From the NCBI GenBank assembly GCA_026388415.1, contig JAPLJV010000024.1, positions 1 to 43,793 on the forward strand: DNA of 43,793 bases, in the 5' to 3' direction. The translations under genes were made by a program, and so were the position numbers. This DNA comes from Deltaproteobacteria bacterium. GTDB taxonomy: Bacteria > Desulfobacterota > Syntrophia > Syntrophales > JACQWR01. Shown here piece by piece: positions 1 to 43,793 of the stretch (the stretch's first letter is position 1; each line of letters starts with the position of its first letter). The notes beneath the pieces are model-generated. The model did not search any database. It was not told the origin of the DNA and was given only the letters and a program-made list of their open reading frames with translations.

Positions 1-942
1 GCACAAACCGGAAACATTGTCGGTGCGGAATTTAAAGATGGGAGCATCATATACGGAAGAGTTATTAAAATGAACGTTTACGATATCCACATTGAAACGA
101 AAGACGGCAAAATAATATCCCGTAACTTCGACGAAGTGGCCCGTTTTTTAAAAGATATTGACGTTGATGCAAAACTGGAATCTAAGACGCCCATAGTAGA
201 TAAGGTTTCACGAGACGCACGGCACGCTTGGGAAATTGGGCCGGAAATATCGATCATTGAGTATAAAGAACCCGATGTCATGAGTCAAAAGGGAACAATG
301 TATGGAATTGGTGCGGCCTATATTTATCACAATGGCGTCATGATTAAGGTTGCGGGCAGATACAGTTATGGACAGGTAGACTACCAAAATTCAGGCACCC
401 TTGATAATATAGACGATAGCATATTTGAAATCAGGACGCTTGGAGGCTACGACTTTAAAATCGGAAGTTCATTCACGATGACGCCATTCATCGGTTTTGG
501 GTACAGATATTTAAAAGATGATGGGTCCGGAAGAATCACTTCAACAGGCGCTGGAGGATACTTAAGAGAATCAAATTATTATTATAGCCCAATTGGTATC
601 GAAGCGGTAAATGTTTTCGATAAAGGTTGGTCTGCCGGTGTGATTCTGGAATATGATTATTTTTGGCAAGGAATGCAAAAAAGCTATGAGAGCAGTTTTT
701 TAGCCGGCCTTAATGACATTGAAAATCACCAGAACAGTGGTTATGGCGCAAGAGGATCTATAATCATCAAGAAACAAACAGATCGGGTATTTTATTTTAT
801 AGAACCCTTCATAAGGTATTGGAATATTGCCGATTCGGACGTTCAACCATTGACCTTTAATGGAGCCCCCACCGGACTTGGCATATACGAACCCAAAAAT
901 AACTCTACAGAAATCGGCGTAAGGTTTATGATAGGATTTTAG
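1..942 (+). CDS. Outer-membrane beta-barrel protein, 5' end outside window
   Basis: The reading frame is open from base 1, so the gene starts upstream; the ATG at 70 is only the first internal methionine. The visible N-terminal part (about residues 1-60) is soluble-looking. From about residue 75 of the ATG-70 version the protein is a run of alternating strands rich in Tyr, Gly and Phe, ending in Ile-Gly-Phe with a C-terminal aromatic residue, the usual BAM-recognition signature of outer-membrane barrels. Strand content suggests roughly 8-10 strands (omptin/OmpA-sized), placing it in the outer membrane. No enzymatic residues could be assigned. It faces the minus-strand block across the sRNA region. 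The barrel call is fairly secure; the family is not. Confidence 0.7.
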   Translation, partial: AQTGNIVGAEFKDGSIIYGRVIKMNVYDIHIETKDGKIISRNFDEVARFLKDIDVDAKLESKTPIVDKVSRDARHAWEIGPEISIIEYKEPDVMSQKGTMYGIGAAYIYHNGVMIKVAGRYSYGQVDYQNSGTLDNIDDSIFEIRTLGGYDFKIGSSFTMTPFIGFGYRYLKDDGSGRITSTGAGGYLRESNYYYSPIGIEAVNVFDKGWSAGVILEYDYFWQGMQKSYESSFLAGLNDIENHQNSGYGARGSIIIKKQTDRVFYFIEPFIRYWNIADSDVQPLTFNGAPTGLGIYEPKNNSTEIGVRFMIGF

Positions 943-970
943 TTATCTCAACGACAACGCCATAAATTCT

Positions 971-990
971 GGGGACAGTACACTTAACTA
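971..990. repeat. GGGGACA REP-like fragment
   Basis: The stretch after the barrel gene contains CTGGGGACAGTACACTTAA, which has the GGGGACA core seen in the other palindromic repeats of this window. It is a single half-site without a clear inverted partner. I read it as a leftover of a REP/RAYT-type element. Similarity to the other copies is limited to the core. Confidence 0.4.
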
Positions 991-1075
991 TTGGCATAGG
1001 AAGCCAAAGCTTCCAGTGATTACGCATAGCAAGAATAGTAGCTCCACTGATACCGCATCATATTGTCTAAGAAAC

Positions 1076-1113
1076 AAAAAAATGGATGGCAAGGAATAAA
1101 TCCCCGCCATCCA
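1076..1113 (-). terminator. Intrinsic terminator of the candidate sRNA
   Basis: On the minus strand TGGATGGC pairs with GCCATCCA (8 bp perfect, 15-nt loop with further pairing potential GGGA/TTCC), followed directly by TTTTTTT. On the plus strand there is no T-run after the hairpin, so it works mainly for leftward transcription. Confidence 0.75.
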
Positions 1114-1255
1114 CCTTTATGTATACTGAAAGCTTATCCCACCAGCTTTCAGATTATCTGCAAGGGGGGGTCGGCGGGTGGAGAGGAGGGTAATAAAACC
1201 ACCCGCCGACTTAAAACGCTTTAAAAGGCCTTATTAAGCACATCGTCTTTCGCAT
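1076..1255 (-). ncRNA. Candidate sigma54-dependent small RNA (~180 nt)
   Basis: Predicted transcript from about 1255 down to 1076. It starts 12 nt after a -24/-12 promoter and ends in an intrinsic terminator. Three perfect hairpins are visible, in transcript order: arms 1199-1210/1170-1181 (12 bp GTCGGCGGGTGG and its complement, 17-nt loop), arms 1144-1152/1126-1134 (9 bp) and the terminator hairpin 1106-1113/1083-1090 (8 bp) followed by seven U. The first loop reads ACCCUCCUCU, complementary to a strong Shine-Dalgarno, and the stem is followed by a run of C. No open frame with a ribosome site lies inside. Together with the upstream palindromes and the adjacent sigma54 activator gene this suggests a trans-acting sRNA of the Qrr type. 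Transcription itself is inferred. Confidence 0.62.
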
Positions 1256-1265
1256 CGGGGAAGAG

Positions 1266-1282
1266 TGCAACATAGATGCCAA
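1266..1282 (-). promoter_or_regulatory. Sigma54 (-24/-12) promoter
   Basis: The minus strand reads TTGGCATCTATGTTGCA. GG (complement of 1279-1280) and GC (complement of 1267-1268) are separated by exactly 10 nt, matching the YTGGCAC-N5-TTGCW sigma54 consensus with one change (TTGGCAT). Predicted start is near 1255. Palindromes centred about 163, 233 and 253 bp upstream are at usual enhancer distances, and the AT-rich spacer between could bend. Confidence 0.65.
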
Positions 1283-1410
1283 CAATGGAAAACAGTTTTT
1301 CGGTGGGCTCGTTATTAATAATATATTAATGATTGCAGTGTATTGTGATAATAAAAAATAAATAAATAAGCTTGCCGATCGTCCATCTATAAATATTAGA
1401 CTATAAATGT

Positions 1411-1425
1411 GTGCGTAATATGCAC
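1411..1425. promoter_or_regulatory. Enhancer-like palindrome 1 (GTGC-N7-GCAC)
   Basis: GTGC at 1411-1414 and GCAC at 1422-1425, 7-nt spacer; extended form TGTGC-N7-GCACG. It is one of three identical half-site pairs between the activator gene and the sigma54 promoter and is the proximal site, about 163 bp upstream of the predicted start. Confidence 0.6.
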
Positions 1426-1480
1426 GCAACATTTATCTTATTTATAAAAAAAATGTTACATTATAGCTATATTTTCCTTT

Positions 1481-1495
1481 GTGCTTAAAACGCAC
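1481..1495. promoter_or_regulatory. Enhancer-like palindrome 2 (GTGC-N7-GCAC)
   Basis: GTGC 1481-1484, GCAC 1492-1495, 7-nt spacer; starts 70 bp from site 1 and 20 bp from site 3. Likely a dimer site of the Fis-type helix-turn-helix encoded 60 bp away. Confidence 0.6.
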
Positions 1496-1500
1496 GCTAT

Positions 1501-1515
1501 GTGCATATAGCGCAC
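1501..1515. promoter_or_regulatory. Enhancer-like palindrome 3 (GTGC-N7-GCAC)
   Basis: GTGC 1501-1504, GCAC 1512-1515, 7-nt spacer; extended to TGTGC-N7-GCACA. The 20-bp step from site 2 (about two helical turns) puts both dimers on the same DNA face, as in tandem enhancer sites of sigma54 activators. Confidence 0.6.
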
Positions 1516-1557
1516 AGTGACCGCTGGGAATAGGGAAGCATTGAAAAGCGTCAATAA

Positions 1558-3690
1558 TTAAAGGTGATTAAATGCCTCTTTTTTTAGTTCCCGCAGCAGT
1601 TTGTATCGGGAAATACCCAACAGCTGAGAAGCCTTGCTCTTATTACCGCCGCTGAGCTCCATGGCTTTGGCGATGATTTTTTCTTTGACATCCTTGGTGA
1701 TTCTTTCGGTCACGGCGTCGAAATCTATACCTTCGGTCGTTAAGACGGGTGAGAAATTATAAAGGGAGAATTGATCTTTTTCCTGGGTAGCGGTTGCCTT
1801 GATCTCCGCCGGCAGGTATTCCGGGGTGATGATGGTTTTCATATCCTGAACGATCATCACGCGTTCGATGATGTTCTTCAGTTCCCGGACATTTCCTGGC
1901 CAGGGATAGTTGAGCAGGGTTTGAGCCGCTTCCTTGCTGAATCCGGTGACCTTTTTGCCGAATTTATTATTGAATTCCTCCACGAAATATTGGGCCAAGA
2001 TAATGATGTCCTCGCTTCTTTCCCTTAAGAGCGGGACAAAAATAGGGACGACACTGATACGGTAATAAAGATCTTCGCGAAAGGCGCCTTCGGCAACCAT
2101 GCGGTTCAAATCACGGTTGGTGGAAAAGATAAAGCGGACATCTATCGGGATGTTATCTGTGCCGCCCAGACGGCGGACATAGCCGTCTTCCAGGACGCGG
2201 AGAAATTTTGCCTGCAGCGGCATGGTCATTTCGCCAATTTCATCCAGCAAGAGCGTGCCTCCGGTCGCGTATTCCAGTAGGCCGATTTTCTTTTTCCGGG
2301 CGTCCGTAAAAGCGCCCGCCTCGTAACCGAATAACTCGCTTTCCAGCAGCGTTCCGGGAATGGCCGCGCAATTGACATCAACAAAATGTTTGGAACGGCG
2401 GTTACTTTGTTTGTGGATTGCCCTGGCCAATAATTCTTTCCCCGTACCACTGGCGCCACGGATCAGGATGCTGGTGTTATGACCGGCAACCTCCTCGATC
2501 GTATGAAAAATACTCAGTATTTTATTTGATTTGCCGAGGATATTGTGGAATCCCAGCAGCCTGTCCTCTCTTTCCTTGAGATTGTCCACTTCCGTCTTCA
2601 GGGATATTGCCTCCTCGGAAAGCATGGTGTGCAACATGGCGTTGTCGTAAGAAGTGGCGGCATTACTCACCAGGACATCGAGAATTTTGACCTGTTCTTC
2701 TGCGAAGCTGCCAGACTCATTGGCCAGGTAGAGAACACCCTGTACCCTTTCTTTGATGCGGATCGGGAAGGCAATTTCCGAGGTATGGTCGCTAAACACC
2801 GGCACTGCGGAAGGGAGTAGCGACGACGCCTGCTTCCTGAGCACCATATTGGTGTCCATGGCTTTCTTGATGATGCTTTTTTCGATTTTGCCCTGGTATT
2901 CATCAATATTGCCGGGCATAAGCTCACCATTTTCATGGACGAGGCAGGGCTCATCTTTTCTTCCGGGGAGATAAAGCAGGGCCTTGCTTACTTTCATCAT
3001 CTTAACGGCATTGGTAATCAGAATTCCGGGGATGCGCTCGCTTTGAATGCCACTTAAATTCATTTCCGAGACCGCTTCCTGCAGGACCATCAGTTGGCGT
3101 ATTTTTTCCGTATCATTTTCAAAAAGCCGGGTATTATAGATGATGATACTCATTTGACTGGCAAAGGTCAAAAGCAGGCTTATTTCTTCCGGGAAGAATT
3201 TCGTTTTTTCCTTGCGCCACGCAACAACGGTGCCGATTACTTCGTCGCCAATTTTGAGGGGGGCGCAAAAAATGGAACCCCGGTCATAGATCTTGGTCCG
3301 CTTACGGTCTATTTCAGTTACCCGGGGATCTGTGGCCGCATCTTCAATGGCAATCAACTGGCCGGTTTTCGCAACCTTGGCGGGAATGCAGTCGTATTCC
3401 TGAATGTCCAGCGCCCGGTCAAAGGCCTCTTTGTCCTCTTCCGGACTGAAATTTTTTACCACGTATGTTTTAAGGTAGCGCTTACTTTTATCAAAAAGGC
3501 GAATGATGCCACGATCAAACCCGATTGCCTCTACCAGCTCATCGAGGATTTTGGAAAGCACTTCATCCAGATGGGAGGGGGCGGTCAGAAGTTTGCTGAT
3601 ACTGAAAATGCTTTTGAGCAATTTATCTTTATCCAGGAGCGGAGTGGCAGCACGGCGGGGGTCGTTGGGAATTGAAGTCAAGGTAGTCAT
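1558..3690 (-). CDS. Sigma54-dependent transcriptional activator (GAF-GAF-AAA+-Fis HTH)
   Basis: 710 aa. N-terminal GAF domains at about 28-190 and 205-355, a linker helix (355-380), AAA+ sigma54-interaction domain 385-630 and a Fis-type helix-turn-helix at about 680-703. Seen: Walker A GASGTGKE (412-419), Walker B LLLDE (480-484), WPGNVREL near 597-604 and a GAFTGA loop written GAFTDA (459-464). Such proteins hydrolyse ATP to open sigma54-RNA polymerase promoters from enhancer sites; the GAF domains sense a small ligand or redox state (FhlA/NorR-like architecture), here unknown. No receiver domain is present, so control is not by phosphorelay. It lies 7 bp after the cyclic-nucleotide-binding gene, and three palindromes plus a sigma54 promoter follow its stop codon, making these its likely targets. 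Confidence 0.92.
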   Translation of the reverse strand: MTTLTSIPNDPRRAATPLLDKDKLLKSIFSISKLLTAPSHLDEVLSKILDELVEAIGFDRGIIRLFDKSKRYLKTYVVKNFSPEEDKEAFDRALDIQEYDCIPAKVAKTGQLIAIEDAATDPRVTEIDRKRTKIYDRGSIFCAPLKIGDEVIGTVVAWRKEKTKFFPEEISLLLTFASQMSIIIYNTRLFENDTEKIRQLMVLQEAVSEMNLSGIQSERIPGILITNAVKMMKVSKALLYLPGRKDEPCLVHENGELMPGNIDEYQGKIEKSIIKKAMDTNMVLRKQASSLLPSAVPVFSDHTSEIAFPIRIKERVQGVLYLANESGSFAEEQVKILDVLVSNAATSYDNAMLHTMLSEEAISLKTEVDNLKEREDRLLGFHNILGKSNKILSIFHTIEEVAGHNTSILIRGASGTGKELLARAIHKQSNRRSKHFVDVNCAAIPGTLLESELFGYEAGAFTDARKKKIGLLEYATGGTLLLDEIGEMTMPLQAKFLRVLEDGYVRRLGGTDNIPIDVRFIFSTNRDLNRMVAEGAFREDLYYRISVVPIFVPLLRERSEDIIILAQYFVEEFNNKFGKKVTGFSKEAAQTLLNYPWPGNVRELKNIIERVMIVQDMKTIITPEYLPAEIKATATQEKDQFSLYNFSPVLTTEGIDFDAVTERITKDVKEKIIAKAMELSGGNKSKASQLLGISRYKLLRELKKEAFNHL

Positions 3691-3697
3691 AAATCTT

Positions 3698-4213
3698 TCA
3701 TGATTCCTTTAGAATCATACTCAGCACGGTCGTCAGTTTGACCGTATCTTCATCAGCTTTTCTCAAGCGTTCGCTTACAATGCCGGCCATATTCAGTAAA
3801 ATACGATATCCGAATTCAAAATCTGATTCCGCCAGCTTCAAAAAGTCTGCTTTTTTTATTTCGTAAAGGTTACAGTCAGTTACGGCGCGGACGGTGGCGG
3901 TCCTCTTCAATTCCTGCAGCAACGCTATTTCTCCAAAGACGGGATGCCGACCGGCGGCATCAAGACGGGTGAAGACCTTGTTCTTATCGGCGCTTTCGTC
4001 ATCGTCCATACCGGCCAAAATGAGCCTTTTGATTACCTCCACGGTTCCTTGCAGGATAATGTACATGCTGTCGCCCATCTCCCCCTCTTTCATGATTATA
4101 TCACTTGCGGAAAAGCGGACGGTGCGGCAGATATTCAGAACTTTCCCGATCTGATCGGGCGATAAACCTTTAAAAAGTTCCGTCTCTTGCAAAAGGGGGA
4201 TATTCATTTCCAT
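3698..4213 (-). CDS. Cyclic nucleotide-binding domain protein
   Basis: 171 aa, almost entirely one cNMP-binding domain (about 10-145). The beta-barrel glycines and the phosphate-binding cassette are visible as FGEIALL then KRTATVRA near 94-111, close to the FGE(L)ALL...RxAT signature, so cAMP/cGMP binding is plausible. There is no C-terminal helix-turn-helix of the Crp type; only about 25 residues follow the domain. It is therefore a stand-alone sensor module, probably cytoplasmic. Its stop is 7 bp before the sigma54 activator and its start 15 bp after the K+ channel gene, suggesting it modulates one of these partners. Partner choice is inference. Confidence 0.88.
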   Translation of the reverse strand: MEMNIPLLQETELFKGLSPDQIGKVLNICRTVRFSASDIIMKEGEMGDSMYIILQGTVEVIKRLILAGMDDDESADKNKVFTRLDAAGRHPVFGEIALLQELKRTATVRAVTDCNLYEIKKADFLKLAESDFEFGYRILLNMAGIVSERLRKADEDTVKLTTVLSMILKES

Positions 4214-4228
4214 TTCAAGGCTCCATTG

Positions 4229-5416
4229 CTAAATCTTCTGGTGCGGGGGCATGGTCCGGCAAAGCAGAACGGCAAAGTCCTCCCCGCTGATCAAGTATCC
4301 GTCTTCCGGATTGATAATTAACCTGGTTTCTTCTTTTTCATGCAAAAATTCCCTATTGGCCTCCTTGAGTTTTTCTCTGATAAAGACATCAATTGCCGAG
4401 GAGTCATTTGCCAGGAGATCGTTCAGCCGGACAGATTTTTTTTCCTGCAGAAAACCGATCAGGATGGCCTGCTGCTTTTCACGGTAATAACGAAATAGTT
4501 CACCGAAAGTCCTGCCGATAAACTGCCTGGGTATCTCAGCACGCCACAGTTTGTTGCTGTCGCCCAGGGACAGCATGCTGGAAAACAGGCGCGGTATGCC
4601 GGGCGAGTTGATAGCACTGGCCAAAAGAGATCCGACATGTTCCCCGCGGACAATAATTTCATCTACGTTGGCTCTCTTCAAGTGCGGCTTGTTTTCGACG
4701 TCCAGAAGTTCGGCGATGGTCTTGATAGAGGGGGCGAGCGATTTTATAGCCATGGCCGCCAACATGGTGCGCTCATCCAATCGGTCCTTGGCGTGCGTTC
4801 CGGAAGTATCCGCCATAATTAAGGCAAATTTCGCCTTGGTAATATTGGCCCGTAACAGAACGTCTTCATGGACATAATTGCCGCGGAGGAATTTGAGGTT
4901 ATGTTTGGCATACCTGAGCTTGAGGGAGTCAACCTCGTCAATGGAAAGTGCGTTGATCAGCACGATGCCTGTTTCTTTGGCAATGACAAAAGTAGCCAAT
5001 CCCTGCAAAACCTCTTCCGTGTGCTGATTCCAGCCACAAATGACGATATGATCCTTTTCTTTGATAGTTTCCAAGCCTTTTCCCTCCTTCAGCTTCTTTT
5101 CCACAAACATGGAGGCAATGGTGGCCGTGAGCAGGGACATGAGCCCCACACCGGAACAGATCAGGACCAATCCCACCAGCCGGCCGCCCAGCGAGACGGG
5201 ATATTTGTCGCCGTAGCCAACGGTCGCCATGGTCACAACTGCCCACCAGATGCCATCCCATAGAGAATAGATATTGGAATCACTGCGGACGTGTTCAAAG
5301 TAAAACACGCCGCCCGCGCTCAGGAAAATAACCACGAGTGCCACAACCAGCAACTGGAAGAAGTGCTCCCGGCACAGTAGCGATAAATATCTTAAGTATT
5401 TTGATATAATAGCCAT
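4229..5416 (-). CDS. Potassium channel with RCK (TrkA-N) domain
   Basis: 395 aa inner-membrane channel subunit of the two-TM MthK type. TM1 about 20-40, pore helix and selectivity filter TVGYGD at 65-70, TM2 about 78-102, then a cytoplasmic RCK domain starting near 125 (HIVICGWNQHTEEVL). The Rossmann glycine motif is CGWNQ rather than GxGxxG, as in MthK-type RCKs that do not bind NAD conventionally. The C-terminal ~100 residues (from about 290) form a divergent ligand-binding part. Four subunits would form a K+-selective pore gated by a ligand on the RCK ring. The gene sits 24 bp after fusA and 15 bp before the cyclic-nucleotide protein, in the block leading to the sigma54 activator. Confidence 0.9.
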   Translation of the reverse strand: MAIISKYLRYLSLLCREHFFQLLVVALVVIFLSAGGVFYFEHVRSDSNIYSLWDGIWWAVVTMATVGYGDKYPVSLGGRLVGLVLICSGVGLMSLLTATIASMFVEKKLKEGKGLETIKEKDHIVICGWNQHTEEVLQGLATFVIAKETGIVLINALSIDEVDSLKLRYAKHNLKFLRGNYVHEDVLLRANITKAKFALIMADTSGTHAKDRLDERTMLAAMAIKSLAPSIKTIAELLDVENKPHLKRANVDEIIVRGEHVGSLLASAINSPGIPRLFSSMLSLGDSNKLWRAEIPRQFIGRTFGELFRYYREKQQAILIGFLQEKKSVRLNDLLANDSSAIDVFIREKLKEANREFLHEKEETRLIINPEDGYLISGEDFAVLLCRTMPPHQKI

Positions 5417-5440
5417 TATTATCTGACTTTACAAAAACAT

Positions 5441-7426
5441 TCACCGGTGGTCATAAGTGGAAAACAGCATGCTGAAGATGGCCCGGCCTTGCGTGGCCGA
5501 GCGCAGGTCGGTGGAATAGCCAAACATCGCCTTGAGAGGCACCCTGGCCTTTATTTCACTGATGGCCCCGCGCGGAGAAACGGCCTGAATCTCGCCCCGG
5601 CGGGCGTTGATGTCGCCGATCACCTCGCCCATAAACTCGGCCGGGGTAATGATATCCACCAGCATGATCGGTTCCAAAAGGACCGGCGAGGCCTGTAAAC
5701 AGGCGTCTTTAATGGCCGTGGAGGCGGCAATCTTGTAGGCCAGCGGCGATGATTCACCTTCCCGCAAAGAACCGCCCTTGATGATTATCTTGATGTCCAC
5801 GATGGGATAACCGCCCAGAACGCCGCTTTGCAGGGCTTCCTCGATGCCTTCGGCGATCGCTGCCTGATATTCCTCGGATAAGGACGGCAGTCCGTTGTCT
5901 GTCTTCCAGATTATCTCGTTGCCGCGACCCCGGGGGGCCGGTTCAATCTGAATGCGCACATGACCGAAGTGTTTCTTCTCCCCCAGCTCCTTTTCAAAGA
6001 AATTTTCCACTTCCGCCGGTTTCTGGATGGTTTCACGATAGACGACGCGCGGTTGGCCTACGTTGACATGGGCATTGAATTCCCTGTTCAGGCGGTCAAT
6101 GATAATATCCAGGTGGAGCTCTCCCATGCCGGAAATTACCGTCTGGGCCGTTTCATCATTGTATTTCACCTTGAGGGTCGGGTCTTCTTCCATGAGCTTG
6201 GCCAGGGCGGGCAATAATTTCTCCTGATCGGCCGAGGTTTTGGCCTCGATCGCCTGACTGATGACTGGTTCGTAAAATTCAATCGGTTCCAGGAGGATCG
6301 GATGGGCCTCGTCGCAGATGGTGTCTCCCGTCGTGGTCTCTTTCAGGCCCACGACGGCTACGATCTCCCCCGCCCCGGCCTGCTCGATTCTTTCCCGCTT
6401 GTTGGCATGCATCTTGAGCAAACGGGCCACCTTCTCCTTCTTCCCTTTGGTGGCATTATAAAGGTCGGCGCCCGATTGCACTCGCCCCGAATAGATCCTC
6501 AGGTAGGTTAACTTGCGGCCTTCATCCTGCATGATCTTGAAGGCCAGGGCCGCCAACGGCTCCTTATCGCTGCTGGAACGGCTTTCTTCCTGCCTGGTCA
6601 CGGGATTGGTGCCCTTAATCGGCGGGACATCCAGCGGTGATGGCAGATAATCCACGACCCCGTCCAGAATGGGCTGAATGCCTTTATTTCTCAGGGCGGC
6701 GCCGCATAAGACGGGCACTACTTTCAAGTCCAGAGTGGCCTGACGCAGCGAGGCCTTGATTTCACCGGCAGAAATATCGAGGCCGCTTAAGTATTTATCC
6801 GCCAGTGCATCATCTATTTCCGGCGGGATATCACCTGCCTGATAGGATGCCCCCTGGGTGTTATCTTCCCAGGTAATCAGTTGCTGCTCGATCAGATCAA
6901 TGACGCCGCCAAATCGCTCTTCCCGACCCAGGGGCATCTGGACAGCTATCGGGAGGGAGTTGAAGCGTTCTTTCATCATGGCGATGGTTCCCCAGAAATC
7001 GGCCCCCACCCGGTCCATCTTGTTGATGAAGGCGATCTTCGGCACGGCGTACTTGTCCGCCTGATGCCAGACCGTTTCGGACTGCGGCTCCACTCCGCCG
7101 ACGGCACAGAAAACGACCACTGCCCCATCCAGGACACGCAGGCTACGCTCCACCTCGATGGTAAAATCCACATGGCCCGGGGTGTCAATTATGTGAATTT
7201 CGTGCTTTCCCCAGTCGCAAGTGGTCACAGCCGAGGTGATGGTTATGCCCCTTTCCTGTTCCTGGGGCATCCAGTCCATCACCGCGGCGCCGTCATGGAC
7301 CTCTCCCATCTTGTAGGACTTCCCCGTGTAGTAGAGGATCCTCTCCGTCACCGTCGTCTTGCCGGCGTCAATATGCGCGACAATACCGATATTGCGGGTA
7401 AGGGAGAGTTTCGTTTTTTGCGCCAT
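5441..7426 (-). CDS. fusA: Elongation factor G (translocase GTPase)
   Basis: 661 aa. G1 AHIDAGKTT at 17-25, G3 DTPGHVDF near 81-88 and G4 NKMD near 135 are intact. Domain II follows and domain IV/V signatures (e.g. [14 protein letters not shown] near 640) are at the C-terminus. EF-G moves tRNA and mRNA on the ribosome after peptide transfer and helps recycling. It is about 30-40 residues shorter than classical EF-G and is not beside rpsL/rpsG/tuf, so it may be a paralogue specialised for translocation or recycling (spdEFG-like). AGGTGG precedes the ATG. It is co-oriented with GerMN upstream (56 bp) and the K+ channel downstream (24 bp). Confidence 0.93.
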
Positions 7427-7472
7427 GAAGCCACCTGTATGGAAAAAATCTGCCGGAGCGCGTTGTTTTTAC

Positions 7473-7495
7473 GGGGACAGATTTAAATCTGCCCC
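7473..7495. repeat. REP-like palindrome carrying a stop codon
   Basis: Near-perfect palindrome: GGGGACAGATTT against AAATCTGCCCC, one base unpaired. The TAA stop of the GerMN gene (7483-7485, minus) lies at its centre, so the last codons and the stop of that gene come from the repeat. It is related to the palindrome after parB. Confidence 0.65.
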
Positions 7496-8106
7496 TGAGG
7501 CGCCAGCAGGTCCTTGTTGGCTGTAAAGGGATGCCGGGTATCTACGTGTCCCCCGATAGAGGATAGTTCTTTGCCATCTACCAAAAGCGTTACTTCCTTG
7601 AGGTCGGGGAGGTTGGCCGTCAGGGTATTGGTCAGGGAATAGATGGTGGCCATTTCACTGGTGCTGCCTTTCGGGTGATTCTTGACGAAGCTTTTGTTGA
7701 AACTGACATAAATCTTCCCGCCGGCTTCGATTTTAACGTTCTGCATATCCGTGTGGGCCGGGAAGGTACTGACGAGCTGGGTCTTGGAACCTTGCAGCAA
7801 GGCCTTTACCAGTTCCCGCGCCTGCCCGGCCGTGTCTTTTTCCTTCAGGATTTGTCTCTTCTCCGGGGCCAGGAAACGTTCGTTGGCATCGGAAAAATAG
7901 AGCGTCACTAACCATTTTTCTCTCTTGGCTGCCGTCCCTCCCTTGCCCGTCACGGGAGGATAGAGGGAGTCGAAAAGAGTGACAAACAAGAATATCAGCG
8001 ATCCAAACACGGTCAATGTGATGGCGGCCAGGATCACCAGCCGGGTGCTTTTTTTCTGTTTTTTGGTCTTTATATCAGTGGTGCGTTTTTGCTTTTTTGT
8101 AGCCAT
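7483..8106 (-). CDS. GerMN-domain membrane-anchored protein
   Basis: 207 aa. A very basic Lys/Thr-rich cytoplasmic head (1-20), one transmembrane helix about 22-45, then a GerMN (sporulation/germination) domain at about 65-190, recognisable from the strand carrying YFSDANERFLAPEKR, the ALLQGSK helix and LVDGKE. GerMN domains are small folds on the outer face of the cytoplasmic membrane, associated with cell envelope or peptidoglycan interaction; no catalytic activity is known. In Gram-negatives such genes are often near nucleotide or wall genes. The extreme C-terminus (PQGQI) is encoded by a REP-like palindrome. It is co-oriented with the HD gene (66 bp upstream) and fusA. Confidence 0.8.
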   Translation of the reverse strand: MATKKQKRTTDIKTKKQKKSTRLVILAAITLTVFGSLIFLFVTLFDSLYPPVTGKGGTAAKREKWLVTLYFSDANERFLAPEKRQILKEKDTAGQARELVKALLQGSKTQLVSTFPAHTDMQNVKIEAGGKIYVSFNKSFVKNHPKGSTSEMATIYSLTNTLTANLPDLKEVTLLVDGKELSSIGGHVDTRHPFTANKDLLAPQGQI

Positions 8107-8172
8107 GCCTGATAATCCTGTAGTGAGTCTTCCCCCTGTTCAGCGGAATAACCCCCTTTGCCCTTTCGTCAT

Positions 8173-8745
8173 TCAATTTTTACCGTTTACCCACCAGTCG
8201 CTTTTATCCTGAAACCACCATTCCGAGGAATCGGTCGCCAGGATCTCGGCGGCCAATTTTTTTGCCGTCTCCGTGTTGAGCCTTTTCAGGGCATAGCAGA
8301 TCCACTCCTGGCTGTATTTGTTCCCCAGATCCCCGCATTCTTTCAACTGGAGAATCAGGGACAACTGGTCGGCGTCGTGCGCCAGAAGCGCCTCCAGGCT
8401 CTTTTTCTCATTAAATTCGCTGATGACCGCCGCCATTTCAGCGCCGAAGAACAGGGTATCGGCCAGATCCTTAACGGCTTTCTTCTCATCCACGGCGACA
8501 TATCTTTTGTTGACGTAGTTCATATCGCCGGTTCTTGTTTCCGGCAGGTCATGAAAAAGGCACATCTTAAGCAGCCGCAGTTCATCAACGTCGCCTTCCA
8601 GCTTGCTCAAGGTGTAGCCGATGAAGATGGTCCGGGATACATGCTCGGCAACCGATTCCCCTCCGGAACCGAGAAACTGGAAACCCGAGCGCGGCGTTTT
8701 TTTCAGCATGCCGACTTCAAAGAGAAAATTAGCGATATCTTTCAT
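8173..8745 (-). CDS. HD-domain phosphohydrolase (YfbR/HDDC2-like nucleotidase)
   Basis: 190 aa, one HD domain. Metal ligands are visible as the His of AEHV (about 34), the HD pair of LFHDLPE (about 64-65) and the Asp of AHDAD (about 122-124), the order found in YfbR/HDDC2 family enzymes that dephosphorylate deoxynucleoside 5'-monophosphates. Substrate is therefore inferred. It is cytoplasmic. Its ATG overlaps the stop of the upstream 70-aa gene by 4 bp (translational coupling). Confidence 0.85.
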   Translation of the reverse strand: MKDIANFLFEVGMLKKTPRSGFQFLGSGGESVAEHVSRTIFIGYTLSKLEGDVDELRLLKMCLFHDLPETRTGDMNYVNKRYVAVDEKKAVKDLADTLFFGAEMAAVISEFNEKKSLEALLAHDADQLSLILQLKECGDLGNKYSQEWICYALKRLNTETAKKLAAEILATDSSEWWFQDKSDWWVNGKN

Positions 8746-8954
8746 GTTCTTTTCAAAGTGTTGATCCGCGTTCCCATCATGTTGGCGACCTTCTTGACCT
8801 GGGCCTGGAGGGCCGCCACTCCTTCGGGCTTCGCGATGAGCAACTTGTCTAACAGCTCTTTCCAGTACTCCAGGCTCTCTATCTCACTCTCTCTTACCTT
8901 CTTGGCAAATTGCGCCTGGAACTCTTTTACCAGGGCGCTCTGATCGTTTAACAT
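8742..8954 (-). CDS. Small coiled-coil protein, unrecognised
   Basis: 70 aa, highly charged and helical throughout, with no membrane segment or cysteine. No family recognised. It is the first gene of the minus-strand block and its stop overlaps the start of the HD gene by 4 bp, which supports it being translated. A GGGAG stretch lies a few bases before the ATG. Function unknown; it could be a partner of the HD enzyme. Confidence 0.65.
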   Translation of the reverse strand: MLNDQSALVKEFQAQFAKKVRESEIESLEYWKELLDKLLIAKPEGVAALQAQVKKVANMMGTRINTLKRT

Positions 8955-9292
8955 TGCAGGCTCCCCTTTCCCCTGCCGAAACTTCGTGAACTGTCTGAAG
9001 ATTGCATCTGCTTCATAATCATTGCCTTTATCAGGAAAAATATTTTATTGGTTCTTCATTTTACCGGCGGAAGTATAGGGAAGTCCGTCTGGCATGTCAA
9101 TGAAATATTGGCGATAATTGGCGACAGCCACTAATTATTCTTGGCCATCGGGAACAGGTGAAGAAGGTATGAAATGAGTGGCTGTCCCCAATTATTCAGA
9201 ATTTACCTTTACTATCGGCGCAAAATATGGTTGAAGTCTGACACGTAACGGATCATTATGTTACCCATCTCACAGAAAAAAGGAGTGGTGTT
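8955..9292. other. Intergenic region with inverted REP-like pair
   Basis: The stretch between divergent genes must hold promoters for both sides; I could not pick them with confidence. It contains an inverted repeat: AATTGGCGACAGCCACT (about 9116-9132) and the complement of AATTGGGGACAGCCACT (about 9177-9194), 16 of 17 matching, i.e. a GGGACA-type hairpin of about 80 bp. Nothing else recognisable. Confidence 0.5.
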
Positions 9293-9475
9293 ATGTCAGC
9301 AGTGATGCCCTCAGGAGACGATATCCGCAAAGCCGTAAAATGGATATCCGACAACCTGGAAGCAGACCCCGAACAAGCGCGCACGAAACTCATTGAAACG
9401 GCCGTTTTTAAATTTGACCTTTCCCCGCTTGATACGGACTTTCTCATTAAATTCTACAGTAAAAAAACGCCCTGA
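9293..9475 (+). CDS. Small conserved-looking protein, unrecognised
   Basis: 60 aa. Good ribosome site (AAAGGAG, 8-9 nt before ATG). The protein is soluble, starting with a short polar segment, then two predicted helices (about 8-40) and ending in DTDFLIKFYSK. The organisation (helix, Leu-rich middle, FL.KF) looks like a compact all-helical domain. No family assigned. It stands alone between the divergent minus block and the M15 gene. Confidence 0.65.
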   Translation: MSAVMPSGDDIRKAVKWISDNLEADPEQARTKLIETAVFKFDLSPLDTDFLIKFYSKKTP

Positions 9476-9509
9476 GTAGTATCTGGCCCTGGGCGCCGCC
9501 GGCCTGCTT

Positions 9510-9634
9510 ATTCCATTTCTAAATCAAAGATGATATCGAGGCGGCAAGGAGGAGGCGACGAGGCGTATTGTACATACGTCGAGGAAGCCGACGACGACGT
9601 CAACAAAGATAGCGCTTTGATTTAGGAATGGAAT
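9510..9634. repeat. MITE-like element with 20-bp terminal inverted repeats
   Basis: Left end ATTCCATTTCTAAATCAAAG (9510-9529), right end its complement (9615-9634) with 19 of 20 matching. The 85-bp interior is GA/CG-rich (GGCGGCAAGGAGG...GCCGACGACG) and partly self-complementary around a central TATTGTACATACG. It has no coding capacity. The right end touches the stop codon of the next gene. Structure suggests a non-autonomous mobile element or large hairpin repeat. Confidence 0.7.
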
Positions 9635-10221
9635 TAAAGGAGTTTCTCCAGGTGATGATAATCCTTCAAGCCCTGAAAATCTCCGCCCCACTGCCAGCCT
9701 CGCGACAGCAATGCTTGCATGATGGCGCTATCCGGGCTGAGCGTGCCTGGAGCCTGCGGGGCATACACGGCGCCCGGGGGTAGTGAGACGCCATCGGCAT
9801 AGATGACGGGATTCTGGCGGGGATTGATGTCTATGGCCTGCCCGGTGGCATGGCGCGATAGCCTGGTGGCGCCGGCTATCAGGCGGTAATTGAAGGCCGA
9901 AGTATTATTATCCGCCATGGAGGCCTCATCGGACCAGCCGTAATACACTACAGGAATAACCTTGGCCACGGGGAAGCGCGCCGCCCTGATGATGGCAAAA
10001 ATATCTGCCAGCTCTTCCTGCAGGCGCTGGTTAACTACTAATTGCCCCTGGTGCAATCTCCCGTCGAAGGACCAATAGCGGACCTCAAGCAGGCATAATT
10101 CCTTAGTGATGACCGGCGGCGCCGCCGTACCGGCAAGGGCGGCCTGGAAACTGAGCCGGCTGTCCACAATAATTTCGTCCGGGCTGGTTTGCTTATTATC
10201 TTCCATCAGTGTGCTCTCCAC
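9634..10221 (-). CDS. M15-family peptidase (D-Ala-D-Ala carboxypeptidase/endolysin-like)
   Basis: 195 aa. The M15 zinc-site pattern is visible: SRHATGQAIDINP near 129-141 (His and Asp ligands) and WGGDF...YHHLE near 178-192 (catalytic/His ligand), with the FNYR and GWQWGG elements of the M15C (peptidase_M15_4) subgroup. Such enzymes cut D-Ala-containing or L-Ala-D-Glu peptide bonds in peptidoglycan. No signal peptide is evident at the annotated start, so export route is uncertain. It overlaps the start of the divergent DUF1460 gene if that gene uses GTG 10209. The pairing of two wall-hydrolase-type genes suggests a shared role in muropeptide processing. Confidence 0.82.
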   Translation of the reverse strand: MESTLMEDNKQTSPDEIIVDSRLSFQAALAGTAAPPVITKELCLLEVRYWSFDGRLHQGQLVVNQRLQEELADIFAIIRAARFPVAKVIPVVYYGWSDEASMADNNTSAFNYRLIAGATRLSRHATGQAIDINPRQNPVIYADGVSLPPGAVYAPQAPGTLSPDSAIMQALLSRGWQWGGDFQGLKDYHHLEKLL

Positions 10222-11117
10222 GGGCAGCGAGTCAGGCGGCGTTGCCGGACAGGCAAGCTATTATAAGGCAACTGTTGAAAATGGCAAGTATTGATGCTAT
10301 CGGTTGGCAACGTGCCAAACGGGAGGGAATGATTTTGCTCTCGGTTTCTGAAGATCATGAGATTTTTCACGCCCTGATCCAGGCGGTCCAAAAGCCCGGC
10401 AGGTTTCCTGATGACCTGGGAGCACTGCTGCTGGCCGTGGGGACCTTTTTCCTGGACACACCCTTTGCTCCCCGCACTCTGGAGCAGGAGGAAGGGGAAA
10501 AGTTGGTTGTCAACCTCCGGCAATTAGACTGCTTTACTTTGGTGGAAAATACGGTCGTGCTGGCCAGGCTGATCAGGACGGGCCAGACCAACTGGCCGGC
10601 ATTCAAGGCGGCGCTGCAGGCCATCCGGTACCGTCAAGGCTGCCTGGATGGCTACGCCGCCCGGCTGCATTATTTTTCCGACTGGCTTTATGATAACCAG
10701 TCCGGGGGCTTCCTGCAGGACATCACCCCGGCCCTCGGCGGGATCCCCTGGCACAAGGAATTCAACTTTATGACGGTCCATCGGGACCAGTACCCGGCGC
10801 TGGCTTCCCCCGCCACTTATCGCCGCCTGCAGCAAATAGAAAAAATCTGCTCGGCGCGCTCTTACCACCATATCCCCAAAACATCCGTGCCGGCGTGCAG
10901 CCACAAGATCAAAAACGGCGATCTGATTGCCATTACCACCTCGATTGCGGGACTCGATGTGGTCCATGTGGGCCTGGCCGTCCATCTGCGGCGGGGGCTC
11001 CATCTTCTCCATGCCTCGCAGCGGGCCGGCAAGGTTATTATCTCCGTAGAAACCATCTACCGCTATCTCCGGCACAGGAAGTCCCGCCTGGGCATCATGG
11101 TGGCACGGGTCTTGTGA
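10209..11117 (+). CDS. DUF1460 protein (N-acetylmuramoyl-L-alanine amidase-like)
   Basis: 302 aa from GTG 10209; ATG 10281 (giving 278 aa) is an alternative and avoids overlap with the divergent peptidase. Neither has a clear ribosome site. The DUF1460 fold (NlpC/P60-like cysteine peptidase) is recognised from LDCFTLVENTV with the nucleophile Cys, and a later HVGLAV strand supplying His. Family members act on peptidoglycan fragments. There is no convincing signal peptide. Context with an M15 peptidase, a DUF4922 protein and a glycosyltransferase suggests envelope or muropeptide metabolism. Confidence 0.8.
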   Translation: MCSPRAASQAALPDRQAIIRQLLKMASIDAIGWQRAKREGMILLSVSEDHEIFHALIQAVQKPGRFPDDLGALLLAVGTFFLDTPFAPRTLEQEEGEKLVVNLRQLDCFTLVENTVVLARLIRTGQTNWPAFKAALQAIRYRQGCLDGYAARLHYFSDWLYDNQSGGFLQDITPALGGIPWHKEFNFMTVHRDQYPALASPATYRRLQQIEKICSARSYHHIPKTSVPACSHKIKNGDLIAITTSIAGLDVVHVGLAVHLRRGLHLLHASQRAGKVIISVETIYRYLRHRKSRLGIMVARVL

Positions 11118-11122
11118 AAAGA

Positions 11123-12151
11123 TTAAAGCGCGGCCACTATCTCATCCATGATCGCCTCTCCGAGGGATATTTCCTGAAAAATATTCATGAGTAAGGCGGC
11201 ATCAAGACGGTTGTAATCCACTTCCCGGGGCAGAACCAAAACACCGCCCATATCCACCGCGCCGGGGCTCACCAGGATCTGCTCCTCTCCCGATTTGTAA
11301 TAGGCTGAGGGGCGATGCTGCCGACGGGGAAAGATCATGACCCGCCAGCGCCCTGCTGCATATAGGCAAAACAGATTTAGCATTGGCTCTGCATGGAGTG
11401 GGGACACCTTTTTTTGCAAGGTGTCCCCAAGCGGGGCTTGCAGGCGCCGCATGGCCCGGAGCAGTAATCGCATCAAGACCGCTATATCTTTGGCATTTTC
11501 TCCTTCCACCTGCCAGGCGGTGCGGGCGCCGTCTATCTGCTTGTAAAGCGCTACCCCATTTTTTTCGCACACTTTGGTAATATGCTGCCCCACCTCGTTC
11601 AGCGCCGGGATGGACGCCTTGGGCAGGGCCTGAAAATGCCGGTGATCGGGCGCAGAGGCGCCGCTCTGTGGGCCGTTGTACAGCAGGGCGTAATCGGGAT
11701 GAAAATCCCTGGCCAACTGCAGGAGCTTCGGGATTACCCCGTGCAGCGCTTGCGGCAAGTGCTCACGATGGGCAATGGTGTAGTGCCGCGACACAATCGG
11801 GAAGGGGTTGCACAACACGAAGAAGTGGCGGTGATACAAGATGGCCTGCTGACCGGCGGGCAGGTTGGCAAGGCACAAAAAACAGGGCCGCCTCTTGATG
11901 GCGGCAGGATCAGTATTGGCGCTGGTGCTCACGACGCGCTGGGGATTGCACTGCAGCAGAACGGACAGGTCGCCAGCCGTCAGCCACCGCTCCCGCCGCA
12001 TATCCAACGCGGCATAGCCGGCGGCAAGCTGCGGCCAGTCCCTTTGCTGCCGGTTCAGCAGGGCCTCGGCAAGCGCCGGCAGGGGCGTCCTGCTTCGACC
12101 ATCAAAGGTGGCGTAGATACGGCGTTCGTTGAATTTCACTGCATTTCCCAT
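11123..12151 (-). CDS. DUF4922 / HIT-like nucleotidyl transferase-type protein
   Basis: 342 aa. A HIT-superfamily active-site motif is seen as ASAPDHRHFQ near 168-177 (His-x-His-x-Gln), preceded by RPCFLC (a possible Cys pair) and HYTIAHREHLPQ. This matches DUF4922, related to GDP-glucose phosphorylase/GalT-like enzymes, so a nucleotide-sugar phosphorylase activity is inferred. A perfect 12-bp hairpin repeat (11399-11429) is inserted in frame in the C-terminal third, coding for about LGDTLQKKVSP. The gene converges with the DUF1460 gene (5 bp apart). Confidence 0.75.
   Translation of the reverse strand: MGNAVKFNERRIYATFDGRSRTPLPALAEALLNRQQRDWPQLAAGYAALDMRRERWLTAGDLSVLLQCNPQRVVSTSANTDPAAIKRRPCFLCLANLPAGQQAILYHRHFFVLCNPFPIVSRHYTIAHREHLPQALHGVIPKLLQLARDFHPDYALLYNGPQSGASAPDHRHFQALPKASIPALNEVGQHITKVCEKNGVALYKQIDGARTAWQVEGENAKDIAVLMRLLLRAMRRLQAPLGDTLQKKVSPLHAEPMLNLFCLYAAGRWRVMIFPRRQHRPSAYYKSGEEQILVSPGAVDMGGVLVLPREVDYNRLDAALLMNIFQEISLGEAIMDEIVAAL
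11399..11429. repeat. REP hairpin inside a coding sequence
   Basis: TGGGGACACCTT (11399-11410) and its exact complement (11418-11429) around a 7-nt loop TTTTTGC. It is the GGGGACA-type palindrome found in intergenic regions here, but this copy lies in frame within the DUF4922 gene and adds about 10 codons without a stop. Confidence 0.7.
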
Positions 12152-12176
12152 CTTTGCAAAATACGGTCATCACGTC

Positions 12177-12196
12177 ATTCCGGCGTACGCCGGAAT
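12177..12196. repeat. Perfect 20-bp palindrome
   Basis: ATTCCGGCGTACGCCGGAAT, within the longer context GTCATTCCGG...CCGGAATCCAG, a widespread type of dispersed bacterial palindrome. It is between the glycosyltransferase and the DUF4922 gene, both minus strand, and may act as a transcript-end hairpin. Confidence 0.6.
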
Positions 12197-12305
12197 CCAG
12201 ACTCCGCTGATATAACTTGATTCCCTCCGTATCCAGTACGGGGCAGGCTGCATATCAAGTGCGGAATAACGACACGGGGGCTCAACGCGCTTGTGCAAAG
12301 GAACC

Positions 12306-13772
12306 TCAACGCTTAGCCTGTCCATTCAGTTCCTGCCGACCCATAATCTCCAACGTGCGCACCTGGTCTTTGAAGGCGTCATACCGGTTTTTCTGCTCTA
12401 TCGCCAAGGCCGCATCGGAGTTCCCTTCCCACCGTCGGCACCAGTACAGGTTCTCATAAATCCGGCCGATCTGGTACTGGCGTGAAAGACGTAGGGCGAT
12501 CGCATAATCTTCCCCATAACCCACATTCAGAAAGCGGAAATGACGCAGCACCGACGTATTGAAGGCGCGCGGCGCCCCGAGGCCGCTGATGCGCAAGGCG
12601 TTGTTGCGGCCGTTGTCATCCGTCCATTCCCGGTGGGCGATCAACCCGGGCGGTATTGCCTCGAGCCGGGCGTTTACCAAGGTGTAGGCGCCAATAACCA
12701 CGGCGTAAGGGCCGCTGCGCAGGAAATCCACAATTTTTGCGAGCGTATGGGGAGAGGCGTACAGGTCGTCGGAATCTAACTGCACGGCATAGCGACCGCA
12801 GTCCGATGCAAATACCGCTTCATTCCAGCAGCCGCCGATACTGAGATCCCGGCGCGACGGAACAATATGGCGCAGGGCGGCGTGCTGTTTTGCCATCGCT
12901 GCCAGGACGGCCGTCGTGCCATCGGTGGAATGGTTGTCCACAACGAGCACGTTAAAGGGAAAATCCGTCTCCTGCGCCAGGGCGCTCTGGACCGCCTCGG
13001 CAATCGTATGTTCCCGATTACGCACCGGAATGACGACGCTGGCCTCGACCGGGAAGCTCTCCTGTGCGGGTGGCAAATCACAGAATACGGGTTCCAGAAA
13101 GGCCCCAAGACGTTTTAAATGCTCCGTGGCAACGCCTTCGAGCTCTTTTTGGAGCAAGTAATTCCGGGGATCCACATAGGCAAAATGCCCGGCTGTTGCT
13201 GCGCCTACCGTCACGGCATAGAGCGCTTCGCGGATATGAAAAAGGGGATAATCCAGGGAAACCTTGAGCCGCAGATCGTACCACCCAACCCCCGGGGCAT
13301 CGGCCAGGCTTCCCCATTTGTTGACGCTGTCACGGGCAGCAGCAACCGTCCAAAGCGTATGTGGACCAAAGTCAAATTCTTCCCTGATACTGCCCAGTTG
13401 ATAGTCATTGACCGAGTGCGGCCGACGCTCCCCACCAACCATTTCCTCAAAGTCACTGTAAACCATGCCGGCCCCCGTCGTGGCAGCAACTTCCACAAAG
13501 CGTTCCAGGCAATGCGGCCCCAGAGTTATGGCCGCCAGGGGCTGCACAAACAGCAGATAGGGCGTATAAACAATCGCCAGCAGGCGGTTCAGGGCAGAGC
13601 CCGCCGTAGGTGCATCCTCCTCCAACCATTCACACTGTTCCGGCAGCACCCCCGGATTTTCCGGAGCAACGACGATGATCCTGCTAACCATAGGCAGGTA
13701 AAGAAAGGCCTCAAGCAGGCCAGGGAAATCTTCCTGCCCGGTAAAACTCAGAACGATGGTTATTTGTGACAT
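12306..13772 (-). CDS. Family 2 glycosyltransferase with N-terminal extension
   Basis: 488 aa. A GT2 (GT-A fold) domain occupies about 240-450: ASVVIPVRNRE near 243, VVDNHSTDGT near 275 and the DxD-type QLDSDD near 332. The first ~230 residues are a second, degenerate GT-A-like half (TIVLSFTGQED at the N-terminus, MVYSDFEE near 104) probably non-catalytic. Donor and acceptor sugars are unknown; it is cytoplasmic or peripheral. Its start overlaps the stop of the RhuM-Fic gene by 13 bp, with GAGGGAG before the ATG. With DUF4922 it suggests a nucleotide-sugar and glycan task. Confidence 0.85.
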   Translation of the reverse strand: MSQITIVLSFTGQEDFPGLLEAFLYLPMVSRIIVVAPENPGVLPEQCEWLEEDAPTAGSALNRLLAIVYTPYLLFVQPLAAITLGPHCLERFVEVAATTGAGMVYSDFEEMVGGERRPHSVNDYQLGSIREEFDFGPHTLWTVAAARDSVNKWGSLADAPGVGWYDLRLKVSLDYPLFHIREALYAVTVGAATAGHFAYVDPRNYLLQKELEGVATEHLKRLGAFLEPVFCDLPPAQESFPVEASVVIPVRNREHTIAEAVQSALAQETDFPFNVLVVDNHSTDGTTAVLAAMAKQHAALRHIVPSRRDLSIGGCWNEAVFASDCGRYAVQLDSDDLYASPHTLAKIVDFLRSGPYAVVIGAYTLVNARLEAIPPGLIAHREWTDDNGRNNALRISGLGAPRAFNTSVLRHFRFLNVGYGEDYAIALRLSRQYQIGRIYENLYWCRRWEGNSDAALAIEQKNRYDAFKDQVRTLEIMGRQELNGQAKR

Positions 13773-14812
13773 GGACGCTCCCTCGTCAGCATATTCATTG
13801 TCAGCCGGATCATTACGTCCTTGTCCCGAGGATTGGATTCCGCCGTCAGGAGCGCCAGGGCCGCCAGGCCGATGTCGTTAATGATGACTTCTCCGGAGGG
13901 CAGGAATAACCGACCGTTACGATTCAGGAAATCAACAAACAGCATGGCCCCGATGCGCTTATTGCCATCCGAGAAGGGATGATCCTTGATGATGAAATAC
14001 AGCAGATGGGCGGCCTTGGACTCGAAGCTGGGATAGGCCGGCTGACCGAAAACGCTCTGTTGCAGGATGCCCAGAATAGCCGATAGAGCATCACCCCGCT
14101 CCTGCCCGAACATGCCTCCTGCTTCCTGACGAGAGCTCAGGTCTTCTCGCAACCGGGCGACGGCTACGCGGGCTTCAGTGAGGGTGAGCAGAATCCCGCC
14201 CGGCTCGCCCTTCGGTTCCGTGAGCATTCCTTCATCATAGCGCTGGAGCCAGAGAAAGGTTTGGGTGTAACGGGCAATCACCTCGACAAGCCCCCGGCCC
14301 ATGTCGGTGGTAAGCTGCGGGCTGGCAATGGCCTGCCGCACCAGTACCAGCGCCGCCTCGATCTCCCGTGCGTTTTCTTCCAGCCGCTGACGGTTAATCG
14401 TAAGCCCCCGCGTCAGGTGCTCGCGTAAAACTCCGGTCGCCCAGATACGGAACTGTGTGCCACGCTTGGAGTTGACACGGTAACCGACGGAAAGGATGGC
14501 GTCGAGATTGAAATACTCGACCTTACGTTCGACGTTACGCCCACCTTCGTCCTGAACTGTTGCAAAAAATGCAACAGTTGCTCCGCGCTCAAGTTCGCCT
14601 TCACGGAATATATTGCCCAGGTGCCGGGAAATAACGGACTTATCTCGCTCGAACACCGCGGCGATCTGGTTGAGGCTCAGCCAAAGAGACTCCTGCTCCA
14701 GACGCACTTCCAGTCCGCTCCCCCCTTCGCCAGGTTGGTAGATGACGATATTGCCCCTGCCACCGCCAATGGTCCGATTCTCTTCCCAAATTTGCTTGTC
14801 ACGGCTTGCCAT
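13760..14812 (-). CDS. RhuM-Fic/DOC fusion protein
   Basis: 350 aa from ATG 14812, chosen because GGAG lies 7 nt upstream; the frame stays open to 14932 but that extension runs toward a dispersed repeat. An N-terminal RhuM-like DNA-binding domain (about residues 20-130: LNQIAAVFERDKSVISRHL..., KVEYFNLDAILSVGYRVNS) is followed by a helical linker and a C-terminal Fic domain with HPFSDGNKRIGAMLF (near 280-294), matching HPFx(D/E)GN(K/G)R. Fic enzymes transfer AMP or phosphate groups to target proteins. RhuM-Fic genes are typical of accessory regions; the next upstream DNA is transposon debris. Confidence 0.87.
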   Translation of the reverse strand: MASRDKQIWEENRTIGGGRGNIVIYQPGEGGSGLEVRLEQESLWLSLNQIAAVFERDKSVISRHLGNIFREGELERGATVAFFATVQDEGGRNVERKVEYFNLDAILSVGYRVNSKRGTQFRIWATGVLREHLTRGLTINRQRLEENAREIEAALVLVRQAIASPQLTTDMGRGLVEVIARYTQTFLWLQRYDEGMLTEPKGEPGGILLTLTEARVAVARLREDLSSRQEAGGMFGQERGDALSAILGILQQSVFGQPAYPSFESKAAHLLYFIIKDHPFSDGNKRIGAMLFVDFLNRNGRLFLPSGEVIINDIGLAALALLTAESNPRDKDVMIRLTMNMLTRERPCHK

Positions 14813-14893
14813 TATCATTCTCCACGTAATGTCCGGCGCAGTAATATGAATCTCAATGTTATTCCAATCTGCCAGCAATGCGGTATCAATCAT

Positions 14894-14967
14894 GTAGGGT
14901 GGGTTAGGCGGGTTTTTGTCGTAACCCACCAATATTCGGTGCGTTACGCTTCGCTAACGCACCCTAC
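14894..14967. repeat. Dispersed inverted repeat (GTAGGGTGSGTTAG type)
   Basis: Outer arms GTAGGGTGGGTTAG and the complement of GTAGGGTGCGTTAG (13/14). The inside has a second hairpin GGTGCGTTA...TAACGCACC. It joins abruptly to the truncated transposase copy at 14971, suggesting insertion there. No coding capacity. Confidence 0.65.
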
Positions 14968-14970
14968 ATA

Positions 14971-15088
14971 CTGGGTGAGGTGGTGTGGATGACCGACAGC
15001 GATTATGCGAGATATTCGAGCCATGGTGGGGATGCTAACAGTTTCAAAGGGGTATGTCAATGGTAAATAGTATTATGTCCCCGGAATA
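14971..15088 (-). pseudogene. Truncated 5' end of a REP-associated transposase
   Basis: 118 bp nearly identical (about nine differences) to the start of the intact transposase at 18276-18393, including the terminal REP ATTATGTCCCCGGAATA. The minus frame from ATG 15024 reads MARISRIIAVGHPHHLTQ, then breaks off at the adjoining inverted repeat. It is a dead remnant of a second copy. Confidence 0.85.
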
Positions 15089-15213
15089 TCGCAGCACGAT
15101 TGCACTGTTTTTATGCCCGGCCATCTCCTCGCGCACCATCTGCTTTTTATGAATCATTCCAATTACCTCTTCACGATCTCCCAACGCAACAGAGCTGTCG
15201 AGAGGACGGTAAT

Positions 15214-15480
15214 TCACATTTCTTCGCCATGCCTATGTGTTGCCTCCGAAAACGCGGTTGGCCAATCGCCCTGTTGTTTGATGATTGCGTCTATGGCCCT
15301 CATTTTACTTATGGTTTCGTTCAGGGCCACAATGATTTGCTGGTAGTGGCGGGTGTCTTCGTAGGTCAGTTTACGGCCTTAGCGATCCTTGAGCCATTTT
15401 TCGCAGACCTGGTAGCCGCCGATGTGGAAATGCCAGATCTCTACCGGTACGCCTCCGAAGTATTGCGTCGGGCGGATATT
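15214..15480 (-). pseudogene. C-terminal remnant of a DNA methylase (type ISP/IIG-like)
   Basis: The minus frame gives QYFGGVPVEIWHFHIGGY, then QVCEKWLKDR, a TAA stop at 15379-15381, then GRKLTYEDTRHYQQIIVALN and ETISKMRAID. The GGYQVCEKWLKDRKGR...HYQ.IVVAL.ETI pattern is the recognisable C-terminal end of N-6 adenine methylase/restriction (ISP-type) proteins. Only about 90 codons remain, with an internal stop and no catalytic part, so it is a dead fragment cut by the REPIN at 15477. Confidence 0.7.
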
Positions 15481-15544
15481 CCGGGGACATAATACCATTT
15501 AATGGCATTGAATCACCGGTAATTGGCATTATGTCCCCGGAATA
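15477..15544. repeat. REPIN: two REP copies in inverted orientation
   Basis: TATTCCGGGGACATAAT (15477-15493) and its exact complement (15528-15544) enclose 34 bp. Two oppositely oriented REPs forming a ~68-bp hairpin is the REPIN layout mobilised by RAYT transposases; an intact RAYT with the same REPs as its ends lies 2 kb to the right. Confidence 0.8.
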
Positions 15545-15705
15545 CTACAGTAGAGGAACTGCAAGAAGATCTGGATCGATGGCTCAATTATTACAATTAC
15601 GAAAGGCCTCATCGCGGGTATCGCAATATGGGCAAAAGGCCAATAGAAACAATAGAAATGGGCAAGGTTATCAAAGAGCAACTAACGACGAAACAAGCAG
15701 CTTAA
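15545..15705 (+). pseudogene. C-terminal remnant of an integrase-core transposase
   Basis: About 50 codons ending at TAA 15703-15705 read ELQEDLDRWLNYYNYERPH then RGYRNMGKRPIETIE, the typical end of IS481/IS3-family transposases (rve_3 region, last catalytic-core helix). The rest of the gene is missing; the 5' border is exactly the REPIN edge. Non-functional. Confidence 0.75.
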
Positions 15706-15760
15706 GCATCGCCCCGGAGAGAAGCTGACTGTCCGGTAAGTGCTTGACTTTTACATTTTA

Positions 15761-17047
15761 TCATTCTTCCATGTAAGGTTTTATTAGTAAGTTCCATTCC
15801 CGTTCAGATTTACAATCCTTATTTCCAACATAACAATGTGAAAAGTGTTTAGTATCGAAAAAATATAAGGATTCTCCAAAGGTTCTATTTTCATTTACAT
15901 CCGATAATTCTTTTATACTATATTCTACTACATTTTTTTTATTACAATAATCAGTTTTAACCAGATGAAAACATTTATTCAGTTTATAATTATAGTGGTT
16001 ACGTTGGTTAATTACCATAAATCCGTTTTCAGTATTTATTGTTACTTGACCTACACCACCATATTTGTTTTTAAACACTTCTTCACATCGTTTTCCACAT
16101 TCCTCCTGAAATTTGTAATTTTCCTTGATTGAAGAGGAAGAAACATTGAAAGGTAAAATGTTCTCATAATAACTCTTGGATAACAAGACTTCCCCTGTAT
16201 CAACCTTCAAAACCTTTGTTACCTGACTATTATCATAAATCATTCTGAGGACAACTATATCCAGATTTAAGATTTTACCTAATTTGAAGGTCTCACTGTC
16301 TGTGATACCTGATGATGACAATTTTTGTTCATCCAATATTTTTTTAAGATGTTTTCTTTCGACTACTTTGTATTTTTCTCCAAGTTCGATAATATTATTC
16401 CATTCAATTTGGTCGTAAAATAGATTTTCCTCTCTATTCTCAACAGACTCCCTACTACGTTCATCTAAATTGTTAATTTTGACATCCAAGATGATACCAA
16501 CTGTAATGTCTTTTTTATCTTGAAGGGAAATTTTATGAAGAGAAACACTCAAATCCCAACACCATTCACAATTCTTTGTTGAATTATCAATTTCTTGTAA
16601 CCGACGAGTTCTTATTTTACCTTCTAATTCCTCATTTATTTTTTGAATTCGTCTTTTTGGTTCCAGATCACGGTCTAATTCTTTGAAGTATTGATTTATA
16701 ATGTCTTGGTCCAAAGTGATTTTCACTTTTTCACACATTCTCCTACCAACTTTTGTATTACTAATAACCTTAATCTTCATATAATTATCAATGACATCCA
16801 TGATATGAGTTATATCACAATCTTCGGGTCTTCTCCAATCCGTTTTTGACTTAACAATACCATTTTCTATTGACTTCATCCTTAGTGAATCTGTGAATTT
16901 CTTTAATTCATCCTTATTATTCATATCACCTGTATATACCATACAATATTCACCTTGAATCGTTTTCGGTTTTGAAAAACAGATTGAAGGAAACGAAACA
17001 ATGATAATAGTCAATAATATCAAAAGATATTTGGATTTATTTTTCAT
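15761..17047 (-). CDS. Exported CsgG-like-domain protein in AT-rich island
   Basis: 428 aa from ATG 17047, chosen for the AGAGGA site just upstream and because it opens a clean signal peptide (MKNKSKYLLILLTIII...CFSKPK, cleavage about 25). An upstream GTG (17080) would overlap the previous stop. A CsgG/TolB-like segment at about 222-290 shows KYKVVERKHLKKILDEQKLS and VLKVDTGEVLLS. The N-terminal ~200 residues with several Cys and the C-terminal 130 (six or more Cys) are unrecognised. Likely periplasmic; pore-forming secretion activity as in CsgG is not shown. Base composition is strikingly AT-rich compared with neighbours, pointing to transfer. Confidence 0.65.
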   Translation of the reverse strand: MKNKSKYLLILLTIIIVSFPSICFSKPKTIQGEYCMVYTGDMNNKDELKKFTDSLRMKSIENGIVKSKTDWRRPEDCDITHIMDVIDNYMKIKVISNTKVGRRMCEKVKITLDQDIINQYFKELDRDLEPKRRIQKINEELEGKIRTRRLQEIDNSTKNCEWCWDLSVSLHKISLQDKKDITVGIILDVKINNLDERSRESVENREENLFYDQIEWNNIIELGEKYKVVERKHLKKILDEQKLSSSGITDSETFKLGKILNLDIVVLRMIYDNSQVTKVLKVDTGEVLLSKSYYENILPFNVSSSSIKENYKFQEECGKRCEEVFKNKYGGVGQVTINTENGFMVINQRNHYNYKLNKCFHLVKTDYCNKKNVVEYSIKELSDVNENRTFGESLYFFDTKHFSHCYVGNKDCKSEREWNLLIKPYMEE

Positions 17048-17076
17048 AAGTCCTCTGGTTTGATGAAATATATTAA

Positions 17077-17441
17077 TCACGGAAGATAACTCTCATTATA
17101 CATTACAGGTATTTTTGTAAATCCAACCATAACAGAACAATGTAATCTTTTACACCCGTCTGTAAGTCCATATTTATATGAACTATTACAATCATTCTTT
17201 ACGACATTGACAGGAGGGATAAAATCACCCTTCTCAATACCTCTTATAATTCCTTATCACCAAAAATTGGAACTCCATAACCTCTTATATGTGGATATAT
17301 TTCCAAAATGTTTATAAGAAGAACTTCCGGTGATGGTTCAAAGGAATAATGTTCCTGTATTGAAGGTATCTTTGGAAGAGGTAATTCTTCAATCCATTCA
17401 TCAGGATAATCAAAACTATAACCAAGTCTTTCTATTTTCAT
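17077..17441 (-). pseudogene. Frameshifted ParB-like-domain gene
   Basis: From ATG 17441 the frame reads MKIERLGYSFDYPDEWIEEL to KEL and stops at 17244-17246. Shifting by one base at that point continues as IRGIEKGDFIPPVNVVKNDC and YGLTDGCKRLHCSVMVGFTK, IPVMY, to a TGA at 17077-17079. The joined protein resembles a ParB/sulfiredoxin-like domain: IPPV strand, then DGxxRL and GFTKIPV. One missing A (TTAATA to TTATA) would explain the break. The 5' end directly abuts a REP copy and lacks a ribosome site. Same AT-rich composition as the CsgG-like gene it precedes by overlap. Confidence 0.6.
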
Positions 17442-17452
17442 TTTACTTTGGA

Positions 17453-18393
17453 TATTCCGGGGACATAATACCATTTAATGGCATTCCCCTGCAGGCAATT
17501 GGCCTTATGTCTCCAGCAGCACCGATTACGCATCCGGGGTTCACGCGCAGGTTGACTATTGCCAACGCCAGAATGCCGGCCACTTCCCATTTTCCGCTCA
17601 TGGAATAACCCCCTTCGCTTTTTTCTGTCGCGGCGCAATTTGTTCCGGGCGCACAATACCATTTTCCGGCTTGCTCTTCACTGGTCTTCCCCGCTTCCCG
17701 GGCTTTAGAGTGCGGCCGGTCAAGTGCTCAAGCGATGCGATGAATGATGGATCTCCCGCCGGGCGGCCTGTCCTCGTTGCCAGGCGAAGCGCTTCCGGCT
17801 GCCGATTCTCCGCATCCGCAAGGAACGTCTGCCAATCCTCAACAAGGCCCAGTAAAGTCCTGTCGGCAACCAGGATATCCGTTTCAGCCTGGCCGGTATG
17901 ATAGGCGGCGCTGGACCAGGGATAGTCCCAGGCTGCCTTGACCATGCCGGCACGAACGGGATTTGTTTCCACATAATGCGCGGCAGCAATCAGGTGGCGC
18001 TCATCGAGCACACAGGAACTGAATCTCCCCTGAAAAAGATAGCCGCGCACGCCATCGGCAAAATTCTTCATGCGGGTATATTTTCGGTGGGCTTCTCCGA
18101 AACCTCGGGCAAAAGATGTCTCTTCCCTGGGCACGGCGATGAAGTGGACGTGATTTGTCATGAGGCACCAGGAGAGAATTTCCACCCCGAAACGCTCTGT
18201 CTCTTCCTTGACGTGCTGCAAGTAGCAGAGCCTGTCCGCATCGCTCTGGAAGACAGCCATAGAACGGACACCCCGCTGGGTTAGGTGGTGCGGATGACCG
18301 ACAGCGATTATTCGAGATATTCGAGCCATGGTGGGAATGCTAACAGTTTCACAGGGGGATGTCAATGGTAAATTGTATTATGTCCCCGGAATA
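17453..18393 (-). mobile_element. RAYT element bounded by inverted REPs
   Basis: The intact transposase gene is enclosed by TATTCCGGGGACATAAT (17453-17469) and its complement (18377-18393). A degenerate second REP (CTTATGTCTCCAG, 17504-17516) sits inside the left end, mirroring the REPIN at 15477. A further decayed copy (TTCCGGGCGCACAATACCAT, near 17642) lies at the 3' end of the gene. Confidence 0.75.
17598..18329 (-). CDS. REP-associated tyrosine transposase (Y1 family)
   Basis: 243 aa from ATG 18329 (MARISRII); a longer frame begins at 18365 but the truncated copy at 14971 shares the MARIS start context. The single-domain Y1 HUH transposase (IS200/RAYT type) shows HHLTQRGV near 12-19, the HUH pair in TNHVHFIAVP near 57-66 and the catalytic-Tyr helix in HLIAAAHYVETNPVRAGM near 112-129. 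It nicks and rejoins single-stranded REP hairpins. The C-terminal 40 residues are basic and partly encoded by decayed REP sequence. Confidence 0.9.
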   Translation of the reverse strand: MARISRIIAVGHPHHLTQRGVRSMAVFQSDADRLCYLQHVKEETERFGVEILSWCLMTNHVHFIAVPREETSFARGFGEAHRKYTRMKNFADGVRGYLFQGRFSSCVLDERHLIAAAHYVETNPVRAGMVKAAWDYPWSSAAYHTGQAETDILVADRTLLGLVEDWQTFLADAENRQPEALRLATRTGRPAGDPSFIASLEHLTGRTLKPGKRGRPVKSKPENGIVRPEQIAPRQKKAKGVIP

Positions 18394-18472
18394 TACTCGG
18401 AATATACTCTGTTAAGCTGACTTTACATATTGCACGTTAATTTGTTAATCGTCATTGACAATTATGGCATAT

Positions 18473-18898
18473 TTATTTTGCTTTGTAAGGCAGCGCCTCC
18501 ATCGGCAGAAGGCCGGCTAAGGCTTCGAATTCCGGATCTTGATGAATGAGGATCGCTTGGTTCTGGATGGCATATGCGGCAACAATAGCATCCGCCAACG
18601 ACACATGATGTTCCGCCTTCAGCCGGGCCGCAGTCAAGAGGATCTGCTCATTCATGTCCCACAGAATTGCCGCCGGCAATTGTCTGATGAGGGCATAACG
18701 GCGATCAGCCTCCGCCCGCCCTGCTTCCCGGAGGCTGATGTAGTAAGTCTCCATCAGAACCGGCCAGGGCAGCAGTGTTCCCACCAGCCTCAGGACCGTC
18801 TCCACGCGATCGCTTCCTTCTTCATCCTCGATGAAGGTCAAAAGCGCCGAGGTGTCCAGAAGGTAAACATTAGTTTCCAATGCGGTCGCCGGCGACAT
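18473..18898 (-). CDS. vapC: PIN-domain ribonuclease toxin (VapC-like)
   Basis: 141 aa PIN domain. The first acidic residue is in YLLDTSALL (about 13-21), a middle Glu in MET, and the later acidic pair in SLADAIVAA (about 101-109) and HQDPEFEAL. VapC toxins cut tRNA or rRNA at single sites. It starts 1 bp after the stop of an AbrB-type gene, the standard antitoxin-first order. It lies beside the RAYT element and just before parA. Confidence 0.87.
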   Translation of the reverse strand: MSPATALETNVYLLDTSALLTFIEDEEGSDRVETVLRLVGTLLPWPVLMETYYISLREAGRAEADRRYALIRQLPAAILWDMNEQILLTAARLKAEHHVSLADAIVAAYAIQNQAILIHQDPEFEALAGLLPMEALPYKAK

Positions 18899-18899
18899 C

Positions 18900-19136
18900 T
18901 CAGGTTTTTTCCTCGCTGACGAGATCGGCGCGACGTTCTGTCAACAGACGGTCAACCAGCTTCTGACCGCGCCCACGTCCCCGCAGAGACGCGACAGAAT
19001 CCAGCGGCACCGGGACGACACGGATTGTCTCGCCGTCATCGAGCCAGGCCAGATGCACCTGGCCGGTTATGTGGTAACGCTTCCTGATGGCCGCGGGGAT
19101 AACCGTCTGTCCGCGTTTTGTTACGGCTGTTTGCAT
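18900..19136 (-). CDS. vapB: AbrB/SpoVT-type antitoxin (VapB-like)
   Basis: 78 aa. An N-terminal swapped-hairpin AbrB DNA-binding domain (TKRGQTVIPAAIRKRY, about 6-21) is followed by an Arg/Gly-rich linker and a C-terminal toxin-binding tail (VDRLLTERRADL). Strong ribosome site AAGGAGG 7 nt before the ATG. It would bind its own promoter and neutralise the adjacent PIN toxin. Confidence 0.87.
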   Translation of the reverse strand: MQTAVTKRGQTVIPAAIRKRYHITGQVHLAWLDDGETIRVVPVPLDSVASLRGRGRGQKLVDRLLTERRADLVSEEKT

Positions 19137-19311
19137 AATTGACCTCCTTCTTTAAGATTCTACAAGACATTTTTATAAAATGCAAGCCGTGAAAAGCATG
19201 ATCTGCTGCACTTTCCCCGCCGTGAAAATACTTATATATAAAAATATCAATTTATGCTATTGAGGCTACCATTCAGCTCGATAAAGGAACTATTTTCATA
19301 CCTGAAAAATA

Positions 19312-20082
19312 ATGAATAAAATTATATGTATTGCCAATCAAAAAGGTGGCGTCGGCAAGACGACGACGGCCATCAATCTGTCCGCTTCTATTGCCACGGC
19401 GGAAAAGAAGACCCTCTTGATTGATTGCGATTCACAAGGCAATGCCAGCAGCGGCCTAGGCGTAAATCAGGACCTGATCAGAGAAAAAAATTTCTACCAT
19501 GCCTTGATCGGCGACCTGCCCCTGAGAGATGTCATTCTGCCCACGGCGGTGCCGAATCTGGACATCGTACCCTGCAATCGCGATCTGGTCGGCGTGGAGG
19601 TGGAGTTTGTCGCTATCCAGAATCGCGAGAAGCAACTGCGCACTCTATTGCAACAGTTGGATGTTGTTTATGATTTTATTATTATTGACTGTCCCCCCTC
19701 GCTGGGGTTTTTGACCGTCAATGCGATGGTGGCCTCTGATTATCTAATTGTGCCGCTGCAATGCGAGTATTTCGCCATGGAGGGTCTGGGGCACCTGATC
19801 AATACTGTCCGGTTGATCAAGGCCAAACTGAATCCCTCCCTGACCCTCGGGGGTATCCTTTTGACCATGTATGACACCAGAAATCTGCTGTCGCGGCGGG
19901 TCAGCGAAGATGTGAGGAAATATTTTGGCGATAAGGTATTTAATGTCGTCATCCCCAGGAATGTCCGGCTGTCCGAGAGTCCCAGCCACGGCTTGCCGAT
20001 CATCCTTTATGATATCAAGTCGCGGGGTGCGATTGCCTATATGGAGCTGGCACAGGAAATACTTTCCAACGGGAGGCTATAG
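19312..20082 (+). CDS. parA: ParA chromosome-partitioning ATPase
   Basis: 256 aa, without the extra N-terminal HTH of plasmid type Ia ParA. Deviant Walker A KGGVGKTTT (about 11-19), Walker A' with LIDCDSQGN (about 36-44) and Walker B IIIDCPPS (about 121-128). ATP-bound dimers coat the nucleoid and drive segregation of ParB-parS complexes. It is directly followed by parB with no spacer (stop 20080-20082, ATG 20083) and is the first gene of the origin cluster. Confidence 0.96.
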   Translation: MNKIICIANQKGGVGKTTTAINLSASIATAEKKTLLIDCDSQGNASSGLGVNQDLIREKNFYHALIGDLPLRDVILPTAVPNLDIVPCNRDLVGVEVEFVAIQNREKQLRTLLQQLDVVYDFIIIDCPPSLGFLTVNAMVASDYLIVPLQCEYFAMEGLGHLINTVRLIKAKLNPSLTLGGILLTMYDTRNLLSRRVSEDVRKYFGDKVFNVVIPRNVRLSESPSHGLPIILYDIKSRGAIAYMELAQEILSNGRL

Positions 20083-20934
20083 ATGCCGCAGAAAAACTCA
20101 CTCGGCAAGGGTCTGGGGGCAATCTTGTCTTCTGCTGTTGACGATCTAAATACGAGGCCAACGTTTATAATTTGTGGTATAGAGGAACTCTACCCGAATC
20201 GTTTTCAGCCCCGCAAGGACTTTAATGATGAAGCTCAACAGCAATTGGTTGCTTCCCTGAAGCAATCCGGCATCATCCAGCCCATCGTCGTGAGAAAAAC
20301 CGAGAAGGGTTATGAAATTATCGCGGGCGAGCGGCGCTGGCGGGCGGCACAGGCGGCGCGTTTTCAAGATGTGCCGATTATTATCCGGGAAGCAGGAGAT
20401 ATGGAAGTCGCGGAGCTATCCCTGGTGGAAAACATTCAGCGTGAGGAGCTTAACGCCGTAGAAGAGGCCAACGCTTATCAGACCCTGATGGACAAGTTTG
20501 GCCTTTCTCAGGAAGATCTTTCCACGCGGGTGGGCAAGGACCGATCCACTATTGCCAATACCGTGCGCCTCCTGAAATTGCCTCCGGAAGCCAAGACGTC
20601 TCTGATAGAAAAAAAAATTACCCCCGGCCATGCCCGCTCGCTCCTGGCGCTCAACTCGGCCCAGGAGCAGATGCAAGTTCTGCATCTTATTGTTAAAAAA
20701 GGTTTAAATGTCCGCGAGACGGAACGTCTGATAAAAAGTCTTAAGGAAGCACCGGACGGACGGACGAAGGCGCCTGCCGATCCCCAGATTGTGGAACTGG
20801 AAAAGAAGCTGTCGGCCCGCATGATGGCGAAGGTGCGCATCAAATACGGTAAAAAACTGGGTGCAATCGAGATTATATTTTCCGGCAAGGAAGAATTTAA
20901 CCGCCTGATGAATATTCTCACGGGGGCAGATTAA
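20083..20934 (+). CDS. parB: ParB chromosome-partitioning CTPase/DNA-binding protein
   Basis: 283 aa. The N-terminal CTPase motif shows GERRWRAAQ (about 86-94) and ENIQREELN (about 118-126), then the central HTH (LSTRVGKDRSTIANTVRLLK, about 145-164) and a C-terminal dimerisation domain after an acidic/Lys linker. The last codons and stop (GAD*) are inside a GGGGCAGATT repeat (20921-20967). Its parS sites were not found in the window. Confidence 0.96.
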   Translation: MPQKNSLGKGLGAILSSAVDDLNTRPTFIICGIEELYPNRFQPRKDFNDEAQQQLVASLKQSGIIQPIVVRKTEKGYEIIAGERRWRAAQAARFQDVPIIIREAGDMEVAELSLVENIQREELNAVEEANAYQTLMDKFGLSQEDLSTRVGKDRSTIANTVRLLKLPPEAKTSLIEKKITPGHARSLLALNSAQEQMQVLHLIVKKGLNVRETERLIKSLKEAPDGRTKAPADPQIVELEKKLSARMMAKVRIKYGKKLGAIEIIFSGKEEFNRLMNILTGAD

Positions 20935-20967
20935 ATCTGGGGGAGGGGCTGATTTGCAATCTGTCCC
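20922..20967. repeat. REP-like inverted repeat carrying the parB stop
   Basis: GGGGCAGATT...AATCTGTCCCC: the left half contains the TAA of parB (20932-20934) within GGGGCAGATTAAATCTG, and the right half (20957-20967) is its near complement. Same family as the palindrome at 7473. Confidence 0.6.
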
Positions 20968-20990
20968 CACTGCCGCAATATTATTGATGT

Positions 20991-20999
20991 TGTTGATAA
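20991..20999 (-). promoter_or_regulatory. DnaA box upstream of dnaA
   Basis: TGTTGATAA, the complement of TTATCAACA, the same 9-mer found three times after dnaA. It lies 12 bp before the dnaA start, a place suited to autoregulation or to forming one half of a bipartite origin. Confidence 0.65.
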
Positions 21000-21011
21000 G
21001 GTGTTGGTAAA

Positions 21012-22358
21012 TTGGATCTATTGTGGGAAAAAAGCCTTAATATTATTAAGGAAAAAGTTAGTCAACAGAACTTTGATACCTGGATCAGGCCGATACGGAT
21101 AGCCACGTTGCAGGATAACAGCATAATATTATCCGTGCCGAACCGGTTTTTTAAAGACTGGCTGGAAGACAACTATCATACACTGATTAAGGATAGCCTG
21201 ACGTCTCTGGTGGGAACGACCATCCAAATTAGTTTTGAAATATCCCAACCCATGGAAAAAACACCTGAAACTTTAAATAATAGCCGCAGTAAGCACGACA
21301 GCAACTCGGCAGCCAAACAGTCAACGCACAGGATCAACCCGTCCCTCAATCAGCATTATTCTTTTGATCGCTTTATAGTTGGCACCAGCAATCAATTTGC
21401 CCACGCCGCCTCGGTCGCTGTTTCCGAAAAACCGGCAAAAAACTACAATCCTCTTTTTATCTACGGGGGGGTGGGCCTCGGGAAAACTCATTTACTAAAC
21501 GCTATCGGCCTTTCGATCACGGCCCTGCATCCGCATCTGAACGTACTTTACATATCGGCGGAGGCATTTATGAACGAACTGGTGAATGCCATCCGTTACG
21601 ACAAGATGCCGAAATTCAGGGAAAAATTCCGCCATATCGAGTGCCTGCTGATTGATGATATTCAGTTCATTGCCGGCAAGGACAGAACGCAGGAAGAGTT
21701 TTTCCATACTTTTAATACGCTCCACGATTCCGGTAAACAAATTGTCGTTACCAGCGATAAATTCCCCAAAGATATTCCTAATTTAGAAGGAAGATTACGT
21801 TCGCGCTTCGAATGGGGGCTGATTGCCGATATTCAACCGCCGGATATTGAAACCAAAATCGCCATTGTAGAAAAAAAGGCGCAGGAAAACAATATTGTCC
21901 TGCCGGGCAATGTGGCACACTATATGGCCTCCCGCGCCGAATCCAACATCAGGGAATTAGAAGGATATCTGATCCGGATGGCCGCTTATGCCTCTCTGAC
22001 GGGACGAGAAATTGATATCACCCTGGTCCAGGAAGTGCTAAAGAAGATCATCGAGACCGAAAAAGAAAAAATCACCATCGAAGATATAGTCAAGATTGTG
22101 GCCCATCATTTCGGATTGAAGATTCATGACCTGAAATCAGAGAAAAAAAATAAGAACCTGGCCTTTGCGCGACAAATCGCCATGTACTTGGCCCGACAGT
22201 TCACCTCTTCTTCTTTCCCTGATATTGGCCTGAAAATCGGCGGCAGAGATCATTCTACGGTTATATATGCCTGTAATAAAATTAAGAAGTTAAGAGACGT
22301 GGATGAAAACACCCGAACTACGCTGCAAAATCTGGGCGATCTGCTTCGCAAAGGATAA
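21012..22358 (+). CDS. dnaA: Replication initiator DnaA
   Basis: 448 aa with TTG start (MDLLWEKSL). Domain I 1-80, short linker, AAA+ domain III with Walker A GGVGLGKTH (about 152-160), Walker B LLIDDIQF (about 211-218) and sensor VVTSDKFP, and domain IV with the DnaA signature GRDHSTVIYACNKI (about 413-426). It opens oriC when ATP-bound. The AAGGTG 5-6 nt upstream is a weak ribosome site. The DnaA boxes flanking the gene are its probable substrate. Confidence 0.97.
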   Translation: MDLLWEKSLNIIKEKVSQQNFDTWIRPIRIATLQDNSIILSVPNRFFKDWLEDNYHTLIKDSLTSLVGTTIQISFEISQPMEKTPETLNNSRSKHDSNSAAKQSTHRINPSLNQHYSFDRFIVGTSNQFAHAASVAVSEKPAKNYNPLFIYGGVGLGKTHLLNAIGLSITALHPHLNVLYISAEAFMNELVNAIRYDKMPKFREKFRHIECLLIDDIQFIAGKDRTQEEFFHTFNTLHDSGKQIVVTSDKFPKDIPNLEGRLRSRFEWGLIADIQPPDIETKIAIVEKKAQENNIVLPGNVAHYMASRAESNIRELEGYLIRMAAYASLTGREIDITLVQEVLKKIIETEKEKITIEDIVKIVAHHFGLKIHDLKSEKKNKNLAFARQIAMYLARQFTSSSFPDIGLKIGGRDHSTVIYACNKIKKLRDVDENTRTTLQNLGDLLRKG

Positions 22359-22579
22359 ACAATGACTGATTGGCTTGCTAAATTATTAGTCCAATTTTGT
22401 TATCAACATAACCTGACAGTTATCAACATTCCCCGGCCACAGTCTATCCACATACTAATTTCATGTAATACATTGATACAATATGATTATTTCTAATTTT
22501 AACCATTATCAACAGCCTATTTTACTACTACTATACTTTTATAATAGGAAATCATAAATAAGAAAGGAGTCATAGAATC
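22359..22579. other. Replication origin (oriC) candidate
   Basis: 221-bp AT-rich intergenic region between dnaA and dnaN. Four same-orientation DnaA boxes: TTATCAACA at 22400-22408, 22420-22428 and 22506-22514, and CTATCCACA at 22444-22452. The first two are spaced 20 bp. An AT-rich stretch (22453-22560) is the likely unwinding element. With the inverted box before dnaA the layout is bipartite. Confidence 0.85.
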
Positions 22580-23710
22580 ATGGAATTTCATATCCAGAGA
22601 AACACCCTTTTAGCGGGCATCAGAAAAACTTTAGGCATTGTAGAAAAGAAAACGACCATGCCCATTCTGAACAATGTCTTGCTGCGCGTCCACAGTAACA
22701 AAATTACCATTATTGCCACTGACATTGAGATAACTCTGGTTTCCCATTACGCGGCAGAGGTATTGTCGGAAGGGGAGGTCACCGTATCGGCAAAAAAATT
22801 ATATGAAATGATGCGGGAAATTCCGGATGGATTAGTCAAGGTTAAAAAAAATGACGCTAATTTATTAACCATTTCCTGCCAAAAGGCTGTTTACCGCATT
22901 AGTGGCATGTCGGCCGAGGAATTCCCCAGTGTTGCCGAGGATGAAGACTTACCGTTATTCAAACTGGATAGCAAAGTTTTTACGGAACTGATTACTAAAT
23001 CTTTTTTTGCTACTTCCACCGATGAGACGCGGCCTAATTTGACCGGCGCTTATTTGGAGATGGAAAACCAGCCGGAAGCGAATATCCTGAGAATGGTAGC
23101 AACGGACGGTCACCGTCTGGCTATAGTTACATCAATACCCTTGGGAAAAGAACGGGAGCAGATGTCAAATCTGTTCCCCAAGGGAATTATTATACCTCGC
23201 AAGGGATTGGTAGAAATCAAGAAGTTGCTTGAGGAAAATATTGGTGATATCGCGCTGGGTGTAGAGCGAAATATGTGTGTTATCAAAAGCATGGAAGTTG
23301 TTTTGAAGGTCAGCTTGATAGATGCTGAATTTCCTGATTATCATCGCGTGATTCCCCAGGAAAAAGGCATCGTCGTAACACTTGAGAAGGACAAAATACT
23401 GCACGCATTGAAGCGCATTAATGTAATATCGAGCGAAGGTTACGGGGGGGTGGTGGTGACTCTCAAAAATAACCTGATGGAGCTGAAATTTAAAGATGAT
23501 GATGTGGGTGAGGCGACCGATGAGATAGAGATAGAGTATAGTGGAGAGGAAATAGTGGTGGGCTATAACATCGGCTACTTTTTGAATGCCGTGGAAGTCA
23601 TTGATGAACAGAATGTGGCCCTTGAAATAGGCGTCAATAACAAACCCAGCGTCGTCAGGGGGGCAGGCAATGATCGCTACGCGTGTATTGTGATGCCGCT
23701 AAAATTGTAA
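22580..23710 (+). CDS. dnaN: DNA polymerase III beta sliding clamp
   Basis: 376 aa, three repeated clamp domains of about 120 residues each, ending in VMPLKL, the C-terminal MPxRL-type motif of the clamp. It encircles DNA and tethers Pol III and other partners. Ribosome site AAGGAGT 11 nt before ATG. It directly follows oriC; recF, often next, is absent and gyrB starts 24 bp later. Confidence 0.97.
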   Translation: MEFHIQRNTLLAGIRKTLGIVEKKTTMPILNNVLLRVHSNKITIIATDIEITLVSHYAAEVLSEGEVTVSAKKLYEMMREIPDGLVKVKKNDANLLTISCQKAVYRISGMSAEEFPSVAEDEDLPLFKLDSKVFTELITKSFFATSTDETRPNLTGAYLEMENQPEANILRMVATDGHRLAIVTSIPLGKEREQMSNLFPKGIIIPRKGLVEIKKLLEENIGDIALGVERNMCVIKSMEVVLKVSLIDAEFPDYHRVIPQEKGIVVTLEKDKILHALKRINVISSEGYGGVVVTLKNNLMELKFKDDDVGEATDEIEIEYSGEEIVVGYNIGYFLNAVEVIDEQNVALEIGVNNKPSVVRGAGNDRYACIVMPLKL

Positions 23711-23728
23711 AATAAACGAGAGGTATGA

Positions 23729-26212
<2,484 letters not shown>

Positions 26213-26225
26213 ATAACATATTACC

Positions 26226-26265
26226 AAGCCTGGAGGGACACGGCATGAGGTGACCCTCTTATCTG
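26226..26265. other. Hairpin between gyrB and gyrA
   Basis: GAGGGACAC and GTGACCCTC (8 of 9 pairing) flank an 8-nt loop around the minimal start-stop ATGAGGTGA preceded by GGAGG. It is a weak stem-loop in the gyrB-gyrA spacer without a T-run; it may limit readthrough or be incidental. Confidence 0.3.
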
Positions 26266-26283
26266 CTATTATTAAGGAGATTT

Positions 26284-28836
26284 TTGAAGAGCATGGAAGA
26301 TCAACTATATGGAAGAAACATTCTCGTAGATATCGAAAGCGAGATGAAAAAATCTTATCTCGACTATGCCATGAGCGTCATTATCGGTCGCGCCATTCCC
26401 GATGTGCGTGACGGGCTGAAGCCGGTGCATCGCCGGGTGCTGTTTGCCATGCATGAAATGGGCAACCGCTGGAACAAACCCTATAAAAAATCGGCCCGCA
26501 TCGTCGGCGATATCATCGGCAAGTACCACCCCCATGGCGATGCGGCGGTTTACGACACCATGGTAAGGATGGCGCAGGACTTTTCCATGCGTTATCTCCT
26601 GATTGACGGTCAGGGAAATTTCGGTTCCATTGACGGCGATCCACCGGCAGCCATGCGTTACACAGAGGTGCGCATGGCCAGAATCGCCGAAGAAATTATG
26701 GCCGATCTGGACAAGGAGACCGTTGATTTTGTGCCTAATTACGATGAGTCCCTGGAGGAACCATCCGTTTTAGCGGCCCGGGCGCCCCTCCTGTTACTCA
26801 ATGGCAGTTCCGGCATTGCGGTCGGGATGGCCACAAATATTCCGCCCCACAATTTAGGTGAGGTCATTGACGGGACCATTATGCTCATCAACGATCCCGA
26901 GGCCGGCATTGAGGACTTGATGCGCCACATCCATGGTCCGGATTTTCCGACGGCCGGTTTCATCAACGGCCGCCAGGGCATTAACGATGCCTATAAAACC
27001 GGCCGGGGCATCATCCGGGTGCGGGCCCGCGCCCTGATCGAGCGCAAGGCGAGAAACGAACGGGAAAGCATCGTGGTCACCGAGCTGCCCTACCAGGTGA
27101 ACAAGGCCCATCTCATTGAAAAGATATCCGAACTTGTGAAGGAAAAAAAGATCACCGGGATTGCCGATCTGCGGGATGAGTCGGATCGGGAAGGCATTCG
27201 CGTCGTCATTGATCTGAAGCGTGATGAGCATTCCGGTGTCATTCTCAATCAACTGTATAAACATACCCAGATGGAAAATACCTTTGGCATCATCATGCTG
27301 GCGATTGAAAACGGCCAGCCCAAGGTGTTCAACCTGAAGGAGATGCTGCAGAGTTTTATTGCCTTCCGTCAGCAGATCGTCGTCCGCCGCACGATCTTCG
27401 AGCTGGGCAAGGCCAAAGAGCGGGCCCATATCCTGGAAGGTCTTATTATTGCCCTGGACCGGATTGATGCGGTGATCGCCGTGATCAAGGCCGCCGCCAA
27501 CCCCCAGGAGGCAGGACAGGCCCTGTGCGCTCAATTCGGTCTCAGCGAGGTGCAGGCCAAAGCCATTCTCGAGATGCGCCTCCAGCGCCTTACGGGTCTG
27601 GAAAGAGAAAAAATTGACGCCGAATATGCCGAATTATTAAGTTTGATGGCCAGATTACAGGCCATCCTCGATGACCCCCGCAAGGTGCTGGAAGTCATTA
27701 TCGCCGAACTGGAAGACATCAAGACGCGCTATAACGATGAAAGGCGCACGGAGATTGTCGCCAGTTCTGAAGACATCGCGATCGAGGACATGATCATCGA
27801 GGAAGATATGGTGGTCACGGTATCTCATACCGGCTATATCAAGAGAAATCCCGTCAGCTTGTACAAAAGTCAGCACCGCGGCGGACGGGGCAAGGTGGGC
27901 ATGGGCACCAAGGAAGAGGATTTCGTGGAAAAGCTCTTCATTGCCTCTACGCACCAGTATCTATTGATCTTTACCTCCCTGGGCAAGGTTTACTGGCTCA
28001 AGGTTTATCAGATTCCCCAGGCCGGCCGTGCGGCAAAGGGCAAGGCGATTGTCAACCTCGTGAATATCGCGCCGGGGGAACGGGTGGCCGCTATCTTGCC
28101 TGTGAAGGATTTTGTGGAGGACCGGTTTATCATTATGGCCATGAAAAAGGGGATCATCAAGAAGACGGTCCTGACGGCCTATGCCCACCCCCGGGCGGGA
28201 GGCATTATTGCGGTCAATATTGACTCTGACGACGAATTAATTGATGTCCAACTGACGCTGGGCAGCCAGGATGTTTTTCTCGGCACCAGAAAAGGGAAGG
28301 CCATCCGTTTTCACGAGGATGATGTGCGTCCCACCGGCCGCGTCAGCCGGGGTGTCACCGGGATCAGGATGGCCAAAGACGATCAAGTGGTCGGGATGGA
28401 AATACCCACGGACGGTAATACGATTGTCGCTGTTTCGGAGAGGGGTTACGGGAAAAGGACCTATATGACGGAGTATCCCATCCATCGTCGGGGCGGTAAA
28501 GGAGTCGTAAATCTCAATACCGTACCGAAGGTGGGCAGTGTGTCCGGCCTGATGCAGGTAGTCGGCAACGAGGATCTGATCCTGATCAGCAATGCGGGCA
28601 AGATCATCAGGCTCCGGGTGGAGGAAGTGCCCCTCGTCCATCGCGCCTCGCAGGGAGTCAAGCTGATTGATCTGGAAGATGAGGAACGGCTCGTCGGCGT
28701 GGCCAGGGTGGACCGGGAAGAGGAGAGAGATGAGGAAGACGTCCCGGAAGACGAGAATGGCGAAATGACGCCGGAGATGGATATGTTGCCGGGTATAATA
28801 GATGGAGATGACGAAGAAGAGGGCAGTGAATTGTAA
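26284..28836 (+). CDS. gyrA: DNA gyrase subunit A
   Basis: 850 aa from TTG 26284; ATG 26293 is the alternative, AAGGAG being 4 nt or 13 nt away. The breakage-reunion domain has AAMRYTEVR with the active Tyr (about 128) and [14 protein letters not shown] near 80-93; the position equal to E. coli Ser83 is Ala, and Asp87 is kept. The GyrA box is QHRGGRG near 531. The C-terminal DNA-wrapping blades end in a strongly acidic tail ([17 protein letters not shown]). Its stop codon lies inside a perfect 32-bp palindrome. Confidence 0.96.
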
Positions 28837-28862
28837 GGGCGACGCATGCGTCGCCCTTACAA
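28831..28862. terminator. 32-bp perfect palindrome at the gyrA stop
   Basis: TTGTAAGGGCGACGCA followed by its exact complement. The gyrA TAA (28834-28836) is inside. It could fold into a 15-bp stem as a transcript end, but there is no T-run after it; similar GGGCGACGCATGCGTCGCCC palindromes are dispersed repeats in this group of bacteria. Confidence 0.55.
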
Positions 28863-28894
28863 CCATCAGCAATAAAAAATTGAGGAGGTGCAGT

Positions 28895-29638
28895 ATGAAG
28901 ATCCTGTTATCCCTATTGATCATGGCAGGCATTCTTTCCCTTTCCTGCTCCCCGGCTGCGGCCGCAGAGAAATTTGTTACCGATGTGTTCAAAACCAAGA
29001 CCGGTGACCTGAAGATAACTTTTATCGGTCACGGTAGCCTGATGTTGGCTTACGGCGGCAAGATTATTCAGGTAGATCCGGTACTGCAAGAAGCCGACTA
29101 CAGCACCCTGCCCCAGGCCGACTTGATCCTGGTGACCCACGACCATAGTGATCACCTGGATGCCAAGGCCATTGCCATGCTGACCCGTCCCGGTAAAACC
29201 ACCCTCGTCTTGACGGAATCCTGCGCCGCCAAAGTGCAAGGCGGCATTGTTATGAAAAACGGCGATGTCAAGAGCATGGGCGGACTGCGGATCGAAGCGG
29301 TGCCGGCTTATAATATTGTGCAGAAGCGTCCCGATGGTCAGCCTTTCCATCCTCCCGGGATGGGGAACGGTTATGTCCTGACCTTGGGGGACAAGCGCGT
29401 CTATGTGGCCGGTGATACGGAAAATATCCCGGCAATGAAGAACTTATCGGCGATTGACGTGGCCTTTCTTCCCATGAATCTGCCCTACACCATGACCCCG
29501 GAAATGGTAGCGGCGGCGGCCAGAAGTTTCCAGCCCAAGATTTTATATCCCTACCATTTTGGCGAAACGGATACCCGGAAGATATCAGATTTGCTGAAAG
29601 ATTCGGGGATAGAAGTCCGCATCCGCAACATGAAGTAG
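28895..29638 (+). CDS. Exported metallo-beta-lactamase-fold hydrolase (UPF0173-like)
   Basis: 247 aa from ATG 28895, set by GAGGAGG 7 nt upstream; the frame extends to 28802 only by overlapping gyrA. A signal peptide (about 1-24, ILSLSCSPAAAAEK) ends in Ala-rich cleavage, with a Cys that could be a weak lipobox. The fold is seen from IGHGSLML, the metal motif THDHSDHLD (about 75-83) and a later AGDTE and YPYHFGE. Substrate unknown; probably periplasmic. It stands alone between gyrA and a regulatory cluster. Confidence 0.83.
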   Translation: MKILLSLLIMAGILSLSCSPAAAAEKFVTDVFKTKTGDLKITFIGHGSLMLAYGGKIIQVDPVLQEADYSTLPQADLILVTHDHSDHLDAKAIAMLTRPGKTTLVLTESCAAKVQGGIVMKNGDVKSMGGLRIEAVPAYNIVQKRPDGQPFHPPGMGNGYVLTLGDKRVYVAGDTENIPAMKNLSAIDVAFLPMNLPYTMTPEMVAAAARSFQPKILYPYHFGETDTRKISDLLKDSGIEVRIRNMK

Positions 29639-30154
29639 TCGGCCCGGAGAACACTTTCTATTGCTGCGGTGCCGGGGCGACCAGTGCACCGCCAGTTTAT
29701 ATGTCCGCCGGCCAACTCACTCACGGCGGGTGACGAATTGTTCCATGTCTTTTACTGGCTCCCCGCACCATAGCCGTCAGGACAGAATACGCCCAGGGCC
29801 TGAGCGACACCTTCTCCAATAAGAGCAGCAATGATCCATCTGGCGGCTATTCTTTCGAGACAAAGGGAATGTCTGGCCGGAAAGGGACTAAACTTCGACC
29901 CGTCAAAAGCAATTCCTTAGTGCGTGAAAGTTCAGGCAGATTCCCCAAACCATTGACAAAAAATATCTGGTGGACTTTTCCATGTTTCCGAGTATAACCG
30001 CTCGTAACATGCAGTTTTGGAAGGATGATTTTTCGGGTGAGCAGAGTTGAGGCTAACTTCCTGTAGTCAAGCGTCCGGTAAGTTTGACGGATATGCTTTG
30101 TTACGAATGGTATTCAGTATCCAATGGTACCTCTTCCCTTGTAATATGCAATAA
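29639..30154. other. Intergenic region, no gene seen, one repeat copy
   Basis: Between the metallo-hydrolase and the candidate RNA I see no ORF with a ribosome site on either strand. 29971-30066 is copy A of the dispersed element described separately. The rest has fragments open in short frames that do not add to a protein. Confidence 0.4.
29971..30066 (+). repeat. Dispersed ~100-bp element, copy A
   Basis: Shares TGGACTTTTC, CCGAGTAT, TGCAGTTTT and the AGG(G)TGATT block, in order, with the copy at 38931. Diverged; no open frame shared. Confidence 0.4.
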
Positions 30155-30160
30155 TATGCC

Positions 30161-30188
30161 TTGACTTTACCGAGAATCGGAGTACACT
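30161..30188 (+). promoter_or_regulatory. Sigma70-type promoter for candidate RNA
   Basis: TTGACT (30161-30166), 16-bp spacer, TACACT (30183-30188). Predicted start near 30195, giving a short transcript that ends at an intrinsic terminator. Confidence 0.45.
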
Positions 30189-30194
30189 GCACTT

Positions 30195-30302
30195 AACATG
30201 TTGAAAGGCTTAGAATATTTAATATTGTCCTTCCCATTTAAAGGAAGGAGAAAAAGTCTCCCAGCCCTGTCTCTTAAAATGTGACAGGGCTTTCGTTTTT
30301 TT
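30195..30302 (+). ncRNA. Candidate small RNA (~105 nt)
   Basis: Region after a sigma70-like promoter with a hairpin TCCTTCC/GGAAGGA (30228-30249, 7 bp) and a strong terminator hairpin (AGCCCTGTC/GACAGGGCT, 9 bp) followed by TTCGTTTTTTT. No reading frame with a start and ribosome site is inside. Family unknown. It may be an untranslated leader end for the PAS gene 220 bp downstream or an independent sRNA; the terminator favours the latter or an attenuator. Confidence 0.45.
30263..30302 (+). terminator. Strong intrinsic terminator
   Basis: AGCCCTGTC and GACAGGGCT (9-bp perfect stem, 11-nt loop) followed by TTCGTTTTTTT. Confidence 0.8.
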
Positions 30303-30522
30303 ACAGCATCAATAAGGCCACTTGCAACCATGGACTTTCCCTGCTTGTCTGGTAATGGAAATGACGGAAATAGAGGAACGGTAAGAAAAAGAAACGAAGA
30401 GGGTAGGCAAGTATGAAGAACCTTACTGCTGCAAGATATTGCTCTATTGCCTAAATGAAAAGCAACAGCAGGCACAACATTACTATCAGGACGAGCTCAT
30501 ATTCTTTTATTGAGAGGATTCT

Positions 30523-32688
30523 ATGGAAGATGCAAGAAAGACCAAGAAACAACTGATTGAAGAGCTCAATTGCCTGCGTCTTGAGCAAATCGAACAAACA
30601 AGATTAACTTCAGAGAAATTCACTAAAGCTTTCCTCCAAAATTCAATTCCCACAATCATAACTACAGTGAAAGACGGCATAGTTGTTGAAGTTAGCGATG
30701 ATTTTCTTCGACTTGTAGGAAAAAAGCGTGATGAAGTCATCGGGCATACAGCGGTAGGAGGCGGATTTATTACAAAAGAGCAAAGAGCGTCTTTTTTCAA
30801 TGAGCTAAACAAAAGTGGACGCATTGAAAATTTCGAAATGGAAATCCGGCCGCAAAGCGGAGTTTTGAGATATGGATTATTCAATGCTGTCATGATTAGC
30901 GTTAACAATGAAATTTATTTGCTTACGAACATTCAGGACATCACCGAGCGAAAGCAGGTGGAGCAAGCACTGCGGGAGAGCGAGAGCAAACTCAATGCCA
31001 TGCTGCAATCAATGCCCGACCATATGAGTATGATGGATAAAGAACTTAATCTTGTCTGGGCCAATGAGGCTGCCAAACGAACGTTCGGAAACGATATAAT
31101 TGGCAAAAAATGCTACGAAGCCTATCATAGACGAAAAGAGCCTTGTGAACCGTATCCCTGTCTTACCCTTAAAGCATTTAACGATGGAGGAATACATGAA
31201 CACGAAATAGACGTTGTCGATGCGGCAGGTAAAGCAATTTACTTCCACTGTACAGCAACTACAGTGCTTAGAGACAAAGATGAAAGACCTATCACAGTGA
31301 TTGAGATTTCCAGGGACATCACCGAGCGTAAGCAGGCTGAGGAGGCGCTGCGAATCCTGCACAACCTTGTCCTTGCCCTCACAACCTGCCAGACCGTAAA
31401 GGAAGCCCTTGAACACATTCTTGATGCTGCCTTGCGGGATAAGTGTCTGGACTCCGGGGGGATTTACTTGAATGACCCGGTCAACAGTACTATGAATTTA
31501 GCAGTTACTTGCGGACACTCGCCCGAAATGGTTGAGCACACGTCCCATTTGGCGGCTGATTCTCCGCAGGTGATACGGGCAAGAGCCGGTACATCATTTT
31601 ATGGGCGATACACGGCTCTCTGGCCGCCGGGTAAAGATGAGACCCGCGACAGGGAAGGTTTGACCGCTCTCGCGTCAATTCCGGTGCTGCACAAGGGCAA
31701 TCTTGTCGCAATCATGAACATGGCTTCGCATGTTCATGATGATATCCCGATTCACACACGCCATCTGCTTGAGATGCTGGCAGCGCAGATAGGTGGTATT
31801 CTGGTCTATATCCATTCCGAGGAGAAGCTGCGGGAGAGTAGGCAGCAACTGCATCATATTACGGATAATATCCCTGTGTTTGTGAACTACGTCAACGCAC
31901 AGAACCTATGTTACAAGTATGTCAACAAATATTTTGCCAATTTGTTCGGCAAGCTGCCAGAGGAAATTGTCGGCAGGCAGGTCAAGGAGATTCTTCCCGC
32001 GGATGTTTACCAGCGCGCTTTGCCCTATATTGATCGTGCCCTTTCGGGTAAGCGGATACGATATGAAAACATGGTACCTATCCAAGGGGAACCTCGCTGG
32101 TTCAGCATCGATTACATGCCTGAGATCGATGAGCAGGGGTCAATTAATACTATCATCATTCTGGGATTTGACATCTCCGAGCAAAAGCAGGCGGGTGAGG
32201 AATTGGAAAGATATCGAGAGCATCTTGAGCATATGGTTAAGGAACGAACGACGGAATTGGAAAGCAATAACATAACCCTTCATGAACTCAACACAGCGCT
32301 TACTGTCTTACTGAAAAAAAGGGAAGATGATAAAAAGGACTTAGAAGAGAGATTCGTGACGAATATACAAAATCTGGTTCTCCCCTATATAGAATTTATA
32401 AAAAGAGGCCATCTCGATGTCAGGCAGCTAACCCAACTTGATATCATGGAAGCACATCTTCGCGAACTTGCCACACCCCTGCTGAAAAACCTGAGACAGT
32501 TCAACCTTACTCCCAAAGAAATCAAGGTGGCTACGCTCGTCAGACAGGGCAAGTCAACGAAAGAAATCACAGAGATATTGGGGATAGGCAGTGCATCAAT
32601 AGACATCCACAGAAAAAATATCAGAAAAAAACTCGGCTTGAGCAATAGAAACATAAATCTCGAATCACATCTTGCAATTCTTGAGTAA
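30523..32688 (+). CDS. PAS-PAS-GAF-PAS sensor with LuxR-type helix-turn-helix
   Basis: 721 aa, cytoplasmic, no transmembrane segment, no kinase. A charged N-terminal helix (1-30) leads to PAS1 (about 31-142, ending DITERKQ), PAS2 (148-268, ending DITERKQ; contains CEPYPC), a GAF domain (about 275-430), PAS3 (436-555), a coiled coil (560-610) and a LuxR-type HTH (LTPKEIKVATLVRQGKSTKE at 662-681, KKLGLSNRN 702-710). It can bind DNA directly in response to bound signals, a layout common in deltaproteobacteria. Ribosome site GAGAGGA before ATG. The first 36 codons are duplicated 200 bp downstream. Confidence 0.9.
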   Translation: MEDARKTKKQLIEELNCLRLEQIEQTRLTSEKFTKAFLQNSIPTIITTVKDGIVVEVSDDFLRLVGKKRDEVIGHTAVGGGFITKEQRASFFNELNKSGRIENFEMEIRPQSGVLRYGLFNAVMISVNNEIYLLTNIQDITERKQVEQALRESESKLNAMLQSMPDHMSMMDKELNLVWANEAAKRTFGNDIIGKKCYEAYHRRKEPCEPYPCLTLKAFNDGGIHEHEIDVVDAAGKAIYFHCTATTVLRDKDERPITVIEISRDITERKQAEEALRILHNLVLALTTCQTVKEALEHILDAALRDKCLDSGGIYLNDPVNSTMNLAVTCGHSPEMVEHTSHLAADSPQVIRARAGTSFYGRYTALWPPGKDETRDREGLTALASIPVLHKGNLVAIMNMASHVHDDIPIHTRHLLEMLAAQIGGILVYIHSEEKLRESRQQLHHITDNIPVFVNYVNAQNLCYKYVNKYFANLFGKLPEEIVGRQVKEILPADVYQRALPYIDRALSGKRIRYENMVPIQGEPRWFSIDYMPEIDEQGSINTIIILGFDISEQKQAGEELERYREHLEHMVKERTTELESNNITLHELNTALTVLLKKREDDKKDLEERFVTNIQNLVLPYIEFIKRGHLDVRQLTQLDIMEAHLRELATPLLKNLRQFNLTPKEIKVATLVRQGKSTKEITEILGIGSASIDIHRKNIRKKLGLSNRNINLESHLAILE

Positions 32689-32893
32689 TAGGTAATTTAC
32701 CCTACCATTATTTTACCAAACATCTCCCATTGACATTACTACTTGCCAGTCTCATATACTCCGCAACTAGCTGCTTTTACAAAGGGGAGTATGGCATCCA
32801 TACCAGAACACCATTTCAAAAAAGCATACATCGCCTGTTGCGCCGGGAAGAGATTATTCCCTTTCAGAACGCTATCACTTACGGAGTTTGACG
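32689..32893. other. Spacer before duplicated gene start
   Basis: 205 bp after the PAS gene. GTATGG/CCATAC (6 bp) around CAT forms a small hairpin near 32797. No gene seen. It was probably copied or rearranged along with the duplicated segment that follows. Confidence 0.35.
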
Positions 32894-33004
32894 ATGGAAG
32901 ATGATAGGAAGACCAAGAAACAACTGATTGAAGAACTCAATTGCCTGCGTCTTGAGAAAATCGAACAAACAAGAGTAACTTCAGAGAAATTCACGAAAGC
33001 TTAG
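32894..33004 (+). pseudogene. Duplicated N-terminal fragment of the PAS regulator
   Basis: 36 codons and TAG: MEDDRKTKKQLIEELNCLRL continuing EKIEQTRVTSEKFTKA, nearly identical to residues 1-36 of the 721-aa regulator (four differences). It then stops instead of entering the PAS domain. It is a truncated tandem copy. A GGAG lies 11 nt before the ATG, so a micropeptide could still be made. Confidence 0.8.
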
Positions 33005-33053
33005 CAAGCAAGCATCAGAAGTCTATTGAAGATAGCGGAAGGAGAGAGGTATT

Positions 33054-33449
33054 ATGCTAAATATTCTTAAGATGTTATTTTACAAGGAGGGGGAAGATTC
33101 CAGGCATTTACTGAACAGGGGCAGTTTGGTTGTTATAACTCCTATAAATGACGGAGGTGAACTGCAGTATACGATTAATGTTACAGATATTAGCCGTGTA
33201 GGAGCTGCCTTCATTTACGAAGGGTCACCTAATGATCTTGCCAAACATGGATTTATTAACTGCTCTTCTGAGATGTCAGAAACGGTAGAATTGAAAGCAA
33301 GATCAAATATTAAGCATTCAACGGGACCAACTTGTCATAGGCGAGGAGCCAAATTTAATTGGATGGGCGTTTTAGGTGAGCAACAGCTAATCGAATTTAT
33401 CAAAGAATATAGGAATCATAATAAAGAAATACACGCTAATAAGAAGTAG
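33054..33449 (+). CDS. PilZ-like small protein (paralogue 1)
   Basis: 131 aa. A PilZ-type beta-barrel is suggested by ITPINDGGELQYTINVTDIS then RVGAAFIYEGS, i.e. the DxSxxG element (DISRVG near 46-51) followed by an aromatic strand. The arginine-rich RxxxR element normally before the barrel is reduced (SRHLLNRG), so c-di-GMP binding is uncertain. GGAGAGAGG precedes the ATG. A second paralogue sits at 34801, flanking the REC-LuxR-PilZ gene. Confidence 0.6.
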   Translation: MLNILKMLFYKEGEDSRHLLNRGSLVVITPINDGGELQYTINVTDISRVGAAFIYEGSPNDLAKHGFINCSSEMSETVELKARSNIKHSTGPTCHRRGAKFNWMGVLGEQQLIEFIKEYRNHNKEIHANKK

Positions 33450-33657
33450 ATACCTGCTACCGACGGCGTATCGGTCAGGCGGGTCGGCTCGTACATTGCA
33501 AACAGTTACCGGTACAGGGGCTAGCGTACGCACTATGCAACTGAAGGCCAATGGTTTTCAAAAGAAGCATACTGATGTAACCGTCAAAGTACCCCTTAGT
33601 ATAGGTCTACAGAGGGCATACAGTCGGTAAATGAAATGGAAAAAGGAGGGGAATGAG
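33450..33657. other. Spacer before REC-LuxR-PilZ gene
   Basis: No gene recognised. A frame through about 33480-33620 reads like a decayed protein but lacks a start, ribosome site and recognisable motif. Confidence 0.3.
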
Positions 33658-34635
33658 ATGTCTATATCTTTGGTAGTGGCGGATGCTTCTCCGTTCATCC
33701 TAAAAGGGGTTGAAAGTCTTTTCATGTTGGAAAATGATTTTCATTTGGCGGCCCTTTGCACAAATGGGACACATGCCATGGAGGCAGTGCGCCAGCATTT
33801 GCCTGATGTCGCTATTCTAGATATCAGCATGCTTGGTAAGGATGGGCTAACGATTACTAGGGAAATCCAGGCAGAGAAGCTACAGACCAGAGTAGTGCTC
33901 TTCACTGCGGAAATTGGTGAGGATCAGTTGTTGGACGCGATGTGCATAGGTGTCAAGGGCATTGTATTGAAAGACATGGCCATGCCACTGCTGATCCAGT
34001 GCGTGCGTAAGGTGCATGCGGGAGAACAATGGTTTGAGCGGAGCATGGCTAGTCTCTCCTTCAAAAAATTGCTGTTGCGCGAAACTGTAGCGAGAGAGGT
34101 TGCCGCTCTCCTCACACCTCAGGAAACCAAAGTGGTGCTGCTGGTAGGTAAGGAAATGCACAACAAGGAAATCGCCAACCAGCTTTGCATCAGCGAAGTC
34201 ACAGTCAAAACTCACCTGCGCAATATCTATAAAAAGCTGCACGTGGACAGCCGCAAGGCGCTCCTGCGCTATGCCCAGAAAACAGAAGGGAGTTTAGTAA
34301 ATGAATCTGAAAACCGCCGAGTGACGCGCCATCAAGGAGCAATACCTGTGGAATTTGAAGGATATAAAGGCATTACCCGCGACTTTAGCCGTTGGGGTAT
34401 TTTTTTTGAGACGGGTAAATCTTTTATTCCCAGCAAGTCCATAGAGTTCACCATTCGGCTGGAAAATGTTGATTCGACAGGTCCCGTGAACTTGAATTGC
34501 AGGTCAGATATCGTCAGAGTCCAGGAAAGCGGTGAGAGAATTGGCATTGCCGCAACCATCTGTTCCTATTCGTTTGAAAAAACCGGATGGACAGGAAGAT
34601 GTAAGTCAGAAAGCAGTAAGCGGCAAATGAGGTAG
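33658..34635 (+). CDS. Response regulator: REC-LuxR HTH-PilZ
   Basis: 325 aa from ATG 33658, chosen for GGAGGGG 7-8 nt upstream; the longer ATG 33631 has no ribosome site. Receiver domain about 1-118 with phospho-Asp in VAILDISML (about 54) and the K in GIVLKDM; LuxR HTH about 140-205 (LTPQETKVVLLVGKEMHNKE, EVTVKTHLRNIYKKL); and a C-terminal PilZ domain about 218-320 with NRRVTRH (RxxxR) and DFSRWGIFFET (DxSxxG). A transcription factor that could read both phosphorylation and c-di-GMP is unusual. No partner kinase is in the window. Confidence 0.85.
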   Translation: MSISLVVADASPFILKGVESLFMLENDFHLAALCTNGTHAMEAVRQHLPDVAILDISMLGKDGLTITREIQAEKLQTRVVLFTAEIGEDQLLDAMCIGVKGIVLKDMAMPLLIQCVRKVHAGEQWFERSMASLSFKKLLLRETVAREVAALLTPQETKVVLLVGKEMHNKEIANQLCISEVTVKTHLRNIYKKLHVDSRKALLRYAQKTEGSLVNESENRRVTRHQGAIPVEFEGYKGITRDFSRWGIFFETGKSFIPSKSIEFTIRLENVDSTGPVNLNCRSDIVRVQESGERIGIAATICSYSFEKTGWTGRCKSESSKRQMR

Positions 34636-34800
34636 TGTACCCTCCTATCTTGTGCAACCTCGTGGCACACTTGAAGTCAGTAAATGGTCCGTCTCCGAAT
34701 ATTATTCTGGATTTTAATCCTCAATTGGTATGCGTCTCCGGCGGGTACGGTAAAATGGCCAACCTGCTGTATACCCGGCTTACGGGATTAGAAATGGATT

Positions 34801-35190
34801 ATGCTACAATTTCTTAAGAAGTTATTCTTCAAGGATAGGAAAGATCACAGGCATCTGATACATAATGGCATTATTGTTGTGATAACTCCAACAAAGCATG
34901 GCAATACTATTCAGTGGAAGGTGAATGTTGTAGATATCAGTCATGGCGGCGCTGCCTTTGTTTATGAAGGTTCACCTCGTGATCTTGCCAAGCAAGGGCT
35001 TATTAAATTCTCCGATAACATGCCTGAAGCGGCAGACTTCAGGACAGTGTCCGATATTGAAAGTTCACCAGGATCAAGTTATCGTAGGCGTGGAGTTAAA
35101 TTTGAGTGGAAGGGCGTTTTAGGAGAGAAACAGTTTATAAAATTTGTTAAAGAACATGGCATCCATGATAGAGCAATATACACGAAGTAG
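34801..35190 (+). CDS. PilZ-like small protein (paralogue 2)
   Basis: 129 aa, clearly homologous to the protein at 33054 (shared GSP.DLAK.G, ISxGGAAFVYEGS, RRRGVKFEWKGVLGE). DISHGG replaces DISRVG. The ribosome site is weak. Placement on both sides of the REC-LuxR-PilZ gene suggests duplication, perhaps with the regulator gene as the unit. Function unknown; possible c-di-GMP reader or anti-partner. Confidence 0.6.
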   Translation: MLQFLKKLFFKDRKDHRHLIHNGIIVVITPTKHGNTIQWKVNVVDISHGGAAFVYEGSPRDLAKQGLIKFSDNMPEAADFRTVSDIESSPGSSYRRRGVKFEWKGVLGEKQFIKFVKEHGIHDRAIYTK

Positions 35191-35287
35191 TAGGTTCAAC
35201 ATTACAAACGATAATCATCGATTCACACTGAGATTGCGGTCGTTTGTTTGTAGGTATTCTAACTGGTTGGTATATTACACTTTATCT

Positions 35288-35390
35288 TTGATTTTACCTG
35301 AGTGTTACGGGATGAAAGCCTCAGATTATTGAGCGTTATTTTTTTGGTTGGGGGTGATATGTTCATCTTCCTGAAAGAGAGCATCTGAGG
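35288..35390 (+). repeat. Dispersed ~100-bp element, copy B
   Basis: Matches copy D (43358): GATTTTACCTGAGTGTTACGGG against GATTTTATCTGAGAATTACGGG with 19 of 22 bases equal, and the end TTCCTGAAAG...AGCATCTG. Confidence 0.5.
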
Positions 35391-35462
35391 AATTTGACGG
35401 GCACACAACATTTGAAACAGCAATCAGTTACTGTTCACTATTTCTGCGGTGTACAATACCCA

Positions 35463-35491
35463 TTGACAAACAAAAACAGCCACCCCATACT
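35463..35491 (+). promoter_or_regulatory. Sigma70 promoter candidate
   Basis: TTGACA (perfect -35), 17-bp spacer, CATACT. It would drive a long leader to the alpha/beta hydrolase 290 bp downstream. Confidence 0.4.
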
Positions 35492-35780
35492 TTCACCATC
35501 GAAAAGCAATGTCTTATCAATTCTCGGTGACTATCTCGTCAGGAACGGGATCTTTTTTATACTCCCTGATGCGTTGTCTCTCATGCATTACTTTTAAGAT
35601 ATCCATACAATACATCAATATAGTGTAGCCTTCGTGCAATTATCAAGAAAAAAGGGTTTTTAAACAGGTTTTTGTAGTAAGATATACAGCGGTGAATAAT
35701 GAATCAAAGTAATTGGGCAAACCGGTGAAGTCGGCAAAATCTGATACAAACAACGGGAAAAGAGTATAAAGGAGTACTGT

Positions 35781-36593
35781 ATGCCTTTTGTAAAAACAGA
35801 TAAGTTCCGGATTTATTACGAAGTTCATGGTGAAGGGGAAGTGATTTTTTTTATGCATCATGGTTTCGGCTGTATGAAGATATGGAAGGGTATCTATCCT
35901 CGCTTTGTAGCTGAAGGCTACAAGGTGGTAATGTATGACCGCCGGGGTTACGGCCGCTCTGAACCGGGGGATGATTTTCTGGATTTCTATGTAAGCAATC
36001 GTTACCGGCCGGAAAGTGTCGAAGAACTGAAAGCAATAAAAGAACACCTCGGTATTGAGGAGTGTCATTTAGTGGGACAATGTGAAGGAGGCGTTGTCGG
36101 TGTCGATTATTCAATCAAATATCCAGGGGAGGTTAAAACCTTAACCGCTGCCAGTACACAATGCTACAGCGATGTGCCAATGACCGAGCTCAATACCATG
36201 AGGCTTGTAACAGAATTTACAGACCTGGAGCCCGAACTACAGGCCAAGATGATTGAGTGGCATGGAGAAGCGGCAGAATGCTATTATAATCAATTCGCCA
36301 GATATGGCGGCGCTTATGGTGTAGACTATTTTGACCTGCGCCCGATCCTTCATATGGTTGCCTGTCCCGCCCTGGTGCTCTATCCGGACCGCAGTTCTAT
36401 CTTTGACGTTGAGCAATCCGTCGCCTTCTACCGTCATCTTCCGAAGGGTGAGCTTGCCGTTTTTCCGAAGTGCGGTCACAATACGTATGACCAACGCCCG
36501 GAAGAATACATCCGTACCGTTCTGGATTTTTTAAAGAGAACCAAAGATGGCAGAGACTCAAAAGTCAGACCTAATGTATCGTGCCTGGCATAA
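35781..36593 (+). CDS. Alpha/beta hydrolase with Cys nucleophile
   Basis: 270 aa, cytoplasmic. The oxyanion segment MHHGFG (about 25-30) and DRRGYGRSE (about 53-61) are followed by the nucleophile elbow GQCEGG (about 98-103), with Cys where Ser is usual; the acid is probably in YPDRSS and the base His in KCGHNTYDQ. Cys nucleophiles occur in dienelactone hydrolase-type enzymes. Substrate unknown. Ribosome site AAAGGAGT 7 nt upstream. A 30-codon minus-strand ORF overlaps its 3' end. Confidence 0.85.
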   Translation: MPFVKTDKFRIYYEVHGEGEVIFFMHHGFGCMKIWKGIYPRFVAEGYKVVMYDRRGYGRSEPGDDFLDFYVSNRYRPESVEELKAIKEHLGIEECHLVGQCEGGVVGVDYSIKYPGEVKTLTAASTQCYSDVPMTELNTMRLVTEFTDLEPELQAKMIEWHGEAAECYYNQFARYGGAYGVDYFDLRPILHMVACPALVLYPDRSSIFDVEQSVAFYRHLPKGELAVFPKCGHNTYDQRPEEYIRTVLDFLKRTKDGRDSKVRPNVSCLA

Positions 36594-36663
36594 AAACTCC
36601 CACGGGTAATCTGCACACCTTATTGCCCTCTAAAAAATGTTGATTACAAGCGGCAGTTCCCAT
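36571..36663 (-). CDS. Candidate 30-aa small protein
   Basis: ATG GGA ... TAG, 30 codons: MGTAACNQHFLEGNKVCRLP then VGVFMPGTIH, with a strong ribosome site (AAGGAGGA, 7 nt upstream). Two Cys. It runs antisense across the end of the hydrolase gene. No family; it could be a micropeptide, a remnant of a longer gene or a chance ORF. Its start has the best SD in this area. Confidence 0.35.
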   Translation of the reverse strand: MGTAACNQHFLEGNKVCRLPVGVFMPGTIH

Positions 36664-36873
36664 GATGAATCCTCCTTAAGGTTTAATGGTTGTAACATAA
36701 CTATTTTTATATGTAATTTAGCAATACAAAATTTCCGCTGTTTACAACGGGTGGGAACAGGGGTAATATTGCAGATCAACGCCAGAGCGTGCCGGTAGCT
36801 CTAAATAATCGTCACCAGTTCCCGTTACCAGACCTGGCCGCTAAACAGAATTCCCGTTTGTTGGGGAACCGTT

Positions 36874-37251
36874 ATGCCCTACAACACAGCCCTGGAAGAT
36901 AAAATCGAAGACATAACCTTGTCCTGGGACGGTATCGAAAAGAAAAAAATGTTCGGCGGTATCTGCTATCTGCTCAACGGTAACATGTGCTTTGGCATCT
37001 GGAAAGATTATCTCATCGTGAGAATGGCGCCGGAACTTGCCGCTGAAAAACTGAACAACGATCATGTAAGGGAGTTCGATATAATCGGAAAACCCATGAA
37101 GGGCTGGGTCATGGTAGAAGAAGGATCCTGGGATAAAATAGAGGAATTGACCAAGTGGCTTGATACTGGAAGATCATTTGCTCTTACCCTACCAAAGAAG
37201 GCGAAAAAGAAAAAATCACTTGAAGAGATATACTATCAGAATCACAGATAA
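36874..37251 (+). CDS. TfoX N-terminal domain protein
   Basis: 125 aa. The TfoX_N fold is recognised from KKMFGGICYLLNGNMCFGIW (about 25-44), DYLIVRM and the REFDIIGKPMKGWVMV strand. TfoX_N proteins are small relatives of competence regulators; the function of stand-alone forms is not established. The Lys-rich tail (KKAKKKKS) may bind nucleic acid. GGGGAACC precedes the ATG. Next gene starts 21 bp later. Confidence 0.85.
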   Translation: MPYNTALEDKIEDITLSWDGIEKKKMFGGICYLLNGNMCFGIWKDYLIVRMAPELAAEKLNNDHVREFDIIGKPMKGWVMVEEGSWDKIEELTKWLDTGRSFALTLPKKAKKKKSLEEIYYQNHR

Positions 37252-37272
37252 AGCCAAGGAAGGGATCTGATC

Positions 37273-37503
37273 ATGAAACCCTTAATAACCATTGCAGCGA
37301 TTCTTCTCATGGGTGTATCAGTGGCGCACCTGGTGAGGATTATTTTTCAGGTTGAAATTCTTATCGGTGGGTTTATCATACCAATCTGGGTGAGCATCAT
37401 CGGCTTTATTATCCCGCTGGTGCTGGCTTTGTTGCTGGACCGGGACAACAGGAAGGAATTGATCAAAACCCAGCTCTCGCCGATGAAAATAATAAATAAA
37501 TAA
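37273..37503 (+). CDS. Small two-TM membrane protein
   Basis: 76 aa, two transmembrane helices (about 4-25 and 33-55) separated by a short loop, with a charged C-terminal tail (LLDRDNRKELIK) likely cytoplasmic. Ribosome site AAGGAAGGG. No family assigned. It sits between the TfoX_N gene (21 bp) and the TPM gene (16 bp). Confidence 0.7.
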   Translation: MKPLITIAAILLMGVSVAHLVRIIFQVEILIGGFIIPIWVSIIGFIIPLVLALLLDRDNRKELIKTQLSPMKIINK

Positions 37504-37519
37504 AAGGAAACTCAACAAC

Positions 37520-38425
37520 ATGACCCCAAAAGCCAGCCCTTACATCCATCACACCGGAGATATCATTATCCCTTTCAGCGCTGATGCAAAATATCATTTT
37601 TGGAATGGTGGCCAGAATTTGCGTGATACGAAAAGCATCATTCTGACATTGTCGATCATTATATCTCTTATCTTGACTGTTCCCCTGTTTTCCGAAGACA
37701 AACTCCCAGCACGTCAGGGACTGATCAACGACTTTGCAGGGGTCATCCCGCAGGAAGCAAAAAATGAGATGGAAATTAGAGTTCGGGAAGTACTGCAGAA
37801 GACGGGAACCACAGTTGTCGTGGCTACCGTGCCAACAATCGGGGAGAACTACCTTCAGGGATATGTCAATGATCTTTATCACACGTGGGGAATCGGCAAA
37901 AAAGGCGAAAACAAGGGCGTTCTCATCTTTGTTGCCGTCAAGGAAAGAAAGATCCGCATAGAAACCGGGTACGGAGTGGAAGGGATATTGCCTGACGGCA
38001 AGGTGGGTGAAATAATACGCAACGAGATGGCTCCCTATCTGAAAAAGGGCGACTACGGCACTGGTATGTTGAATGCGGTAAGGGTCGTAGCAGCAATTAT
38101 TGCCTCAGACGCGAAAGTGAATCTGACCGGTCAACCTTCAGTGGTAGCGAAACCAAACACTTCAGCGAAGAAAAGTGATGAATTGAGTACGACCGCCATC
38201 TCTATCATTGCCGTTATGGCTGCGGGCATCATCGGACTGATCATCTGGATCATATGGAAGTTCGGGAGTCGCTCTCGCAGTTATAGCCGGGATGATTCTT
38301 ACAGCTCGACCTCAGTATTCAGCTCCGGTTTCAGCAGCCCTGACAGTGATTCCAGCGATTCCAAAAGTGACAGTGGCTGTGAGGGTGGTGACAGCGGGGG
38401 CGGTGGTGCAGATAGCGATTATTGA
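37520..38425 (+). CDS. TPM-domain (YgcG-type) membrane protein
   Basis: 301 aa. TPM domain about 65-190: GLINDFAGVIPQEAKNEME, VVVATVPTIG, GKKGENKGVLIFVAVKERK, IETGYGVEGILPDGKVGEII. One TM at about 39-57 (signal anchor) and another at 232-250, then a Ser/Gly/Asp-rich low-complexity tail ending GGDSGGGGADSDY, typical of the family. TPM domains are proposed phosphatases/assembly factors on the outer face of the inner membrane. The first ~35 residues before the anchor are unusual (PFSADAKYHFWNGGQN); an internal TTG at 37618 would give the usual start. Confidence 0.85.
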   Translation: MTPKASPYIHHTGDIIIPFSADAKYHFWNGGQNLRDTKSIILTLSIIISLILTVPLFSEDKLPARQGLINDFAGVIPQEAKNEMEIRVREVLQKTGTTVVVATVPTIGENYLQGYVNDLYHTWGIGKKGENKGVLIFVAVKERKIRIETGYGVEGILPDGKVGEIIRNEMAPYLKKGDYGTGMLNAVRVVAAIIASDAKVNLTGQPSVVAKPNTSAKKSDELSTTAISIIAVMAAGIIGLIIWIIWKFGSRSRSYSRDDSYSSTSVFSSGFSSPDSDSSDSKSDSGCEGGDSGGGGADSDY

Positions 38426-38523
38426 CAAACAATTCCCCTTTACACTAATGACCAAATCGCCCCTATCCGCTATCTCCAACATAATCACGTCCAGTTTTTA
38501 CCGGCAAAAATTATCATGACAAA

Positions 38524-38904
38524 AATTACGACACCTCATGGGACCTCAAAGAATCCAACAAAGGCTATCTCCCTACTGATGAGGATGCCTTTGAAAAAAT
38601 ATACCAGGAATGAAAAACAAGAGACTGGCCACTATGGCTTAAAGAACATCTTACCTTTCCCTTTACAGTAGAACGTATAGAGGACGATGATAACGCATAT
38701 TTTACAGATATAGCCAAGCATCAACCCTTCAGGGTGGGTCATATTATGAATGTCATTGATGTTGAGCCAGAGGAAGATGACCGCTACAGCGTTATCGTCC
38801 AGGTCAAAGAAGGCAGAAAAAAGGGTTATGTTCCCTTATGCAATTTTGAGGTCACGGCAAGAGCTGACAGGAATTTCTGGCCCGTGAGAGAATACGTGGT
38901 CTGA
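38524..38904 (+). pseudogene. CcbP-like calcium-binding protein gene with in-frame stop
   Basis: The frame reads NYDTSWDLKESNKGYLPTDE to YQE, a TGA at 38611-38613, then KTRDWPLWLKEHLTFPFTVE, RIEDDD, and YVPLCNFEVTARADRNFWPV ending at TGA 38902-38904. The pattern WLxxHLTFPFTVERIEDDD...GYVPLC.FEV...NFWPVREYVVW is that of the CcbP (Calci_bind) family. A Trp codon (TGG to TGA) is the likely origin of the stop. There is no start codon or ribosome site for the 5' part; upstream frame is also decayed. Confidence 0.65.
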
Positions 38905-39524
38905 TTTGCGAACCGGTAAAAATAACTCGTTGGACTTTTCGGGAGAATCCGAGTATTTCCAATTATAACTTGCAGTTTTTTAAGGGTGATTATTGGGGTG
39001 AATGGCGGCAGAAATTTCTTCCTGAAAGCATTAGATCTGCCGTTAAGATAGGGATACTAGATTTCAATGTGTAATGGTTAGTCTTGACAAGTGGGTCCAC
39101 CTTAGATATTCATTTATCAAATTCACGAAATCAATTGACAATAGAAATATTAAATGATTAAATTTACGCGGTTTTAAATATTGTTAGATTCAGTTCCCAA
39201 ACTTCTTGGCACATTGAGGGACTTAGGAATGGCCAAATCAGGGACACATCTACCGCTCGTATCAGCAGTCTTGATTTTTTCTCTTTCTTATCATCTGCAA
39301 AATAAACCAAAGCTTCTCAATATCCTGACCGGAGGCCGTTCACAAAACAGGCGAAGCATGGTGATTGCCGTAGGACCATCGATAATACTATCGATAAATA
39401 ACCGGCCATTATTAAAGCAACCGGAAAACATTTATCTAAATAAATAACGTTAAAATTATTGATCACATGCTCTCTTATAAAGGGTTCTGTGAAAAATGCA
39501 TTAAAAAGGCGAAGTCATAACTCT
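38905..39524. other. Intergenic region with repeat copy C
   Basis: No supported gene: a short open frame at 39181-39447 starts with TTG, has no ribosome site and no recognisable motif. Contains dispersed-element copy C (38931-39042) and AT-rich sequence before the next gene. Confidence 0.4.
38931..39042 (+). repeat. Dispersed ~100-bp element, copy C
   Basis: TGGACTTTTC...CCGAGTAT...TGCAGTTTTTTAAGGGTGA, TTATTGGGGTGAATGG and TTTCTTCCTGAAAGCA link copies A (first half) and D (GGTGATTATT..GATGAACGG, TTTTCCTGAA). Confidence 0.5.
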
Positions 39525-40394
39525 ATGATTGATAAGTCAGAAGAAGTTGCAGGTTTTATCAATAATTACTGGCTGGTAATTATATCGGATAGCATTCTGA
39601 AAGAACAAGTGAGCCTAAAATATATAAGCTTTATGAATGATGACAATCCGTATTGGCATCTATGGTTTGCTGATTGTGCCGGAGTATATAAATGTGAGCT
39701 TCTCGGAGCACAGACAGTTGAAGGATACGACTGGCTTGCAGAGCTTAGAGTAAAATATTATCCGAGAGATAATGAAGTCGCCTATAATGGTTTATCCATA
39801 ATGGAAAAAGCCTGCCGGGCAGGTAACATGTTCCATATCCATCCCCCCGATGGTGCTCAGGGCTGTCCATGTCATAGCCTGCCTGACGAACATGCACCCA
39901 AAAGATTTTCGGAATTTTCTCATGACATCGGTGTCCCTTCATATCAGTTCAGTAACACAATTCCGGCAGATTTATTCTATGCCGGCGATATGTCTGTTGC
40001 ATTCAAAAAAGACGTGGGGGCATTGATTCGGGTTAAGAGCCAGACAAGCTGGCGGGTGATTCTCACGGGGGATTATGCAATTCCCAACGATAATGGCACT
40101 CCGTCAATAATGGTGAAAAAGGGAGAGGTTGATAGGGACTATCCCGGGTTTATGATTACCAGTTTTCTTTATAAAAAATTTGTGCGCTGCTGGACTCTTG
40201 TTAATAAATACACTGTTCAGGATGAAGATACCTGGAAGGGAGAAGGAATGCTATTTAAAAGCGACGGGCAAAATCTTTGGCCGGAATCATCGCCTGATAT
40301 TCAAAAGATAATAACTCAAACAGCATTAAGATCCAGGCAGGAGGATCTGCTGCCCTTGCTGGCAGATGAGGATATAGCTTGTATGGATTCATAA
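39525..40394 (+). CDS. Unrecognised soluble protein with His/Cys motif
   Basis: 289 aa from ATG 39525; a TTG at 39459 adds 22 residues. No family assigned. Notable is NMFHIHPPDGAQGCPCHS near 101-118, a His-x-His plus Cys-x-Cys cluster that could bind a metal or cofactor, and many aromatic residues (YWHLWFADC, WRVILTGDY). No signal peptide or TM. The 38-aa gene follows in 24 bp with its own ribosome site. Probably first gene of the operon to 43294. Confidence 0.6.
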   Translation: MIDKSEEVAGFINNYWLVIISDSILKEQVSLKYISFMNDDNPYWHLWFADCAGVYKCELLGAQTVEGYDWLAELRVKYYPRDNEVAYNGLSIMEKACRAGNMFHIHPPDGAQGCPCHSLPDEHAPKRFSEFSHDIGVPSYQFSNTIPADLFYAGDMSVAFKKDVGALIRVKSQTSWRVILTGDYAIPNDNGTPSIMVKKGEVDRDYPGFMITSFLYKKFVRCWTLVNKYTVQDEDTWKGEGMLFKSDGQNLWPESSPDIQKIITQTALRSRQEDLLPLLADEDIACMDS

Positions 40395-40418
40395 ATCAAT
40401 TGAAGGGAGGAAAAATCA

Positions 40419-40535
40419 ATGGAGGAGAAAGTAGTTCAGGGAGAATCTCGTTATGGTGTTGGTGTGATTGTCGGGATTTTAATCGGGATAGCACTGTTTA
40501 TGGTTACATACTGGCTCTTGCTTCTGGCACGATAG
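40419..40535 (+). CDS. 38-aa single-TM protein
   Basis: ATG 40419 to TAG 40533-40535, with GGGAGG 7-8 nt upstream. MEEKVVQGESRYGVGVIVGI then LIGIALFMVTYWLLLLAR: short polar head and one TM helix (about 12-37). It is 24 bp after the unrecognised gene and 26 bp before the Tat metallo-beta-lactamase gene, so it is probably translated. Likely a small inner-membrane subunit or anchor for the neighbouring membrane protein. Confidence 0.7.
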   Translation: MEEKVVQGESRYGVGVIVGILIGIALFMVTYWLLLLAR

Positions 40536-40561
40536 CCATAGCACACAAAGGAGGTTGAACC

Positions 40562-41656
40562 ATGGAAGAAAAAAACGTTTCTCGGCGTTCGTTTGTAAAA
40601 GGAATGGCTCTTGGAACTGTTGCGGGGTATTTTGCCAGCGCAGGTCTTTCCTCGACGGTGTTCAAAAAAGCACTTCTCCCAAAAGAAAAACTGAATCAGG
40701 TTGACATTGGTGAAATAAAAAATCTGAAGATAAAGGTGGTCTCCGAGACAAGCTGGTACGACAACAACGTCTGGCTGAATGATGTCAAGAAAGTCGGCGG
40801 ACTACTCGTCAACCAGTACGAGATTCCCTGGACAGTCGAAGGCGTTAAGAGCGGCTATCAAGGGAGTAATCTGGGTGGCTTCGCGACATACATTGAGGCA
40901 ACCCTTATGGACGGTAAGGTCATGAAGATCCTCCTGGATACCGGTTGGAACCCCGCCTGGATGGAAAAAAGATTCCGGGAAGAAGGAGTCGCGGAAAAAC
41001 TCGCCAAGAAGGAGATAGATTTTATGGTCCAGACCCACGAACATATCGACCATTTCTTTGGCATTGAGGCAACTACAAAATTCTACCCCGACATTCCGAT
41101 TTATGTACCGAAGGGATTCTATCAGGAGGGGTTCGATCTTCTCAAGGGCAAGTCTTTCCCCAAGGGCAACGTAAAAAATGGCTATCCCCACAAAGGCAAG
41201 GTCATTGTCCTCGATTCCAGCAAGGTCAACGTGCTTTATCCGGGAATTGCCCTCATGACGTTCGATGTCCCCATCATCCTCCGTGTTTTCGGGGAACAGT
41301 CCTTCGTGTTCAATGTCAAAGACAAAGGCCTGGTGCTGGTAACCGGCTGCTGCCACCAGGGCGTGATCAGCTATATGGAGGCGGTGAGGAAGAAGATAAA
41401 AGGTGGTGAAAAGTTCTATGCCGTTCAGGGTGGCCTCCATATCTCACCCTTTGAGGACTGGGATCCGCAATATGATGATCTCATTATGGCGTTCAACAAA
41501 TACGGTGTTCAGAAGATAGGTGCAAACCATTGTACCGGCTATATCACAGCGGAAAAGATGATTAAGGCTGGTCTTCCTATGGTGAAAGGAACTGCCCGTA
41601 ATATGAGCAAGAGGGATATTTATCTTGGGAATGGCGATGAACTGTTAATTGCCTAA
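40562..41656 (+). CDS. Tat-exported metallo-beta-lactamase-fold protein
   Basis: 364 aa. Twin-arginine signal SRRSFVKG (about 7-14) with hydrophobic stretch to about 32. The MBL fold shows TLMDGKVMKILLDTGW, metal motif THEHIDHFFG (about 158-167), TGCCHQGV (about 264-271), GGLHIS and GANHCTG, the pattern of the dihydropterin-phosphate-synthase-like MBL branch. It works in the periplasm after folding; substrate unknown. Ribosome site AAAGGAGG 7 nt upstream. It lies between the 38-aa TM protein and a large membrane protein (21 bp after its stop), so a membrane-bound complex is plausible. Confidence 0.87.
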   Translation: MEEKNVSRRSFVKGMALGTVAGYFASAGLSSTVFKKALLPKEKLNQVDIGEIKNLKIKVVSETSWYDNNVWLNDVKKVGGLLVNQYEIPWTVEGVKSGYQGSNLGGFATYIEATLMDGKVMKILLDTGWNPAWMEKRFREEGVAEKLAKKEIDFMVQTHEHIDHFFGIEATTKFYPDIPIYVPKGFYQEGFDLLKGKSFPKGNVKNGYPHKGKVIVLDSSKVNVLYPGIALMTFDVPIILRVFGEQSFVFNVKDKGLVLVTGCCHQGVISYMEAVRKKIKGGEKFYAVQGGLHISPFEDWDPQYDDLIMAFNKYGVQKIGANHCTGYITAEKMIKAGLPMVKGTARNMSKRDIYLGNGDELLIA

Positions 41657-41677
41657 CCTTATCAGGAGGTGATGAAA

Positions 41678-42925
41678 ATGTCTGAACAAGTTGTAGATCC
41701 TTTATGGTTAGAGGAACGTAAAAGGGTAAATTTGATAAAACAACCTTGGCGAGGTATTATCGGCGCTGTCCTTGCTTTTGCCGTTTTTATGGGTCTATGG
41801 TGGGTTTTCATGGATCCCCGCGGCTGGTTGCGCTGGTACACACCCCAATATGGATACATGTATATCCGCTGGCTACTCATCGTAGCGATTTGGCAGGCAT
41901 ATATTTTCAATTTCTGGCCGTTCAAGCGAGAATGGATGGAGGGCTCTCATCCCCTTAAAAAAGGTATTGTTTTGACCCTCATTAACTTTGCAATTACCGG
42001 GTTTCTGATCTGGGGATTCTACTATTACTTTTTCGGCAAACTGGCCATTCCTTATTTTAGCTGGCCTGAACTGCATAAGACAGGTCTTTCAGATTTCTTC
42101 TCTCGAGAATACTCATCTCTTGCCATCTTGATGATGGCAGCCATCGCCTCCTGGCTTAGCCCCATTTGGCCTGCGGCATTCGAGAATTATCCCTGGCATG
42201 GTCTGAAGCAACCCGCGAAGGGCATGACGGTATTCTGCGTCACCTTTTTACTCACCACCTATGTTTTTTTCATATGCATGCATCCCCATTACCGTGTACT
42301 TTTCTACCCCTGGCAGGAGTATACGGCAGCTTTTCCCTGGTGGTACAGTACATTCCACACTCTAAGCGGTAATTTCAACGTGGGGTGGATCATGTGTGGC
42401 ACTGTTGCCGTATGGCTTTCTGAGATGATCTTGGAGCGATATCCTTTTCGGTTGATAAAAAGTCAACCATGGCGGGGTATCGGCGGATTCGTTTTTATTC
42501 TGCTTTTGGCAGCCATCTTTTTCTTCCTCTTTGTATTCATGCAGGATGTAGTGTGGGGTGTATCTGTTGAAGGTGCCAAGAGATTAATGGCCCCTGACTG
42601 GCGGTATCTCCATGCCGGTGAACTGGCAATACTGGTCCTCGGTGTTGCCATGATCCTCTATTTTTACTTTGATAATTGGCCGAACAAGTTCAGCACGGAA
42701 GTAAATATACTGATACGTGTTTTTATTACCATTGTGGGAGCTTTAGTTTTTCACTGGGCATATTATAAGGCAAGCCCTTTTTTGCTGGGAACTCAGTCTG
42801 GTTATTCACATCCCCAGCAGTTTCCCATGGCGCCAATTATCCTCTTAATCAATGTGATGCTCTACCATAACTGGTTTATGGATGGATGGCCGGGGAAAAG
42901 AATCAAGGCGGAAGGAAGTAAGTAA
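41678..42925 (+). CDS. Polytopic membrane protein with internal repeats
   Basis: 415 aa from ATG 41678, set by AGGAGG 8 nt upstream; an earlier GTG/ATG pair overlaps that site. About 9-10 TM helices. Repeated units begin with a short amphipathic motif then a TM: IKQPWRGIIG (about 20), HPLKKGIV (about 92), LKQPAKGMT (about 177) and IKSQPWRGIGG (about 259). Between them are Trp/Tyr/Phe-rich loops (NFWPFKREW, NYPWHG, NWPNKF). Several His (MHPHYR, FHTLSG, FHWAYY) might bind metal or haem. No family assigned. Likely the core of the 39.5-43.3 kb operon. Confidence 0.8.
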   Translation: MSEQVVDPLWLEERKRVNLIKQPWRGIIGAVLAFAVFMGLWWVFMDPRGWLRWYTPQYGYMYIRWLLIVAIWQAYIFNFWPFKREWMEGSHPLKKGIVLTLINFAITGFLIWGFYYYFFGKLAIPYFSWPELHKTGLSDFFSREYSSLAILMMAAIASWLSPIWPAAFENYPWHGLKQPAKGMTVFCVTFLLTTYVFFICMHPHYRVLFYPWQEYTAAFPWWYSTFHTLSGNFNVGWIMCGTVAVWLSEMILERYPFRLIKSQPWRGIGGFVFILLLAAIFFFLFVFMQDVVWGVSVEGAKRLMAPDWRYLHAGELAILVLGVAMILYFYFDNWPNKFSTEVNILIRVFITIVGALVFHWAYYKASPFLLGTQSGYSHPQQFPMAPIILLINVMLYHNWFMDGWPGKRIKAEGSK

Positions 42926-42943
42926 ATTTAACACAATCATTTT

Positions 42944-42975
42944 CCCCTGATCTCTTCACGGGAAGGGATCAGGGG
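42944..42975. terminator. Stem-loop after the membrane-protein gene
   Basis: CCCCTGATC (42944-42952) and GATCAGGGG (42967-42975), perfect 9 bp, with a further CTTC/GAAG stem inside. No T-run follows, so it is an mRNA end-stabiliser or partial terminator rather than a classical one. Confidence 0.55.
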
Positions 42976-42994
42976 CAGCTTTGCCGGGGGAACA

Positions 42995-43294
42995 ATGTCT
43001 GATTTAATTAGTAGAAGAGATCTGTTCTCAACAAAAATATTCAAGACGATCTTCAACCATCAGTCGCCGCGTTTTTCGTCATCAATGGAAAAACGCCGGG
43101 AAGAAAACCTTCTCCAATATTTCGATTCCCCCCTGCACAGCTATCCTCTTCTTAATGAAATGCCCCTGGACATGCTGATTGCTGAAGCACGGGCTAAGGA
43201 TATTACTACCGAAGGTCGCAGTAAAAATGAAATCGCCCGGGATCTATTTTTAAATATTGGATTTATCTCCACCATTACAAATGGTAATCGTTAG
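42995..43294 (+). CDS. Small unrecognised protein with SRRDLF head
   Basis: 99 aa; GGGGGAAC precedes the ATG. It starts SRRDLFSTKIFKTIF, reminiscent of twin-arginine heads of small redox proteins but without a hydrophobic core, so export is doubtful. The middle (EKRREENLLQYFDSPLHSYP) and LLNEMPLDMLIAEARAKDIT suggest a helical adaptor. It follows the membrane-protein gene across a stem-loop and is likely co-transcribed. Confidence 0.55.
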   Translation: MSDLISRRDLFSTKIFKTIFNHQSPRFSSSMEKRREENLLQYFDSPLHSYPLLNEMPLDMLIAEARAKDITTEGRSKNEIARDLFLNIGFISTITNGNR

Positions 43295-43793
43295 CTCTTA
43301 ATGACAAGTCCACCTAACACTTTGTGGCATCAATGCCAGACAAGGTCAATATTTTCCTTGATTTTATCTGAGAATTACGGGTAGTAACTCGCAATATTAT
43401 GGGGGCTGATTATTTTGATGAACGGGGGCAAAATATTTTCCTGAACTGTAGCATCTGGTTATTTTACCGAGCATCCAACATTTTAAACCATAATCAATAT
43501 CTGATGGTGCCTTACCGCCAGTTGCTTCATAAATAAATGTTAACGAAAGATATAGGAAAAGGGTTGGTAGTACCGAACTCTGCCTGTGACAACTCAGCAG
43601 GCATCCGATAAGGCTCATTAACATCTACATGATTATATCGCGCCAACCAATATCGCATATTTCGGTTTTCCTACCTTGAGGGTTGTCCAAAGTATTCCTG
43701 ATACGTTCTCTTGATCCTTCCATTTTGTCCTATAGCTTCAGCCGATTCCCTTGACATGCAGTAACATCACCCTTATATTTCTTAAGTAAAGCG
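43295..43793. other. Terminal intergenic stretch with repeat copy D
   Basis: 499 bp without a supported gene; short frames lack ribosome sites. Contains dispersed-element copy D (43358-43459). Confidence 0.4.
43358..43459 (+). repeat. Dispersed ~100-bp element, copy D
   Basis: GATTTTATCTGAGAATTACGGG, then GGGGGCTGATTATTTTGATG, then TTTTCCTGAACTGTAGCATC. It shares the first and last blocks with copy B and the middle with copy C. Confidence 0.5.

Follow-up and report, generated by a model that had tools for sequence, protein, structure and literature searches.

A predicted sigma54-controlled RNA with anti-Shine-Dalgarno-like loops encoded behind a GAF-domain activator gene in Syntrophales

Several described systems resemble parts of the locus reported here. 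In the LuxO-Qrr system of Vibrio a structured sRNA encoded close to the gene of its sigma54 activator is driven from a sigma54 promoter preceded by palindromes, and additional copies in trans are governed by the same sites. LuxO belongs to the response regulators and its sites have the form TTGCAWWWTGCAA (PMC10162802), qrr1 is divergent from luxO (PMC8043402), and the Qrr RNAs use Hfq. In Desulfovibrio, also a former deltaproteobacterium, sigma54 EBPs lying close to a sigma54-driven ncRNA have already been listed (DVU0653, DVU0679 and DVU2359; PMC4641369), the first two being two-component regulators. NorR, which controls norVW, is a GAF-AAA-Fis activator with three enhancer sites (PMC2941729). 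The rhizobial RNA NfeR1 (alpha-r14) carries CCUCC anti-Shine-Dalgarno loop motifs on stems of variable sequence, and these loops were shown experimentally to silence mRNAs (PMC10746234). For NfeR1, LsrB serves as activator and NtrC as repressor, and the motif CCUCCUCCC is found in three loops.

The locus described here lies in a contig of a Syntrophales bacterium (JAPLJV010000024.1; the whole stretch analysed, 43,793 nucleotides, is called the window). In control logic, including the copies in trans, the window system is like LuxO-Qrr, yet it fails every feature of Qrr membership tested. The Syntrophales RNA is co-directional with the activator gene and lies behind it, and the layout therefore differs from that of the divergent qrr1 and luxO; a first-pass annotation made from the sequence, which had equated the two layouts, failed on this point. 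The sites read YGTKC-N7-GMACR (the symmetric consensus of the aligned sites) rather than TTGCAWWWTGCAA. Whereas LuxO is a response regulator, the window activator has GAF domains and no receiver domain, and scored 271 bits with the LuxO model against a cut-off of 800. Hfq was found in none of the five genomes searched, the controls being detected, and a small protein is often encoded between promoter and RNA. With the Qrr covariance model, as in the Rfam scan at large, the window RNA gave no match at the gathering score; weak matches (mir-483, IsrM, tmRNA) were rejected as chance.

The other comparisons are also partial. NorR drives enzyme genes, not an RNA, and the window activator, at 315 bits, did not meet the NorR equivalog cut-off of 476 and has GAFTDA where NorR has GAFTGA. 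Like NfeR1, the Syntrophales RNA has identical CCUCC motifs in its hairpin loops on stems of variable sequence; it differs in its sigma54 control, its CCCUCCUUU sequence, its C run and its architecture, and homology to alpha-r14 was not supported, there being no Rfam match. As EBP-ncRNA pairs have already been listed in Desulfovibrio, the principle is not new, and the first-pass remark that no described sRNA with this context was known had to be corrected. Novelty lies in the family of RNAs, in the site code and in the coupling with a small protein.

The features of the window are collected in Table 1. The three palindromes, the promoter, the three hairpins, the terminator and the absence from 1076-1255 of any ORF with a ribosome site, all claimed in the first-pass annotation, were upheld. 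The claimed distance of the palindromes from the predicted start (163-253 bp) also held, their centres lying 253, 233 and 163 bp upstream of the predicted start near 1255, as did the GAF sensors of the activator (Pfam). The proposed search for homologues beside orthologous activators was passed, promoter, palindromes and hairpins being conserved and the helices covarying. The proposed context of a K+ channel and a cyclic-nucleotide-binding (cNMP) protein held only in part: both genes are present in the window but are optional, whereas elongation factor G (EF-G) is the constant neighbour. Of the proposed co-transcription with these two genes, the K+ channel part is inferred from gene order only. 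A hidden ORF in the transcript was considered and rejected, the sole frame being 14 codons without a ribosome site.

Table 1 Features of the activator-RNA locus in the window
Feature	Position	Strand	Basis or remark
Putative upstream activating site 1, GTGC-N7-GCAC	1501..1515		exact; at most orthologous loci, site 2 is 20 bp away
Putative upstream activating site 2, GTGC-N7-GCAC	1481..1495		exact; conserved in most orthologous loci
Putative upstream activating site 3, GTGC-N7-GCAC	1411..1425		exact; 70 bp from site 2
Predicted sigma54 promoter TTGGCATCTATGTTGCA (-24/-12)	1266..1282	-	GG-N10-GC spacing exact
Predicted small RNA, predicted start to terminator	1076..1255	-	start inferred from promoter spacing, not mapped
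Conserved RNA core	1073..1211	-	covariance models R1 and R2
Hairpin H1	1170..1210	-	loop 1198-1182 UUUUAUUACCCUCCUCU bears anti-Shine-Dalgarno-like sequence
C7 run past H1	1164..1170	-	first C closes the H1 stem
Hairpin H2 (CUGAAAGC...GCUUUCAG)	1126..1152	-	8/8 pairs with compensatory changes across the family
Hairpin H3, intrinsic terminator then T7	1078..1118	-	window copy lacks the CCCUCC loop of relatives
Activator: GAF domain(s), AAA+ sigma54 interaction domain with GAFTDA loop, Fis-type HTH	1558..3690	-	Pfam
Cyclic-nucleotide-binding domain protein, optional neighbour	3698..4213	-	Pfam and locus comparison
K+ channel with RCK domain, optional neighbour	4229..5416	-	Pfam and locus comparison
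EF-G, constant neighbour of the activator	5441..7426	-	NCBIfam TIGR00484 above cut-off

Of 155 Syntrophales genomes searched (the class holds the identical 155 genomes), 71 contained the activator; covariance model R1 found the RNA in 86 of the 155. The two occur together: the RNA was present in 69 of the 71 genomes having the activator versus 17 of the 84 lacking it (Fisher p 8e-25). In one of the two activator genomes without RNA the locus (L041) runs off the contig; the other is G118, where an inserted gene displaced the arrangement (L031, L147). No RNA was found by R1 outside Syntrophales in about 380 genomes of the phylum sample. Note that the R1 training set, like the set of 37 RNAs used for the loop analysis below, was partly picked by motif search. 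Model R2 was trained without the window and the window's family; its sole match in the window was the RNA, with an E-value of 6.5e-26. Because the RNA recurs in dozens of related genomes and fits no known RNA family, it appears likely, from sequence alone, to represent an undescribed regulatory RNA family specific to Syntrophales. No sRNA or RNA-level regulon of Syntrophales was found in Rfam or the open literature searched, nor any description of this RNA in Syntrophus in the open-access literature searched.

The arrangement of sites behind the stop codon of orthologous activators is nearly constant. The first two palindromes are 20 bp apart in 45 of 52 clear pairs, the third follows the second by 58-81 bp (about 70 bp) in most loci, and the sigma54 promoter lies 145-256 bp past the second palindrome. 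A search with the pattern of the palindrome pair gave matches in 52 of the 155 genomes versus four for the reversed control. The best sigma54 site of each locus scored 11 or more in 94% of 68 loci versus 7.6% of shuffles, and in the window TTGGCATCTATGTTGCA at 1282-1266 was the top sigma54-like site beyond the activator stop. The recurrence of this near-constant spacing at orthologous loci places the arrangement beyond chance. It was absent behind the activator at four loci (L015, L028, L031 and L032). Within the 2.79 Mb genome of the window no second cluster of this kind was found; exact GTGC-N7-GCAC sites numbered 32 (23 for the reversed control). A wider regulon in this genome was rejected, the other exact palindromes being scattered and near background.

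The activator has the features of a bEBP, namely an AAA+ domain, a sigma54-contact loop, an HTH and a genome containing rpoN, although the loop is the GAFTDA variant. This variant was present in all 30 orthologues checked. In NorR the same change, G266D, frees the protein from GAF-domain control (PMC2941729), and thus GAF gating of the activator may differ; the GAFTDA regulator DVU2106 of Desulfovibrio is counted as active (PMC4641369). EF-G adjoins the activator upstream in nearly all loci in which that side was read far enough, whereas the K+ channel and cNMP genes are confined to the window's family and some others and are missing from many orthologous loci. The conserved -24/-12 promoter (GG-N10-GC) and upstream activator sites also fit a sigma54-dependent, bEBP-controlled RNA. 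Binding of the activator to the three palindromes and RpoN-dependent transcription from the promoter are nonetheless inferences, as there are neither binding nor transcript data.

The RNA region of the window folds into three hairpins with a z-score of -6.7, and none of 200 shuffles was equally stable. Across the family the order is H1 (a stem of some ten pairs whose loop ends in CCCUCCUUU), then four to nine consecutive C (C4-C9 in the 37 members), H2 with CUGA...UCAG, and the terminator H3, which in relatives often repeats the H1 loop design. In the window H3 is a terminator-like stem of 18 pairs. The three helices contain 94.7% standard pairs in 29 sequences, and 17 of the 26 pairs have two-sided (compensatory) changes versus 8.2 in shuffles and 4-8 when the partners were slid. 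A riboswitch or leader of the downstream gene was rejected for the window RNA, given that the neighboring gene (1-942, +) runs convergently, with a terminator in between. At two loci (L066 and L068) H1 is tandemly duplicated within the single locus.

In most orthologues a short protein gene lies between the promoter and the RNA (e.g., L030, L009, L016, L022, L052 and L126). The protein has about 60-95 residues with EYDFFL in mid-chain and FFLPD or FFLSE at the C-terminal end ("YDFFL ... FFLPD"). It matches no Pfam family and, judged from its charged composition, appears disordered. The ORF is missing from both genera of the window's family (the window and L006), where sites, promoter and RNA are kept, and the RNA is therefore the sole apparent product there. 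The same is true of seven further loci (L027, L040, L045, L048, L059, L070 and L071) in that they retain sites, promoter and RNA without the ORF. The first-pass view of an sRNA as the only product thus applies to the window's family and certain others, but not to all, since in most relatives the promoter also leads into the short gene; in those relatives the RNA could belong to a 3' UTR. In 17 of 44 small ORFs a GGAGG-like sequence lies just inside the ORF, not before it, and could pair with the RNA loops. At two loci from two genomes (L065 and L067) a UspA-like gene, identified by reading, replaces the small gene behind the promoter. A second structured 5' element of about 80-95 nt, GAGACC...GGTCTC, lies directly past the promoter at L009, L012, L039, L049 and others; at L025 a T run apparently follows it at once.

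Further copies of the RNA were detected in many genomes, on other contigs or far from the activator. The identical trio of sites, together with a sigma54 promoter, accompanies a large part of these unlinked copies, among them two additional ones in G154 and one in G072 that lies 1.4 Mb from the activator; such copies are the strongest argument for a functional unit under one activator. In one family (f19) the trio of sites with a sigma54 promoter was also observed before energy and ion-pump genes (L142, L143, L145, L149 and L151, at about 2000-2700 in each). The genes behind the trio encode the beta subunit of a Na+-translocating decarboxylase, a lactate permease, an ATP-grasp CoA-ligase-like protein, a [FeFe] hydrogenase-type protein and a carboxylase-like operon. 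They are the sole hint as to the signal, and point to energy and ion state.

Our preferred reading is that the window RNA is a Syntrophales-specific, sigma54-dependent regulatory RNA that probably acts as an anti-Shine-Dalgarno sRNA. We assign this reading a probability of about 0.66, in the absence of transcript, binding or target data. The conserved sites, promoter and structure, the trans copies and the tie to the activator are seen in the sequences; binding of the sites by the activator, transcription, anti-Shine-Dalgarno targeting and the signal are inferred. In this model the activator encoded at 1558-3690 would bind the palindrome trio that follows its own gene, and would be carried to RNA polymerase-sigma54 at 1282-1266 by looping of the DNA. 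The resulting transcript of about 180 nt would reach the terminator at 1078. The stable H1 stem would hold the loop CCCUCCU(UU) open beside the single-stranded C run, and loop and C run would pair, without Hfq, with the Shine-Dalgarno regions of trans-encoded mRNAs and thereby block translation initiation. The signal would probably be energy or ion state, because the activator gene is linked with EF-G and in many cases with a K+ channel, and the f19 sites precede ion-pump and energy genes.

The proposed mechanism rests on mimicry of the 16S rRNA anti-Shine-Dalgarno end by the loop CCCUCCU(UU) and the C run. As the assembly of the window's genome yielded no 16S 3' end, that of the other genus of the family, GGATCACCTCCTTTCTAAGG, was used. 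The sequence CCTCCTTT was present in 35 of the 37 family RNAs versus 0.9% of shuffles, although this is not a blind test, since the set had been chosen with a looser motif. A conserved CCUCC motif in unpaired hairpin loops, a feature of the anti-Shine-Dalgarno loop class of sRNAs, is present. The window copy is a weaker example: its H1 loop is CCCUCCUCU, with a match of just 6 nt to the 16S tail, a C7 run follows, and H3 lacks an anti-Shine-Dalgarno loop, leaving a single such loop. If the reading is correct, this would be a further case, outside rhizobia, of hairpin loops copying the ribosomal anti-Shine-Dalgarno sequence, apparently without Hfq. Syntrophales exist close to the energy limit and have a key role as methanogen partners. 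The activator, sites, promoter and covarying RNA, readable from dozens of genomes, constitute a testable circuit, together with a site consensus that reaches ion-pump and energy genes in one family and an undescribed small-protein family sharing the transcript.

The most serious rival is that the RNA works in cis, as the 3' UTR of the small-protein mRNA, in stability, termination or translation control, and is a leftover in the window's family following gene loss. The position of the ORF between promoter and RNA in most orthologues and the GGAGG-like sequences inside 17 of the 44 ORFs favor this explanation. However, sites, promoter and RNA persist in the absence of the ORF in the window, L006 and the seven loci given above, the window nevertheless has an R2 hit at E 6.5e-26, and in G099 a copy of the RNA lies directly behind EF-G with no such ORF seen. 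We consider the 3' UTR explanation unlikely. Less probable still is that the 16S-like loops titrate an initiation factor or RNA-binding protein, or bind the ribosome, much as CsrB does for CsrA, rather than pair with mRNAs. Titration would fit the presence in many members of several identical loops, each carried by a very stable stem, the constant EF-G link and the failure to find Hfq in five genomes, but no protein partner is known, the loop sequence exactly suits pairing with Shine-Dalgarno regions, and CsrA motifs (GGA in loops) are missing from the loops.

The possibility that the region is only a strong terminator plus DNA-level regulatory sites, with hairpins that stop read-through and have no RNA function, is all but excluded. 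Although H3 is a good intrinsic terminator, H1 and H2 lie upstream of it and are conserved with covariation, the loop sequence is conserved in addition to the stems, further copies of the unit exist in trans, and L066 and L068 have a duplicated H1. A bolder version of the sRNA reading can also be stated, in which the RNA is a global translation brake that imitates the 16S rRNA 3' end in one or two loops and is switched on by the EF-G-linked activator at membrane energy collapse, acting jointly with the disordered small protein, whose paired FF motifs would contact an unknown partner. Syntrophic bacteria would then have a slow-growth program of their own, but we regard this version as improbable and retain the more limited anti-Shine-Dalgarno sRNA reading.

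Some RNA copies were found in other settings. Second copies without palindromes lie behind an NtrC-type response regulator (L114, L120, L125, L130 and L131). Between regulator and RNA, ahead of these copies, there is a conserved site, TGGCACGATTTGTGAA (TGGCAC...TGTGAA), in which the GC at -12 is missing. The G099 copy behind EF-G (L119, 267-2640) is in a genome in which the activator was not found.
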